Shown in pieces: positions 1-45,437 of a stretch of 45,437 bases of DNA; positions within the stretch are counted from its first letter, which is position 1, and the number at the start of each line of letters is the position of its first letter. Under the pieces are notes generated by a model, which was not told the DNA's origin, did not search any database, and saw only the letters and a list, made by a program, of their open reading frames with translations. The DNA is from a virus. The position numbers were made by a program, and so were the translations under genes. The DNA lies in IMG/VR virus record IMGVR_UViG_3300036846_000965, positions 1 through 45,437 of that record, one strand, 5' to 3'.

Positions 1-1
1 T

Positions 2-2977
2 CAAACCGGCGTGCAGGGCTTCGGCAAATCGGCGTTCACCAGCGTCACCGTGGCCGACGATTCGATCTACATGCGCCCGATTCAGGAGGTGTACACCGAT
101 GAGGACATGCAGGTCACCTGCGATGTTGCCGGCGGGCGCGACGAAAACGATTTCTACGCCGCTGTGGGCGTGGTGAGCGACGGCCCCATCGGCGAGTACG
201 AGCCGAATCTGATCTTGCAGACGCTCGACAGCCAGCCTCCGGAGCAGCCGCAAACGGGCGGCGGCTGGCGCGGCGTCGTGGGCAACGATCCCTGCGAGAA
301 TGCCAACTACGATTTTTTCGGCATCAGCGAGAAGGGCGCCGATGGCAATTGGGACACCGCGCCAGCGGGCTCCACCTACGCCGCTGGCACCGCGTTCGTC
401 GAGATCCGGCGCACCGATCAAAAAGGCCTGCAGCTCGCCCCGGTTTCCGATCACGCGCTCACCGCCACGGTGCTCCAGGGCGTAAGCGGCTGGGTGTGGG
501 ATGCGCCCGGATCGCGGCATTGGTATCCGGGCTTGTCCAACTGCGTTTGGGTGGCCATCAACGTTTATTTGCGCGGCATGGGCTTGCGCCTCGATCAATT
601 CCGCGAAGCGTTCATCGACGCCGCGACGATGGAGGAATTTTTTGACGTCAACCAGGCGATCTACGCCGCGAACCTGTGCGACCTGACGGTCGACAAACTG
701 GTCGGAACGGGGCAAGAGCGCCAGTTTCCCTTTCGCGGCGTGCTCAAGGAACGCAAGCCGCTCAAGGAATGGCTGACCGAAATCCTGAACTGCTGCTGCG
801 GCTACTGGACATTTGTCAACGGCAAGCTGTGGATCGGGATGCGCGAAAACGCGAGCGTGCTCGCGGGCAACGCCTACACGCAGGCCACCATCAAATGGAA
901 GACGCTCAACGCCACCCCGCTGCAGCCCGCCTTCAACTGGCTTACCGCGGAGTTCGGCGACGAAGAGTTTTTGTGGGCGCTCAACAACGTCACCGCCTAC
1001 GATATCGATCACGCGAGCTTTGTCGGGTCGGCGGAGAATCCCAACTACCTGCAATCGACGATGACCTTCGTGGGCATCTCGAATAAGAGCCAGGCCTCGC
1101 GCGTGGCCATCACCAGGCTCCGCGAAGAACTGGGCGGCATCCTCTTAGACAACGGCGACGGCACCACGACGAACGAGCAAATGTTCGCCCGCAATCTGAC
1201 GTTTCAAACCACCGTGCTCGGGCTTACCACGATGGTCGGCGACATCGTTTCCGTCGATTACGCCTCGCTGCCGAACGGGCGCATGAAGGGCCGCGTTCAA
1301 AGCTGGCGCTTGAACCCCGATTTCTCGATCGATATCACCACCAAGTGCGCCACCGATTCGATGTATCAGTACGACATCGGCCCCAAGCCCGCCGACGTGC
1401 CCGCCGATCCGGTTCCTCCGGAACTCCTGCCCTCGCCGACCGGGCTAGGCTGGATGCCGCATACGGCCGCGGCGCTCCCCGGCGATCCGCTTTATCCCGA
1501 TCAGGACGAGCGCAGCTTCAATCTCACGCAGGACTATTCGATCATGCGCGATGGAACGTGGGATCCGGCGATATGGGTCTCGGGCGAGATGGTGATCAAT
1601 CAGTTTGTCGCTACCGTGCAGCCGCGCATTGCCGGCGCGATCGTCGCCGCGGGCGGCAATTTCAACGGCCCGCAAACGGTCTACGCGGCGATAACGGTGC
1701 GCGACGATCAGGGGCGGCCCGCAACGCCCTCAAACCCGGTTGCGCTGTGGCTCGCCGCAGGCGTTACGGGAAAGAAGATTACGCTGGTGCTCGACCCTCC
1801 GCTGTCGGGCACCTGGTCGGGATGGGACGTGTGGGCGGGCAACGACCGGCGGCAGTACGCCCTGCAGCCGCAGCTGTCGATCACCGGCGCTTTGCCCCAA
1901 TCGGTGGACCTCAACGGCCCGCTGCACCACATGACCCAGGAGATGCCCGAGCCCGCCGCGACGGCGGTCCGGATCAAGGCGAAACACGTGGTGCATTCGG
2001 GCGTGGTGGGCGTTCAAATCTCCGGGGTGCCCGCCTCGAATCAAATCCAGTGCAACGATTTCATCGGGGCCACCGACAATTGGGTGGGGCGCTTCCTTTC
2101 CTGCATCGCGAGTATCGCCGACGGGAGCGCGCCGCTGTGGAACTTCACCGCGACGGCCTTCGACCCGCCGACCGGCACCTTTACCATCTCGCCCGATCCA
2201 GGAGCGAATTCGCTCGCCGTTGGCGACGTGCTGATTATCCGCTCGATCGCTCAAACCGTATCGGCGGACAAGGTGCGCGTCACCGATCCCATGTGGAATA
2301 ACAGCGTAGGAATGGCGCAGTTTGGCGCTGATGGCCTCGCGCCATCGGCGGAGGTGGGCAACATTGCGCGGATCCTCCGCGGCACGGGCGCTGGCCAATT
2401 CCGCTACATCACCGCCAACGACAAGCTCTATTTCGACGTCGCGCCAGCCTGGGACACAGCGCCCGATACAACGAGCGTCATTATCATCGAAGAAGCCAAC
2501 TGGCCCTACGCGGCGACGAGCTCGGCGCTCACCGTCACGCAACCGGGCAGCCTGGTGAAACTGCGGCTGCGCGTTGACAACCTCCAGAATCGCGTGGCGC
2601 TCGTGGGCGGGTTTCTGATCGACAACAACACGCAGGAAACCGCGGAAGAGATCGCCGTCTACCGGGAGATTTACATCTACGGCCAGCCGCCTTCGGTGCG
2701 CTCGATTGGCCCGGACGCGAACGATCCCGAGACGGCCGCGCCGTGGGCGATCGCGCAGACCGACCAAACCCTGCACGTCGATACGAGCGCCAACGACGTC
2801 GAGCTCACGCTGCCGCCGCTCGCCAGCTACGCGGGGCGCACGTTGTATGTCGCCGCCGAGGGGCCGAATAATGCCATCGTCGATTTACAACCGGGCGAGC
2901 TCTATTGGGACGGCAACACGGTGATTACCGTCGCAGGCGGGACGACGAGCCGGATCACCGCGGCGGCGGGGAGTTAG
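2..2977 (+). CDS. Phage tail-tip / host-specificity protein (gpJ-like), 5' end outside window
   Basis: The frame is open at the left edge of the window, so the N-terminus is missing; at least 991 codons are visible. It is probably the tail-tip or baseplate-hub protein that docks the tail to the host surface. The middle (around residues 250-285) has a Trp/Cys-rich stretch, ILNCCCGYW, like the putative phage-tail protein domain of gpJ-type hubs. The C-terminal third is beta-rich and ends in a segment (DVELTLPPLASYAG) seen at the ends of phage structural proteins. It is followed after 4 nt by a second large tail gene and then a fibre, as at the end of a lambda-type tail module. The assignment rests on size, position and general similarity; the exact domain order cannot be checked here. 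Confidence 0.72.
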   Translation, partial: QTGVQGFGKSAFTSVTVADDSIYMRPIQEVYTDEDMQVTCDVAGGRDENDFYAAVGVVSDGPIGEYEPNLILQTLDSQPPEQPQTGGGWRGVVGNDPCENANYDFFGISEKGADGNWDTAPAGSTYAAGTAFVEIRRTDQKGLQLAPVSDHALTATVLQGVSGWVWDAPGSRHWYPGLSNCVWVAINVYLRGMGLRLDQFREAFIDAATMEEFFDVNQAIYAANLCDLTVDKLVGTGQERQFPFRGVLKERKPLKEWLTEILNCCCGYWTFVNGKLWIGMRENASVLAGNAYTQATIKWKTLNATPLQPAFNWLTAEFGDEEFLWALNNVTAYDIDHASFVGSAENPNYLQSTMTFVGISNKSQASRVAITRLREELGGILLDNGDGTTTNEQMFARNLTFQTTVLGLTTMVGDIVSVDYASLPNGRMKGRVQSWRLNPDFSIDITTKCATDSMYQYDIGPKPADVPADPVPPELLPSPTGLGWMPHTAAALPGDPLYPDQDERSFNLTQDYSIMRDGTWDPAIWVSGEMVINQFVATVQPRIAGAIVAAGGNFNGPQTVYAAITVRDDQGRPATPSNPVALWLAAGVTGKKITLVLDPPLSGTWSGWDVWAGNDRRQYALQPQLSITGALPQSVDLNGPLHHMTQEMPEPAATAVRIKAKHVVHSGVVGVQISGVPASNQIQCNDFIGATDNWVGRFLSCIASIADGSAPLWNFTATAFDPPTGTFTISPDPGANSLAVGDVLIIRSIAQTVSADKVRVTDPMWNNSVGMAQFGADGLAPSAEVGNIARILRGTGAGQFRYITANDKLYFDVAPAWDTAPDTTSVIIIEEANWPYAATSSALTVTQPGSLVKLRLRVDNLQNRVALVGGFLIDNNTQETAEEIAVYREIYIYGQPPSVRSIGPDANDPETAAPWAIAQTDQTLHVDTSANDVELTLPPLASYAGRTLYVAAEGPNNAIVDLQPGELYWDGNTVITVAGGTTSRITAAAGS

Positions 2978-2981
2978 CTTT

Positions 2982-5900
2982 ATGAGTTCATCGCCATCCT
3001 GGATCTACGACAAATCGAGCACCACAGGCGGCGGGCCTGGTCCCGATTTCGTGCCAGCGCCGCCGGTGGTGATCGACGTTCCTAATGTCAGCGTGCGCGA
3101 CGTCTACGATGGCCAGCAGCAGATCGACGTTCCCTACACCGTTCCGGGCGCGACCGCAGCCAACTGGAAGGGCGCGGCGGTGTACCTCGAAGACCCGGAT
3201 CTGAGCTCGCACGTCGCGGGAGTGCTCGATGGATCCGCGATACTCAACGGCTCGACGCAGCTATCGGGAACGTGGAATCCGACCAAAGAAACCGATTCGG
3301 TCAAATCGCCCGCAACGCTGCTCCTCGACGGCCAGCCGGCCGCGCGCTCGATCCGCGTGTACCTCGCGAGCTTCGGCCCGACCACCAACGCAACGCTCGC
3401 ACGCGCCACGGCAACGAACCCGACGCCATCGGTGGTGATTCAGGTTCCCGCTTACTCCGGCAAATACGTGCGCGGCCAGGAATACGGGATGCTCATTTTG
3501 AACCCGAGCATCACCGTCGTCGATGATTTCGACAACCCCGACCAGCCGCTGTACCACATGAATTTCTATTACGAGGAGCCGGATCCTTCGATCCCGCTTC
3601 CTCCCGGCATGGATGGCTTCGGCGGCGTGCAAACCGTTTACGAATACCCGAGCGGCCAGCGGATCCAGGCGAAGTTTCTCGATGCGAAAAAGCCGCTCTC
3701 CTGGGTGTCCGATTCCTACCCCGCCGTGACCGGCACGTTCCGCGTGTGGTTCGCGAGCGCCGATATCAACCAGCGGGTGAATACGATCGTTCCAGGCGTC
3801 ACGCCTTATGTGGACGTGTCGATCGTCTACCCTCCGCCTGATCAGCTCACCTCGCCGGTGGTCACCGATTTTGCGATTTCCTCAACCCGATGGGAGTGGC
3901 TCACCGGAAACGTGATCCAGGCCGAGGCCGATGCGACGTGGACGCCTCCCGATTCGTCGCGCTATTCGGGCGTCGAGTTCTGGCGCACCGATGTGAAGCC
4001 TCCTGTCAAATTGGGCGACGCGGGCGATCTGCTGTCGCAGTTCACGCTTGAAACTGTCAATTGGCCGCAGACGCCCGAAGACTGGACCATCACCGCGATC
4101 GCCTACGACTACAAAGGCAAGCTGTCGGACGATCCGGCGAACCCCTCGAAGTTCTCGCCTCACGCGATCTGGCACGTGGGGCCGCCGGTTACGGGCGATG
4201 CGCCGCTCGTAGACGCGACGAACGCGACAGCGACGTACACGCAGGAGCTTGGCTCTGATGGCGTCGTGCGTATGAACTGGACGATTGGCGGGTGGGTGAA
4301 TCCTACCGATCCCCAATTTGCGGGAGTGACCATCGCGCGAGTCGATCACGTCACCGGCGTGACCACCATGTGGGACGTGCCCACCGGGCAAACGACGTTT
4401 ACAACGAATTGGGAGCCAGCGCCCGCAGCGCGGGATTTCGATTTCTACTTCCTGTCGCGCGACCCGCAGGGCGTTCTCAACTCGCTCCTGGTCGGCACCA
4501 CACCAGCGCTGCTCGCGCAGCCCTTCGCGCCGATGGCAGGCGAAATCATCGCCAGTAGGTTGCCCGATGGCTGGTGGAACGAGGACGAGTTTTCATGGCC
4601 GACCTATCCCGCTGACGGCGGCTTCACCGTCGATCAGATTGTCGCGCCGAAAATTTACGTCGGCTCGATCTTGCGTATCGGCGGTGGGCAGGTAATTGCG
4701 AGCGACGATAAAACGGCCAGCTTCGCTGGAAACAAAAACGGGCAAATCGCGGTGTACAACTCGCAGAACGTGATTCGCGGCTGGATCGGCGAGCAGGACT
4801 CGACCGGGACGCCCGACAATCCCGCCGCGCATTCGGTTTACGGCGCTTGGTTCGCCGAGCTCTACGTGGGCGGGGCGGGGCCGCCGAGCGCTCCGCTCTA
4901 CGCGACGAATCAGGGCGTTGTGATCGTGGGCGGTTTCGACACGCAAACACCGGGCGGGACGTCCTACTATCCCTACATCTCCATCCGGCGCAACGACGGG
5001 ATCGAGGTGGGTCGCATCGGCGCGCGCCTCGCCTATTCTTCAGCGGCCAACGGCGGGCAGCTGGTGCCTCCGGGGAATCCAGCTGACATCGGCGGCGCTT
5101 GGTTTTCAGAGTTCGCCATCGGCGGCCAATCGCTCGCTGACTGGAGAATTCTGTCGCGCCGCGATCCAACGACAGCGGGCGGAAACGACCTGGTGAACAT
5201 TCGCAATGTGAACAAATTCACCATCGACTGGCCCGCCAATTACCCCTATCCGGCGTCGAATCCCAACAACGCCGCGATGTCGCTCGCCTTCGGATCCGAC
5301 GCCTATGTGTACGACGTGGCGAACTCGCAGTACAACAAATTTCCGGGCATCTCGCTCCTCCGCACCTCGACCACGCACGGCATCAACCTGATCAATCGCG
5401 GCCTGGTGCTTTACTACCCGCAGACCTACGGGACCGCGGGCGCAAAGGCGGCATCCCTCATCACCTACAACGGCGATCAGTACGGCGGCGATGCCGGAAC
5501 ATTTTGGTCCGAACTTACGATGTACTCGACGGTTTTCAACGGGGCCAACGTCTCGCTGCGTTCAGGAAGCAGCGGCAGCGGCTCGGCGTATTTTTTGCTT
5601 GTTACGCAGATTGGGCAACGTTCGATCGAGATCACCGAGGACTCTTCGCACCTGCCGATTGTGAACGTGTACGCGCTTAGCAATTGGAACGGGCCGCTCA
5701 TCGACGCAACCGGCACCTTCGTTGGCGGAAACGTCTCCATAACCGGAAGCGTAACCGCTGGCGGCGGCGTTTCTGACATCTTGATTCGCAAGTCGGACGG
5801 GAAAATTCTAATCGACAGGAACGGGAGTTTCGTCGGACCCGGAATCAATACGCCGGGCGGCGTTGGTTGCGCGGGCGTGAATCCGCTTGTCAGTGGTACG

Positions 5901-5990
5901 CAATGGAACGGCGTTGCCAGCGCCACTTTCACAACTGCCGATGGGCACACGATCACCGTAAAAGGCGGCGTAATCGTTCAGATCGTTTGA
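2982..5990 (+). CDS. Large beta-rich phage tail protein (tip or fibre, 1002 aa)
   Basis: The start is ATG with GGGGAG eight bases upstream, just after the previous stop. The protein is long and rich in Gly, Thr, Pro, Val and aromatic residues with almost no Cys, typical of stacked beta-sandwich tail proteins. Residues about 25-420 look like several immunoglobulin or fibronectin-III-like repeats with recurring short hydrophobic strands and PPP linkers. The last 60 residues (ending TITVKGGVIVQIV) resemble C-termini of tail fibre or tip proteins. It probably extends from the tip hub and contacts receptors or carries the fibre. No enzymatic motif was seen. Function is inferred from position and composition. 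Confidence 0.65.
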   Translation: MSSSPSWIYDKSSTTGGGPGPDFVPAPPVVIDVPNVSVRDVYDGQQQIDVPYTVPGATAANWKGAAVYLEDPDLSSHVAGVLDGSAILNGSTQLSGTWNPTKETDSVKSPATLLLDGQPAARSIRVYLASFGPTTNATLARATATNPTPSVVIQVPAYSGKYVRGQEYGMLILNPSITVVDDFDNPDQPLYHMNFYYEEPDPSIPLPPGMDGFGGVQTVYEYPSGQRIQAKFLDAKKPLSWVSDSYPAVTGTFRVWFASADINQRVNTIVPGVTPYVDVSIVYPPPDQLTSPVVTDFAISSTRWEWLTGNVIQAEADATWTPPDSSRYSGVEFWRTDVKPPVKLGDAGDLLSQFTLETVNWPQTPEDWTITAIAYDYKGKLSDDPANPSKFSPHAIWHVGPPVTGDAPLVDATNATATYTQELGSDGVVRMNWTIGGWVNPTDPQFAGVTIARVDHVTGVTTMWDVPTGQTTFTTNWEPAPAARDFDFYFLSRDPQGVLNSLLVGTTPALLAQPFAPMAGEIIASRLPDGWWNEDEFSWPTYPADGGFTVDQIVAPKIYVGSILRIGGGQVIASDDKTASFAGNKNGQIAVYNSQNVIRGWIGEQDSTGTPDNPAAHSVYGAWFAELYVGGAGPPSAPLYATNQGVVIVGGFDTQTPGGTSYYPYISIRRNDGIEVGRIGARLAYSSAANGGQLVPPGNPADIGGAWFSEFAIGGQSLADWRILSRRDPTTAGGNDLVNIRNVNKFTIDWPANYPYPASNPNNAAMSLAFGSDAYVYDVANSQYNKFPGISLLRTSTTHGINLINRGLVLYYPQTYGTAGAKAASLITYNGDQYGGDAGTFWSELTMYSTVFNGANVSLRSGSSGSGSAYFLLVTQIGQRSIEITEDSSHLPIVNVYALSNWNGPLIDATGTFVGGNVSITGSVTAGGGVSDILIRKSDGKILIDRNGSFVGPGINTPGGVGCAGVNPLVSGTQWNGVASATFTTADGHTITVKGGVIVQIV

Positions 5991-6002
5991 AAAAGGAGAA
6001 TC

Positions 6003-6338
6003 ATGGAAAAAGCATTCAGCTTAGAACCGAAAGAAGCGGGGTTCGCCGCAGCGCTCGAGGAAGAGGCCAAGCAGGCGCTCGCCGCTATCGGCGCTCTCTC
6101 GATCGAAATGGAGAAGGCCAGGAAGCACCTCGACTCGGTCAACGAGCAGCAGCGCACTTTGGTTCACGCCGCGCTTCTGCATCGCAACGTCGTCGAATGC
6201 ACCAACGGACGGATGGGCAACGGAAATCTGTATTGCACGCTCCCCGATCCGAAACCGGAAGCGCCCGCGGCCGCGCCGCGCGTCAACGGGCACGCTGCAA
6301 TTGTCGAAACGACCGCCGAAAAGCCAGCGGATAACTAA
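6003..6338 (+). CDS. Small helical protein of the tail region (111 aa)
   Basis: Starts at ATG after AAAGGAG, 12 nt after the preceding tail gene. Residues 1-55 are rich in Glu, Lys, Ala and Leu and likely form one long helix or coiled coil. A short Cys-containing middle (VECTNGRMGNGNLYC) is followed by a Pro/Ala-rich disordered tail. It lies between two tail genes, so a minor structural or chaperone role is possible. No family was recognised. Confidence 0.6.
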   Translation: MEKAFSLEPKEAGFAAALEEEAKQALAAIGALSIEMEKARKHLDSVNEQQRTLVHAALLHRNVVECTNGRMGNGNLYCTLPDPKPEAPAAAPRVNGHAAIVETTAEKPADN

Positions 6339-6374
6339 ACACTAATTAGGTACTGAAGAAAGGAGCGCCGCCAC

Positions 6375-8258
6375 ATGGCTTGGCTTTCAAAGATAGATTT
6401 CTCGCCGAGCGATTCGGTGCACGCCGACCAGCTGAACTCTTACGGGCAAGACATCCGCAACTGGGGCGGCGACGTCAACGGCGGCGGCTACACGTTGTCG
6501 AACGTCACCATCGTGGACTACGTGCCCGACGGCGGCGGCAAGGCCATCCAATCGCCGGGGCAGATCACGCCCTCGGGCGGCAACCCGCAAGCGGAGGTGT
6601 GGCTCGATCACGACGACGGCGGCGGCTCGTACACGCCGCGCTGGACGGTTTCAAACGACGGGAGTACGGAAACGGGCGGGAATGCCGGATCCAATTTCTC
6701 GATCAACCGCTACTCGGACCTGGGCGCGCTGCTCGGCCCGGCGATCAGCGTGCGCCGCTATGACGGCCTGGTGACGATCGCGGGCGCGCAGAAGTGGTCG
6801 GGGCCGATCGACGCCGGCGGCCAGACGATTTCAAACGTGGTGATTCAGGGAGCGCTCACCGATCCAACAAACACGCTCGGCGATTTGATTGTACGAACCG
6901 CTTCGGCGCTCTCGCGTTTGGGCGTGGGCGCGAATGGGCAGGTGCTCGTCGCCGATTCGACGCAGGCGACCGGATTGAAGTGGGCACCGCCGCCAGCGAC
7001 CGGCGTTCCGACGACGCGGCAGATCATCACCGGCAACGGACTTTCGGGCGGCGGCGACTTGAGCGCGGATCGCACGCTCATTGCCGTCGATGACACGACC
7101 ACGCAGCGGGTGCGCGTATCGCTTGCGGGCGCGTTCGTCGCGGCGCGGCGCGAAGTGAATCTGATTCAGGGAACCAACGTGACCTTGGGGGTCGCCGACA
7201 ATTCCGGCGCGAATCGCGTGGACGTGACAATCAGCGCGGCGGGCGGCGGAACGGGCGGAAGCCCACAAACACCGTGGGCGCAGAACATCGACGGCGGCAA
7301 TTTCAACCTGACGAACGTCAAGCAAATTATTGTCGGCGCGACGGCGGCGCGGGCCAATTCGACAGCGGTTTTCTCCGCGCAATCGGGAGCGGTGGAAGTG
7401 TCGTATTCATCGGCGACCGACGCCGACCAATCGAAAATCGGGGAGATTTATTTCACCGACAAGAACTCGACGCTCACGCCGATGCGGGCCATGATTTCGA
7501 GCGTCATCGCGGGAACGACGGCGGGGCAGCGCGGCGGCACAATCATATTTTCGACAGCAGCGGAAACCGTCGCGGGCCTCACCGAGCGCATGAGGATCAC
7601 GAAAGATGGCCGAATCGGGATCGGGACGGCAACGCCATTGGGCCTTTTCCACATAGTTTCTGGCGACTACGTTCCATCCCAAGTCCGCGTGAACAGCGCC
7701 ACGGGATGCGTTTCGATAGAGCAATACGGAACGCAAGGGTCATTCCTAACCTTTGGCGCGTATTACGATGGCTCGAATTGGATCGCGCAGGACGCGGGCG
7801 GCGCTTGCAATCTCGCTTACGGAAGCGGCTTTAAGATTAACTTCTCCGCCTCATCATCCCCGACCGTGGGAAGCCCGTTGTCCGGCTGGAACACTATGAT
7901 GGCCATTGGTGCCGGGGGCAACGCCACCTTTGGCGAGGCGGCCACCGACGCGCCGCTCAAGGTCACGCGGCAGTCGGGCATCGCCTCTTATCTGTGGATC
8001 TACCAAGCCGGATTCAGCATAATGCTGCTTGGCTCTCAACCTAGTGACACGGCCACCTATTGGACGAACGGATATGTCAACGGCGGCGGGCCAGGGAATC
8101 CAGCGTATTCGGTCGCGCTCAAACAAAACGGTCAGTTTTCATTCATGAGCACATTAAGAACGTTTGCAAGCGACTCAGCAGCGGGCGCGGCCAGCCCGCC
8201 GCTCGTCAAGGGCGATGTCTACCAAAACTCTTCTGGACAACTGTTCGCCAAACTTTAA
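6375..8258 (+). CDS. Tail fibre / receptor-binding protein (627 aa)
   Basis: Starts at ATG after AAAGGAG. The N-terminal ~60 residues are probably the virion-binding part. Residues about 215-235 contain TGNGLSGGGDLSADRT, a phrase found repeatedly in phage fibre shafts. Residues about 405-420 (LTERMRITKDGRIGIGT) resemble the segment that precedes the C-terminal head of many fibres, including those with intramolecular chaperones. No catalytic Ser-Asp pair of an S74 chaperone is evident at the C-terminus. Gly/Ser/Thr-rich composition and position at the end of the tail module support a receptor-binding fibre. The distal part is expected to vary between relatives. Confidence 0.75.
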   Translation: MAWLSKIDFSPSDSVHADQLNSYGQDIRNWGGDVNGGGYTLSNVTIVDYVPDGGGKAIQSPGQITPSGGNPQAEVWLDHDDGGGSYTPRWTVSNDGSTETGGNAGSNFSINRYSDLGALLGPAISVRRYDGLVTIAGAQKWSGPIDAGGQTISNVVIQGALTDPTNTLGDLIVRTASALSRLGVGANGQVLVADSTQATGLKWAPPPATGVPTTRQIITGNGLSGGGDLSADRTLIAVDDTTTQRVRVSLAGAFVAARREVNLIQGTNVTLGVADNSGANRVDVTISAAGGGTGGSPQTPWAQNIDGGNFNLTNVKQIIVGATAARANSTAVFSAQSGAVEVSYSSATDADQSKIGEIYFTDKNSTLTPMRAMISSVIAGTTAGQRGGTIIFSTAAETVAGLTERMRITKDGRIGIGTATPLGLFHIVSGDYVPSQVRVNSATGCVSIEQYGTQGSFLTFGAYYDGSNWIAQDAGGACNLAYGSGFKINFSASSSPTVGSPLSGWNTMMAIGAGGNATFGEAATDAPLKVTRQSGIASYLWIYQAGFSIMLLGSQPSDTATYWTNGYVNGGGPGNPAYSVALKQNGQFSFMSTLRTFASDSAAGAASPPLVKGDVYQNSSGQLFAKL

Positions 8259-8272
8259 AGGAGACAAGTTTC

Positions 8273-8566
8273 ATGGCACTCACCTACACCGAGTCATCGA
8301 ATCTGATGATCGACATTGAATTTCGCGGGCGCATCAAAGTGGCCTGCCTCACCTTCGCCGATTACATCTCGGGCGAAGAGCCGAGCGTTGCGGCGCACAA
8401 CACGCGCCTCAAGTGGGCGCAGAGCGTTTTCGCTTCTCCCGATGCGGTCGCCGCTGGCATTCAGCCGACCGTGGTCATGGATCCCTCGGTGCAAGCGGCA
8501 GGCTCGGCGATCACCGACGCGGATCTTCAAGCGGCGGTCGAGACGACCGTCAACAAGATCCTGTAG
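8273..8566 (+). CDS. Small protein ending the tail module (97 aa)
   Basis: The ATG has AAAGGAG about eight bases upstream; an upstream extension of the same frame overlaps the fibre gene and is unlikely to be used. The protein is a compact mixed alpha/beta sequence with a Thr/Ala-rich end. Similar short proteins often follow phage fibre genes, where they may be assembly partners, but no family was recognised. It converges on the leftward repressor gene, 18 nt away. Confidence 0.6.
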   Translation: MALTYTESSNLMIDIEFRGRIKVACLTFADYISGEEPSVAAHNTRLKWAQSVFASPDAVAAGIQPTVVMDPSVQAAGSAITDADLQAAVETTVNKIL

Positions 8567-8584
8567 CCGATCGGCAGCGAAACA

Positions 8585-8848
8585 TTATCTAGGGTCGTTC
8601 TTTTTCGCGCGCCGCTCGATCGCTGAAATGTTCACCGTCGGCGGCGGGCGGAAAAGCCGCGCGGGCGAAACGCGCAAGGCGCGGGCGATCTCTGCGAGCA
8701 TGTCGAGGGTTGCGCCAACGCGGGCGTGCTCGATTTTGTATAGATGACCCCGGTTGATTCCTACTCTCGCGGCCAACTGCTCTTGTGAAATCCCGTGTTT
8801 CTTTCGAATACGCCTGATGTTCGCGCCGACCACTTCACGCCAAGTCAA
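8585..8848 (-). CDS. XRE-family helix-turn-helix repressor (87 aa)
   Basis: Residues about 8-66 form a Cro/C1-type helix-turn-helix: the helix pair ISQEQLAARVGINRGHLYKIE is followed by the conserved turn leading to LAEIARALRVSPARLF. It has only a DNA-binding domain and a short basic tail, with no C-terminal peptidase domain, so it is not a LexA-like cleavable repressor. The longest start is TTG at 8848, directly after AGGA; GTG seven codons in is possible. It is transcribed away from the early operon, the classic position of a lysogeny repressor or Cro-like regulator. Palindromes just upstream are candidate operators. Confidence 0.85.
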   Translation of the reverse strand: MTWREVVGANIRRIRKKHGISQEQLAARVGINRGHLYKIEHARVGATLDMLAEIARALRVSPARLFRPPPTVNISAIERRAKKNDPR

Positions 8849-8852
8849 TCCT

Positions 8853-8867
8853 AAACGCTACGCGTTT
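8853..8867. promoter_or_regulatory. 15-bp palindrome, candidate repressor operator
   Basis: A perfect dyad, AAACGC-TAC-GCGTTT, lies five bases upstream of the TTG start of the XRE gene. Its position would let the repressor control its own gene. The same half-site, AAACGC or GCGTTT, recurs around the promoter at 35063-35090. Confidence 0.45.
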
Positions 8868-9275
8868 CCGAGTCGTCCGCGCCACGCATCAAAGATGCAG
8901 CATTATAAAAAACCGCTGCATTTTTGAAGCCATCAAACGCAGAATAATTTGGGGCTCGGCCTATACAAAATTGCCATCCGAGATGCGGGGCCGGGCGCAA
9001 AACATTTCCGGGCGATCGCGTTTCAAACAGAAAATTATTTTTGGCTTTTTTTTAGCGGCCCGCGGTGTACAACGCCCGTCGGAAGACCTCGATGAGGTCT
9101 TCAAGAAGCGAAATCGAAGGTATGCGCCAAACCTCTGTCGTTATTGGACGCAACAAATGCTCGCTTACTTAGCTCGTTGTTTCTCTGCAATAACCTTGTC
9201 ATTTCTTTGTTGATTCTTTGCTGAAAATTGGTTGAAAAACAACACCTAAACTCATCATCCTAAAAGCCTTGGGTA
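8868..9275. other. Control region without a convincing gene
   Basis: This stretch separates the leftward repressor gene from the rightward early promoter. At 8886-8898 there is GCATC-AAA-GATGC. Overlapping it, ATGCAGC at 8895-8901 pairs with GCTGCAT at 8915-8921 and is followed by five T, so it could be a terminator or an operator. At 9082-9102 a perfect nine-base stem GAAGACCTC / GAGGTCTTC has a three-base loop. A possible 80-codon frame at 8971-9213 has a TTG start, no ribosome site and no protein-like composition, so it is not called. Confidence 0.5.
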
Positions 9276-9304
9276 TTGACACGACTTGCGGATCGCTCTA
9301 ATAT
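9276..9304 (+). promoter_or_regulatory. Sigma70-type early promoter (TTGACA-17-TAATAT)
   Basis: TTGACA at 9276-9281 and TAATAT at 9299-9304 are separated by exactly 17 bases, close to the bacterial consensus. It points to the early genes starting at 9395 and lies opposite the repressor gene, as a phage early rightward promoter would. Confidence 0.8.
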
Positions 9305-9394
9305 TCTGGATGTCTTTCGGTGAACAGCGCGGATTTACAGCGCATTTGAAAGATATGTTAGTTCGATTTACTGACGGGAGGTAACGCTTTTTTT

Positions 9395-9655
9395 ATGCCT
9401 CGCATCCGGATTCCTGCCACCTATACGCGCAGAACAATTCTTCTTTCTAATAAGCTCTGGGCCATCCTCGACAAGCGTGTCGATGAGGTACGCAATGAGC
9501 GCGGCGTTCCCTACAATCTCAACTGGCTGATCTCCGATCTCGCGCACGATATCGAGGCTGAAGAAAACAGCAAAGCCGATGAAGAAATTCCGCGCGTGGT
9601 AATAGCGCCGCGCTCGGCGCGGAAGCCGAAGCGGAACTCTACCGCCGCTGCCTAA
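9395..9655 (+). CDS. First early-operon protein, possible ribbon-helix-helix (86 aa)
   Basis: Starts at ATG with GGGAGG about 13 bases upstream, after a 90-base leader from the early promoter. The pattern RRTILLSNKLWAILDKRV, followed by a second helix containing NLNWLISDLAHDIE, resembles a basic strand plus two helices of a ribbon-helix-helix DNA-binding fold. The C-terminus is Lys/Arg-rich. As the first early gene it may be a regulator, but the fold assignment is tentative. Confidence 0.6.
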   Translation: MPRIRIPATYTRRTILLSNKLWAILDKRVDEVRNERGVPYNLNWLISDLAHDIEAEENSKADEEIPRVVIAPRSARKPKRNSTAAA

Positions 9656-9677
9656 CTCCTAAGCCAGGAACCAATCT

Positions 9678-9830
9678 ATGCCGAAACAGAACTCAGAAGC
9701 TCCACGTGTGCTTACCGGCTACCGCTGCGATCACTGCCATGAGCGGCCAGGCGTCAGGTTTTTTGACCGGCTATGGCTCTGCGTCGAATGCGTCTTTGAC
9801 CGCGATCGGCGCTTGAGGACGTTTCGATGA
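9678..9830 (+). CDS. 50-aa zinc-ribbon-like protein
   Basis: ATG with AGGA eight bases upstream; the reading frame ends in an ATGA overlap with the exonuclease gene. Two CxxC knuckles (C17-C20 and C35-C38) 15 residues apart suggest a single zinc ribbon. It is translationally coupled to the recombination exonuclease, so it may act in the same early function. No specific family recognised. Confidence 0.65.
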   Translation: MPKQNSEAPRVLTGYRCDHCHERPGVRFFDRLWLCVECVFDRDRRLRTFR

Positions 9831-10837
9831 GCGGGCGCGGCTTGCGCATCGGCGGCTCGGAGATCGCCGCCATCCTGGGCGAGGACGAGCGCAAGGATGC
9901 GTTTTCCCTGTGGATGGATAAGAAGTCGGGCATCGCGCAGCAACTCCCATCAATACGGATGCGCCTGGGCCTCGCGGTGCAGAAGTTCATCATCGAAATC
10001 TATTCGGAGGAAACGGGCAACGCCGCGGACTGGTACGACGAGCGCATCAATCATCCGACCCGCGCCTATATGGCCTCGACGCCCGATGCGCTCTGCCGCG
10101 AGATCCGGCGCGGCGTCGATGCGAAAAATATCAGCTTCGATCAGCGCAACAAGTGGGGCGGCGGCCCCAACGAAATCCCGCGCTCGGTGCAGCTGCAGGC
10201 CTGGTGGTATATGTCGGCGCTCGACTATTCGAGTTGGGACATCGCGGCGTTCGTCAACACGCGCGATCTGAACGTTTATACGATCGAGCGTCCCGGCGCG
10301 CGCGCCGAAGCGTTCATGCTCGAGCGGGCCGAAGAATTTTACCAGCGCTTCCTTATTGGCGACGAGCGCCCGGATCCGGGCTTCTCCGAAGCCTCGACGC
10401 GCTACATGAAGCAGCTTTATCCGCGCAACACCGCGCCTCCGCGCACCGCGACGACCGATGAAATCCACCTGCTGCGCCGCTACGCCGTGACGCGCCAAGC
10501 CTACAGCGTGCTCGAGAAGGAAAAGGATCTGCTTGAAAACCTGCTGCGCGATGCGGTGCGCGAGTGTGACGCCATCGAGATCGCCCGCGCCGACGCCTTG
10601 GACGGCTGGCTTGCGCGGTTTTCCTGGAAGGTGCCAACGAAAGAAACGCCAAAGACCGATTGGCGCGAGCTCGCCGATTCGCTGATGACCTGCCTCACTC
10701 CGGGCGAAAAGCAAAAACTGATCGCCCAATATACACGCACCGAACCCGGATCGCGGCGGATTCACTTCCGCGGCGATCCGGTTGAAGGCCTGCTGGTGGC
10801 TACCCCCCATGTCCAATCTATCGATGACGGAGTTTGA
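9827..10837 (+). CDS. YqaJ-family recombination exonuclease
   Basis: A 336-aa member of the YqaJ/lambda-exonuclease group of PD-(D/E)xK nucleases, which resect double-strand DNA ends to give tails for an annealing protein. The N-terminus has the family signature RIGGSEIAAILG (residues 7-18). The active site can be followed: TPD at 85-87, DAK at 98-100 in place of the more usual ExK, and SVQLQ at 120-124 matching the Gln-rich third motif. The C-terminal third is an extra helical region of unknown role. The RecT-like protein encoded 240 bases downstream is its expected partner. Start is fixed by the ATGA overlap with the upstream zinc protein. Confidence 0.85.
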   Translation: MSGRGLRIGGSEIAAILGEDERKDAFSLWMDKKSGIAQQLPSIRMRLGLAVQKFIIEIYSEETGNAADWYDERINHPTRAYMASTPDALCREIRRGVDAKNISFDQRNKWGGGPNEIPRSVQLQAWWYMSALDYSSWDIAAFVNTRDLNVYTIERPGARAEAFMLERAEEFYQRFLIGDERPDPGFSEASTRYMKQLYPRNTAPPRTATTDEIHLLRRYAVTRQAYSVLEKEKDLLENLLRDAVRECDAIEIARADALDGWLARFSWKVPTKETPKTDWRELADSLMTCLTPGEKQKLIAQYTRTEPGSRRIHFRGDPVEGLLVATPHVQSIDDGV

Positions 10838-11084
10838 GCGCGTGGCGCTTACTCAGTACGAAAACGAGAAGCAGCGCGCCGAGGCGGCCGAGAGCGATCG
10901 CAACGCGCTCGCCAAGAAACTCGACCGGCTGATGACGGTGATCGGCAATCCGGGCGCCTGCCGCTCGTGCGGCGCGCGCATCCTGTGGATCTTTTCCAAG
11001 GACCGCAAATTGATGCCCTACGACCCGGACGGGGTGACGCATTTCGCCACGTGCCCGGACGCAAAGGAATGGAGTAAACGATGA
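10809..11084 (+). CDS. Small protein with coiled coil and zinc knuckle (91 aa)
   Basis: Overlaps the end of the exonuclease gene. The first 45 residues form a charged helix; then CRSCGARI begins a knuckle that closes with HFATC, giving a CxxC...HxxxC zinc site around a conserved-looking LMPYDPDGVTHFATCP. Such proteins are frequent in phage genomes without known function. ATG at 10809 or the later ATG at 10824 could be the start; neither has a strong ribosome site. It ends in an ATGA overlap with the annealing-protein gene. Confidence 0.65.
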   Translation: MSNLSMTEFERVALTQYENEKQRAEAAESDRNALAKKLDRLMTVIGNPGACRSCGARILWIFSKDRKLMPYDPDGVTHFATCPDAKEWSKR

Positions 11085-12046
11085 ATCCAACGCAGGAACA
11101 AAACGCGCCGCCGGTCTCTGAAGACGACGTGCGCCAAGCAGAAGCCGATCGCGAAGCCGCGCAGATCACGGCGGAACTCACGCCCGCGCTGGGCCGCAAG
11201 CCCATGCGCTCGACGATCGACATTCTCGAAATCCTGAAAGAGACCGAGCACCGCGACGACCCGGCGATCCGCACCATTCTCGACGCGGAGATCAACGCGC
11301 TGGTGTTCGATCAGGACTGGCGGCAGGCGCAGATGCTGGCCATGAGCGGCGTGTTCAGCGATCTCAAGGGCGCGACGCCGCATCAGTCGGTAGCGAAGGC
11401 GATGACCAAGATCCGCCTGGGGCGCGAGTGGAAGCTCACCGACATGGATTCGATGCGCTCGATCTATTTCGTCAACGGGCGGCCCGCGCTTGAAAACGAT
11501 ATCGTCGCTTCGCGGATGCGCGAGGCGGGCTTCGATTGGGATCCCGAGTGGACCTTCGGCCCCGCCGAAGCCGATGGCTGGAAGCCGTGCACCGGCTGCA
11601 CCATCTGGCCGAAGAAGTGGTCGGCGGAGCAGAAAAAATACATGCCGCTGCTCGATCGCAAAGGCTTCCCGGTTTCGATCGCCTTCACCAGGGTCGACGC
11701 GCAGCACATCAAAACCCGCGAGTTCGGCAAGGACATCAAGCTGTCTGAAAAAGAGACGTACAAAAGTTGGGGCCAGGATATGTATTACTGGCGCTGCATC
11801 GGGCGGCTCCGGAAATACTACGCGAACCACGTTTTGCGCGGCGCTCCCATGAACTTTGAGGCGAGCGAAGTCGAGCCACCCGAAACCGTTCCCGAGCCAA
11901 CGCAAGCGCCAGCGGCCGGCGCGCCCGCGGACAAGCCGCCGATCCGCACGCTCGAGGACGACTTGCTCGAGAAAGCCAACGGCGACGGCGGATTGAAATC
12001 GGCGAAGCAGGTGGCTGAAGAAGGCCAGGGGCAACTGGGGTTATGA
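11081..12046 (+). CDS. RecT-like single-strand annealing protein
   Basis: A 321-aa protein directly behind the YqaJ exonuclease. The core, about residues 75-260, has the features of RecT-type annealing proteins: a region before SVAKAMTKIRLGREWKLTDM, the phrase YFVNGRPALENDIVASRM, and a C-terminal block with KSWGQDMYYWRCIGRLRKYY. These proteins coat single strands and anneal them to the lagging-strand template. The final 60 residues are Pro/Ala-rich and charged, a tail likely to bind host SSB or be disordered. Exonuclease plus annealing protein is the standard phage recombination pair, which supports the call. Confidence 0.75.
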   Translation: MNPTQEQNAPPVSEDDVRQAEADREAAQITAELTPALGRKPMRSTIDILEILKETEHRDDPAIRTILDAEINALVFDQDWRQAQMLAMSGVFSDLKGATPHQSVAKAMTKIRLGREWKLTDMDSMRSIYFVNGRPALENDIVASRMREAGFDWDPEWTFGPAEADGWKPCTGCTIWPKKWSAEQKKYMPLLDRKGFPVSIAFTRVDAQHIKTREFGKDIKLSEKETYKSWGQDMYYWRCIGRLRKYYANHVLRGAPMNFEASEVEPPETVPEPTQAPAAGAPADKPPIRTLEDDLLEKANGDGGLKSAKQVAEEGQGQLGL

Positions 12047-12049
12047 GCG

Positions 12050-12286
12050 ATGGCCAAAAACTGGATCCAGCACGAGCTCGAGATACTCACGCCGTGGCCC
12101 TTCGAAGGCGATGCCGACCCCGGCGAATGCCCGCGCTGCTCGGGCCTCGGTTACACGCTGGCGGAGATCGACGAGGAGAAGTTTCCCGTCGAAGCGCCCT
12201 GCTGGATGTGCCGGAAATTTTGCCCCACCTGCAATCGCTGGGAGAGAAAGGCTACGCACGACTGCTTCAAGCGCTCGTCGCCCTAG
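12050..12286 (+). CDS. Cys-rich DnaJ-type zinc-finger-like protein (78 aa)
   Basis: Contains CPRCSGLGYT, the CxxCxGxG repeat of DnaJ-type zinc fingers, followed by CWMCRKFCPTC. Eight Cys in 45 residues indicate one or two bound zincs. It sits four bases after the annealing-protein gene. An overlapping frame from 12043 has the better stop-start overlap and a hydrophobic C-terminus but no conserved pattern; the Cys pattern makes this frame the more credible one. Confidence 0.6.
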   Translation: MAKNWIQHELEILTPWPFEGDADPGECPRCSGLGYTLAEIDEEKFPVEAPCWMCRKFCPTCNRWERKATHDCFKRSSP

Positions 12287-12324
12287 CGATCGTGCTGATT
12301 GTTTGTGACCTGTGGAGGATCTAA

Positions 12325-12597
12325 ATGCTAATCGAAGAAGAACGCTACGACTTTACCCGTGATGAGATTCACGCTTTCGGCTACGAGCTCGCCCAAGTGA
12401 CGCGCGAGATCGTGCGCCTCGAAAAAGCGAAGAAGAAAACGATGAAGGCGCTCCGCGAAGAGATCGAGGACAAGTATTCAGAGCAGCTCGACATCGCCCA
12501 AAAAATCGAAGACGGCTACGAGATGCGCCCGGTCGCGATCGCGCCGCTGCCGCCTGAAAAGCCGATGAAGAAAAAAAATGACGGCACATTACAGTGA
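12325..12597 (+). CDS. Helical early protein (90 aa)
   Basis: ATG preceded by GGAGG at a good distance. The sequence is almost wholly helical and charged (E/K/R-rich between residues 25 and 60), suggesting a coiled coil, followed by a Pro-rich tail with a Lys cluster. Function unknown. Overlaps the next gene by 20 bases. Confidence 0.6.
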   Translation: MLIEEERYDFTRDEIHAFGYELAQVTREIVRLEKAKKKTMKALREEIEDKYSEQLDIAQKIEDGYEMRPVAIAPLPPEKPMKKKNDGTLQ

Positions 12598-12805
12598 CCA
12601 GCAGATCCTGAACTGGATCGAAGAGAACGCCGATGACATTGTGGTTACGCGCGATCTTTCCGCGGGCGTTCGCGTGACGCTCTCTTATTGCGCCGCCTCG
12701 ACCGGGTGCCAGGTCGAAGCGCAAGCCGGTTCGCTCAGGGCCGCGGCGGTAAAGGCGATCGAGCACGAGGCGGATAGGGAGCGCGGCGATGATCCAGACA
12801 TTTGA
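12578..12805 (+). CDS. Hypothetical early protein (75 aa)
   Basis: Overlaps both neighbours, as expected within a tight operon. Acidic protein with a predicted helix-strand-helix pattern (SDQQILNWIEENADDI, then VRVTLSYCAA). No family recognised. Confidence 0.5.
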   Translation: MTAHYSDQQILNWIEENADDIVVTRDLSAGVRVTLSYCAASTGCQVEAQAGSLRAAAVKAIEHEADRERGDDPDI

Positions 12806-12974
12806 GGCGCTCGGCGGGATCGTCCTCACCCTCGCCGCCTTCGCTTTCCTGATCGCCGCGGCGGAGTGGTGCTACTGGAGAGCGAAGCGCTGGCTGCGCG
12901 AGCGGAGGCAGCGGCTGCGCGACGAGCGCAACATCATCGCCATCGACCGCAAGGCCTGGTGGGGCAAGCGCTGA
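12789..12974 (+). CDS. Small single-pass membrane protein (61 aa)
   Basis: Residues 8-28 (LGGIVLTLAAFAFLIAAAEW) form one membrane helix; the rest is strongly basic (WRAKRWLRERRQRLR) and would lie in the cytoplasm. Last gene of the early operon, immediately before a terminator. Role unknown. Confidence 0.6.
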   Translation: MIQTFEALGGIVLTLAAFAFLIAAAEWCYWRAKRWLRERRQRLRDERNIIAIDRKAWWGKR

Positions 12975-12983
12975 AGTTTTTCG

Positions 12984-13012
12984 GCTGCTACCGGCGTAGC
13001 AGCAAGGTTTTT
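12984..13012 (+). terminator. Rho-independent terminator closing the early operon
   Basis: Perfect eight-base stem GCTGCTAC / GTAGCAGC with a CGGC loop, followed after AAGG by five T. It lies 10 bases after the last early gene. Confidence 0.75.
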
Positions 13013-13044
13013 CAATCGTTCGAACCTGACCTTGGAGAATTTGA

Positions 13045-13752
13045 ATGCAACCAATGCTTTGCTTGATTATCCCGCTGGGCGGCGGCGGCCCGGTTGATCC
13101 GGGCTTCGGCGTTCCTGGATGGCCCGCGCATCCGATCGCTCCGGGTGGCCCGCCTCCGGTTGTCGGCGGCGGCCCGATCTACCCCGGCGCGACACCAACG
13201 CCACCCATCTATTACCCGCCTGGGATTTGGCCGTCGCCCGGTCATCCGGCGCACCCCATCGCGCCCGGCGGGCCGCCGTATCCCGTCGATCCAGGCTTCG
13301 GAGTTCCCGGATGGCCAGCGCACCCGATCGCTCCAGGCGGCCCACCTCCGGTTGTCGGCGGCGGCCCGATCTACCCCGGCGCGACACCAACGCCGCCGAT
13401 CTACTACCCGCCGGTCGGAGTCATGCCGCCAATCTTTTATCCGCCGTATCCGTCGACCGGACCCGGATTTCCAACCCACCCGATCGCGCCCGGTGGACCG
13501 CCTCCCGGCATCTGGGGCGGCGCTCCGATTCCCGGCTATCCGGCGCATCCGATCGCTCCGGGCGGACCGCCTTCCTTCGGCCATCCCGAGCATCCGATCA
13601 ACGAGCCGCCGACCGGCGGCGCGAATTGGGTACTGGTATTCATTCCTGGAGTGGGATGGGTTTGGGCCATTGTTCCCGGCGCTGGCGGCGCTCCCGAACC
13701 GCCTGATGAAGGCGATAAGCCGCAGGTGGATCCGCGCGATAAACGCGATTAA
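13045..13752 (+). CDS. Pro/Gly-rich repeat protein with HPIAPGGPP motifs (235 aa)
   Basis: ATG follows TTGGAGAA. The protein is built of degenerate repeats centred on (A/T)HPIAPGGPP, seen five times, separated by IYYPP-type segments. Such Pro/Gly/aromatic repeats give an extended, non-globular chain. The C-terminal part breaks the pattern with NWVLVFIPGVGWVWAIVPG, a hydrophobic beta-like module, then an acidic tail. Proteins of this style recur in environmental phages without known function. A virion decoration, adhesive or membrane-contact role is possible but is only a guess. The gene contains an internal 129-bp duplication. Confidence 0.7.
   Translation: MQPMLCLIIPLGGGGPVDPGFGVPGWPAHPIAPGGPPPVVGGGPIYPGATPTPPIYYPPGIWPSPGHPAHPIAPGGPPYPVDPGFGVPGWPAHPIAPGGPPPVVGGGPIYPGATPTPPIYYPPVGVMPPIFYPPYPSTGPGFPTHPIAPGGPPPGIWGGAPIPGYPAHPIAPGGPPSFGHPEHPINEPPTGGANWVLVFIPGVGWVWAIVPGAGGAPEPPDEGDKPQVDPRDKRD
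13093..13221 (+). repeat. 129-bp direct repeat inside the HPIAPGGPP gene, copy 1
   Basis: Encodes 43 residues from VDPGFGVPGW to IYYPP that recur identically from 13285. Nucleotides differ at scattered, mainly third-codon, positions. Confidence 0.85.
13285..13413 (+). repeat. 129-bp direct repeat inside the HPIAPGGPP gene, copy 2
   Basis: Second copy of the 43-residue block at 13093-13221; the peptide is identical over the whole block, so the copies are either recent or held by selection on the protein. Confidence 0.85.
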
Positions 13753-14078
13753 GCGGTTGCTGAACTGGCTTGCCCGTCCGTGACGAGAAACACGCGGAGC
13801 GGGCGAGGGCGGCGCGAGATCCGCACCCACCTTTGGATCTTGCGCCGTTCCCCTTGTTGATTTCGCCGCGCTCTATTTCTGGCATGGAGGGGCGCGGAGA
13901 AGCCGGATGCGGCGGTCCAGGCCGGGGAAGCTGGACCGCCGCGCTCCGGTTTTCAAGTTTCCCGGTTCGAGCGCGATTCGTTCCATAGCGCGGATCACGA
14001 GCGGTCGGGAAGGGCGGACGGCCCAAAGGTGCTCCGACTTGTTGGACCGTCCGTTCCTAAAAGATTTTGGATTCCTTT
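13753..14078. other. Non-coding stretch with two strong hairpins
   Basis: No credible gene. At 13909-13942 a perfect 12-base stem (GCGGCGGTCCAG / CTGGACCGCCGC) encloses a 10-base loop. At 14016-14026 and 14042-14052 GGACGGCCCAA pairs with TTGGACCGTCC with one mismatch and a 15-base loop. The arms share the GGTCCA / TGGACC core, so alternative pairings between hairpins are possible. Could be a structured RNA or leader of the methylase operon. Confidence 0.5.
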
Positions 14079-14663
14079 ATGAATTGGCAGCTATCCTATC
14101 GCGCGGATCCGATTGCTCGACAAATCGCGGACCGCCACTATAACCGGCAGAAAATCGGCCACCCCCAATTTGTTCCTCCGGGGCGCTGCCTGGTGCTCCT
14201 GGGAATCGATGGAGTCTCGCTGTGGGTGACGTCGTGGCCGTTTGCCGAGCATGTCAAGCACGATTGGGCCGGTGCATGGATAAACTCCTGCTTTCGCCGA
14301 GAGAGCGGCCCGGTGGCGAGCGATCTCATCCGTGAAGCGCTGGCTGCCACCGCCTCATTCTGGACGGACGCGCCACGCATCGGCTGTAAACACTGCGGAG
14401 AAACCGTGTGCATGGTGACGTTCATCGACGCGAGCAAGGTCAAACGCAAGCGCGATCCAGGCCGCTGTTATATCAAAGCCGGTTTCCGCCGCTGCACGGC
14501 GACGACGCAGGGCGGCTTAGTTGTCGTTCATATTGGCCCGGAAAATATGCCGCAGAAAATGGCGGCTCAAGTTTGGCAGACGCGATTTGAATTTCTGTTT
14601 AACGAAAAGTCTCACGCGGAGAGAGGAAGCGGTGCGGCAGGTTCCACCCATTATCGATCCTGA
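14079..14663 (+). CDS. Mom/GNAT-like protein, possible DNA-base modification enzyme (194 aa)
   Basis: ATG at 14079 with GGA nearby; an upstream TTG in frame is less likely. The sequence carries a pattern reminiscent of phage Mu Mom and related GNAT-fold proteins: ADRHYNRQ (residues 21-28), PPGRCLVLLG, then INSCFRRESG with SDLIREAL, and TFIDASKVKRKRDPG leading to YIKAGF near the end. Mom modifies adenine in DNA to block restriction. Two Cys pairs (CKHCG and RRC) add a possible metal site. The gene directly precedes three DNA-modification or nuclease genes, which fits a role in modifying phage DNA. The relation is judged by eye and needs a profile search. Confidence 0.5.
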   Translation: MNWQLSYRADPIARQIADRHYNRQKIGHPQFVPPGRCLVLLGIDGVSLWVTSWPFAEHVKHDWAGAWINSCFRRESGPVASDLIREALAATASFWTDAPRIGCKHCGETVCMVTFIDASKVKRKRDPGRCYIKAGFRRCTATTQGGLVVVHIGPENMPQKMAAQVWQTRFEFLFNEKSHAERGSGAAGSTHYRS

Positions 14664-15783
14664 GTTTCAGCGGCTGATTCCGCCGCTCGAGGCGAGCGAG
14701 CTCTGGCAGCTCGAAGAAAATATCCGCGCGCACGGATGCCGCGATCCGTTGGTCCTCTGGCACGGAATTTTACTCGACGGTCACAACCGGCTGCGCATCT
14801 GCCTCGCGCACAAACTCCCCTACACGACAGTCGAAATCCTGTTGCCGAGCCGCGATCACGCGCTGCTGTGGATGGAACTGAATCAGCTTGGCCGGCGCAA
14901 TCTGAAGGACGATCAGCGAGGGGCGATCGGTTTCCGCGTGGAAAAACGCCTGGTGGCGATCGCCAAACTCGAGCAGCGCCGCGCAGCGGGAAAGCGAGGC
15001 GGACGCGGGAAGAAGAAAAGCGGGGCGACCGCTGTGGTCGCCCCGCTAAAGCTCCGCACCGTGCGAATCGTCACCAAGGTCGCCAAGAAAGCCGGTGTAT
15101 CGGAGCGGAAACTTCGCACAGTGCGCGAGATCGCAAAGAAGCGGGGCGAGGAAGCCGTCGACCAAATCGCCGCGGGCGAAAAGACGATCGCTGAAATCAA
15201 GACTGAAATCCGCCGCGCCGAACGCGCCGAAAAACTCGCGCTCATCGCAGCGGTCTCTCAGGAATTGCCCGACCGCAAGTTCGCCATCCTCTACGCGGAT
15301 CCGCCGTGGCGCTATGAATTCTCCGACGAAGCGCGGGCCATCGAAAACCAATATCCGACACTCACGCTCGAGGAGCTTTCAAAGAAGCCGATTCAGGACG
15401 TCGCGCTCGACGACGCGCTGCTCTTCCTGTGGGCCACCAGCCCCAAGCTCGAAGAGGCGATCGAACTGGCGAAGGCCTGGGGCTTCACCTACCGGACCAG
15501 CATGGTGTGGGTGAAAGACCAGATCGGCATGGGCTACTACGCGCGGCAGCAACACGAGCTCCTGCTGATTTGCAAGCGCGGCGAACTGCCCGCGCCGGAT
15601 CCGTTCCTGCGTCCGTCCTCGGTCATCAACGCGCCGCGCCTCGAGCACAGCGCCAAGCCTCCGGTGGTGCGCGAAATCATCGACCGCATGTATCCCGGCA
15701 TAGAGAAGCTCGAACTGTTCGCCCGCGGCCCGCTGCCCGCTGGCTGGAGCGGTTGGGGCAACCAGGCGGAGGCCGCGCCGTGA
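14632..15783 (+). CDS. ParB-domain / MT-A70 adenine methyltransferase fusion (383 aa)
   Basis: GTG start at 14632 with AGAGGAAG six bases upstream; it overlaps the previous gene by 32 bases. Residues about 15-100 form a ParB-like nuclease/DNA-binding domain with LLDGHNRLRI (47-56). A basic linker (RGGRGKKKSG) and a ParB-type helix-turn-helix region (VAKKAGVSERKLRTVREI) follow. The C-terminal half is an MT-A70 methylase with DPPW at 223-226, then FLWATSP and WVKDQIGMGYYAR. It is expected to methylate adenine N6 in DNA. The stop overlaps the next methylase start (GTGA), so the pair is translationally coupled. A strong hairpin lies in the linker-coding DNA. Confidence 0.85.
   Translation: MRQVPPIIDPEFQRLIPPLEASELWQLEENIRAHGCRDPLVLWHGILLDGHNRLRICLAHKLPYTTVEILLPSRDHALLWMELNQLGRRNLKDDQRGAIGFRVEKRLVAIAKLEQRRAAGKRGGRGKKKSGATAVVAPLKLRTVRIVTKVAKKAGVSERKLRTVREIAKKRGEEAVDQIAAGEKTIAEIKTEIRRAERAEKLALIAAVSQELPDRKFAILYADPPWRYEFSDEARAIENQYPTLTLEELSKKPIQDVALDDALLFLWATSPKLEEAIELAKAWGFTYRTSMVWVKDQIGMGYYARQQHELLLICKRGELPAPDPFLRPSSVINAPRLEHSAKPPVVREIIDRMYPGIEKLELFARGPLPAGWSGWGNQAEAAP
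15019..15047. other. 12-base perfect hairpin inside the ParB-methylase gene
   Basis: AGCGGGGCGACC and GGTCGCCCCGCT flank a GCTGT loop. It sits in the part encoding the linker between the ParB domain and helix-turn-helix. Read on the minus strand it is followed by a T-rich run, so it resembles a leftward terminator, though no leftward gene is nearby. Confidence 0.6.
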
Positions 15784-16790
15784 GCGGGGATCTCGTAACG
15801 GTTGCTCCGTCGGCGGAGTTGTTGAGCCGCGCTCGCTCTCTGCTTGCGAAAGCGACCATGCTCGGCGAAGTGCTCAAAATTCGCAATTTTGCAGGAGCGG
15901 CAGAAAAGTATTTTCGTGCAGCCGGGCACTCGCGCGAAGTGGCGAAGGAAGCCGCCGAAATACGGCTGCGGGCCGAGCGCAAAGCGGGTGAAATTCTCGA
16001 CCAGATGAAGCAGCGCGGCGAACGGGCGGGCAAGGGCCGACCGGAAAATAAATGTGACGCCGCGTCACATTTAACCCTTCCCGATCTCGGCGTGCACAAG
16101 AAGCAGGCGTCCCGCTGGCAGCAGATCGCGGCGGTTCCGGCACCGGTTTTCGAGAACTACATTGAGGAACGGAACAAGCGCGATCTTGACGAGCTAACGA
16201 CGTCGGGCTTGATGACCATCGCGAAGTTTAACGGCAAACACGCCAAGGGCGATGAGCTTCGCAAAGCGCCGCCGCCGTTACCTACTGGGCCTTTCGGCGT
16301 CGTCGTTGCCGATCCTCCGTGGCCTTACAGCGAGCGGCGACCGACCAACGATTCACGCGGCTACCCTGCTTACAGCGGTATGAGCTTAGAGGAAATCGAA
16401 GCACTGCCGGTCGCTAGAATCGCAAATGACGACGCGGTGTTGTGGTTGTGGACCACCAACGCTTTTTTGGAACCGGCGTTTCGCGTGGCGCGGGCGTGGG
16501 GATTCGACTACCGCACGCTGCTTACTTGGGCCAAAAATAAAATCGGGTTGGGGGATTGGCTGCGCGGCCAAACTGAGCATTGCCTAATGTGCAGCCGGGG
16601 ACGTCCGGTGATTACGCTCACCGCCCAATCGACGCTGCTCACTGCGCCGGTGGGCGAACACTCGCGAAAGCCGGATGAGTTTTATTCGCTGGTCGAACAG
16701 GTGTGTCCAACGCCGCACTTCGGACGGGTCGAATTGTTTTCACGAGAGCCGCGAGCGGGATGGCGAGCATGGGGCGCGGAAGCAAGATGA
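15780..16790 (+). CDS. MT-A70 family adenine methyltransferase (336 aa)
   Basis: GTG start overlaps the stop of the upstream methylase. Residues about 10-75 are a helical domain (LKIRNFAGAAEKYFRA, then EIRLRAERKAGEIL) common as a separate phage protein or methylase N-terminus. A region resembling LPDLGVHKKQASRWQQIA acts as a helix-turn-helix. The catalytic domain has DPPW at 178-181, WLWTTNAFL, and WAKNKIGLGDWLRGQTEHCL. It is expected to make N6-methyladenine. The two MT-A70 proteins share domain plan but differ in the N-terminus, so they are probably not a recent duplication. A 25-bp perfect palindrome lies within the gene. Confidence 0.85.
   Translation: MSGDLVTVAPSAELLSRARSLLAKATMLGEVLKIRNFAGAAEKYFRAAGHSREVAKEAAEIRLRAERKAGEILDQMKQRGERAGKGRPENKCDAASHLTLPDLGVHKKQASRWQQIAAVPAPVFENYIEERNKRDLDELTTSGLMTIAKFNGKHAKGDELRKAPPPLPTGPFGVVVADPPWPYSERRPTNDSRGYPAYSGMSLEEIEALPVARIANDDAVLWLWTTNAFLEPAFRVARAWGFDYRTLLTWAKNKIGLGDWLRGQTEHCLMCSRGRPVITLTAQSTLLTAPVGEHSRKPDEFYSLVEQVCPTPHFGRVELFSREPRAGWRAWGAEAR
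16049..16073. repeat. 25-bp perfect palindrome inside the second methylase gene
   Basis: TAAATGTGACGC and GCGTCACATTTA are separated by one base. It falls in the DNA encoding the linker between the helical domain and the helix-turn-helix. It is more AT-rich than its surroundings. It could be an operator, a recombination target or a hairpin in the mRNA. Confidence 0.7.
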
Positions 16791-17392
16791 AACGCCCTTT
16801 CGATCAAGCGACAATACTCGGTCAGATCGGGGAAAACACAGTCTGCCGGATGCTCCGCGACGCGGATTTTAGCGTCGAGCGAAATTGCGATGGCTTGCCC
16901 CGCGATGGGCGCGGACCATCCGTGGCCGTGCCAGGAAAAGAGCCAATTCCACGCCCCGATCTTGTTGTGTCCAACCGCGGCGTTTCGATTCCAGCCGAGG
17001 TCAAGACAAAAACGGATCGGACCAAAGGCATCTTAACGAAGGAATGGGAGACAGGCATCGACCATAAACGGTGGATCGACTACCGCGATTTCGAGCGGGC
17101 AACAGGACAGCAGATGGTGCTCGTTATCGTCGAATACTCCAAGACGGTCGCTCAGTGGTTGCTCGCTAACGAGCGTATCAACAGCGACTTCGAACGGAAT
17201 GGCCGCACGGATTTTGTACAGGCACCTGACCACGTGATGGCGCAATGGCTCGCGAGCCTCAACCCAAGTTTGAACAAGCCAACATTTTGCTATGGGAAGT
17301 CGATGGTCTATTTCGCGGTGCGCCAATTTCGCAACGATTGGCTCGAATTTTTAGCATCCATAGTGAGCCAGCGGGCGACCAGATTTACATGA
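16787..17392 (+). CDS. PD-(D/E)xK-type nuclease candidate (201 aa)
   Basis: ATG at 16787 overlaps the methylase stop (ATGA). The N-terminus GQIGENTVCRMLRDADF (12-28) matches the first helix of Mrr/resolvase-like nucleases, with Glu16 in the usual place. PD at 57-58 and EVK at 71-73 complete a PD-X-ExK active site. The rest is mixed alpha/beta with a Trp-rich C-terminus. Directly coupled to two adenine methylases, it could be the restriction partner of a phage-borne modification system, or a nuclease used in phage DNA metabolism. Catalytic residues look intact. Confidence 0.65.
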   Translation: MKRPFDQATILGQIGENTVCRMLRDADFSVERNCDGLPRDGRGPSVAVPGKEPIPRPDLVVSNRGVSIPAEVKTKTDRTKGILTKEWETGIDHKRWIDYRDFERATGQQMVLVIVEYSKTVAQWLLANERINSDFERNGRTDFVQAPDHVMAQWLASLNPSLNKPTFCYGKSMVYFAVRQFRNDWLEFLASIVSQRATRFT

Positions 17393-17411
17393 AACTTTCC
17401 CTTTGGAAATT

Positions 17412-17678
17412 ATGATGATGCCCGGCTATCCCGTCGCCGTGTTCATCGAAGTGGTGCAGGGCGAGCTTTGCCCTATGCTTGCGATCTGCCTGAACTGCCT
17501 CGAAGGCCGCCACGGCGGCATCGCGCCGCGCGTTTGTTATCGCCACTACCCCAAGCCGCCGACGCCGATCACGTACCCCGGCAAATGCGGCTGCAGCTGC
17601 CACTTCGAAGCCGAGCTCGCCGCGTTCAAGGTGCGGATGGCCGCGAAGCGGAAAAAAGCCGCGGGCGGGGAATCATGA
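17412..17678 (+). CDS. Cys-rich putative zinc protein (88 aa)
   Basis: Three ATG codons in tandem follow GGAA; the first was taken. Cys residues cluster as CPMLAICLNC and, near the end, CGCSCH, giving a probable zinc site. Basic C-terminus. Ends in an ATGA overlap. No family recognised. Confidence 0.6.
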   Translation: MMMPGYPVAVFIEVVQGELCPMLAICLNCLEGRHGGIAPRVCYRHYPKPPTPITYPGKCGCSCHFEAELAAFKVRMAAKRKKAAGGES

Positions 17679-18139
17679 GCAAGCGCGAATCGTCGATCTT
17701 CATGGAGCGCACCGTAATCTCGCCGCTGCGCACGGTTTCAGAAATCGGGCAGGAATTGATCAAGGCGGGCGCGCGCCAGATCGCCACCGAGTTTGGCGTC
17801 GACCGGAAGCCCGTCGCGCTGCGCTGGCAAATGGAAGTAGAGGACGGCCGCCAGCTGATTTTCGAGATGCCCGCTCGCGTGGACAGGCTGCTGCTCGTCA
17901 TGCGCAAGCGTGCGCCGCTCGCCCCGGCAGATGCGCTGCTCGCCAAAGCCGAGCGCGTGGCGTGGCGGCAATTGCTGCGGTGGGTGCAGGCGCAGAACGC
18001 GCTGCTCGAAACCGGCATGGTGAAGCCGCAGCAGGTTTTTTTCGCCTACTGGCTGCCGACCGGGCGAAAGTCGATTTACGAAATGGTCGAAGCAGCGCAG
18101 TTCAAGGCGCTGCCCGCGCCAGAGGAGCCGATCGTATGA
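17675..18139 (+). CDS. Conserved-looking phage protein (154 aa)
   Basis: Start set by ATGA coupling with the gene before. Mostly helical in the second half (LAKAERVAWRQLLRWVQAQ), with strands in the first half (VALRWQMEVEDGRQLIFEM). The arrangement, a strand-rich half followed by a helix around AWRQLLRWV, is seen in proteins of many environmental phages, but no function is known to me. Confidence 0.6.
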   Translation: MSKRESSIFMERTVISPLRTVSEIGQELIKAGARQIATEFGVDRKPVALRWQMEVEDGRQLIFEMPARVDRLLLVMRKRAPLAPADALLAKAERVAWRQLLRWVQAQNALLETGMVKPQQVFFAYWLPTGRKSIYEMVEAAQFKALPAPEEPIV

Positions 18140-18309
18140 GTGAAGAAATCAAAATCGCGTTTATCCAAATCGGCAGCGATACTCTCGCCGCGCTCGAACG
18201 GCGGCGGCAGCAGTGCGAAGCCGAATACGAATCTCCGGCAACCTACGACGATGCGATTTGCGCTTTGGTCGTCGATTACTACAACCCGGATGTGTTTGGT
18301 GGTCGATGA
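18136..18309 (+). CDS. Hypothetical small protein (57 aa)
   Basis: ATGA overlap with the previous gene, and overlapped by the next by 20 bases. Acidic, helical, with no recognisable motif. Part of the run leading to the integrase. Confidence 0.5.
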   Translation: MSEEIKIAFIQIGSDTLAALERRRQQCEAEYESPATYDDAICALVVDYYNPDVFGGR

Positions 18310-18505
18310 ACTCTTGACCGCCCGCGACGTCGCCAAGCGCTTGAAGGTGAGTGTCGGATGGGTGTTCGCGCACGCCGAAGGACGGCGGCGGCCACAACTG
18401 CCGAGCCTGAAGCTCGGCAAATCGGTGCGCTTCCGCAACGAGGATATCGAGGAGTTTTTAGAGCGCTGCCGCCGGCAGATGGCCAACGGGAGGCCGCTAC
18501 AATGA
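18290..18505 (+). CDS. Excisionase-like helix-turn-helix protein (71 aa)
   Basis: A winged helix-turn-helix of the MerR/excisionase class: LLTARDVAKRLKVSVGWVFAHA forms the helix pair, PSLKLGKSVRFRNEDIEEFL the wing and final helix. Proteins of this type bind attachment DNA and direct excision, or regulate integrase. Two genes upstream of the integrase and near attP, an excisionase role is likely. ATG at 18290 is the best start in frame. Confidence 0.7.
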   Translation: MCLVVDELLTARDVAKRLKVSVGWVFAHAEGRRRPQLPSLKLGKSVRFRNEDIEEFLERCRRQMANGRPLQ

Positions 18506-18544
18506 AGCGCCCGTTCTGTGGCTCCAGTCATATATGCTCAGGGA

Positions 18545-18736
18545 ATGACAAAAAACCTAGCAAGGCAATTCGAGGCGCTTCGGCTGAAGTGCCTCCGTTG
18601 CGATCACACCTGGATGCCCACATCGGCCGAGGGGCCAAAGCAATGCCCCCGGTGCCATTCGCCCTATTGGGACCGACCGCGCACCAAGGGGCCGAAGTTC
18701 GTAAAACCCGCTGCCCGAAAGAAGGCGGCCAAATGA
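18545..18736 (+). CDS. Zinc-ribbon protein (63 aa)
   Basis: ATG preceded by AGGG. LKCLRCDHTW and, 13 residues on, CPRCHSPYWDRPR form a classic four-Cys zinc ribbon; the YWDRPR ending is typical of small nucleic-acid-binding ribbons in phages and archaea. It ends in an ATGA overlap with the integrase gene. The integrase frame is also open across this gene back to 18502, but the ribbon is the better reading. Confidence 0.7.
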   Translation: MTKNLARQFEALRLKCLRCDHTWMPTSAEGPKQCPRCHSPYWDRPRTKGPKFVKPAARKKAAK

Positions 18737-20022
18737 CCGATCTCAACCTGGCCGAATATAACAACGCCCACCGCACGCGCGAGCGCCGCGAAAACGGCAG
18801 CGTGAAACTCGTTGGCGCGCGAGAGAAGAAATGGGAAGGCAGCTATCACGTCTATCTCGACGGCAAGCGCAGTATGCGCCGCCGCATTATCGGGACCAAG
18901 GCGGAGATTCCCACCAAAACCGCAGCCCAGGAATTGCATCGGACCTGGCTGCGCCGGCAAGCATCGCAATCCGTTGCCACCACGAGCGGCGCTTCCGTCG
19001 CCGCGCTGTGCGACGACTACCTGACGCTCAAGAAGGGCGATTGGGAAGTGTTCACGCACCGGACCATGTGCTCGATTTTTAACAGCATCATCAAGCCTGC
19101 GATCGGCGCGAGGCCGATTGACAAGGTGACGCCCGACGAGTTGAAGCATTTCATCAGCGCCCTCCCCGATCGCAAGTACACGACGCCCGGCGGCTGGAAG
19201 CGCGTCGATCGCAAACTGGTGAAAGTTCCGGGGAAAGTCAAAACGGGAATCAGCGCCCAATACGTTCAGAAGATCGTCACGCATTTACGCGCGGTTTTCG
19301 ACCTGGCCGCCGAGCGCGACCTGATCGCCAAGAACCCGACGCGCTCGATCATGGTGAGATTGCGAACGCCTAAGCAGGCCCGCAAAACAACGAAAGAGGT
19401 TTTCGCGCCGCAGTATTTGAAGCCGCTCCTCGAGCAGTTAAAGGCGCGTGATGCGCTCATTGTGTGGATATCGATTCTAGGCGCGACTCGCCCGAACGAA
19501 CTGTTCGCGATTCGCGGCGCGGACGTGGGGCCGACGTGGATCCGGATTCAGCGGGCGCTCGACCGCTGGCGCAATGTCAAGGAAACCAAAACCGGCAAGG
19601 GCCGCGTAATCCATCTGCCGCCGCTCGTCGCCGAAGAGCTTCGGGACTGGATGCGCCACGCGAAGGTCGGGCCGACTGATCTGGTTTTTCAAAACAAGGA
19701 CGGCGGCGCTGTCGACCGGAAGAATTTCCTCAACCGCAAATTGCGGCCCGCGGCGGTACGCGCCGGGATCCCCGTCACCAACGTCGATTTCAGAATGCTG
19801 CGGCGCAGTTTCGCCACCCTGGCGCTGATGATAGGCTTCGACGTCAAGTCGATTCAGTCGCAACTCGGACATGCGCGGCCCGATATGACGCTCACCGAAT
19901 ACTCGCAAGCGGTCGACGCGCACACGGCGGAACACATGGTGAAACTTGAAGAAATACTACGCGGCAGCGCCCCGCTGTCGATAGACGCCAGCGCGAAATT
20001 GGGCGGGGGGTTAATCCAATGA
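18733..20022 (+). CDS. int: Tyrosine-recombinase integrase (429 aa)
   Basis: ATG at 18733 overlaps the previous stop. Residues about 20-60 are the arm-site-binding domain, 85-200 the core-binding SAM-like domain (LCDDYLTLKKGDW, LRAVFDLAAERDLI), and 220-405 the catalytic domain. Catalytic residues visible are Arg253 (GATRPNE), Lys286 or Lys289, Arg357, His380 (LGH) and the nucleophile Tyr390 (LTEYSQ). Where most family members have His in the HxxR box, this one reads RMLR, so Arg354 stands in that place. The gene ends two bases before the first attachment arm site. It should integrate phage DNA into the tRNA-Val gene whose 3' half lies downstream. Confidence 0.93.
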   Translation: MTDLNLAEYNNAHRTRERRENGSVKLVGAREKKWEGSYHVYLDGKRSMRRRIIGTKAEIPTKTAAQELHRTWLRRQASQSVATTSGASVAALCDDYLTLKKGDWEVFTHRTMCSIFNSIIKPAIGARPIDKVTPDELKHFISALPDRKYTTPGGWKRVDRKLVKVPGKVKTGISAQYVQKIVTHLRAVFDLAAERDLIAKNPTRSIMVRLRTPKQARKTTKEVFAPQYLKPLLEQLKARDALIVWISILGATRPNELFAIRGADVGPTWIRIQRALDRWRNVKETKTGKGRVIHLPPLVAEELRDWMRHAKVGPTDLVFQNKDGGAVDRKNFLNRKLRPAAVRAGIPVTNVDFRMLRRSFATLALMIGFDVKSIQSQLGHARPDMTLTEYSQAVDAHTAEHMVKLEEILRGSAPLSIDASAKLGGGLIQ

Positions 20023-20023
20023 G

Positions 20024-20260
20024 CACGCCACTTGTGGCGTGGCACTTTTCAAAAGTGGCGTGGAAGTGGCGTGCCGATCTGTTTTCGAATGTCTGTAAGT
20101 TATTGAAAGATTGGTGGGCTCGAGTAGACTCGAACTACCGGCCTCTTCCGTGTCAAGGAAACGCCTTACGGCTAACCGCGTTATTTTACATTGATTCTAA
20201 TGTACTTGTTGCGTCGATATATCCCCACTTACGCGCTAAGTGGCGTGGTAAGTGGCGTGG
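20024..20260. other. attP: arm-type sites flanking a tRNA-Val core
   Basis: Copies of AAGTGGCGTGG occur on both sides of the tRNA-derived core. Left: an inverted pair CACGCCAC-TT-GTGGCGTG at 20024-20041, then tandem copies at 20053-20063 and 20064-20074. Right: 20238-20248 and 20250-20260. The left tandem copies are 11 bp apart and the right copies 12 bp apart, so paired sites lie on one face of the helix. The core is 20112-20161. Arms on both sides mean the joined (phage) form of the site rather than attL or attR. Confidence 0.85.
20112..20161 (-). other. 3' half of tRNA-Val(GAC), attachment-site core
   Basis: Read on the minus strand: anticodon stem TTTCC / GGAAG around the loop TTGACAC (anticodon GAC), a five-base variable loop, T arm GGTAG-TTCGAGT-CTACT, then CGAGCCC and ACCA. 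There is no matching GGGCTCG 5' acceptor strand or normal D arm, so it is not a whole tRNA. Phage-carried 3' ends of tRNA genes restore the host tRNA after integration. Confidence 0.85.
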
Positions 20261-20344
20261 TCCTTTATCCCGCAAAGTACGCTGCAGAGTTCGCGCACGC
20301 GCGGTCCTTCTAACATTCCCGCTCGCTAATCGGAGTGCGAGCTA

Positions 20345-20680
20345 ATGATTTGCCCGGCGTGTCACCGCGCGATCCCCGAGGGGGAACTGACATGCCGGGT
20401 GTGTCTTATGCGGCGCAGCCTCGACGCCGCGATCGAGGCGCAGCGCTCGTTCCTTCCCGCCGTAATCGACGATCGCCTGCTATTGAATACCAGGCGCGGC
20501 CAGGGCGACCGGCAGAAGCATCTGGCGCTCTACAATCACCCCGACCTGGGATTTTGCGGCGCGGCGCTCGTGGGCTCCCGCGAGTCGCTCTACTTCAGCC
20601 GCTCTGACGGCTTCAAACTCTGCCAGTCATGCCGCGAAGTTCTGGACTCGCTGCTCTCGCGGCCGGTAGAAGGCGAATGA
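20345..20680 (+). CDS. Zinc-finger protein following attP (111 aa)
   Basis: MICPACHRAI opens a CxxC...CxxC ribbon (C3, C6, C17, C20); a further CQSC lies near residue 93. No strong ribosome site precedes the ATG. It begins the replication-region operon and ends in an ATGA overlap with a nuclease gene. The middle is a basic helical domain. DNA or RNA binding is likely, function unknown. Confidence 0.65.
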   Translation: MICPACHRAIPEGELTCRVCLMRRSLDAAIEAQRSFLPAVIDDRLLLNTRRGQGDRQKHLALYNHPDLGFCGAALVGSRESLYFSRSDGFKLCQSCREVLDSLLSRPVEGE

Positions 20681-21054
20681 CGGGCGGCTTCAAACTACGT
20701 CCGGATGAACCCTCAGAAAACGATATCGAAGCTACCTGCTGCGACCTGCTCGAGCGGCGCGGCTACTTTCCGGTGCGCGTCCATTGCGGACGCTTTCGCA
20801 CCCCCGACTGCAAGCGCTGGCTGACTGGCAACCCCACAGGAACGCCCGATTGGCTGGCCGTCCATGCGACGTTCCGGCCTTTTTTCATGGAAGTCAAACG
20901 ACCGGGCGAGAAACCATCCGCGGCGCAGCGCACGCGCATTCACCAGCTGCGCCACGGGCTGCGCCTCGCCGTTGCCGTGGTCTCGAGCCGCGAGGCGCTA
21001 TTTGCCTGGTTGAACGCTTTTGAAGGGGATCAGAGGAAAGGGGCCGGGCGGTGA
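20677..21054 (+). CDS. VRR-NUC domain nuclease (125 aa)
   Basis: ATGA-coupled to the previous gene. A single-domain VRR-NUC protein, a PD-(D/E)xK group with structure-specific or resolvase-like activity on branched DNA. GTPDWLAV (55-62) provides Asp58, FFMEVKRPG (69-77) provides Glu72 and Lys74, and SAAQ (81-84) provides the conserved Gln. Family proteins occur widely in phages, near replication genes as here. It may resolve recombination or replication intermediates. Confidence 0.85.
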   Translation: MTGGFKLRPDEPSENDIEATCCDLLERRGYFPVRVHCGRFRTPDCKRWLTGNPTGTPDWLAVHATFRPFFMEVKRPGEKPSAAQRTRIHQLRHGLRLAVAVVSSREALFAWLNAFEGDQRKGAGR

Positions 21055-21139
21055 ACGTCGCAGCGGCCCCTCTTAGCAGGTTCCAATCGCTCCAACATTC
21101 TACATCTCGCCGACCCGCAAAGAAAGGGGGAAGCGTTTC

Positions 21140-22078
21140 ATGACAAACGTTCCGTCCATGCACATCATAATTGTCGTCCTCGACCGCATCGAGCGGTACG
21201 GGAAAAAGAACGGCCATTGCTACATCCGTTATTCGACACTCGCCGAGGAACTCGGACTCTCGGTATGGGCAATCCGCCGCGCGATCGCCATTCTGCGGCT
21301 TGCCGGCGCATCGGCGCCCTACGTCCGCCAGCGCCACCGCGTCGAGTTTGCCGATTTCAAGACCATCCCGACCAGGGCTCAAATTGCCGCGTGTCTCGCC
21401 GCCGAGCATGGGGCGGAGCGCCCTATGCCCAAAGCCGAGCATGGGGCGGAGCGCCCTATGGCATGGGGCGGAGCGCCCTATGCTCCTAATATGGACCGCG
21501 CGCGCGTTGGATTTGAATATGAAGAAGATGTGTTAGAGAGTACGGTAGCAGTAGCGGACCGCGCCCAGCCGCTTGAAGGCGGCGCGGCCCGCTTCACTTC
21601 TGCGAAGGGCGCTGAGTCATGTGTTTCGGGCGCGGCCCCCCCGAAAAAGCCGGTGGCGAAGGTGGTAGAAATGGCCGCCGCCGCGCGAATGGCGGCCTGT
21701 GGCGCGTCCGGTGGCGCTATCCTAGGGGAAGGTGCCATGACTCCCCCGATGGACGCCTTAAAACGCGCGGAAACCGTCTTTTCGCCGCCTCCGCAAAATT
21801 CGGCCCCGGAAGCCGCCGCGATCTCGCCCGATGATTCGCGCCTGCCGGAGGTCGCCGCCACGATCGCCGCCGTCGAGCGCGAGAACAGACTGAAATCCGC
21901 GCCGGCATTCATCGCCCGAAAGATCCTCGCCGTCTGCGACCAGGCGGGCCTCGCCTGGGATCGGGCGCGGCAACTGATTCAATCGCACGATAACGCGGGC
22001 CGCTTCACCGGCGTTGGCTCCGCAAGCTACCTGCTCACCTTCATTCGCAACGCTGCACGCGAATCTCAGGAGGCCTGA
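21140..22078 (+). CDS. Helix-turn-helix replication initiator candidate (312 aa)
   Basis: ATG after AAAGGGGGAAGCG. Residues 1-75 form a winged helix-turn-helix (YSTLAEELGLSVWAIRRAIAILRLAGA) like the N-terminal domain of phage and plasmid initiators. A low-complexity, repeat-bearing middle (residues about 88-210) is followed by a C-terminal helical domain (PAFIARKILAVCDQAGLAW, then YLLTFIRNAA). The iterons in the middle match the lambda O arrangement, in which the initiator gene contains its own origin. No helicase loader or helicase was recognised next to it, so it may recruit host helicase in another way. Confidence 0.6.
   Translation: MTNVPSMHIIIVVLDRIERYGKKNGHCYIRYSTLAEELGLSVWAIRRAIAILRLAGASAPYVRQRHRVEFADFKTIPTRAQIAACLAAEHGAERPMPKAEHGAERPMAWGGAPYAPNMDRARVGFEYEEDVLESTVAVADRAQPLEGGAARFTSAKGAESCVSGAAPPKKPVAKVVEMAAAARMAACGASGGAILGEGAMTPPMDALKRAETVFSPPPQNSAPEAAAISPDDSRLPEVAATIAAVERENRLKSAPAFIARKILAVCDQAGLAWDRARQLIQSHDNAGRFTGVGSASYLLTFIRNAARESQEA
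21407..21482. other. Three palindromic iterons, putative replication origin
   Basis: A 21-bp near-palindrome (arms CATGGGGCG and CGCCCTATG around GAG) is present three times without change at 21407-21427, 21440-21460 and 21462-21482. Starts are 33 and 22 bp apart, that is three and two helical turns. The third copy is read in a different frame from the first two, so the repeat is kept as DNA, not as peptide. A relatively AT-rich stretch follows (about 21505-21555). This is the layout of a lambda-type origin. Confidence 0.65.
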
Positions 22079-22281
22079 TGAAAAAAATCTACTACGGCAA
22101 CGAGCCGGTGCTCGCGCCGAGAAAGCGGCGGCTCAAAACCTGCATCGCGTGCGTATTGGCGGAATTGAAACGCGCCAAAAAGGTACGTACTAGTACTGAG
22201 AATGGTGACAAGTATAGCGATGATATGTCCGGTTTACGCTCCGTTCAAGTGATCATTCGACGCGAGAATTTACAATTTTAG
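22078..22281 (+). CDS. Small basic protein after the initiator (67 aa)
   Basis: ATG overlaps the initiator stop by one base (TGATG). N-terminal half is Lys/Arg-rich with a CIAC pair; the C-terminal half is more AT-rich in DNA and unlike the neighbours. Function unknown; the C-terminus may be recent. Confidence 0.5.
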   Translation: MKKIYYGNEPVLAPRKRRLKTCIACVLAELKRAKKVRTSTENGDKYSDDMSGLRSVQVIIRRENLQF

Positions 22282-22313
22282 CTGTAACAAAGAACAATTA
22301 AAGTACAACTTAT

Positions 22314-22345
22314 AAACTGCGGCGCTGCATTTATGCCGCAGTTTT
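22314..22345 (+). terminator. Hairpin with T-run just upstream of a ribosome site
   Basis: AAACTGCGGC (22314-22323) pairs perfectly with GCCGCAGTTT (22335-22344), ending in four T. The next gene's GGAGG follows at 22346-22350, so this is either a terminator between operons or an attenuator that can also affect access to the ribosome site. Confidence 0.6.
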
Positions 22346-22355
22346 GGAGGTACTT

Positions 22356-22679
22356 TTGCTCAAGATCAAGCTGGACGACGACTGGGTAACCAAAGCCTGG
22401 CTCAAACTCTACCCCACGCCTCAGAACACGCTCGAAGCCTCGATACGCGGTTACTTCCGCGATGTGGGAGGTTTTGAGATCATCCCGGTCCGCGATTTCC
22501 CGGCGCTCGCCACGGGCCGCCGCCTGCATCCCCGCGACCGCCGCCACCCCGATCACGACAAATGGCTGCGCACGCTCGCTGAAAAGAATCGCGCTCCGTG
22601 GGCTGGCCTCACGGCCGAGGAGCGCAAGGCTAAACACGCGGCGCAGCGCAGAAAAAAAACCCCTCCGCGCCGCAAATAA
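22356..22679 (+). CDS. Hypothetical basic protein (107 aa)
   Basis: TTG start at 22356, chosen because GGAGG lies five bases upstream. Begins with hydrophobic-charged strands (LKIKLDDDWVTKAWLKLYP) and ends in a basic tail (AQRRKKTPPRRK). No domain recognised; the tail suggests nucleic-acid contact. Confidence 0.55.
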   Translation: MLKIKLDDDWVTKAWLKLYPTPQNTLEASIRGYFRDVGGFEIIPVRDFPALATGRRLHPRDRRHPDHDKWLRTLAEKNRAPWAGLTAEERKAKHAAQRRKKTPPRRK

Positions 22680-22712
22680 CATCCATCGTGTCGAAATCGG
22701 GAGGTCGAAAAA

Positions 22713-22940
22713 ATGACAACGCCAAAAGCTCCTCTTTTTCGCGAACAATTGATCGAGGCCGGATGTTCAACGCCCAATTGCGGCCACGACCACAGCGAAG
22801 TGTATTTTCATGCCCGCTGCCATCCGACGGCAGACGTGTCCGCGCGTTATGTAAAATCGCTGAACCATCTGGTAATTGCCTGCGTCAAGTGCGATCAGGA
22901 AATCGCGCGGATCGCCGTCGCCAGCTTGGAGGCAAAATGA
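22713..22940 (+). CDS. Zinc-binding small protein (75 aa)
   Basis: GGGAGG precedes the ATG at a good distance. Metal ligands are arranged as CSTPNCGHDH ... HARCH ... CVKC, close to a phage zinc ribbon pattern seen in many small phage proteins. ATGA overlap with the next gene. Confidence 0.65.
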   Translation: MTTPKAPLFREQLIEAGCSTPNCGHDHSEVYFHARCHPTADVSARYVKSLNHLVIACVKCDQEIARIAVASLEAK

Positions 22941-23242
22941 CGCCCCAACAAATGATGGAGTTCGGGCCGCGCTACTGGCGCGAGGAGATCACCGGCTGCC
23001 TGGCGAAGCCGATCCGCAAATTCCTGAACGGCTTCACGCTCGACGACGGTGAAATTGCACTCATCCGCGCTTACCTCGAGCAGTGGGTCGACGCGCCGGT
23101 GTGGGATATGAATCCGCACGCCGATCCCGAGGGCCGCCGCGAGCTCGCCGCGCTTCGCCAGGAGGCGCGGGAGATCGCGACACGCGCCGATATCGGGCGC
23201 TGGATGTACAAGGCTATGCAGATGGGAATGGACCCGCTATGA
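22937..23242 (+). CDS. Hypothetical helical protein (101 aa)
   Basis: ATGA-coupled at both ends. Helical protein with Trp-rich turns (LIRAYLEQWVDAPVW) and a charged C-terminal helix. This general pattern (RAYLxQWI) occurs in many phage proteins of unknown function. Confidence 0.6.
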   Translation: MTPQQMMEFGPRYWREEITGCLAKPIRKFLNGFTLDDGEIALIRAYLEQWVDAPVWDMNPHADPEGRRELAALRQEAREIATRADIGRWMYKAMQMGMDPL

Positions 23243-23325
23243 AAAATCCGATCGAAACGCTCGATAAGATCCGCGCCCGGTTCCCGGAGGGCACGCGAAG
23301 CGGATATGCTGGCGGAGCCTCATGA
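23239..23325 (+). CDS. Very small protein (28 aa)
   Basis: ATGA-coupled to the gene before and to the gene after, which argues that this tiny frame is translated. One short helix (PIETLDKIRARFPEG). It may serve mainly to couple translation of its neighbours. Confidence 0.4.
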   Translation: MKNPIETLDKIRARFPEGTRSGYAGGAS

Positions 23326-23924
23326 ATAAAAACGAAAGCCAGTACACCGAAAAACTCCGCGAGATGATCGCGCCGCTGCTCAAGCAGGCGAAAGACGAGC
23401 TCGCCCGCACTCACCAGATCTCGCCGATCCTCGCATTTCTCAATCCCTCTGGCAGCGGCAAAATGGCCATCGTTCCCATGCCTCCGCACGTCGCCGAGAT
23501 GCTCAACAGCGGCGAGGGCAAGGATTGGATCTTCGATGGCGTCAGGAAAATGGTCGGCGATATCGGAATCAAAGGCGTCGTGTTTCTCACCGACGCCTGG
23601 ATTGGCAAGGCCAGCATTACCGGCGGGGCGCTTTCGAGGAAGCGATTCGAGGAACTGACAAAGAACATGGGCACCGAGCAGATGGCCGCCGAGGGCTTGA
23701 TTACGCGCGTCGAGGCGATCATGGTCAGCGCGCAAATTCCCGAGCGCACGCTCACCTACTCGCAAGCCTACACGCGCTGCGCCGACGGCTCGATCAAGTT
23801 CGACGAGGCGATGGAAATGGAATGCCCGACCGAGGAATTCGAGGGCCGCTTGAAAATGTTCGGCGATCTGAGCGCGGAGAAATTGCACCGGCACCGGGAC
23901 TCGGAGCTTGGGAAAAAACAATGA
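23322..23924 (+). CDS. Hypothetical protein (200 aa)
   Basis: Mixed alpha/beta protein with a helical N-terminus (TEKLREMIAPLLKQAKDELA) and a strand-rich middle (MAIVPMPPHV, GVVFLTDAWIG). Acidic and soluble. The largest gene of its local cluster. No family recognised. Confidence 0.6.
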   Translation: MNKNESQYTEKLREMIAPLLKQAKDELARTHQISPILAFLNPSGSGKMAIVPMPPHVAEMLNSGEGKDWIFDGVRKMVGDIGIKGVVFLTDAWIGKASITGGALSRKRFEELTKNMGTEQMAAEGLITRVEAIMVSAQIPERTLTYSQAYTRCADGSIKFDEAMEMECPTEEFEGRLKMFGDLSAEKLHRHRDSELGKKQ

Positions 23925-24184
23925 AACCAGCGCATCCGGAAATTGGGCGCGAGCTCGCCGCGGCGGAACTCAAATGCGGCATCGTATACGTGCTGGTCGG
24001 CGATCACAAGCCAGGCGTGGCGTTGACGATGTGGCACACATGGATTATTGGCGGTTGGGCTTTTTTCTACGCGGGCGAAACGGGCATGATACTCCTGCTC
24101 ATGGTGAACGAGCGCGGCGAGTGTCACGACGCTCTGGAGCGCCGCATCCGCGTGTACGAATATTTGGGAAGCGCGGAAAAATGA
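23921..24184 (+). CDS. Hypothetical protein (87 aa)
   Basis: ATGA overlaps at both ends. Beta-strand-rich with an aromatic core (WHTWIIGGWAFFYAG) that is probably a buried strand pair, not a membrane helix, as it is interrupted by Gly and charged residues. No function recognised. Confidence 0.55.
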   Translation: MKPAHPEIGRELAAAELKCGIVYVLVGDHKPGVALTMWHTWIIGGWAFFYAGETGMILLLMVNERGECHDALERRIRVYEYLGSAEK

Positions 24185-24573
24185 CGGACAAGAGCCGCAT
24201 CCCAAACGGGCATGACGCCGTACACTTCAAACGGCCAAGCCACTACATCCTCGAAGGCCATACGCCGAAGCCCGTCGAGGATACGCTCGATTGGGGCCGC
24301 TGGTTTGAATCCGCCGATCGCGTGGTCAAGCAGGAAATGATCGGCGCGCACTACTACGTGTCGACCGTGTTCCTGGGCCTCGATCACCAGTGGTCCGGTG
24401 GGCCGCCACTTCTGTTTGAAACGATGGTGTGGGCCGATGGCGAAAACGTCGAATTTCAGGAGCGCTGCTCCACCTGGAACGAAGCCGAAGCGATGCACGC
24501 CCGCGCGGTAAAGGAGTTTGCGGCGAAGGCCGCGGCCCGTTCTCCGCGACGTTCCTGGAGGGATCCGAAATAA
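24181..24573 (+). CDS. Conserved phage hypothetical protein (130 aa)
   Basis: Has a pattern I recognise from many actinobacterial and proteobacterial phages: TLDWGRWFESADRVV, YYVSTVFLGLDHQW, LLFETMVWADG, and TWNEAEAMHA. These segments form a compact alpha/beta fold of unknown function. C-terminus is basic and probably disordered. Start fixed by ATGA coupling. Confidence 0.7.
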   Translation: MTDKSRIPNGHDAVHFKRPSHYILEGHTPKPVEDTLDWGRWFESADRVVKQEMIGAHYYVSTVFLGLDHQWSGGPPLLFETMVWADGENVEFQERCSTWNEAEAMHARAVKEFAAKAAARSPRRSWRDPK

Positions 24574-24577
24574 AAAA

Positions 24578-24805
24578 ATGCCGAATATAAAAATCACCAA
24601 AAAGGCCGATGATCCGTTGGGCGTCGTTCGCGTTTCGGTCGGCGGCGGCGCGGTCGTCGATGGCTATTACTGCGTCTATCGCGGGAAAAAAGAAGAAGCG
24701 ATCGCGGCGCTCACTCAGGCGCTCGAAGCCATGTCGAAAATGGCGGAAGTCATCGGCGATCGCGAGCCTGACGTGCAGCCGGATGACGGGAAGCAATACG
24801 CATGA
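24578..24805 (+). CDS. Hypothetical small protein (75 aa)
   Basis: ATG after a run of A; a GGAGGG lies some 16 bases upstream, further than usual. N-terminal beta hairpin (VVRVSVGGGAVVDGYYCVYRG) followed by a helix (AIAALTQALEAMSKMAEVI). Similar strand-plus-helix proteins are common in phages. Function unknown. Confidence 0.55.
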   Translation: MPNIKITKKADDPLGVVRVSVGGGAVVDGYYCVYRGKKEEAIAALTQALEAMSKMAEVIGDREPDVQPDDGKQYA

Positions 24806-25125
24806 TGAAACTACTCTGCGAGCATTGCGGGGCTGGCAAACTTCCGGGCGTCTGGCAGAGGAGCAAAGGTTCAGCAATCGAACCACCCGAATTTGAGCGG
24901 GTCATTTACGGCCGCGCGAAGCAGCCGACGGCGGAGCAGCGGTTTATTGCGGTCAATGGGGAGCGGCACCCACTGCCGCTCACACACTACGATTGCGACG
25001 AGTGCGGCGGCAAGATTCTACCCGGCGCGATCTGCGTGGCGTGGTCGGCGTGGGTTGTGGATCGGTGGGGCGAGGATCGCGAGGTCGCGCCGTGGGAACA
25101 CGATTTTCTGGACGAGGTGCTGTGA
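24802..25125 (+). CDS. Zinc-ribbon protein (107 aa)
   Basis: CEHCG near the N-terminus and CDECGG at about residue 66 give a four-Cys zinc site spanning the protein; in between are strands. The C-terminus is acidic with several Trp. ATGA overlap with the gene before and TGATG with the gene after. Confidence 0.6.
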   Translation: MMKLLCEHCGAGKLPGVWQRSKGSAIEPPEFERVIYGRAKQPTAEQRFIAVNGERHPLPLTHYDCDECGGKILPGAICVAWSAWVVDRWGEDREVAPWEHDFLDEVL

Positions 25126-25334
25126 TGGAACTGCGGTTCAAGCAATTGGCTTCGGGTGATGCCGTCATCGAAGTGTGGGAGCCGGGTGGTGAACTGCGCG
25201 GGACGATCCACGCAACCGAGCTCGGCGTCAGGCTCGTGTCGGAGCATTTCACCGAATTATTCAACACGCCGACCAGGAAAATCGGCGTGGTCTGCCTGCA
25301 ACCGCCGCTGGCAATCGAAGTGAATTTCAAATGA
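25125..25334 (+). CDS. Small beta protein, paralogue of its downstream neighbour (69 aa)
   Basis: Pattern DAVIEVWEPGGELRGTIHAT, then GVRLVSEHF and a final PPLAIEVNFK, aligns by eye with the first 75 residues of the next gene (IIVEVFRDGLVVATIYGT, GVQVVSGAL, PSIIIPLLK). All-beta, soluble. Function unknown. Confidence 0.6.
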   Translation: MELRFKQLASGDAVIEVWEPGGELRGTIHATELGVRLVSEHFTELFNTPTRKIGVVCLQPPLAIEVNFK

Positions 25335-25639
25335 ACGAGCGAAGCGTGCTGCGCACGCGGGAAAAACCGCATATCCATCCCGATCGACAAAACGAGATCA
25401 TCGTCGAAGTCTTTCGCGACGGATTAGTGGTGGCGACGATCTACGGCACGCGCGAGGGCGTGCAGGTAGTTTCCGGGGCGCTTAGTCACGTCCGAAATCA
25501 GCCGTTTGGCTTTCTGGTGGGGCCGCAACCGTCGATTATTATTCCGCTTTTGAAACCCAACGAATCGTGCCCGTGGTGCGCCGATGCAGGGTTTATCGGC
25601 GATGGAATTTCCTGCCCGGTGTGCCGGAGCTCCAAATGA
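25331..25639 (+). CDS. Small beta protein with C-terminal zinc knuckle (102 aa)
   Basis: The N-terminal 75 residues resemble the preceding protein; the C-terminus adds CPWCADAGFIGDGISCPVC, a four-Cys zinc ribbon. Coupled by ATGA at both ends. Duplication followed by gain or loss of the ribbon is the likely history. Confidence 0.65.
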   Translation: MNERSVLRTREKPHIHPDRQNEIIVEVFRDGLVVATIYGTREGVQVVSGALSHVRNQPFGFLVGPQPSIIIPLLKPNESCPWCADAGFIGDGISCPVCRSSK

Positions 25640-26442
25640 CGCTCGAGGAAGCAGTCGCCCGATTCTCCGAAGTCGCGCCGGCAGAGATCCGCCGCTGGTT
25701 CCCGACGCCGAATAATTGCATCGCCGCGGTGCGTATCACGACGGAAGTTTTTAAGGCGCTCGGCTTTGAGGCGCGGGCGCTGCCGGTGCGCTTCGTGTGC
25801 GTCAACGACGAGGCGAAGCTGGCCTACGTTTCGATGCCCCACGATGACGAATGGGAAAAAGCGATGCGCAATCATTCCGTTCTAGACGAGCGCACGGGCG
25901 GCTGGCAGGGCCACCTGGTGGCCATCGTCGAGGGCCGCTGGTGGATCGATCCGACCTGGTGCGCGGCGGCGGTGAGCATGGGGATCGCCAGCGAGTGGGA
26001 AGTACTCGAATTTGAATTTGACGTCGAAGCCGAGGCGCTGGCGGCGGAGATGGTGCTAACGCTCGACGGCGGCCCAACGCTCAGCGTCAAATACATGCCG
26101 CTCGACGATCACGACTACGAATCGGCGCCTGCCTGGGAGCTCGACCACCTCGAGCCAGCCATCGGGCTTATCTTGCGGCGCATGAAAGGCGGCGGCCCGC
26201 AGGTGTTCGAGCAGTTCGTGATCTATCGCAGGCCGTCCGATTTCCCCGGCGCTTCGATCGTCGTTCGGCGCTGGCGGCTTGTTGACGGCGCGTGCGTTGC
26301 GGACACAGCGCCGCATGAGATTTACTACGGCGACGACGACGCGAGCCTCGCGATCGTGCGGAGGCAAATGCAGCGCGCCGGGCGCATCCGGTGGGAGCGG
26401 TTCAAGGAAGACGATCCGGTAATTGTGGAGGTGTGGTTTTGA
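25636..26442 (+). CDS. Transglutaminase-like protein fused to a phage hypothetical domain (268 aa)
   Basis: The first 110 residues have the spacing of a transglutaminase-like (papain-fold) Cys-His-Asp triad: Cys28 (NNCIAAV) at a helix start, then GFEARALPVRFV, His93 (WQGHLVAI) and Asp105 (WWIDPTWC). Such domains act as peptidases or acyl-transfer enzymes. Residues about 190-268 (VIYRRPSDFPGASIVVRRW to DDPVIVEVWF) match a short domain that is often an independent phage protein. No signal peptide, so it should act in the host cytoplasm. Role unknown; processing of a host protein or inhibition of a host enzyme are possibilities only. Confidence 0.6.
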   Translation: MTLEEAVARFSEVAPAEIRRWFPTPNNCIAAVRITTEVFKALGFEARALPVRFVCVNDEAKLAYVSMPHDDEWEKAMRNHSVLDERTGGWQGHLVAIVEGRWWIDPTWCAAAVSMGIASEWEVLEFEFDVEAEALAAEMVLTLDGGPTLSVKYMPLDDHDYESAPAWELDHLEPAIGLILRRMKGGGPQVFEQFVIYRRPSDFPGASIVVRRWRLVDGACVADTAPHEIYYGDDDASLAIVRRQMQRAGRIRWERFKEDDPVIVEVWF

Positions 26443-26753
26443 AAACTGAATTTTGCGTGTTCGAGACGGCGCCCGGTATGGTGCTACGAGCAGGGATGAG
26501 AGTTCTGATCTCAGGGCCCGAACCGGAAGCTGGCACAGTGCTGGCCACAGGACCGCCACGCGCACAGATGACAATCCAAAACAAATTTGGCTTGAATCGC
26601 GCGGCGCAAGAGAGCATGTTCCTGGATCTTGGGGTGCTTGAGATGGCGGCGATCGTCGTCGGGCGCGGCGTCCTATTCGTGCTGCGCACGCCTGATGCGT
26701 GGTACGACTTGCTGCAGCGCAAAATCCGGATCGACGCGGTGAGACTAAATTGA
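26439..26753 (+). CDS. Hypothetical beta-rich protein (104 aa)
   Basis: TTG start at 26439 overlaps the previous stop and has GGAGG seven bases upstream. Strand-rich sequence (RAGMRVLISGP, AAIVVGRGVLFVLRT) without Cys clusters apart from one N-terminal Cys. No family recognised. Confidence 0.55.
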   Translation: MKTEFCVFETAPGMVLRAGMRVLISGPEPEAGTVLATGPPRAQMTIQNKFGLNRAAQESMFLDLGVLEMAAIVVGRGVLFVLRTPDAWYDLLQRKIRIDAVRLN

Positions 26754-26764
26754 CTGAGAAAGAG

Positions 26765-26977
26765 ATGGCCAATTACCGCCGCGTCACCATGACCGAGGAA
26801 CTGATCGCCGAGTACGGCGCTCCGCTGCGCTGCCGCTTCTGCGCGTGGCGGCCGATTGTCGAGGGCGATGAGTGTTTCTTATTGCCGTCCTGCTGCGGCG
26901 AAAGCGCCAAGATGCGAGCGGGCCTAGAGTATGCTGGTGAACTGGCGCACCAGGAATGTATTCGGAGGATCCCCTAG
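26765..26977 (+). CDS. Cys-rich zinc-binding protein (70 aa)
   Basis: Zinc-type ligands CRFC, CFLLPSCC and HQEC are spread over 45 residues, consistent with a treble-clef-like or ribbon site. TTG at 26750, overlapping the previous stop, is an alternative start adding five residues. Confidence 0.6.
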   Translation: MANYRRVTMTEELIAEYGAPLRCRFCAWRPIVEGDECFLLPSCCGESAKMRAGLEYAGELAHQECIRRIP

Positions 26978-26979
26978 GA

Positions 26980-27210
26980 GTGAACTGCCCGTTCCACGGC
27001 TCGGCGGCTTACCAGTTGCCGAAGGGCGTTCCCATTGCGCACCGTGGCCAGCCGCGCCGCGTGGCCCTGCTACTGCTGCCCGAGCCGCTCCGCTGCGCCG
27101 CGGTCGTAGACTCCGCCGAGCGCTGCGTGCTCGAGATTTCGGGCCAGCCGGTCGACTGGCGGTCCTGCCCGCTACTGCTGCAAATCCGAGTGAAGCGGGA
27201 AGCCAGGTGA
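26980..27210 (+). CDS. Hypothetical small protein (76 aa)
   Basis: GTG start after CTAGGAG; ATG at 26956 in the same frame would overlap the previous gene. Pro/Leu/Arg-rich with several Cys. Protein-like but not recognisable; the least certain of this cluster. Confidence 0.35.
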   Translation: MNCPFHGSAAYQLPKGVPIAHRGQPRRVALLLLPEPLRCAAVVDSAERCVLEISGQPVDWRSCPLLLQIRVKREAR

Positions 27211-27419
27211 GATTCGAACCGAACCCCAGGCCGGATTCGAACCTCGACGCCCGTTTATAATCTGCGGGTTGTTGTCGCGGCTGTCGCGGGGATTCAACCG
27301 TGCAGTTTGTGGCTTTTCTGCCACGGAATCGATGTACACTACGCCTAATTGATGATCGAGGCCCGCGATCTCCTGGTACACACACAACTCGCATCCATTT
27401 TCGCGGGCCTTTCAACGTT
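27211..27419. other. Gap with decayed tRNA-like phrases
   Basis: GATTCGAACC, the complement of a tRNA T-loop, occurs twice (about 27211 and 27233) and a similar GATTCAACC at about 27291. On the minus strand one copy lies behind an anticodon-like loop ATTATAA, but stems do not pair. It is probably a remnant or chance and no tRNA is called. A GTGGC / GCCAC hairpin lies near 27308-27323. Confidence 0.3.
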
Positions 27420-27632
27420 ATGCGCCTGATCGCGATTCGCCAACACCTGGACCCCTATCGCACCCCGCGCTGGAAGGGCGAAACTTATCATCTCCCCGAC
27501 GAGGCGGCGCAGATCGAAATCCGGCTGCGGCGGGCGCGGGAGCTTCCGAGGGCCATCGAAACAACTCCGCAGCGGCAGCCGTTGCGGCCACCGCTGAGGG
27601 TCGACGAAAATGAACATTCAGAACTTTCGTAA
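27420..27632 (+). CDS. Hypothetical small basic protein (70 aa)
   Basis: ATG at 27420. Pro/Arg-rich C-terminus (RQPLRPPLRV). No ribosome site of note. Overlaps the following membrane-protein gene by 23 bases. Confidence 0.4.
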   Translation: MRLIAIRQHLDPYRTPRWKGETYHLPDEAAQIEIRLRRARELPRAIETTPQRQPLRPPLRVDENEHSELS

Positions 27633-27756
27633 GGCGCTGCTGTTTATCGCCGTGCTGCTGTTTCTGTTTCTGTCCCTGGGCATGACGGTTCCGAAGCTGG
27701 CGCTTCTCCCGTTTGGGCTGGCCCTGTGGTGCATTGCGGATCTAATTGCCCTGTAG
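27610..27756 (+). CDS. Small two-helix membrane protein (48 aa)
   Basis: Two hydrophobic segments (LLFIAVLLFLFLSLG and LPFGLALWCIADLIAL) separated by a short basic turn, TVPKLA, predict a hairpin across the membrane. Size and topology would suit a small holin-like or superinfection-exclusion protein, but nothing proves either. It overlaps the end of the leftward AT-hook gene on the other strand. Confidence 0.45.
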   Translation: MNIQNFRKALLFIAVLLFLFLSLGMTVPKLALLPFGLALWCIADLIAL

Positions 27757-28195
27757 TCGAGAGCGGCTCGCGGACCGCCGCAAGCCGGTGCCCCTCGGCG
27801 AAGCGGAACGTCGATTTGTCCATCCAGCCTTCGAAGCGCCGCGGCGTCTTGAGGCGAATCAGCCGCTTCGATTCGAGGTTGGTGCAGATGAGAAAGCCGT
27901 CTTCGGTGATCGCCTCAATCCGCACCGGCACCGTTCTCCCGGCCATCTTGACGCGATACTGGTCGCCGACCTTGAGCGCGCTGCGCCGGCAGGCTGGCTC
28001 GTGCGACCGGAGCGTCGTTTTGTCGAACACCTGGCCGCATTGAGGGCAGGCGAAAAGATGCTTCGGGCGACCTGGCCCGCGCTCGGCTGGTCCGCGCGGC
28101 CGCGCAGATCCGCGCCACTGGCGCGGATTTTTAAGCTCCTGGTCGGGCTTGCGCGGACGGCCGCGGCGTTTCGTAGCGTCGATTAATTTCATCAT
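27644..28195 (-). CDS. AT-hook / C2HC zinc-finger DNA-binding protein (183 aa)
   Basis: N-terminus has AT-hook-like RGRPRKP (11-17) and PGRPK (41-45). A single C2HC finger follows: Cys50, Cys53, His65, Cys69 in CPQCGQVFDKTTLRSHEPAC. Residues 75-120 resemble a small SH3-like beta barrel (VGDQYRVKMAGRTVPVRIE). The C-terminal 45 residues are low-complexity. Leftward, ATGA-coupled to a coiled-coil gene with its own promoter: a two-gene cassette inserted against the main direction. Probably a DNA-binding regulator or chromatin-like protein. Confidence 0.6.
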   Translation of the reverse strand: MMKLIDATKRRGRPRKPDQELKNPRQWRGSARPRGPAERGPGRPKHLFACPQCGQVFDKTTLRSHEPACRRSALKVGDQYRVKMAGRTVPVRIEAITEDGFLICTNLESKRLIRLKTPRRFEGWMDKSTFRFAEGHRLAAVREPLSTTGQLDPQCTTGPAQTGEAPASEPSCPGTETETAARR

Positions 28196-28458
28196 CGCGC
28201 CCCTCCGAGGCGCTGCTCGATTTCATACAGCCGTCGCTCGACCACATCGACACGCCCGGACAGCGCGGCGTCGAGGTTCGATTGATCGGCCTCGAGCTTG
28301 CGCAGCCGTAGCGTCTGCCCCTCTGAGAAGGCGGCGAAGCCGCGTAAAAGTTCCGTCTGCATCTCGCGCATCTTTTCGACCAGCACTTCGGTCTGCGCGT
28401 TGGTCGCCTCTTTAATCTGGCTCTTGATCCACTGCTTATCTTCGTCGTTTAACGCCAT
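28192..28458 (-). CDS. Coiled-coil protein (88 aa)
   Basis: Almost entirely alpha-helical with heptad spacing of Leu and Val (residues 18-85). No membrane segment or Cys. First gene of the leftward pair; may multimerise and pair with the AT-hook protein encoded next. Confidence 0.65.
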   Translation of the reverse strand: MALNDEDKQWIKSQIKEATNAQTEVLVEKMREMQTELLRGFAAFSEGQTLRLRKLEADQSNLDAALSGRVDVVERRLYEIEQRLGGAR

Positions 28459-28481
28459 AATTTGTTCACTTTCATTACTTC

Positions 28482-28510
28482 ATTATAAAATACGCAAGGG
28501 CCTTTGTCAC
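28482..28510 (-). promoter_or_regulatory. Leftward sigma70 promoter (GTGACA-17-TATAAT)
   Basis: On the minus strand, GTGACA (28510-28505) and a consensus TATAAT (28487-28482) are 17 bases apart, 24 bases upstream of the coiled-coil gene. Confidence 0.75.
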
Positions 28511-28560
28511 GTGAATCTTTCAATTAATCCCCCGCACCGAAAACCCGATGGTTTTGGCGC

Positions 28561-28611
28561 ACTCTAAATCCTCCTGCCCCGCGCGCCCACTCTAAATCCT
28601 CCTGCCCCGCG
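28561..28611 (+). repeat. Two copies of a dispersed C-rich repeat
   Basis: A 23-bp unit with TCTAAATCCTCCTGCCCC occurs at 28561-28583 and 28589-28611. A third identical copy is at 32521-32543, and diverged copies with AAATCGNCCTGCCCC lie at 32485-32506, 33154-33176, 33191-33213 and 33229-33250. Confidence 0.8.
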
Positions 28612-28745
28612 TAGGCTTCTAAGCGCCGGGCGAGAGGCTGGCGATCGATCCGGGGCGGCGATCGAAAACGCGCTCGGCAGCGGAGCCGCCGGCAACGCCT
28701 GGCAGCAAGATTTGCATCGGCGATGCGAATCCGGCTGCAGCAGCT

Positions 28746-28812
28746 GATCCGGGTCGATCCGGCTTGATCCGGGTCGATCCGGGTTGACCCGGCTTGATCC
28801 GGGTCGCTCCGG
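28746..28812 (+). repeat. Tandem 10-bp repeats (GATCCGGGTC type)
   Basis: Six full units and a partial one: GATCCGGGTC alternating with GATCCGGCTT or close variants. A 10-bp period puts each unit on the same face of the helix. They end 26 bases before a promoter-like element. Confidence 0.85.
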
Positions 28813-28838
28813 AGCCGAGAATTCAAGCCCGTCCGTTG

Positions 28839-28875
28839 TGAAAATAGCCTTTGCGCATCTTTTCGAGGTCGGACA
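28839..28875 (+). promoter_or_regulatory. Shared promoter-like element, copy 1
   Basis: TGAAAATAGCCTTTGCGCA at 28839-28857 contains a possible -35 TTGCGC (28851-28856). A weak -10 such as CAGTAT lies 17 bases later. The same sequence precedes two other accessory units (31890, 32692). Downstream is GCGCC-CTATATAA-GGCGC (about 28890-28907) and then the gene at 28936. Confidence 0.6.
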
Positions 28876-28935
28876 GTATGGTGGTGCGCCCTATATAAGG
28901 CGCTATCTCAGTAAAAGGATTGGAGTTAGAACGAT

Positions 28936-29118
28936 ATGACAAACGTGAAAGTAACAGTAAAGGGTACCGTAATGACGCTAGAAATTGACTTGAGCAAGCG
29001 CTTCGGCAAATCGGCGTCGGGCAAGACCACCATCGTCGCCACAACCGCGGGCAACCAGGCAGCGCCGAATAATCCGGCTATCAGCTACGGCTTGAACGTG
29101 TACACGAAAGGCGAATAG
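28936..29118 (+). CDS. Conserved small phage protein (60 aa)
   Basis: ATG after a GGAG-containing leader. The sequence, with VTVKGTVMTLEIDLSKRFG, SASGKTTIVATT and a final YGLNVY, is a pattern I have seen as a stand-alone protein in phages and host genomes. It looks like a small beta barrel. Function unknown. First gene of its own transcription unit. Confidence 0.65.
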   Translation: MTNVKVTVKGTVMTLEIDLSKRFGKSASGKTTIVATTAGNQAAPNNPAISYGLNVYTKGE

Positions 29119-29123
29119 CAGCG

Positions 29124-29471
29124 ATGGAAAAAACCCAAGCCAAGCAACTTTTGAAGCGCGCGGCGGAGCAGGCCATCGCTTGCCAGGACGGCTGCAACTC
29201 GAGCGGAATCGCGATTTCCTTCGCCGAGATTATCCGCGAGATGTGCTCTATCGGCGGAACCCGCTGGCGGAACGAGCACCCGATTACCACGCTGTTTTTG
29301 AGCAAGCTCGTCGAGCTCAATCATTCATCGTGCTACTGCACCGATTGCATGAACCATTTCGGAGCGGCGTATGACATCTGCAAACGAATCGCCGACGGCG
29401 AGGACGATCCGACGCTCGCTGCCTTTTGGGACGAAGCGCGGCGCGATCGGGAGGTTCCAGCCAATGCGTAA
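29124..29471 (+). CDS. Conserved phage hypothetical protein (115 aa)
   Basis: Segments LLKRAAEQAIACQDGCNSSG, FAEIIREM and HPITTLFLSKLVEL match a familiar phage protein of unknown function. A distinct C-terminal part adds CYCTDC, a possible metal site. Follows the previous gene after five bases. Confidence 0.65.
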   Translation: MEKTQAKQLLKRAAEQAIACQDGCNSSGIAISFAEIIREMCSIGGTRWRNEHPITTLFLSKLVELNHSSCYCTDCMNHFGAAYDICKRIADGEDDPTLAAFWDEARRDREVPANA

Positions 29472-29498
29472 TCCGACCAGGGTCGGCGGAGGGGAGCG

Positions 29499-29654
29499 AT
29501 GAAGTTTTTGATCCGCTACTCGGTCGACTACTCGCTGCTCGTCGAAGCGGCCAGCGCGGACGAGGCGATTGAAATCGCCGCCAATACGGATGAGGACGAT
29601 TTCGCAGCCGTAATTTCGGAGTTCGAAGCGGAGGAGCAAGCCGATGGCGTGTGA
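29499..29654 (+). CDS. Small acidic protein (51 aa)
   Basis: Strong ribosome site GGAGGGGAG before the ATG. Beta-alpha pattern KFLIRYSVDYSLLVEAASAD then an acidic helix; this is the layout of many short phage proteins. Overlaps the next gene by 11 bases. Confidence 0.6.
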   Translation: MKFLIRYSVDYSLLVEAASADEAIEIAANTDEDDFAAVISEFEAEEQADGV

Positions 29655-29826
29655 CTCCTGCCAAGCGCTGAGAATTAACGGCGTATTCTGCCACGAAGCG
29701 GGGTGCCCCAACGGGCGCTCCCGCTGGTGCCGGAATCGCCAGATTTGGATAAAGTTGCGGACCTGCTTTGAATGCGGCTGCGACGTAGACGCAGGCGAAC
29801 CCTGCTGTGAAGGAGATCAATTTTGA
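29644..29826 (+). CDS. Cys-rich phage zinc protein (60 aa)
   Basis: MACDSCQALRINGVFCHEAGC and a second half with CFECGC and CC give two zinc knuckles. The first half is a widespread phage motif (CxxCQALxINGVFCHExGCP). Function unknown; probably nucleic-acid or protein binding. Confidence 0.7.
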   Translation: MACDSCQALRINGVFCHEAGCPNGRSRWCRNRQIWIKLRTCFECGCDVDAGEPCCEGDQF

Positions 29827-30461
29827 GGCTGTTATATCTGGATCCAAAAGGCGCTCATGTTATCGAAGCGCCGCGATCGAACAAGCGAGCGCCGCTCGAT
29901 AAAGGGATCTGCAAATTCATGGTGTATTACGACAAAACGATTCAAATCGTCGACCGGGAGCGCGTGCGCGTCCGGAGCGAGGCTGGCAACGCTGAGTACG
30001 CGATGCACCTCGCTGACGACGTGTACATGATCGCCGCGTCAGCGCCCATCGCCCGCTTCGACGAAATGTTTGCGAAACTCACGCCGGAATTTATCGTTGC
30101 GTACCGGACGCTGCACGCGCAAATTGCAGCGGACCCCAAGCGCTGGACCTGGCAGGAATACCGCAAGCGGCGAGACGCGCTGGCCAAGCGCTACAACCCG
30201 TCAAAGGCCGCAGCGGGGAAGGCCATCACCAAACTGCCGCAGACCGAGGTTATGGATCTCCGCACGCAGGACATGCGGATCTACAACCTCAACCCGATCG
30301 CCGCGGTGGCCGCAGCCTACGCGCAAGTCGAGTGCAACGACTTCAACACCTGGGATTACGAGCAGAAGTACTACGGGATGGTCCGCAGCTGGCCATCGAA
30401 GAAACCAGGCGCGACCGTGGTCGCGTGCGGCAACCAATCGGCTCTGGAGCGGGCGCTGTGA
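29823..30461 (+). CDS. Hypothetical protein (212 aa)
   Basis: TTG start overlapping the previous stop (TTGA). Strand-rich N-terminal half (IQIVDRERVRVRSEAG), helical second half with a basic patch (RKRRDALAKRYNPSKAAAGKAI) and aromatic C-terminus. No recognised domain. Confidence 0.55.
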   Translation: MRLLYLDPKGAHVIEAPRSNKRAPLDKGICKFMVYYDKTIQIVDRERVRVRSEAGNAEYAMHLADDVYMIAASAPIARFDEMFAKLTPEFIVAYRTLHAQIAADPKRWTWQEYRKRRDALAKRYNPSKAAAGKAITKLPQTEVMDLRTQDMRIYNLNPIAAVAAAYAQVECNDFNTWDYEQKYYGMVRSWPSKKPGATVVACGNQSALERAL

Positions 30462-30796
30462 GCGACGTCTCCGAGCGCGTGGCGCACCTGAACGACCTGG
30501 CTCGTCAAGCGATGGGCCTCGCGCCGAATAGCACCGTGCTGCACACCCGCGGCGTCATGGCGCTCCCGGTCGAAACGATAAACGCGATCCGGGACGCCGT
30601 GCGCGACTTCAACGCTTTCACGCCGGGAGACGATCCCTACGGCGAACGCGATTTTGGATCGGTCGTGGTCGACGGTCGAAAGATTTACTGGAAGATCGAC
30701 TACTACGATGCGAATCTCGAATTTGCAGCGCCGGATCCAACCGATCCGCGCGCCACAAACCGCGTGCTCACCATCATGCTCGCGGAGGAGTACTGA
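30458..30796 (+). CDS. DUF3768-family protein (112 aa)
   Basis: GTG start overlaps the previous stop. The whole protein follows the DUF3768 pattern: IAxLND, GVMALP, FNAFTPGDDPYGERDFG, IYWKIDYYD and a final RVLTIMLAEEY. The family is found in phages and integrated elements, mostly of Alphaproteobacteria; its function is not established to my knowledge. Confidence 0.85.
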   Translation: MSDVSERVAHLNDLARQAMGLAPNSTVLHTRGVMALPVETINAIRDAVRDFNAFTPGDDPYGERDFGSVVVDGRKIYWKIDYYDANLEFAAPDPTDPRATNRVLTIMLAEEY

Positions 30797-30802
30797 AACC
30801 AG

Positions 30803-31105
30803 ATGAAAAAGGAAAATATGAAACCGAAACCGAAACAGAAACAGAAGCCGACGCCCAACGAGGAGCCGAAGCCCGCGCCGTCGCAGGAGCAAGTAGTAGG
30901 TGCGCTGCGGGAATCGCTTTCTAGCAACGTGCGGGAATTGATCGAGGCGCAAATCGCATTGGTCGACGGCACCCTGGCGATCGACGGGCGCGATCTGCGG
31001 CCCGCGCTAGAACGCTCGAAAAAGGCCGTCCTGGCCATCGACCCGGCTGCGCAGTTCAAACAGCCGGCACCAACGCCAGCCAAGCCGAAACGGAAAGGAA
31101 AATGA
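30803..31105 (+). CDS. Hypothetical protein with Lys/Pro-rich ends (100 aa)
   Basis: Low-complexity Lys/Pro/Gln N-terminus (residues 1-30), a helical core (VVGALRESLSSNVRELIEA) and a basic tail (PKRKGK). May bind nucleic acid. ATGA overlap with the next gene. Confidence 0.5.
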   Translation: MKKENMKPKPKQKQKPTPNEEPKPAPSQEQVVGALRESLSSNVRELIEAQIALVDGTLAIDGRDLRPALERSKKAVLAIDPAAQFKQPAPTPAKPKRKGK

Positions 31106-31368
31106 AAATTCTGATCGCGATCGAGAATCGGGAGCAATACCGGTTCCGCATCACGGTCACCGCCGATGGCCGCCTGGTTCATGACCAGGTGGCCCAAGCG
31201 GGCGACGTGATCGAGGCGCGCAACCGGCTTATCGATCGCTGGAGCTCGCGTGCCGACGTGTCGGAAGTGATCGCGGCGGCCATCCCCTGGCATGTCGAAA
31301 TCGCTCCGCAGCGGGAAATGACCGCGGAATTGAAACGCAAACTCAACTTAGAAGGAAAACTCAAATGA
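31102..31368 (+). CDS. Hypothetical protein (88 aa)
   Basis: Beta hairpin at the N-terminus (FRITVTADGRLVHD) followed by a helix and basic C-terminus. ATGA-coupled on both sides. No family recognised. Confidence 0.5.
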   Translation: MKILIAIENREQYRFRITVTADGRLVHDQVAQAGDVIEARNRLIDRWSSRADVSEVIAAAIPWHVEIAPQREMTAELKRKLNLEGKLK

Positions 31369-31622
31369 CAACTATTAACAAGGCGCTGATCGGTCGGCGC
31401 TTACAAACAAAAGTGCCCGATGCAAACGAAGTCGAGCGCGGCCTGGTCAAGATTCCCATCGGCTGGCTCGGCACGATTGAGTCATTCGATGGAGGGCATT
31501 ACACCGTCGCATGGGACGATGACGCCGAGGGCCACGACATGGGCTGGTGCCGGTGGACGGCCGCGGAGATCGAGGCCGATGCAATTCTGCTTGCCGCGCC
31601 CATCGCGGGAGGCAAGCAGTGA
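31365..31622 (+). CDS. Small SH3-like protein (85 aa)
   Basis: The core IGWLGTIESFDGGHYTVAWDDD has the strand-turn-strand form of small SH3-like barrels in phage proteins. Acidic, soluble. Coupled to the membrane protein that follows. Confidence 0.55.
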   Translation: MTTINKALIGRRLQTKVPDANEVERGLVKIPIGWLGTIESFDGGHYTVAWDDDAEGHDMGWCRWTAAEIEADAILLAAPIAGGKQ

Positions 31623-31768
31623 AGACACTCACAGAGATCGTGCAGTCGATCCAGCAGGCGCTGCACATTACCAAACCGCTGCTGTTCGAGCTCGTGCTGT
31701 TCGCCTGGGCTGTGATCGAGATGGGCAAATTCATTTGGGCCGTCGCGCTCGGCAACGGAGGCGAGTAG
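31619..31768 (+). CDS. Small membrane protein (49 aa)
   Basis: GTG start overlaps the previous stop. One membrane helix in LLFELVLFAWAVIEMGKFIW, probably with a basic interruption near the inner face. Last gene of this unit. A role in exclusion or lysis is possible but unsupported. Confidence 0.5.
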   Translation: MKTLTEIVQSIQQALHITKPLLFELVLFAWAVIEMGKFIWAVALGNGGE

Positions 31769-31787
31769 TTAGCGCGTCAATTCCCGC

Positions 31788-31830
31788 GTACCAGACGCGC
31801 TATAGCGCCTTTCCGGGGCTCGTCTGGTAC
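31788..31830. promoter_or_regulatory. Nested inverted repeats between two accessory units
   Basis: GTACCAGACG (31788-31797) and CGTCTGGTAC (31821-31830) form a perfect 10-base stem. Its loop contains the palindrome GCGC-TATA-GCGC (31797-31808); a further TATAGCGCG lies near 31859. No T-run follows, so a regulator site or an intrinsic structure is as likely as a terminator. Confidence 0.5.
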
Positions 31831-31889
31831 CTCACTACCTGCCAATTTTCCGACTCGTTATAGCGCGTGCAATTTTGCAACTTTCGATC

Positions 31890-31930
31890 TGAAAATAGCC
31901 ATTGCGTACTTTATCCGTACACGGTATACA
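31890..31930 (+). promoter_or_regulatory. Shared promoter-like element, copy 2
   Basis: TGAAAATAGCCATTGCGTA (31890-31908), with TTGCGT at 31902-31907 and TATACA at 31925-31930 exactly 17 bases later. The gene at 31966 begins 35 bases downstream of the -10. Confidence 0.7.
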
Positions 31931-31965
31931 GGTGGTGGGCGCAAGACGCCCCGGAAGGGAAAAAT

Positions 31966-32226
31966 ATGAACTCAAACGAAACGAAAAACAAAACACAAAC
32001 CACGGCGGGAAGCCCCGCGATGAAGTCACAGTTCCGAATCTGGTGTGAGGTATGGGGCGGCGTCACGGGCTCGCGTGCCGCTTGGTTCAAGTGCAACGAG
32101 GCTATCCACAATTTCCTAACGCGCGAGGCAGCGCAGAAAGAAGCCGACAGACTAAACGCGGACCGAGCGACGGATACCCGCGCCTCCTACCGCTACACAG
32201 TGCGCGAAATTGAGGCCGCGCGATGA
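31966..32226 (+). CDS. Hypothetical protein (86 aa)
   Basis: GGAAGGGA upstream of the ATG. Disordered polar N-terminus (ETKNKTQTT), then a strand-helix-strand unit (FRIWCEVWGGV, EAAQKEADRLNAD, RYTVREIE), a form common among small phage proteins that display residues as a beta-alpha-beta. Function unknown. Confidence 0.55.
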   Translation: MNSNETKNKTQTTAGSPAMKSQFRIWCEVWGGVTGSRAAWFKCNEAIHNFLTREAAQKEADRLNADRATDTRASYRYTVREIEAAR

Positions 32227-32435
32227 CGCCGGGATTTTGCCCGTATTGTGGAACGCCGCTTTCGAGCGGCGCCTGCCCCAAATGCAAATCGACGCCAGCG
32301 CAGTATGCAGCAGGCCAAAAAGCAGTTCACAATCTCGCCGGATGCACGCAGTCGCTTGTCGCGATTCCGTGCGGGATTTTGGTCCTGATAGTCGCCGCGC
32401 TGCTAATCGGCGGCGTCATCGGGATGTTCAAATGA
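32223..32435 (+). CDS. Zinc-ribbon membrane protein (70 aa)
   Basis: CPYCGTPLSSGACPKC at residues 6-21 is a zinc ribbon of the type placed before membrane helices; residues about 45-68 (LVAIPCGILVLIVAALLIGGV) form one membrane helix. ATGA-coupled to the gene before. Confidence 0.7.
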   Translation: MTPGFCPYCGTPLSSGACPKCKSTPAQYAAGQKAVHNLAGCTQSLVAIPCGILVLIVAALLIGGVIGMFK

Positions 32436-32774
32436 GCTTCCCATCGTGAGCGCGATCGCAACGACAACCAGGATTTCGGGCGGGCTGCAAATCGGCCTGC
32501 CCCGTCCAGTTTTCGAGCGCACTCTAAATCCTCCTGCCCCGCGTGCGCTTATAGGGCCGATGCAATCGCCGCTGACGAGCGCGCGGCCAATCGCCGCGGG
32601 TGAGCGCGCCGCGAAGCGGTGCGCATCCCGATTGCGAACAAGATTCGCATCGCCGTTTGAAATCGCGCGCGCATCGCTTGACAGGCGGCTCTGAAAATAG
32701 CCTTTGCGCACTTTATCCTAATATAGGACAATAGAAGAGTAGGACGTAACGTACTACAACGAAAGGACTAAACT
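32436..32774. other. Intergenic module: C-rich repeats and third shared promoter
   Basis: Holds C-rich repeat copies at 32485-32506 and 32521-32543, a middle section with CAAGATTCGCATCG that resembles the region near 28705-28725, and the promoter-like element at 32692. No gene seen. The order matches 28561-28935, so the two stretches look like copies of one module. Confidence 0.6.
32692..32732 (+). promoter_or_regulatory. Shared promoter-like element, copy 3
   Basis: TGAAAATAGCCTTTGCGCA at 32692-32710, identical to copy 1 over 19 bases and continuing with CTTTATCC as in copy 2. TTGCGC at 32704-32709; GACAAT at 32727-32732 is 17 bases on. Serves the gene at 32775. Confidence 0.65.
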
Positions 32775-33122
32775 ATGAACTCAAACTCAAACGACACTGA
32801 AAAACAAGCTTGGCAACGGCGGGTATGCGGGGCGCTGCTCAAAGCGGTGCAGGAACGGGGGATTCGCGCCGTGATGGAAGAAGGCTTGGTAACGGTTTTG
32901 TATTCGTCCGGCGACAAGCTGTACATCACGCTCGAAAACGGCATTTGGAGCTCGCGATTAAAAGGCGAGCCATTCAGCGATGGGCCGTGGACATTAGAGG
33001 ATCGAGGCAAAAGCATTCGAGAAACGGCTGAGATTGCGATCGTCGCGGACGCGGTTGCAAAGCACGCTATAGAATTTGCTGAAATCAATGGCTTGGAATC
33101 GCCGCGTGCCAGCGCTTCATAA
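32775..33122 (+). CDS. Hypothetical protein (115 aa)
   Basis: GAAAGGA before the ATG. N-terminus MNSNSND resembles the MNSNET start of the gene at 31966, in keeping with duplicated leaders. Central strands (LVTVLYSSGDKLYITLENG) and a C-terminal helix (ETAEIAIVADAVAKHAIEFA). Single-gene unit. Function unknown. Confidence 0.55.
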   Translation: MNSNSNDTEKQAWQRRVCGALLKAVQERGIRAVMEEGLVTVLYSSGDKLYITLENGIWSSRLKGEPFSDGPWTLEDRGKSIRETAEIAIVADAVAKHAIEFAEINGLESPRASAS

Positions 33123-33656
33123 CGTCGCTCGCACAAGCGGAAAATTGGGGCAGACGTCAAATCGTCCTGCCCCATCGCAGTTTCAAAGCATTCAAAAATC
33201 CTGCTGCCCCGTCTGGTTTTGCAGCGGGCTGCAAATCGTCCCGCCCCGTCAGAGTTTCAAATCGCCGGCCGCGGCCGGCCTGGGCGGCGGCGCTGGCCAT
33301 CCAGATCCTGCAGCAGCTTTAGAAACGTTTTGAAGCCCGATGTACATCGCGATCCGGGCAGGCGATCAAAAGGCGTTTCACGGGAAGAAATAGCGAAACG
33401 GCGAGGAAATGGCGAAATGGCGAAGCCAGGGCGAAAAGACGAAGCCAGGACGAAACGGGAAGGCGAGACGAAAGGCGATTAGACGGCGTTGTGGAAGGCG
33501 AGGCGAAATGGCGATTGGGCGTAAGGAAGGCGTATGTAGAATTAAGACTTTTTAATTGGGAAAAAGTGCGAAAAGACTTGACTAGTACCACGGCAAATGT
33601 TAAATTGAAGAGTACCCAAACGGTACTAGAAACTCAAAAAAAGGAAAATTACAGAC
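33123..33656. other. Intergenic stretch: C-rich repeats, purine-rich repeats, promoter
   Basis: Three diverged C-rich repeats at 33154-33250, then a 16-bp perfect palindrome (GCCGGCCG-CGGCCGGC, 33264-33279). From about 33375 to 33530 the DNA is made of loose purine-rich repeats containing GGCGAAA and GAAGCCAGG. No credible gene; short open frames here have repeat-derived, strongly basic translations. Confidence 0.55.
33578..33606 (+). promoter_or_regulatory. Sigma70 promoter (TTGACT-17-TAAATT)
   Basis: TTGACT at 33578-33583 and TAAATT at 33601-33606 with 17 bases between, 50 bases upstream of the DUF3489 gene, in locally AT-rich DNA. Confidence 0.7.
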
Positions 33657-34082
33657 ATGAAAAAGACGACAAAAAAGACGGCCACACAGACGGCCACACA
33701 GACGGCCAGTGCGCCAAAGGCGTTAAAGGCCAGTAAGGAATTGGCCCTGGCCCTGGCCCCAGTCGCGGCCCCAGTCGCGGCCCCAGTCGCGGCCCCGGTA
33801 GTCAAGTCGGACATTGCGCCCGTCAATTCCGCAGTGTCGCCGGAAGGCTACATTATCTCGACTTCGCCAGTCGCGGTATATTCGCGCCCTAGCAAGAAAA
33901 GTGCGGCTATCGCGCTATTGCGCCAAGGCGTAGACATTCAAGTACTTATGGACACTTTCACGTGGCAAAGGCATACGGTACGCGGTTTTATTTCCGTCCT
34001 TCAGAAGGACGGCATTACCGTGCAGTCTCTCTCCGTCAGTGGCCACAGAATTTACAAAATTGTGGAGGAAGTCGCGGCCTAA
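33657..34082 (+). CDS. DUF3489-type winged-helix protein (141 aa)
   Basis: AAGGAAAA upstream of the ATG. Residues 1-55 are low-complexity, with repeated TATQ and APVA units that reflect tandem DNA repeats. Residues 78-135 (SKKSAAIALLRQGVDIQVL, WQRHTVRGFISV, LQKDGITVQSLSVSGHRIYKI) match the DUF3489 domain, a small helix-turn-helix found in phages and proteobacterial genomes. Likely a DNA-binding regulator. Ends 27 bases before a strong terminator, so it is a self-contained unit. Confidence 0.8.
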   Translation: MKKTTKKTATQTATQTASAPKALKASKELALALAPVAAPVAAPVAAPVVKSDIAPVNSAVSPEGYIISTSPVAVYSRPSKKSAAIALLRQGVDIQVLMDTFTWQRHTVRGFISVLQKDGITVQSLSVSGHRIYKIVEEVAA

Positions 34083-34109
34083 AAATTCCCAAAAAAAAGT
34101 GCAATAATA

Positions 34110-34138
34110 AAAGGCGCAAGTCATTGACTTGCGCCTTT
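34110..34138 (+). terminator. Long-stem terminator after the DUF3489 gene
   Basis: AAAGGCGCAAGTCA pairs perfectly with TGACTTGCGCCTTT around a single base, 14 bases per arm (the innermost pairs will open to make a loop). It ends in TTT and is preceded by A-runs, so it could work in both directions. Confidence 0.8.
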
Positions 34139-34152
34139 GCACATGGTATTCT
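34124..34152 (+). promoter_or_regulatory. Promoter overlapping the terminator (TTGACT-17-TATTCT)
   Basis: TTGACT at 34124-34129 lies inside the terminator's right arm; TATTCT follows at 34147-34152 after 17 bases. The ATG of the next gene is at 34158, about where transcription would begin, so the mRNA may have no leader. Confidence 0.6.
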
Positions 34153-34157
34153 TAGTC

Positions 34158-34367
34158 ATGGCAAATACAACGCAAATTGAAACGACAAAATACGCGGTAG
34201 TACATAACGGCGTTACACTTAACACGTATGACTCTCGCAATTGCGCCGAAAGGCGCGCGTCACTTTTGAATAACGAAGTAGGCATTCGGCCCTATGCGCC
34301 GAATGCGTACCACGTCCGGGCCGTCTGGCCCCTGGCAATTCGGCCCCTGCCGTCGAGGGTAGCGTAA
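34158..34367 (+). CDS. Hypothetical protein, probably from a leaderless mRNA (69 aa)
   Basis: ATG at 34158 has no ribosome site and sits five bases after the -10, which suits leaderless translation. Sequence MANTTQIETTKYAVVHNGV then strands and a basic helix. Overlaps the next gene by one base. No family recognised. Confidence 0.55.
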   Translation: MANTTQIETTKYAVVHNGVTLNTYDSRNCAERRASLLNNEVGIRPYAPNAYHVRAVWPLAIRPLPSRVA

Positions 34368-34564
34368 TGCGCGTAATGCGCTACTCTCCTCACGTCCTTC
34401 TGTCCGACTCGCAATTGCGGACAGTGAAGGCCACACTTGCCAATGACGAAAATGCTACGGACGCGGAAATGATAGAGTACTTTGTCCGCGAAGTGGGCAT
34501 TCCGGAGGACGTCGCGAAAAAATTCGTCGCACGTCGCACGGCGTACCTGAATGGAGAATGCTAA
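34367..34564 (+). CDS. Hypothetical helical protein (65 aa)
   Basis: TAATG overlap with the previous gene. Helical with an acidic middle (ANDENATDAEMIEYF) and a basic end. No motif recognised. Confidence 0.5.
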   Translation: MRVMRYSPHVLLSDSQLRTVKATLANDENATDAEMIEYFVREVGIPEDVAKKFVARRTAYLNGEC

Positions 34565-34565
34565 A

Positions 34566-34721
34566 ATGCGCGAATTTTCTCCCTCGCGTCACATTGAAAA
34601 GGCAGTCGAAAGGACGATAGTATTCGCACTGCCTCGCATTCTCTGCGCTACCGCCGCACTTGCCTTTTTTTGCTATTGCATAGGCGTTATCTTGCGCCTT
34701 TTAGGATATTCAAATGTCTAA
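34566..34721 (+). CDS. Small membrane protein (51 aa)
   Basis: Starts one base after the previous stop. Residues about 19-46 are hydrophobic (IVFALPRILCATAALAFF then CYCIGVILRLLG), giving one or two membrane passes after a basic N-terminus. Possibly involved in exclusion or lysis; not provable here. Confidence 0.5.
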   Translation: MREFSPSRHIEKAVERTIVFALPRILCATAALAFFCYCIGVILRLLGYSNV

Positions 34722-34956
34722 CAATTTCCTCGCACTCCGTACGGAAATGCGCGTCCAATGGACGGCATACCAGGACGCGTACGCCAAAGGCGAGTGGGCA
34801 AATTGCGATAGACTCGCACTCGCCATGAAAGGCACATTTGCCGCATTTGCCGCCGCCGCCGCCGCCGATACCGCCGCGCACGTCGCACGTATGCGCCACG
34901 CGTCCGCAGTCGCGCCCCTAGTCGCGCCTCCAAACTCGCCTCCAAACGCACTCTAA
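34714..34956 (+). CDS. Ala-rich helical protein (80 aa)
   Basis: Overlaps the membrane-protein gene by eight bases. A helix with several aromatic residues (EMRVQWTAYQDAYA) is followed by a poly-Ala run and a Pro-rich end. Function unknown. Confidence 0.5.
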   Translation: MSNNFLALRTEMRVQWTAYQDAYAKGEWANCDRLALAMKGTFAAFAAAAAADTAAHVARMRHASAVAPLVAPPNSPPNAL

Positions 34957-35029
34957 GCGCGTCTAAACGCGCCTGCAAGCCCGCCTACAAGCCCCGCTTC
35001 GAAAGGTACTCCGAAGCGCCGGATTGTCG

Positions 35030-35057
35030 GCGGGCCTGCGGCCCGCGGGCTTTGTTT
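35030..35057 (+). terminator. GC-rich hairpin, probable terminator
   Basis: GCGGGCC (35030-35036) and GGCCCGC (35040-35046) enclose TGC; the following GGGCTTTGTTT provides a T-rich end. Confidence 0.5.
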
Positions 35058-35062
35058 AGCGT

Positions 35063-35090
35063 TTGACAACTTAAACGCTTCACTTACAAT
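35063..35090 (+). promoter_or_regulatory. Promoter with overlapping dyad (TTGACA-16-TACAAT)
   Basis: TTGACA at 35063-35068 and TACAAT at 35085-35090, 16 bases apart. The -35 overlaps an inverted repeat AGCGTTT (35058-35064) / AAACGCT (35073-35079), whose half-site matches the palindrome at the XRE gene. Likely drives the rightward genes from 35385, possibly under repressor control. Confidence 0.6.
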
Positions 35091-35199
35091 CAGTTAGCCA
35101 ATCTCCGGAACGCTCGTTTCACCAGCCAAACGCCGCGCTATGGGTGGAGAACGAGGAGAAACGTGGAGAAATCGTGGAGAAATCGGGGAGAAGCGGAAA

Positions 35200-35259
35200 G
35201 TGTTGGCGATTGTTGGCGAAAGTGTTGGCGATTGTTGGCGAAAGTGGTTGGCGATTCTG
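35200..35259 (+). repeat. Tandem 22-bp repeats
   Basis: Two exact 22-bp units (35200-35221, 35222-35243), each with two GTTGGCGA blocks, and part of a third. They lie between the promoter and the methylase gene. Confidence 0.8.
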
Positions 35260-35384
35260 TGGGCTGAGTGTGAGCGATTTGGGGGCGAAGCGGCAAAATA
35301 GCGGCACCCAAGCGGCAATTTCAACGCCACTCTTGCTGTGCCACGTGAAAAGATGGTACTCTCGCGCTTCGGGTTGTAACTCTA

Positions 35385-36743
35385 ATGGCTTCATCACTTC
35401 CGCGAGCAATGGCGTCCCGGATCGAGATGTGGCCGCTTGACCGGCTCAAACCTTACGAGCGAAACGCCCGAACGCACTCCAAAGACCAGATCGAGCAGAT
35501 CGCCGCGTCCATGATTGAGTTTGGGTTTACGGTCCCGATTCTGGTTGCGGAGGACGGCGGCATTCTGGCAGGTCACGGCCGATTAGATGCCGCTCGGCTG
35601 CTTGGCCTGCCGGAAGTCCCGGTGATCCCCCTCGACCACCTGACCGAGGTCCAGCGCCGCGCTTACGTCCTCGCCGATAACAAGCTGGCGGAGAACGCCG
35701 GTTGGGACGATACGCTGCTGCGCGAGGAGCTCGAGGCGCTGGCCAACGAGAATTTCGACCTGGAGATCACCGGTTTCAGCGCGAAGGAGATCGAGGAGCT
35801 TCTTGACGAATCGGGCGATGTGATGGACGGGGAGACAGACCCCGATGAAGCGCCGCCGCCGCCTGAAAACCCCATCTCGCGATCTGGCGATCTGTGGCTG
35901 CTCGGCAATCACCGGCTTGTTGTGGGCGATTGCCGCGAGCGCGTGCTGGTGACGAAGCTCATGGGCCGCGAGAAAGCGGACCTGATCCTCACGGATCCGC
36001 CGTACAACGTCAACTACGTCGATTCGCACAACGTTGACGCGCGCAAACGGGCGGGCCTGGGCAGCAAGAACAGGGAAGCGGACCACGATCACATCGAATC
36101 GGACGCTCAAACACCCGAGCAATACCGCGAATTCCTGGACGCTGTGCTGCCGATCCATGCCGGCGCATTGAAGAAGGACGGCTCGTTTTACATTTTCTAC
36201 TCGATGAGTTTCCAGCACGTGTGGGAAGAGGCGCTCGAGGCCGCTGGTTTCGAGATCCGCTGCCATATCATCTGGGCGAAAAACCACTTCATCCTGACCT
36301 ACAACCGCTACAAACAGCAGCATGAGTCGGTCTTATATTGCCATCGCAAGGGCGAGGTCGACGTGTGGTACGGCGACAAAACCCAATCGACCGTTTGGGC
36401 GGAGAAGCGGCCCGCGGCTTCGCGCGAGCATCCGACGATGAAGCCGGTCGAGTTGCTGGAGCGCCCGATCGTCAATTCGACGCGGCGCGGCGACAAAGTT
36501 CTAGATTTGTTCGGCGGATCCGGCTCGACTATGATCGCCTGCGAGCGGCTTGGACGCCACGCGCGCATGGCGGAAATCTCGCCGGTCTACGCCGATGTGA
36601 TTTTGAGGCGCTGGAACGCATTCACGCACAAGCTCCCGGTGCTCGCCGAGACCGGGGAATCGCTGTTAGAAGTGGAGCGCCAGCGGGTGGTAGGAAAAAA
36701 GAAGGCCGCTGCCAGTGAAACTGCTGCAGCGGCCTTAATCTGA
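35385..36743 (+). CDS. ParB-domain / DNA methyltransferase fusion (452 aa)
   Basis: ATG at 35385; ATG nine codons in is possible. Residues 14-110 are a ParB-like domain with GGILAGHGRLDAARLLG (58-74). The C-terminal domain is a beta-class N4-cytosine/N6-adenine methylase: TDPPYNVNY (DPPY 204-207) comes before the cofactor motif DLFGGSGST (FGGSG from 376). Such fusions are frequent just before phage terminase genes and are thought to protect or mark phage DNA. It is the third DNA methylase of the window and of a different class from the two MT-A70 proteins. Confidence 0.88.
   Translation: MASSLPRAMASRIEMWPLDRLKPYERNARTHSKDQIEQIAASMIEFGFTVPILVAEDGGILAGHGRLDAARLLGLPEVPVIPLDHLTEVQRRAYVLADNKLAENAGWDDTLLREELEALANENFDLEITGFSAKEIEELLDESGDVMDGETDPDEAPPPPENPISRSGDLWLLGNHRLVVGDCRERVLVTKLMGREKADLILTDPPYNVNYVDSHNVDARKRAGLGSKNREADHDHIESDAQTPEQYREFLDAVLPIHAGALKKDGSFYIFYSMSFQHVWEEALEAAGFEIRCHIIWAKNHFILTYNRYKQQHESVLYCHRKGEVDVWYGDKTQSTVWAEKRPAASREHPTMKPVELLERPIVNSTRRGDKVLDLFGGSGSTMIACERLGRHARMAEISPVYADVILRRWNAFTHKLPVLAETGESLLEVERQRVVGKKKAAASETAAAALI
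36702..36736. other. Perfect 11-base hairpin at the end of the methylase gene
   Basis: AAGGCCGCTGC (36702-36712) pairs with GCAGCGGCCTT (36726-36736), five bases before the stop codon. Rightward it has no T-run; leftward the complement reads into six T, so it would terminate antisense transcription. Confidence 0.6.
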
Positions 36744-36799
36744 ATCTCAAATAAAAGGAAAATTCAAACTACAAACTACAAACTCGTGATCATTCTACC

Positions 36800-37369
36800 A
36801 TGTTCGCGAGCATCAACGAATACGCGCGGCACCGCGGCTGCGACAAAAAGGCCGTTCAGTACGCCATCCAGCGCGGGCGCATAAAGCGCGAGCCCGACGG
36901 CTCCATCAATGTCGAGCAGGCCGACATCGATTGGGAGCGCAACACCAATCACGCCCAAGCCCGCTACGGTCACCGGACAAAGAAAGCGCAAGGCGCGGTC
37001 CAAAGCGGGCGCACCAGGCAGCGCAAGTACGCCGAGCGCACCGCGGCGACCGCGGCGCAGCAGCTAGGCGATCCCGCGCGCGGCGCTCAGGCGCTCTCTT
37101 TCGCCAACGCCAGGGCGGCGCGTGAAATCTACGAGGCCAAGCTCAAAAAGATCGATCTCGAGGAACGCCAGGGAATGCTGCTGCCGAAGGCCCGCGTTCA
37201 GATCGAGGTCAACAACCAGTTCCGGATACTGCGCGACGGGATGCTGAACATCCCCAACCGCCTCGCGGCGCAGCTGGCGGCCGAGTCCGATCCGACGATG
37301 GTTCACGACCTGATCGAAGAAGAGATGCGCAACGTCCTCAACGACTTTAACGTGGGCAAACTCCGATGA
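36800..37369 (+). CDS. Terminase small subunit (Nu1-like, 189 aa)
   Basis: N-terminal winged helix-turn-helix (INEYARHRGCDKKAVQYAIQRGRIKREPDGSI, residues 5-37) of the type that recognises the packaging site, followed by a charged helical region (AREIYEAKLKKIDLEERQGMLL) and a C-terminal helix. This domain order is that of lambda Nu1-like small terminases. It directly precedes the large terminase with an ATGA overlap. Confidence 0.8.
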   Translation: MFASINEYARHRGCDKKAVQYAIQRGRIKREPDGSINVEQADIDWERNTNHAQARYGHRTKKAQGAVQSGRTRQRKYAERTAATAAQQLGDPARGAQALSFANARAAREIYEAKLKKIDLEERQGMLLPKARVQIEVNNQFRILRDGMLNIPNRLAAQLAAESDPTMVHDLIEEEMRNVLNDFNVGKLR

Positions 37370-39297
37370 ATCCCTCGCTTGAGTCTGGCTACACGGTCGA
37401 CGTCGCGGCGATCATCGCCGAGGCGGCCCGATCGGGCGCGCGGCCCGAAGCGAATCTGCTGGTGAGCGAGTGGGCCGATCAGCACCGCATTTTGACAACG
37501 CGATCCTCATCGGAGCCGGGGCCGTGGCGCACCTCGCGCACTCCGTACCTCAAAGAGCCGATGGATTGCCTGTCGACCAAGGATCGCACCGAGATGGTGG
37601 TGCTCATGACCGGATCGCAGGTGGGCAAAACCGAAACGGGCAACAATTGGATCGGCTTTGTCATCGACCAGGCGCCGGGGCCGATGCTGGCGGTCCAGCC
37701 GACGACGGAGATGGCCAAGCGCAATTCGAAGCAGCGCGTCGCCACGCTGATCGAAGAATCGCCAGCGCTGCGGGCGAAGGTGAAGGAATCGCGATCGCGC
37801 GATGCGGGAAACACCATCCTGGCTAAGGAATTTCCCGGCGGCATCCTGGTCATGGTCGGGGCCAACAGCGCCAAAGGCCTGCGCTCCATGCCCGCTCGGT
37901 ACCTATTTTTGGATGAGGTGGACGGCTACCCGGGCGATGTAGAAGGCGAGGGCGAGCCGTGCGAACTGGCGATCGCCCGTACCAGCACCTTTTCGGGGCG
38001 CTCGAAAGTCTTGATCACATCAACCCCGGTTGTTTCCGGGCGCTCGCGCGTTGAGGCCTTCTTTGAGAAGAGCGATCAGTGTTTCTATTACGTGCCGTGC
38101 CCGTTCTGTATCGAGATGCAGACGCTGCGGCTTGAAAACCTCCGCTGGCCCAAGCGCGATCCCGCCGCGGCGCACTACGTTTGCGAGGCGTGCGGCAAGT
38201 CGATCCCCAATCACGCGAAAAACTGGATGCTGCCGCGCGGCGAATGGCGGGCGAGCGCGCTCGCCGAGGGGCGCATACGCGGGTTTCATCTCTCGAGCCT
38301 GTACTCGCCCGTAGGCTGGCTCTCCTGGGGGCAGATCGCGGCCAAGCACGAGGCGGCCATCGACGATCCTACGAAGCTGCAAGTTTTCTGGAACACCGTT
38401 TTGGGCCTGCCGTGGAGCGATCGCGGCGAAGTTCCCGAATCGGATCGCCTGTACGAGCGCCGCGAGAATTACCCGATCGGCCTCGTTCCCTACGGCGGCC
38501 TGGCGCTTACCGCCGGGGCCGACGTCCAGCCGCGGCGCATCGAGGTGGAGGTCGTCGCCTGGGGCCGCGCCAAGCAATCCTGGTCGGTCGATTACCGGGT
38601 GCTCGAGGGCGACACCTCGCAGCCGGCAGTTTGGGACAAGTTGGGCGCGATGCTCGAAGAGGATTTTCCGACCGTCTACGGGCAGCCGGTTCGCATCCTG
38701 CGCTTGGCGGTCGACACCGCGTTCAACACCACGGCGGCCTATGAGTTCGTGCGCAAGATGAACACGGCGCGGGTCATGGGGATCAAGGGCGATTCCCGCG
38801 CGTCCGCTTTCGTCCAGCAGCCGTCGTTTGTCGAAGTGGGGCCGCAGGGCCAGCGCCTGAAGCACGGCGTTCGCCTCTGGTCGCTCAATGTGGGGATCGG
38901 CAAAGAGACGCTGTACCGCTGGCTGCGCTCGAGTGTGCCCGATGTTTCGATGGGCGAGGCCTGGCCGGTGGGCTTCTGCCACTTCCCGGAGTACTCGAAG
39001 GAGTATTTCGAGCAGCTGACCGCCGAGCAGCTGGTCACCAAAACGGGCAAGAACGGCTACCGGAAAACCGAATGGCAGAAGCGCCGCGACCGCAACGAGG
39101 CGCTCGACGTGCGGATTTACGCAATGGCCGCGGCCAACTCGCTGCGCACCGAGATTTGGAGCGCGGAGAAATGGGACGACATTGAAGCGCAGTTGACGCT
39201 CGAGAAAGCGCCGCCGCTCCCACCGGCGCAACGGGGCCAGCCGATTGGCCCGCCTCCCAAGTTCAAATCGTTCGGCCCGAAACAGGAGATCGACTAA
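37366..39297 (+). CDS. terL: Terminase large subunit, GpA family (643 aa)
   Basis: Packaging motor and endonuclease. ATPase domain with Walker A GSQVGKTE (83-90) and Walker B YLFLDEVD (179-186). A zinc site of paired Cys (245, 248, 273, 276) sits between ATPase and nuclease domains, as in lambda gpA. The nuclease domain begins near ALTAGADVQPRRIEVEV. Length is normal for the family. GpA-type terminases usually cut at cos sites, so this phage probably has cohesive ends, although no cos was identified here. Confidence 0.95.
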   Translation: MNPSLESGYTVDVAAIIAEAARSGARPEANLLVSEWADQHRILTTRSSSEPGPWRTSRTPYLKEPMDCLSTKDRTEMVVLMTGSQVGKTETGNNWIGFVIDQAPGPMLAVQPTTEMAKRNSKQRVATLIEESPALRAKVKESRSRDAGNTILAKEFPGGILVMVGANSAKGLRSMPARYLFLDEVDGYPGDVEGEGEPCELAIARTSTFSGRSKVLITSTPVVSGRSRVEAFFEKSDQCFYYVPCPFCIEMQTLRLENLRWPKRDPAAAHYVCEACGKSIPNHAKNWMLPRGEWRASALAEGRIRGFHLSSLYSPVGWLSWGQIAAKHEAAIDDPTKLQVFWNTVLGLPWSDRGEVPESDRLYERRENYPIGLVPYGGLALTAGADVQPRRIEVEVVAWGRAKQSWSVDYRVLEGDTSQPAVWDKLGAMLEEDFPTVYGQPVRILRLAVDTAFNTTAAYEFVRKMNTARVMGIKGDSRASAFVQQPSFVEVGPQGQRLKHGVRLWSLNVGIGKETLYRWLRSSVPDVSMGEAWPVGFCHFPEYSKEYFEQLTAEQLVTKTGKNGYRKTEWQKRRDRNEALDVRIYAMAAANSLRTEIWSAEKWDDIEAQLTLEKAPPLPPAQRGQPIGPPPKFKSFGPKQEID

Positions 39298-39545
39298 TGG
39301 CCACACCAGCGCCCGATTATTGCGCCTTGCTCGCCGCCGCGCAGAAGCAGATGGGCTTGCTCATGTCCGGGCAAGCCGTCGCCGCGATTGAAACCCCGCT
39401 GCTTGGCCGGGTCGAATACTCAAAAGCGGAGATCGGGAGCCTGCGGCTCTACATCGATCAGCTAACCGCGCTGTGCGCCGCGCAGAACGGGCAACAGTGC
39501 TACGGCCCGCGCCGCAGGCCGATCAGCTTCGAGGCCTGCCCGTGA
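39297..39545 (+). CDS. gpW-like head-tail joining protein (82 aa)
   Basis: One-base overlap with the terminase stop (TAATG). A small helix-hairpin-helix with the gpW pattern (LMSGQAVAAIE, RVEYSKAEIGSLRLYIDQL). gpW plugs or extends the portal and is needed for tail attachment. Position between terminase and portal is the family's usual one. Confidence 0.8.
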   Translation: MATPAPDYCALLAAAQKQMGLLMSGQAVAAIETPLLGRVEYSKAEIGSLRLYIDQLTALCAAQNGQQCYGPRRRPISFEACP

Positions 39546-41173
39546 CGCCTTCATCGACATTTGAAGCCTATTCGGGCTACGGCTACGGCTACGGCTGGCA
39601 CGATACATCGCATTCGGGCGCTTCCTATCATCGCAAGCAGCTTTCGAACTGGCGTCCGTCGCAACTGCCGGCGGATATCGACTTGCTGCCCGATCTGCCT
39701 ACGCTCGTCAGCCGCTCGCGCGATCTCCACCGCAACAACGGCGTGGCCGCGGCGAGCTTGCAGACGCTGCAGGACAACGTTGCGGGCACCGGCCTGCGCC
39801 TGGCGTCCTGGCCCGATTACCGGGCGCTCGGAAAAACCAAAGAGTGGGCGATGGAGTGGTCGACCAACGTAGAAGCGCTATGGCGCACCTGGGCTTCGAC
39901 GACGGCTTGCGACGTGGCCAACGAAATGACGTTCGACACCATGACGCAGCTGGTGTTTCGCTCGGGCGTCGAGAACGGCGAGGCGATCGCGCTCGGCATG
40001 TGGATGGAGCGGCCTAACACGCCGTATCGAACCTGCATCCAACTGGTCGAATCCGATCGGCTGTCGAATCCGTTCGGAACGCCGCCTTCGCCAGCGTGGC
40101 AATCGACCGGCACGATGGGCATTCCGATTGGCGCGGGCGCTGCGATCATCGGCGGCGTGGAAAAAGACGTTTTCGGGAAACCGATCGCCTACTACATCCG
40201 CAAGGCTCCGCTGTGGCTGGGCGGCTGGGCGGTCGCACTCTCGGGCGGCCCGGAAGAGTGGGAGCGCATCCCCGCTGAAACCGATTGGGGCCGCAAGCGC
40301 GTGCTGCACATGCACTCAAAGGAGCGCATCGGGCAGTCGCGCGGGCGTCCCATCCTGACGCCGGTGATCGAGCAGTTCCGGATGCTCGATTCCTACCAGC
40401 GCACCGAACTGCAATCGGCGATCGTGAATGCGCTGGTCGCGGGCGTGATCGAAACTCCGGTCGATCCCATGACGCTCATCGAAACGATGGGCGGCAATGC
40501 CAACACCTATCTGGAGAACAAAAACGAGTACCGGGTGCAGCTCGAGGGCGGCAGCATGATCCCGCTCTATCCGGGCGACAAGATGACGCCGTTCATGCCC
40601 GCTCGGCCCGCCGCGCAATTCTCGCAATTCGTCGAAGCCATCTCGCGGCAGATCGGCGCGGCGTTGGGCCTCCCTTACGAGCTCGCGCTCAAGGATTTTT
40701 CAAAAACGAATTACTCATCGGCGCGCGCGGCGCTCTTAGAAGCGTGGCGCTTCTTCACCGTCCGCCGCGCCTGGCTCGCCGCGTATTGGGCTGGCCCGGT
40801 GTACCGGCTGTGGCTCGAAGAAGCGATCAACATGGGCCAGGTCGAAGCGCCCGATTTTTACGAGAAAAAGGAGTACTACTGGCGCTCGAAGTGGATCGGG
40901 ATGGGCAGGGGCTGGATTGATCCCGTCAAGGAAGCCGAAGCCGCGCAGCTGCGTATGCAAACCATGATTTCGACGCTTGAAAACGAATGCGCCGAGCAGG
41001 GCCAGGACTGGAACGAAGTGCTGGAGCAGCGCCGCATCGAGCAGGACCGCATGAAAGAGCTCGGGCTTGAAATCCCGGTGCTGGCCGTTTCGGGCATCAA
41101 GGAAACGCCCGAAGGCGCAACCGCGCCAGTCGCGCCGTCCGCCGCGCCCGCGCAGCCGCAGGAGGCAGCCTAA
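39542..41173 (+). CDS. Portal protein, lambda family (543 aa)
   Basis: GTG start overlaps the gpW stop. Family features include SRSRDLHRNNGVAAASLQTL near residue 55, the central MGGNANTYLENK, and LPYELALKDFSKTNYSSARAA near 380. Forms the dodecameric ring through which DNA enters. C-terminal 30 residues are Pro/Ala-rich. Normal length. Confidence 0.93.
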   Translation: MTPSSTFEAYSGYGYGYGWHDTSHSGASYHRKQLSNWRPSQLPADIDLLPDLPTLVSRSRDLHRNNGVAAASLQTLQDNVAGTGLRLASWPDYRALGKTKEWAMEWSTNVEALWRTWASTTACDVANEMTFDTMTQLVFRSGVENGEAIALGMWMERPNTPYRTCIQLVESDRLSNPFGTPPSPAWQSTGTMGIPIGAGAAIIGGVEKDVFGKPIAYYIRKAPLWLGGWAVALSGGPEEWERIPAETDWGRKRVLHMHSKERIGQSRGRPILTPVIEQFRMLDSYQRTELQSAIVNALVAGVIETPVDPMTLIETMGGNANTYLENKNEYRVQLEGGSMIPLYPGDKMTPFMPARPAAQFSQFVEAISRQIGAALGLPYELALKDFSKTNYSSARAALLEAWRFFTVRRAWLAAYWAGPVYRLWLEEAINMGQVEAPDFYEKKEYYWRSKWIGMGRGWIDPVKEAEAAQLRMQTMISTLENECAEQGQDWNEVLEQRRIEQDRMKELGLEIPVLAVSGIKETPEGATAPVAPSAAPAQPQEAA

Positions 41174-42498
41174 TGAAAGACCGCAACTACTTTCGCATCC
41201 TGAGCCTGCTCGAGGAGCGCCCCTGGGCCATGACCGAAGCCATGATGCGGACGATTCACGACATTTTGCAGCGGCCCGCTGCAGATCTTGAAGCGGTGGC
41301 CGCCAAGATCGGGCGTCCGCTCGAGAATACCGGCGGCGAGATCACCATGCGCGGCTCGACGGCCATCCTCTCGATTGAAGGGCCGATCTTCCGCTACGCC
41401 AATTTGTTCACCATGATTTCGGGCGCGACTTCAACAGAGATGGCCGCGCTCGCCTTCGATCAGGCGATCGAGAACCCGGCTGTCTCGCAAATTGTGTTGC
41501 ACATCAATTCACCAGGCGGCGACGCCGATGGAATTTCGAGCTTCGCCGACCAGGTCCACGCAGGCTCGCTGCGCAAACCGGTGATCGCCTATGTCGATTT
41601 CCTGGGCGCGAGCGCGGCGTACTGGATCGCTTCGGCGGCGTCCTCGATCGTGGCCGATGAAAGCGCGTTCCTAGGCTCCATCGGCGTCCGCGCCTCGGTG
41701 GTCGACCGCAGCGCCGCGCAGGAGCGCCAGGGCGTCAAAACGTACAAGATCGTGAGCTCGCAATCGCCGCGCAAGGAAATGAATCCGGCGACCGACCAGG
41801 GCCGCGCCGATCTACAGGAAATGATCGATTCGATGGCCGAACTATTCATCTCGCGCGTGGCGCAGTTCCGCGGCACCACGTTCGACCGGGTCGCCAGCGA
41901 TTTCGGGCAGGGCGGCGTTATGCCAGCGCACGCTGCCCTCGAGCACGGCATGATCGACCGGGTCCAGGCCTTCGAGCCGTTCCTGCGCTCCATCGATCCG
42001 CAGCTAGGTTTAACGACGGCGGCGATCGCCGCCACAACTGAGGAGGTAATCACCATGGCCGAACCGACGCACACACCGCCGCCAACGCCCCCGCCAACGC
42101 CGACGCATACGCCTACGCCAACGCCGGCGCCCACTCACACCCCCACGCCCACACCAGCGCCCACGCCAACGCCGCCGACCAAGTCCTCGCTTGAGGACGA
42201 GCGCGCCCGCATCAAGGCGATTCTGAACGCGCCCGAAGCGAAGGGCAGGGAAGCGCTCGCCCACGCGATCGCTTTCGAAACGACACATGACGCCGAAACG
42301 GCGATCAAGCTACTCGCCGCCGCGCCCGTCGCAGCGCCGCCGGCACAACCCGCTCCCACCTCGAGCTTCGACCGCGAGATGGCACGCGTCAAGAATCCGC
42401 AGGTCGGTCCCGCTCAAGGCGACGACACTCTAAGCGTTCGCGAGGAAGCCGCCGCGGTGCTCGCATTTATTCCGAAGCGCCAGCGCTTCGGCACGTAA
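41173..42498 (+). CDS. S49 head maturation protease with C-terminal scaffold (441 aa)
   Basis: ATG overlaps the portal stop. Residues 60-280 are an S49 (SppA/lambda C) protease: HINSPGGDADG (110-120), the nucleophile Ser147 in GASAAYW, and Lys201 as likely general base. A Thr/Pro repeat linker (about 296-335) joins a helical C-terminal domain resembling scaffolding proteins. An internal start makes that part as a separate product, as in lambda C/Nu3. The protease would cleave scaffold and itself during head maturation. Confidence 0.9.
   Translation: MKDRNYFRILSLLEERPWAMTEAMMRTIHDILQRPAADLEAVAAKIGRPLENTGGEITMRGSTAILSIEGPIFRYANLFTMISGATSTEMAALAFDQAIENPAVSQIVLHINSPGGDADGISSFADQVHAGSLRKPVIAYVDFLGASAAYWIASAASSIVADESAFLGSIGVRASVVDRSAAQERQGVKTYKIVSSQSPRKEMNPATDQGRADLQEMIDSMAELFISRVAQFRGTTFDRVASDFGQGGVMPAHAALEHGMIDRVQAFEPFLRSIDPQLGLTTAAIAATTEEVITMAEPTHTPPPTPPPTPTHTPTPTPAPTHTPTPTPAPTPTPPTKSSLEDERARIKAILNAPEAKGREALAHAIAFETTHDAETAIKLLAAAPVAAPPAQPAPTSSFDREMARVKNPQVGPAQGDDTLSVREEAAAVLAFIPKRQRFGT
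42055..42498 (+). CDS. In-frame internal scaffold protein (Nu3-like, 147 aa)
   Basis: Within the protease gene, AGGAGGT at 42041-42047 lies seven bases before the ATG at 42055 (codon 295), a near-ideal ribosome site that has no other purpose there. The product begins MAEPTHTP, has a Thr/Pro repeat and a helical scaffold domain (LEDERARIKAILNAPEAKGR). Lambda makes its scaffold Nu3 from gene C in this way. Confidence 0.75.
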   Translation: MAEPTHTPPPTPPPTPTHTPTPTPAPTHTPTPTPAPTPTPPTKSSLEDERARIKAILNAPEAKGREALAHAIAFETTHDAETAIKLLAAAPVAAPPAQPAPTSSFDREMARVKNPQVGPAQGDDTLSVREEAAAVLAFIPKRQRFGT

Positions 42499-42527
42499 GA
42501 CAGTTTCGAAAGGAAAGGAGTTTATCG

Positions 42528-43283
42528 ATGTCCGCACCAACCGGCCCCTGGGGGTCAGCTTCGTTTACAACTTCAGCGTCCTATGAATGGGGATCGCTGC
42601 TCTCCGATGGCGACGACATAGTAAGCAGACCGGGCACGCTTACCGTGGGCTTGAACATGATTCGCGGGACGATTGTCAAGTTTGATCCCGCGACCGGAAA
42701 CGTCACCGCGCCCGTCGCCGCCACGGATTGCAACGGCATCCTGGTCGACGATACCAACGCTACAACCGTGGCCGCGCCTTGCGAGGTGTATGTTTCGGGC
42801 AAATTCAAAGCCGACCGGATCACCTGGCCCGGCGCGCTTGCGCACGCTCTATGCACCGATTCGCTCCGCAGCCACAGCATCCTGATCGAGTCCGTCATGT
42901 ACATCGACGGCACTATGATCAAGAGCTCGCCGACCGCCGAGCAGGAAAAGAAAGCCAGCCAGGTGGTCGATGAGAATCGCGCCCGCCTGGACAAGGAACC
43001 GAAACCCGAACCGTGGGTCGCGCCCGAAGGACCGGGAGATGCGGAAAGCGCCTGGGCGCACTTGAGCGAGGAAGATCGCAAAAAAGACCTGGACTACCAG
43101 CGCCAATTGACCGAGCCGCCGAAGCAGGAATTGAAACCCGCCGGCGCAGCCTACGACAAATCCGGCGTGCCGCTTCCACCGGCGCACAAGGCAAATCACG
43201 AACCGGCGCACAAGCCGGATCACGAAAAACAGGCCGAGCATCACGCGAAACCGGAACACAAAACCGGCGAGCACACGAAATAA
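42528..43283 (+). CDS. Head decoration protein (D-like) with long charged tail (251 aa)
   Basis: GGAAAGGAG precedes the ATG. The first 130 residues match lambda D-type decoration proteins (IRGTIVKFDPATGNVTAP, CNGILVDDTNATT, VYVSGKFKADRI), trimers that stabilise the expanded capsid. D itself is about 110 residues; here another 120 residues rich in His, Lys, Glu and Pro (AHKPDHEKQAEHHAKPEH) are added. The tail should project from the capsid surface. Confidence 0.82.
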   Translation: MSAPTGPWGSASFTTSASYEWGSLLSDGDDIVSRPGTLTVGLNMIRGTIVKFDPATGNVTAPVAATDCNGILVDDTNATTVAAPCEVYVSGKFKADRITWPGALAHALCTDSLRSHSILIESVMYIDGTMIKSSPTAEQEKKASQVVDENRARLDKEPKPEPWVAPEGPGDAESAWAHLSEEDRKKDLDYQRQLTEPPKQELKPAGAAYDKSGVPLPPAHKANHEPAHKPDHEKQAEHHAKPEHKTGEHTK

Positions 43284-43355
43284 CCATCGCGGGAGACCTC
43301 CGGGCGCGGGGCGACACGTTCCGGGGGCCGCCGCTACAAAAGGGAGAACTAAACA

Positions 43356-44378
43356 ATGGCCGATCTATTTTCAACAGATGTACTCACCACCGTTGTCGCC
43401 AGCCTGCTCGGCACCCCGCAATTTCTGCTCGATCGCTATTTCCCAACGGTGCAAAGCGAAACCAGCGAGGAGATCCACTTCGATACGCTCGATGGCAAAC
43501 GGCGCGTGTCGCCGTTCGTCTCGCCGCTTGTCGAGGGGCAAATCGTCGCCAGCCAGGGCTACAAAACGTCCACGCTCAAGCCCGCCTACATCAAGGACAA
43601 GCGCGTATTCGACATGAACAGGCCGCTCAAGCGCTCGGCGGGCGAGCAGATTGGCGGAACCATGTCGCCCGTAGAGCGCCAGCGGGCGCTCGTCGCGCAG
43701 GACATGCAGGATCAACTGAACATGCTGCGGCGGCGCCAGGAAGTGATGGCCGGTGAAGTTCTCGCCAAAGGAACGCTGACCATCTCGGGCGAGAAATATC
43801 CGACCGTCGTTTTGAACTTCGGGCGCGCGGCGGGCAACACCACCGTTCCGGCGAAGCTGTGGAGCGATCCAACCTCGATCCCGCTTGACGACCTCCAGGC
43901 CTGGTCGCAAACCGTGCTGCAGCAGACCGGAGCCATGCTCACCGATGTACTAATGACTGTCGATGCATGGTCGGCGTTCCGCAAAAACGCGGACGTGCGC
44001 GATCAGCTGCACCTGTGGCGCACCTACAGCGCTCAACCTTCGATGACCGGCGATGCCGTGGTCGAAGAGGGCGGCATCTACATGGGCACCATCGCCGGAT
44101 TCAACATTTACGTGTATTCCGGCTGGTACGTCGATCCGCTCGATGGCGTGGAGAAGCCGATTCTTCCGCCAGCCACCTGCCTGTTGACCAGCGCGGCGCT
44201 TGAGGGCGTCCGCTGCTACGGCGCGATTCGCGACGAGGAAGCGGGCTTGCAGGCGCTGCCTTATTACGTCAAATCCTGGATCGAACCGGACCCCTCGGTG
44301 CGCTTCGTCATGCTGCAGTCGGCACCGATCCTGGTTCCGTACCGTCCGAACGCATCGTTTGCCGCGACGGTGCTCTAG
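43356..44378 (+). CDS. Major capsid protein E family (340 aa)
   Basis: ATG after AAAGGGAGAA. The sequence follows lambda gpE: FLLDRYFPTVQSETSEEIHFD near the start, then KPAYIKDKRVF, a spine helix with RQALVAQDM-like LVAQDMQDQLNMLRRR, and a C-terminal domain ending in VRFVMLQSAPILVPYRPNA. Normal length for the HK97-fold E family. Expected to be among the most abundant proteins made. Confidence 0.93.
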   Translation: MADLFSTDVLTTVVASLLGTPQFLLDRYFPTVQSETSEEIHFDTLDGKRRVSPFVSPLVEGQIVASQGYKTSTLKPAYIKDKRVFDMNRPLKRSAGEQIGGTMSPVERQRALVAQDMQDQLNMLRRRQEVMAGEVLAKGTLTISGEKYPTVVLNFGRAAGNTTVPAKLWSDPTSIPLDDLQAWSQTVLQQTGAMLTDVLMTVDAWSAFRKNADVRDQLHLWRTYSAQPSMTGDAVVEEGGIYMGTIAGFNIYVYSGWYVDPLDGVEKPILPPATCLLTSAALEGVRCYGAIRDEEAGLQALPYYVKSWIEPDPSVRFVMLQSAPILVPYRPNASFAATVL

Positions 44379-44492
44379 TCTCTCTCGCGCCCTCGCTCGG
44401 ACCGCGTAGGGAGCATAAGCCCGCCGCGCCCGGTGCCCGCCTGAACATGCCGGTCATTGGGCGCGGTTGCTTGGAAAGGAGTTTTTAGAAGA

Positions 44493-44858
44493 GTGGCCGA
44501 TTCGCCGACCAATTTCGCCGCGCTGCACGCGCCTATGCTGTGGGCCGCGCTTCTGCCCGAGTTCGGGCGCACGGTCCAGTATTATTCCGACGTCGATCCG
44601 CCGATCGCCATTACGGTGATCTGGCGCGAGGGCGTGGAAGGCGAGCCGATCTCGCCCGGAAGCTATTCGAACATCCTCGTTCAGGTGGCCGATCTTCCGC
44701 GGCCGCCTTCGACGCGCGACATGGTCGAGAGCGAAGCGGGAATGTTTGAAGTGTGGACCGCCGACGCTTCGGCTTACGGCTATTCGCGCTGCGTGCTCAA
44801 GGCGCAACCGGCATCGGAGACCAGGAAGGAGCGCGAGCGTTGGCGAATTTCACGATAA
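44493..44858 (+). CDS. Head-tail joining protein (FII-like, 121 aa)
   Basis: GTG start with GGAAAGGAG 11 bases upstream. Short beta-rich protein (FGRTVQYYSDVDPPIAITVIW, ILVQVADLPRPP) in the position where lambda has FII, the head completion protein that binds the tail. A possible hairpin (CCGCGCCC / GGGCGCGG, 44424-44466) separates it from the capsid gene and may lower its expression. Confidence 0.65.
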   Translation: MADSPTNFAALHAPMLWAALLPEFGRTVQYYSDVDPPIAITVIWREGVEGEPISPGSYSNILVQVADLPRPPSTRDMVESEAGMFEVWTADASAYGYSRCVLKAQPASETRKERERWRISR

Positions 44859-45286
44859 AAGTAACCGAATCGGGGCGGCTGAAGTTCATGAACCTGACGC
44901 GCGACCAGTTGCAGGGGATCGGCAACCGGATCGCGGCGGCGCAGGTGTCCCGCTGGCTGCAGGGCATCAACGCGCAGGGCCAGCCCGCCAAGCCCCTGTC
45001 GAAGGGCTACGCAGCGCAGAAGGCGCGATTCACCGGCAACCCGCAACCCAAGCGCGACAACTGGTTGACCGGGGCGATGGCCAACGATTTCACGGTGCGC
45101 CGCGCGGGCGACAACAAGATCCTGATCTATCCCGAGCAGCCTGCCAACCGCGATGCCGCCGCGCACTCCGAGCAGTACGAAAACATGATTGGCTTCGCGC
45201 CGTCCGACGAGCGCCTGGTCTACAGCGAAATCAGCGCGGCGTTTGCCGCGCTCGCCATCGAGGCCTGGGAGCCGGTCCATGATTGA
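44840..45286 (+). CDS. Tail-completion / connector protein (148 aa)
   Basis: TTG start at 44840 preceded by AGGAAGGAG; overlaps the previous gene by 19 bases. Basic, alpha/beta protein (KFMNLTRDQLQGIGNRIAAAQVSRWLQ). Size and place match lambda Z or HK97 gp10-type proteins that finish the tail end before joining. Family identity is not certain. Confidence 0.6.
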   Translation: MANFTIKVTESGRLKFMNLTRDQLQGIGNRIAAAQVSRWLQGINAQGQPAKPLSKGYAAQKARFTGNPQPKRDNWLTGAMANDFTVRRAGDNKILIYPEQPANRDAAAHSEQYENMIGFAPSDERLVYSEISAAFAALAIEAWEPVHD

Positions 45287-45437
45287 CCTGATCGAGCTCT
45301 CTAACGCGCAGGTGGACACGTTCCGCGCGATCCCCGAGCTCGTCGCCGTGCTCACCGATGCGAATCCCGAGCGCATCTATGCCTACATCGATTCGAACCC
45401 CGATCAGAATAAAATTCGTAGCGCCATTTACGAAAAA
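45279..45437 (+). CDS. Next head-tail or minor tail gene, 3' end outside window
   Basis: ATG at 45279 overlaps the previous gene by eight bases and stays open to the last base, giving 53 codons. Begins MIDLIELSNAQVDTFRAIPE. Probably a minor tail or terminator protein by position; too short to classify. Confidence 0.55.
   Translation, partial: MIDLIELSNAQVDTFRAIPELVAVLTDANPERIYAYIDSNPDQNKIRSAIYEK

What the first reader, a model, noticed from the sequence alone, without database searches (positions are those of the whole stretch)
14632..17392. Coupled methylase-methylase-nuclease cassette
A ParB-MT-A70 fusion, a second MT-A70 and a protein with GxxGE, PD and EVK motifs overlap by GTGA and ATGA. 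Two DNA adenine methylases coupled to a probable PD-(D/E)xK nuclease is the gene content of a restriction-modification-like system, carried between the recombination and integration modules. MT-A70 methylases paired this way with such a nuclease are not a system I can name.
Basis: partly seen in the sequence, partly recalled or inferred. Interest (0 to 1): 0.7.

Follow-up and report, generated by a model that had tools for sequence, protein, structure and literature searches.

The report
Phage methylase paired with DNA nuclease
A virus of bacteria carries a gene for an enzyme that chemically marks DNA, locked to a gene for a DNA-cutting enzyme of a family that no database searched here names; the same lock-step pairing recurs in dozens of other environmental viruses, which suggests an overlooked way for viruses to tell their own DNA from other DNA and destroy the rest.

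Summary
Three overlapping genes (14632-15783, 15780-16790, 16787-17392) encode two MT-A70 methylases and a 201-aa protein that no Pfam, PHROGs, PADLOC or NCBIfam model recognises. That protein is a PD-(D/E)xK nuclease: AlphaFold pLDDT 91, nearest solved structures are Hjc Holliday-junction resolvases, and the residues E16, D58, E71 and K73 are conserved in a family I assembled. The family lives in uncultivated viral contigs; I found none in 50,697 cultured-phage records.

The conserved unit is a pair, not the trio: one adenine methylase directly followed by the nuclease. Searching with the nuclease alone, 25 of 25 assessable non-seed loci of the main branches had an adenine methylase immediately upstream. 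In a divergent branch it was 16 of 25. The partner is either MT-A70 or the unrelated Dam (PF05869), with at least 8 swaps on the tree. Nucleases diverge faster than their methylases. The tandem second methylase occurs only in this window.

Best reading: a phage-borne, Type II-like restriction-modification module that translates protection before cleavage. Function, recognition site and cognate methylation are inferred, not shown. The main rival is a Holliday-junction or replication nuclease. New variant of a known kind.

The parts
14079..14663 (+). First gene of the overlapping cluster (about 194 aa, phrog_24928, unknown function); may or may not belong to the module
   Evidence: PHROG match E=1e-39; its 3' end overlaps the next gene by 32 bases; AlphaFold model too poor to use
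14632..15783 (+). ParB-like domain + MT-A70 adenine methylase, DPPW motif intact; extra methylase found in tandem only in this window
   Evidence: Pfam MT-A70 4e-24, phrog_21315 7e-70 and ParB-like phrog_12047 1e-4; tandem count
15780..16790 (+). HTH-like N-terminal domain + MT-A70 adenine methylase; conserved partner of the nuclease
   Evidence: Pfam MT-A70 1e-28; 58% identical to the L005 methylase, which also precedes a homologue of the nuclease
16787..17392 (+). PD-(D/E)xK nuclease of an unnamed family; catalytic E16, D58, E71, K73
   Evidence: No Pfam/PHROGs/PADLOC/NCBIfam match; family alignment; AlphaFold pLDDT 91.4, pTM 0.87; Foldseek PDB top hits Hjc, E=1.5e-5
15780..15783 (+). GTGA stop/start overlap, methylase 1 to methylase 2
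   Evidence: sequence
16787..16790 (+). ATGA stop/start overlap, methylase 2 to nuclease
   Evidence: sequence

Best explanation
A phage-borne Type II-like restriction-modification module. The methylase (N-terminal ParB/HTH DNA-reading domain plus MT-A70 catalytic domain) marks adenines in a target sequence on phage DNA. The nuclease, translated from the same message through an ATGA overlap so that methylase is made with or before it, cuts DNA that lacks the mark: competing phage DNA, or host DNA if expressed only in lytic growth. Shown here: fold, conserved catalytic residues, and near-obligatory adjacency to an adenine methylase. Inferred: DNA as substrate, a shared recognition site, protection by methylation, and the biological target.
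For: 1) Fold and active site: AlphaFold pLDDT 91.4; Foldseek to PD-(D/E)xK enzymes at E=1.5e-5; D58, E/D71 and K73 kept in 53 of 54 nuclease homologues and E16 in 51. 2) Linkage found by searching with the nuclease only: adenine methylase directly upstream in 15/15 assessable viral and 3/3 genome non-seed loci and in 7/7 more; 16/25 in the divergent branch. Only 2 of 52 window genes are MT-A70/Dam, so chance cannot explain it. 3) Partner exchange: MT-A70 and the unrelated Dam (PF05869) swap at least 8 times on the nuclease tree, 4 forced by well-supported branches counting the Dam label, even between nucleases 65-68% identical; position and overlap stay. 4) Asymmetry: methylases occur without the nuclease (many of the 80 loci). 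All 46 coupled methylases whose motif lies on the contig are intact, and the one nuclease that has lost D58, E71 and K73 (L050) still has an intact methylase. 5) Nucleases diverge faster than their methylases: methylase identity 70-85%, nuclease median 41%. 6) Precedent: MunI-type methylases are MT-A70 relatives linked to restriction enzymes (PMC2630997); chloroviruses keep methylase and restriction genes adjacent (PMC7019647).
Against: Nearest solved structures are Holliday-junction resolvases, not restriction enzymes. In the divergent branch, 9 of 25 loci lack an MT-A70/Dam neighbour and sit among replication genes. Complete R-M systems are reported as nearly absent from phages (9 in 831 genomes, PMC4176335). 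The window cluster lies with lytic genes between recombination and integration functions. Repeated swapping of unrelated methylases requires that they share a site, which is untested. An MT-A70 of an E. coli prophage prefers rRNA (PMC10810198).
Confidence: 0.5

Rival explanations
1. The nuclease is a phage Holliday-junction resolvase or replication/recombination nuclease of the Hjc type. The methylase next to it is an orphan that shields phage DNA from host restriction, and the pair is kept together because both act on replicating phage DNA.
For: Top 27 PDB fold matches are Hjc/Hje resolvases, and a weak profile match is to Hjc (E=0.019). The window carries RecE-like and VRR-NUC genes nearby. 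In the divergent branch solitary copies sit by SSB, DnaB-like and replication-initiation genes. RusA, a true resolvase, occupies the slot after MT-A70 in L102, L105, L106 and L111 (sequence by eye).
Against: A resolvase needs no methylase, yet 25 of 25 main-branch loci have one directly upstream, of two unrelated kinds. Four records carry a RusA over the family cut-off besides this nuclease, a fifth has a sub-threshold match, and two viral records have a VRR-NUC over cut-off. Hjc is the smallest PD-(D/E)xK core, so it is the default fold neighbour for the whole superfamily (established knowledge).
Confidence: 0.27
2. The nuclease is a MutH-like enzyme that nicks hemi-methylated or unmethylated sites during replication or packaging, with the methylase setting the strand or timing mark.
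For: Adenine methylase always the partner; Dam-type and at least one characterised phage MT-A70 both methylate GATC (PMC7556043), the MutH/Sau3AI site; partner exchange fits a common site.
Against: No MutH among the listed fold matches; no MutS/MutL genes were noted near the window cluster (not searched for systematically).
Confidence: 0.08
3. Host takeover rather than exclusion: the nuclease digests unmodified host DNA in lytic growth while methylated phage DNA survives, as proposed for chlorovirus restriction enzymes.
For: Cluster is co-oriented with recombination and other lytic genes; in chloroviruses the packaged restriction enzymes degrade host DNA and do not cause virus exclusion (PMC7019647).
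Against: A methylase made in the same cell would also protect the host chromosome unless the nuclease acts first; no evidence that the nuclease is packaged.
Confidence: 0.1

Closest known systems
MunI-type Type II restriction-modification systems (MT-A70-like beta-class methylase plus restriction enzyme)
   Same: Adenine methylase of the MT-A70 superfamily beside a nuclease gene; PD-(D/E)xK active site in the nuclease here
   Different: No sequence match of protein 3 to any solved restriction enzyme. Here the methylase carries an N-terminal ParB/HTH domain, genes overlap methylase-first, it is carried by phages, and MT-A70 is interchangeable with Dam
Chlorovirus restriction-modification systems (PMC7019647)
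   Same: Virus-encoded methylase and nuclease genes adjacent
   Different: Eukaryotic giant viruses with other enzyme families; biochemically proven there, only inferred here
Archaeal Holliday-junction resolvase Hjc
   Same: Fold and active-site layout (alignment pairs E, PD and E-x-K)
   Different: 165-205 aa with an extra C-terminal part versus about 130 aa; 15% identity; tied to a methylase gene
ParB-CTPase fold fused to methyltransferases in prophages (PMC12704722)
   Same: The same kind of ParB-methylase fusion as gene 1 and many partner methylases
   Different: The passages retrieved from that survey describe no nuclease partner and guess at anti-defence; MT-A70 fusions were stressed there for archaea
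STEC prophage MT-A70 enzyme with accessory subunit PNB-2 (PMC10810198)
   Same: Phage MT-A70 acting with a neighbouring gene product
   Different: Partner is an upstream winged-HTH protein, not a nuclease; substrate is 16S rRNA

Membership tests
PD-(D/E)xK nuclease superfamily | Core fold | tested here: met
   AlphaFold pLDDT 91.4, pTM 0.87; Foldseek E=1.5e-5 to Hjc
PD-(D/E)xK nuclease superfamily | Catalytic D ... (D/E)xK plus helix Glu | tested here: met
   D58, E/D71 and K73 in 53/54; E16 in 51/54
PD-(D/E)xK nuclease superfamily | Nuclease activity | not testable with these tools
   needs purified protein
Type II restriction-modification system | DNA methylase gene adjacent to nuclease gene, conserved across genomes | tested here: met
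   48 of 54 non-redundant loci directly coupled, plus L056 with an HNH gene between
Type II restriction-modification system | Methylase and nuclease recognise the same site; methylation blocks cleavage | not testable with these tools
   no biochemical data
Type II restriction-modification system | Nuclease not kept without a methylase | tested here: inconclusive
   True in main branches (25/25 non-seed); 9/25 non-seed in the divergent branch lack a direct MT-A70/Dam neighbour, though L139 has an N6_N4 methylase next to the nuclease and L137 and L142 carry one elsewhere in the contig
Hjc Holliday-junction resolvase | Hjc fold and active-site residues | tested here: met
Hjc Holliday-junction resolvase | Detectable sequence homology to Hjc | tested here: inconclusive
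   profile E=0.019; no Pfam match in 20 members
Hjc Holliday-junction resolvase | Structure-specific cleavage of four-way junctions | not testable with these tools
   needs biochemistry
MT-A70 methylase | PF05063 domain with DPPW motif | tested here: met
MT-A70 methylase | DNA (rather than RNA) adenine as substrate | not testable with these tools
   phage members act on DNA (PMC7556043) or rRNA (PMC10810198)
PADLOC-described defence systems | Match of the nuclease to any model | tested here: not met
   methylases match Type II methylase models, nuclease none

The most novel reading that the evidence does not exclude
A modular viral self/non-self system built from three exchangeable parts: an N-terminal ParB/HTH domain that reads DNA (and in the ParB form may bind a nucleotide), either of two unrelated adenine-methylase domains, and a dedicated PD-(D/E)xK nuclease. 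Specificity would sit in the shared N-terminal domain, so that the methylase chemistry can be swapped without losing protection. N-terminal domains are shared across MT-A70 and Dam partners (67 cross matches).
Probability: 0.2. Interest if true: 0.82.

Novelty: new variant of a known kind. Interest (0 to 1): 0.62.

Why it matters
Complete restriction-modification systems are held to be nearly absent from phages, while solitary phage methylases are common and usually explained as shields against host restriction (PMC4176335). A nuclease family invisible to Pfam, PHROGs and PADLOC, sitting right behind such methylases in uncultivated viruses, suggests that some of these 'orphan' methylases are not orphans. 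If confirmed, it gives temperate phages their own restriction weapon, adds a new nuclease family, and makes the long-open role of phage methylases testable. The repeated exchange of MT-A70 for Dam beside the same nuclease is a strong prediction that both mark the same site.

Tried and rejected
Direct look-ups of protein 3 failed: Pfam, PHROGs, PADLOC, NCBIfam, PDB sequences, 50,697 phages, 72,556 plasmids, and pattern scans of IMG/VR and GTDB. Relatives appeared only after reading the genes beside related methylases. The full alignment A1 was too diverse for scanning; closer subsets worked. Two random class samples (385 genomes each, same drawn members) held only the centre genome: the family is rare outside viral sequence. 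The three-gene 'trio' as a unit was rejected. Other small downstream proteins with PD-(D/E)xK-looking motifs after other MT-A70 genes (L002/L004, L003/L090, L008/L058, L012, L047, L067) are not detectably related to this nuclease (for two of them), so I make no claim for them beyond the motif. AlphaFold of the first gene of the cluster was too poor (pLDDT 44) and was not searched. RNA folding after the nuclease showed nothing (z=-0.5). An accession-level look at four cultured phages with related MT-A70 showed no homologous nuclease directly downstream.

Full report
The window (one IMG/VR viral contig, 45 kb) holds three overlapping + strand genes at 14632-15783, 15780-16790 and 16787-17392, joined by GTGA and ATGA. 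The first two are MT-A70 methylases with intact DPPW motifs. The first has a ParB-like N-terminal region (phrog_12047, E=1e-4). The contig is that of a temperate tailed phage: RecE-like exonuclease at 9827-10837, excisionase-like gene at 18140-18505 and integrase in the ORF 18358-20022, gpA-type terminase at 37366-39297, portal, S49 protease and major head protein.

Protein 3 matched nothing in Pfam, PHROGs, PADLOC, NCBIfam, PDB sequences, phages or plasmids. I therefore looked at what follows related MT-A70 genes in viral contigs. L005 encodes a 46% identical protein directly after a 58% identical methylase, and L007 and L010 encode more distant homologues in the same place. L006 and L009 joined on alignment. 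In the 20-row alignment E16, P57, D58, E71, K73 and K75 are invariant. Extended to 54 non-redundant members, D58, E/D71 and K73 are kept in 53 and E16 in 51. The one exception, L050, has lost D58, E71 and K73 together.

AlphaFold with the family alignment gives pLDDT 91.4 and pTM 0.87. Foldseek against the PDB returns the Hjc/Hje Holliday-junction resolvases as the first 27 hits (best E=1.5e-5, TM 0.70 on the target), then I-Ssp6803I, RecU and HincII. A profile search of PDB sequences also places Hjc first, weakly (E=0.019), with the catalytic residues aligned. Protein 3 therefore has a PD-(D/E)xK nuclease fold. Activity and substrate are not shown.

Linkage was tested by searching with the nuclease alone. 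Scan A2 gave 16 non-seed viral loci, of which 15 have enough upstream sequence: all 15 have an adenine methylase ending within about 30 bases of the nuclease start. Three of three bacterial MAG contigs do too. Scan A8 gave 7 of 7 non-seed loci. Some of these loci are near-duplicates; the non-redundant count below corrects for that. Scan A7, of a divergent branch (profile-profile probability 97.8%), gave 16 of 25 non-seed loci. Of the nine exceptions, L139 has an N6_N4 methylase next to the nuclease and L137 and L142 carry one elsewhere in the contig; the rest show no MT-A70, Dam or N6_N4 methylase on their fragmentary contigs (the MT-A70 search had no positive control). For scale, 2 of 52 window genes are MT-A70/Dam.

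The partner is not fixed. In 14 of 54 non-redundant loci it is the unrelated Dam family PF05869, in the same place. On the nuclease tree the coupled loci need at least 8 MT-A70/Dam exchanges; well-supported branches alone force 4 changes of the Dam label. Nucleases 65-68% identical can have different partner classes (L028/L052, L018/L007). N-terminal domains are shared between MT-A70 and Dam partners (67 cross matches). The module thus looks like three exchangeable parts: N-terminal domain, methylase domain, nuclease.

Other features fit restriction-modification logic. Methylases are found without the nuclease, but in the main branches I did not find the reverse. All 46 coupled methylases whose motif lies on the contig are intact. 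Nucleases diverge faster than methylases. The overlap order gives methylase before nuclease. My leading explanation, at 0.5, is a phage-borne Type II-like restriction-modification module.

The main rival is a resolvase or replication nuclease. It is favoured by the fold neighbours, by the solitary members of the divergent branch near replication genes, and by RusA occupying the same slot in L102, L105, L106 and L111 (recognised by eye). It is weakened by the methylase coupling and by four records that carry a RusA over cut-off besides this nuclease. The MutH-like and host-degradation readings are less likely. The methylase substrate itself is uncertain: phage MT-A70 enzymes are known that act on DNA (GATC, PMC7556043) and on rRNA (PMC10810198).

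On novelty: R-M systems were reported as nearly absent from phages (9 in 831 genomes, PMC4176335). Chloroviruses are the known viral case (PMC7019647), and HHPV4I of an archaeal virus is a reported virus-derived modification-dependent nuclease (PMC10101028). Full-text searches joining MT-A70, phage, restriction-modification and ParB returned no paper, and the six papers were listed, three of them read in part, without a description of this pair. The library holds only open-licence papers, so an earlier description may exist elsewhere. I file it as a new variant of a known kind, with a nuclease family not named in the libraries searched.

Noticed in passing
window 14079-14663: Gene overlapping the first methylase gene (phrog_24928, unknown). 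By eye its TFVD/KV...AGF pattern recalls the phage Mu Mom DNA-modification protein; this is a recollection, not a test. Homologues in L004 and L054 and in Micromonospora phage pMLP1 and Salinibacter phages.
   Followed up: partly
window 35385-36743: Third ParB-methylase fusion of the phage: ParB_N plus N6_N4_Mtase (PF01555, E=3e-34), just before the terminase genes.
   Followed up: no
window 20629-21054: VRR-NUC-like nuclease (phrog_93, 3e-12), a second candidate recombination nuclease in the same phage.
   Followed up: partly
window 13045-13752: Pro/Gly-rich open frame with repeats of GWPAHPIAPGGPP, open on both strands; coding status unclear.
   Followed up: no
L056:3500-4093: An HNH endonuclease-like gene sits between the MT-A70 gene and the nuclease, possibly a homing insertion into the cassette.
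   Followed up: no
L102, L105, L106, L111: A RusA-like gene (recognised by eye) directly follows MT-A70 where other contigs have the nuclease.
   Followed up: no
L002:7122-7550, L003:1631-2275, L004:6729-7133, L008:4469-4891, L012:6528-7043, L047, L058, L067, L090: Other small proteins right after MT-A70 genes, with D...(D/E)xK-looking motifs but no detectable relation to the window nuclease; MT-A70 genes may pair with several nuclease families.
   Followed up: partly
L050:1735-2373: Nuclease homologue that has lost D58, E71 and K73 while its methylase is intact.
   Followed up: partly
L139:3995-4462: Solitary-branch nuclease followed 3 bases later by an N6_N4 methylase gene, a third methylase class beside this nuclease.
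   Followed up: no

Follow-up and report, generated by a model that had tools for sequence, protein, structure and literature searches.

The window, that is, the whole stretch of DNA analysed, is the entire IMG/VR virus record IMGVR_UViG_3300036846_000965 (45,437 bases), which has linear ends and may be incomplete. Protein scans detected a phage gene set consisting of an integrase, an excisionase-like protein, methyltransferases, a YqaJ recombinase, a terminase, a portal protein, a protease, and capsid proteins. From this set we assigned the record to a temperate tailed phage, a siphovirus-type soil phage of bacteria. The terminase had kin in Wolbachia WO and Rhodobacter phages, and matches of the DUF3768 protein in Rhizobium phages hint at Alphaproteobacteria as the host group. 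When the DNA of the accessory region was compared with plasmids, the matches listed fell on the DUF3768 gene and were nearly all alphaproteobacterial. The same region had no match in phage DNA, and no prophage counterparts were found in sequenced genomes.

The accessory region contains three units, all on the + strand and made up mostly of ORFans. Unit 1 (28936–31768), delimited from ORFs and their translations, is a tightly packed series of small genes at 28936, 29124, 29644, 29823, about 30461 (DUF3768), 30803, 31102, 31365, and 31619, the last of which encodes a small membrane protein. Unit 2 (31966–32435) comprises two overlapping ORFs, encoding an 86 aa ORFan and a 70 aa protein with a zinc-ribbon-like N-terminus, and unit 3 (32775–33122) encodes a 115 aa ORFan. 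No relatives of the unit 1 protein encoded at 29823 or of the unit 3 protein were found in IMG/VR, and the unit 2 proteins had none in phage records. Units 2 and 3 start with the same ATGAACTCAAAC and have unrelated bodies; these common first codons are short and A-rich and could reflect convergence.

The box, its copies and their surroundings

A 19-base box, TGAAAATAGCC[T/A]TTGCG[C/T]A, had three exact matches in the record, all on the + strand: copy 1 at 28839–28857 (TGAAAATAGCCTTTGCGCA), copy 2 at 31890–31908 (TGAAAATAGCCATTGCGTA), and copy 3 at 32692–32710 (TGAAAATAGCCTTTGCGCA). The chance expectation was a mean of 0.04 exact matches, and three were seen in none of 100 dinucleotide shuffles. 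The distance from the end of the box to the ATG was 79, 58, and 65 bases for copies 1, 2, and 3 (ATG at 28936, 31966, and 32775). An earlier note on this DNA had placed the motif at these three positions, about 60–80 bases ahead of gene starts, and had taken its long conserved part, beyond the needs of sigma70, as a hint of common control; all of this agrees with a single box, unlikely to recur by chance, in front of three accessory units. Copies 2 and 3 were 93% alike across 29 bases (31888–31916 and 32690–32718), and GGTGGTG occurred on the + strand at the same offset in copies 1 and 2, 41 bases past the start of the box (28880–28886 and 31931–31937). The site is asymmetric and without a palindrome, unlike the dyads in the cassettes of relatives described below. 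Rfam gave no match at the box or leaders. Leader hairpins (GCGCC...GGCGC at copy 1, GGGCG...CGCCC at copy 2) were left out of the evidence because they folded no better than shuffled sequences. Sigma-54 and Bacteroidetes-type promoters, lambda CII sites, and DnaA sites, compared by eye, each misfitted some of the copies.

A search of the rest of the genome, as the earlier note had advised, found no further copy with three or fewer mismatches in the 45,437-base record. Allowing four mismatches and using 25-base versions of the box, we detected a diverged copy 4 on the − strand at 28485–28509 (TGACAAAGGCCCTTGCGTATTTTAT), which matched the nearest box at 20 of 25 positions; the score never rose above 19 in 300 dinucleotide shuffles of the window. 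Including this copy, the box points in the direction of transcription in four of four cases (three exact, one diverged). Copy 4 overlaps a sigma-70 promoter match on the − strand, GTGACA-N17-TATAAT (28482–28510), with 11 of 12 hexamer positions matching, a level reached by 0.25% of shuffles. This promoter belongs to a leftward operon that begins just beyond copy 4 and comprises two − strand genes. The first (28192–28458) is an ORF for an 88 aa, coiled-coil-like protein, and the second (27644–28195), recognised from its translation, encodes a 183 aa protein that is a candidate regulator. The genes overlap by four bases, and in codon-position GC both are like the known genes of the phage. The 183 aa protein contains an AT-hook-like RRGRPRKP and a zinc-finger-like CxxC...HxxxxC motif, with sub-threshold zf-C2H2 matches, and from these motifs it looks like a DNA-binding protein; no kin were found in IMG/VR or in phage records.

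The stretch 28459–28935 is a single divergent control region, with copy 4 on one side and copy 1 on the other. Between them, at 28746–28812 on the + strand, lies a tandem repeat of 6.7 copies of the 10-base unit GATCCGGGTC, a unit length of about one helical turn. The window's densest GATC cluster (five in 80 bases) coincides with this repeat, which lies between two divergent transcription units; the phage has genes for several DNA methyltransferases.

Outside the box, the 5' flanks of the copies agreed at 18–41% of positions (ungapped, 58–60 bases), whereas the box itself agreed at 18–20 of 21. Such low flank agreement argues against a fresh segmental duplication. Copies 1 and 3 nevertheless shared an exact 27-base upstream block, GCGCACTCTAAATCCTCCTGCCCCGCG: two CACTCTAAATCCTCCTGCCCCGCG repeats upstream of copy 1 (28557–28612, + strand) match the block ahead of copy 3 exactly over 27 and 25 bases. 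A second block, CAAGATTYGCATCGSCG, agreed at 15 of 17 positions and kept its order relative to GCGCACTCTAAATCCTCCTGCCCCGCG; it is represented by CAAGATTTGCATCGGCG upstream of copy 1 (28706–28722, + strand) and aligned with 32639–32655 upstream of copy 3. This patchwise identity points to old copies under selection, or to gene conversion, rather than to recent duplication. Together with the ORFan units and the phage's own YqaJ-type recombinase, it would also agree with the boxes being recombination linkers only, short shared stretches that serve to shuffle accessory units and are kept by gene conversion rather than by regulation. We consider this very unlikely, as linkers predict neither the steady placement 58–79 bases before gene starts nor the overlap of copy 4 with a strong promoter.

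The 27-base block is one member of a family of repeats found again after unit 3. Two + strand copies with 37-base spacing lie upstream of copy 3 (32471–32543) and three with the same spacing after unit 3 (33141–33250), the first of the three being a GC-rich hairpin fold. The family (28557–28612, 32471–32543, and 33141–33250) is intergenic, ends in CCTGCCCCG, shows the 37-base spacing where it is tandem, and lies around units 1 and 3. In relatives, comparable places are occupied by repeats of ATTTCACCCC or GGGGTTAAATC. GC-rich hairpin repeats were present upstream of copy 3 and a structured region upstream of copy 2, and predicted terminators were no more frequent than by chance.

Promoter fit and a possible regulon

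We compared the boxes with sigma-70 hexamers in two registers. TTGCGY, which matches TTGACA at 3 of 6 positions, leads with a 17-base spacing to CAGTAT in copy 1, TATACA in copy 2, and GACAAT in copy 3, for totals of 6–7 of 12. The alternative register, YTGAAA-N17 (GTGAAA in copy 1), leads to TTTCGA, TATCCG, and TATCCT, with 6–8 of 12. At spacings of 16–18, the best scores for copies 1–3 were 7, 7, and 8 of 12, which 60–80% of shuffles reached, and only copy 4 scored above chance. The earlier note had taken TTGCGY as the −35 element, a reading that we could not support, since no register of copies 1–3 was better than shuffles. Its 17-base-spaced TATACA and GACAAT are indeed present in copies 2 and 3, but the CAGTAT of copy 1 had been overlooked and the hexamers are at chance level. 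As the −10 sequences of copies 1–3 are not above chance, transcription might not start there.

The promoter fit at copy 4 places the −35 at the TGAAAA end of the box, and the YTGAAA register is the one that copies 1–3 have in common with copy 4. Over 29 bases, starting at the CTGAAA end and closing with TATCC, copies 2 and 3 are alike, and this stretch is the core-promoter span in this register. GGTGGTG of copies 1 and 2, however, directly follows the −10 of the TTGCGY register, which counts against the YTGAAA register. In either one, sigma-70 would need fewer than the 19 conserved bases, which points to an added protein.

Plain constitutive sigma-70 promoters of morons, copied by recombination and carrying an UP-like A-rich stretch in their upstream part, would account for the placement ahead of gene starts, the A-rich GAAAATA, and the hexamers at 17-base spacing, and sigma-70 fits do occur elsewhere in the same region (35063 and 33578). 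We regard this as unlikely, though not negligible: hexamer scores at copies 1–3 are at chance, neither sigma-70 nor an UP element requires the conserved GCC...TTGCG, and divergence has affected the flanks but not the box. The earlier note had also considered a phage-specific polymerase. The box is long and conserved, of T7-promoter-like length, but no RNA polymerase or sigma-factor gene, and hence no cognate polymerase for a single-subunit RNA polymerase promoter, was found among the large and mid-size ORFs scanned in this possibly incomplete record, and we put the probability of such a promoter close to nil. Given the chance-level hexamers and the lack of a polymerase gene among the scanned proteins, a plain promoter is a less likely identity for the conserved element than a regulator site or a promoter that depends on an activator.

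The reading we prefer, to which we give about an even chance of being right, takes the box for the conserved core of a regulatory cassette that is specific to this phage and defines a small regulon. A phage regulator would bind the box and act together with the host sigma-70 polymerase. On copy 4 it would cover the leftward promoter, resulting in self-repression, and at units 1–3 it would steer weak or activator-dependent starts. Units 1–3 and the leftward operon would then form one small regulon, with the 183 aa protein as the first candidate for the regulator, and the phage would probably switch the box-bearing accessory units and the likely regulator gene as one set. The cassette (upstream repeat block, box, ribosome site, and first codons) probably spread by recombination, gaining unrelated small genes.

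This reading draws on the copy number, orientation, and significance of the box and on its conservation over diverged flanks. The blocks of copies 1 and 3 in the same order, the position of copy 4 on an 11/12 promoter, ATGAACTCAAAC in units 2 and 3, and the similar architecture in relatives are also consistent with it. As to the regulon within the phage that the earlier note had suggested, one conserved box does front three units; the common regulator is something we infer. If the reading is true, a temperate phage can bring newly gained genes under control with no need for a separate new promoter each time, and accessory regulons could be found through private multi-copy boxes before ORFans. 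A wider version is distinctly doubtful: a lineage of temperate soil phages might carry fast-diverging private cassettes, copied before incoming ORFans and answering to a single phage-encoded regulator, here the AT-hook/zinc-finger protein.

Relatives and known systems

Terminase relatives at 60–75% identity were without the box. The earlier note had proposed checking related phages for the same box; at three mismatches, the records of 21 relatives contained none, and nearly all of the box-linked accessory genes were missing from relatives as well. A record of the same species, L004, is 97% identical but ends at window position 35033. The exact box had no match in IMG/VR, and the box is private to one phage. 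A looser box pattern gave five IMG/VR matches, all within long ORFs of unrelated phages, and an extended pattern from copies 2–4 gave one, within an ORF of an AT-rich phage; these were rejected.

When the small membrane protein at the end of unit 1 was used as the query, L114, L112, and others with the same gene neighbourhood were recovered. L114 contains seven copies of a promoter-like cassette, TTGAC...ATGCATGCA, with GATGCATGCATC in most, located before genes (20, 732, 1702, 2510, 3432, 4050, and 5942). Six of the seven have a recognisable CAnAnT-like −10 a few bases ahead of the ATG, and a CACCCCA element lies just 5' in all complete ones of these six; the seventh is 59 bases ahead of the membrane protein gene. 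Two of the cassette genes begin with MNNTAV and have unrelated bodies. The spacing of a few bases from −10 to ATG in six of seven copies suggests leaderless or very short-leader mRNAs. In L112, a promoter-plus-palindrome cassette, TTGATTCGTGSCACGAATCATGAGACGAT, occurs twice before accessory genes.

The TTGAC-GATGCATGCATC cassettes of L114 resemble the box in being multi-copy before accessory genes, in their association with the small membrane protein gene, and in shared first codons, but they differ in their unrelated sequence, the palindrome in the spacer, and a good −35. Judged by these records, phages of the group repeatedly carry control cassettes of their own, in several copies ahead of accessory genes and with unrelated sequences; their relation to the box is one of analogy, not homology. 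The comparison suggests that the layout is conserved while the sequence is replaced, which is what one would see if the boxes of each phage kept pace with that phage's own regulator.

Among known systems, the layout of the cassette comes closest to PeSLs and to L5 operators. The PeSL elements of T4-like phages, reportedly described by Arbiol in 2010 and cited in PMC4503421, combine a promoter-like box with hairpin- or terminator-like repeats, in several copies before ORFans in a variable region. The likeness lies in a repeated box before ORFans in a variable region, perhaps also in the nearby hairpin repeats, and the difference in the temperate siphovirus-type phage and in a fourth copy that would drive a putative regulator. 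The recognisable early promoter that each PeSL copy has was not found at copies 1–3 (7, 7, and 8 of 12). With respect to the gene shuffling described there, first codons common to unrelated genes were present here, and the cassette was found in no other genome. The SAS/ESAS of cluster K mycobacteriophages are likewise short asymmetric repeats, in one orientation, at the starts of unrelated non-structural genes, but they have a Shine-Dalgarno core and lie 3–7 bases before the start codon (PMC3203893), compared with 58–79 bases before the ATG for the box.

The box might instead be an asymmetric operator or stoperator of a phage repressor that blocks initiation or elongation into the accessory units in the prophage, in which case copies 1–3 need no promoter; we think this quite unlikely. 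Phage P1 is a further example of asymmetric repressor sites beside L5. The stoperators of the cluster A mycobacteriophages L5 and TipsytheTRex are 13-mers, more than twenty per genome, served by a repressor with two DNA-binding domains (PMC9283540, PMC6550527). Like them, the box is asymmetric and intergenic, has a phage-private consensus, runs in one orientation along transcription (four of four), and has one copy on a strong promoter. It differs in its length of 19–27 bases, in its four sites (three exact and one diverged in 45 kb) rather than more than twenty dispersed ones, and in the lack of a known repressor: the HTH proteins among the scanned ORFs were an excisionase-like HTH at 18140 and an HTH_36 at 21140, with no recognisable HTH immunity repressor. 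Because the PeSL promoter and the L5 site number were both absent, we filed the box under neither and retained the phage-specific regulatory cassette as the preferred reading.

Several minor features were also observed. In relatives, hammerhead-ribozyme-like elements (stem CTCCA/TGGAG, CTGATGA, GAAAC, and GTC) are repeated directly before accessory ORF starts, at 1344, about 1696, and 1966 in L112 and at 3727 and 4191 in L106 (= L110). Those of L106 (G013) occupy the same spot as the control cassettes, and those of L112 lie elsewhere in its accessory region. The L106 pair has T/A at the C3/G8 positions, a compensating change, and Rfam gave weak matches, below the cut-off, for the L112 elements. 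Several hammerheads near accessory genes of phage type have been described before, for example, in Agrobacterium (PMC3088659). In the relative L099, TTATCCACA (the DnaA-box consensus) followed by GATAAATC occurs twice on the − strand near a ParB-methyltransferase gene (17803 and 18646). In the window itself, 34079–34137 gave a sub-threshold match to the Rhizobiales sRNA Atu_C9, and a 13-pair hairpin, AAAGGCGCAAGTCA/TGACTTGCGCCTTT (34110–34138), overlaps a TTGACT-N17-TATTCT match; the hairpin arm CTTGCGCCTTT was found again at 34688, before the ORF at 34714.
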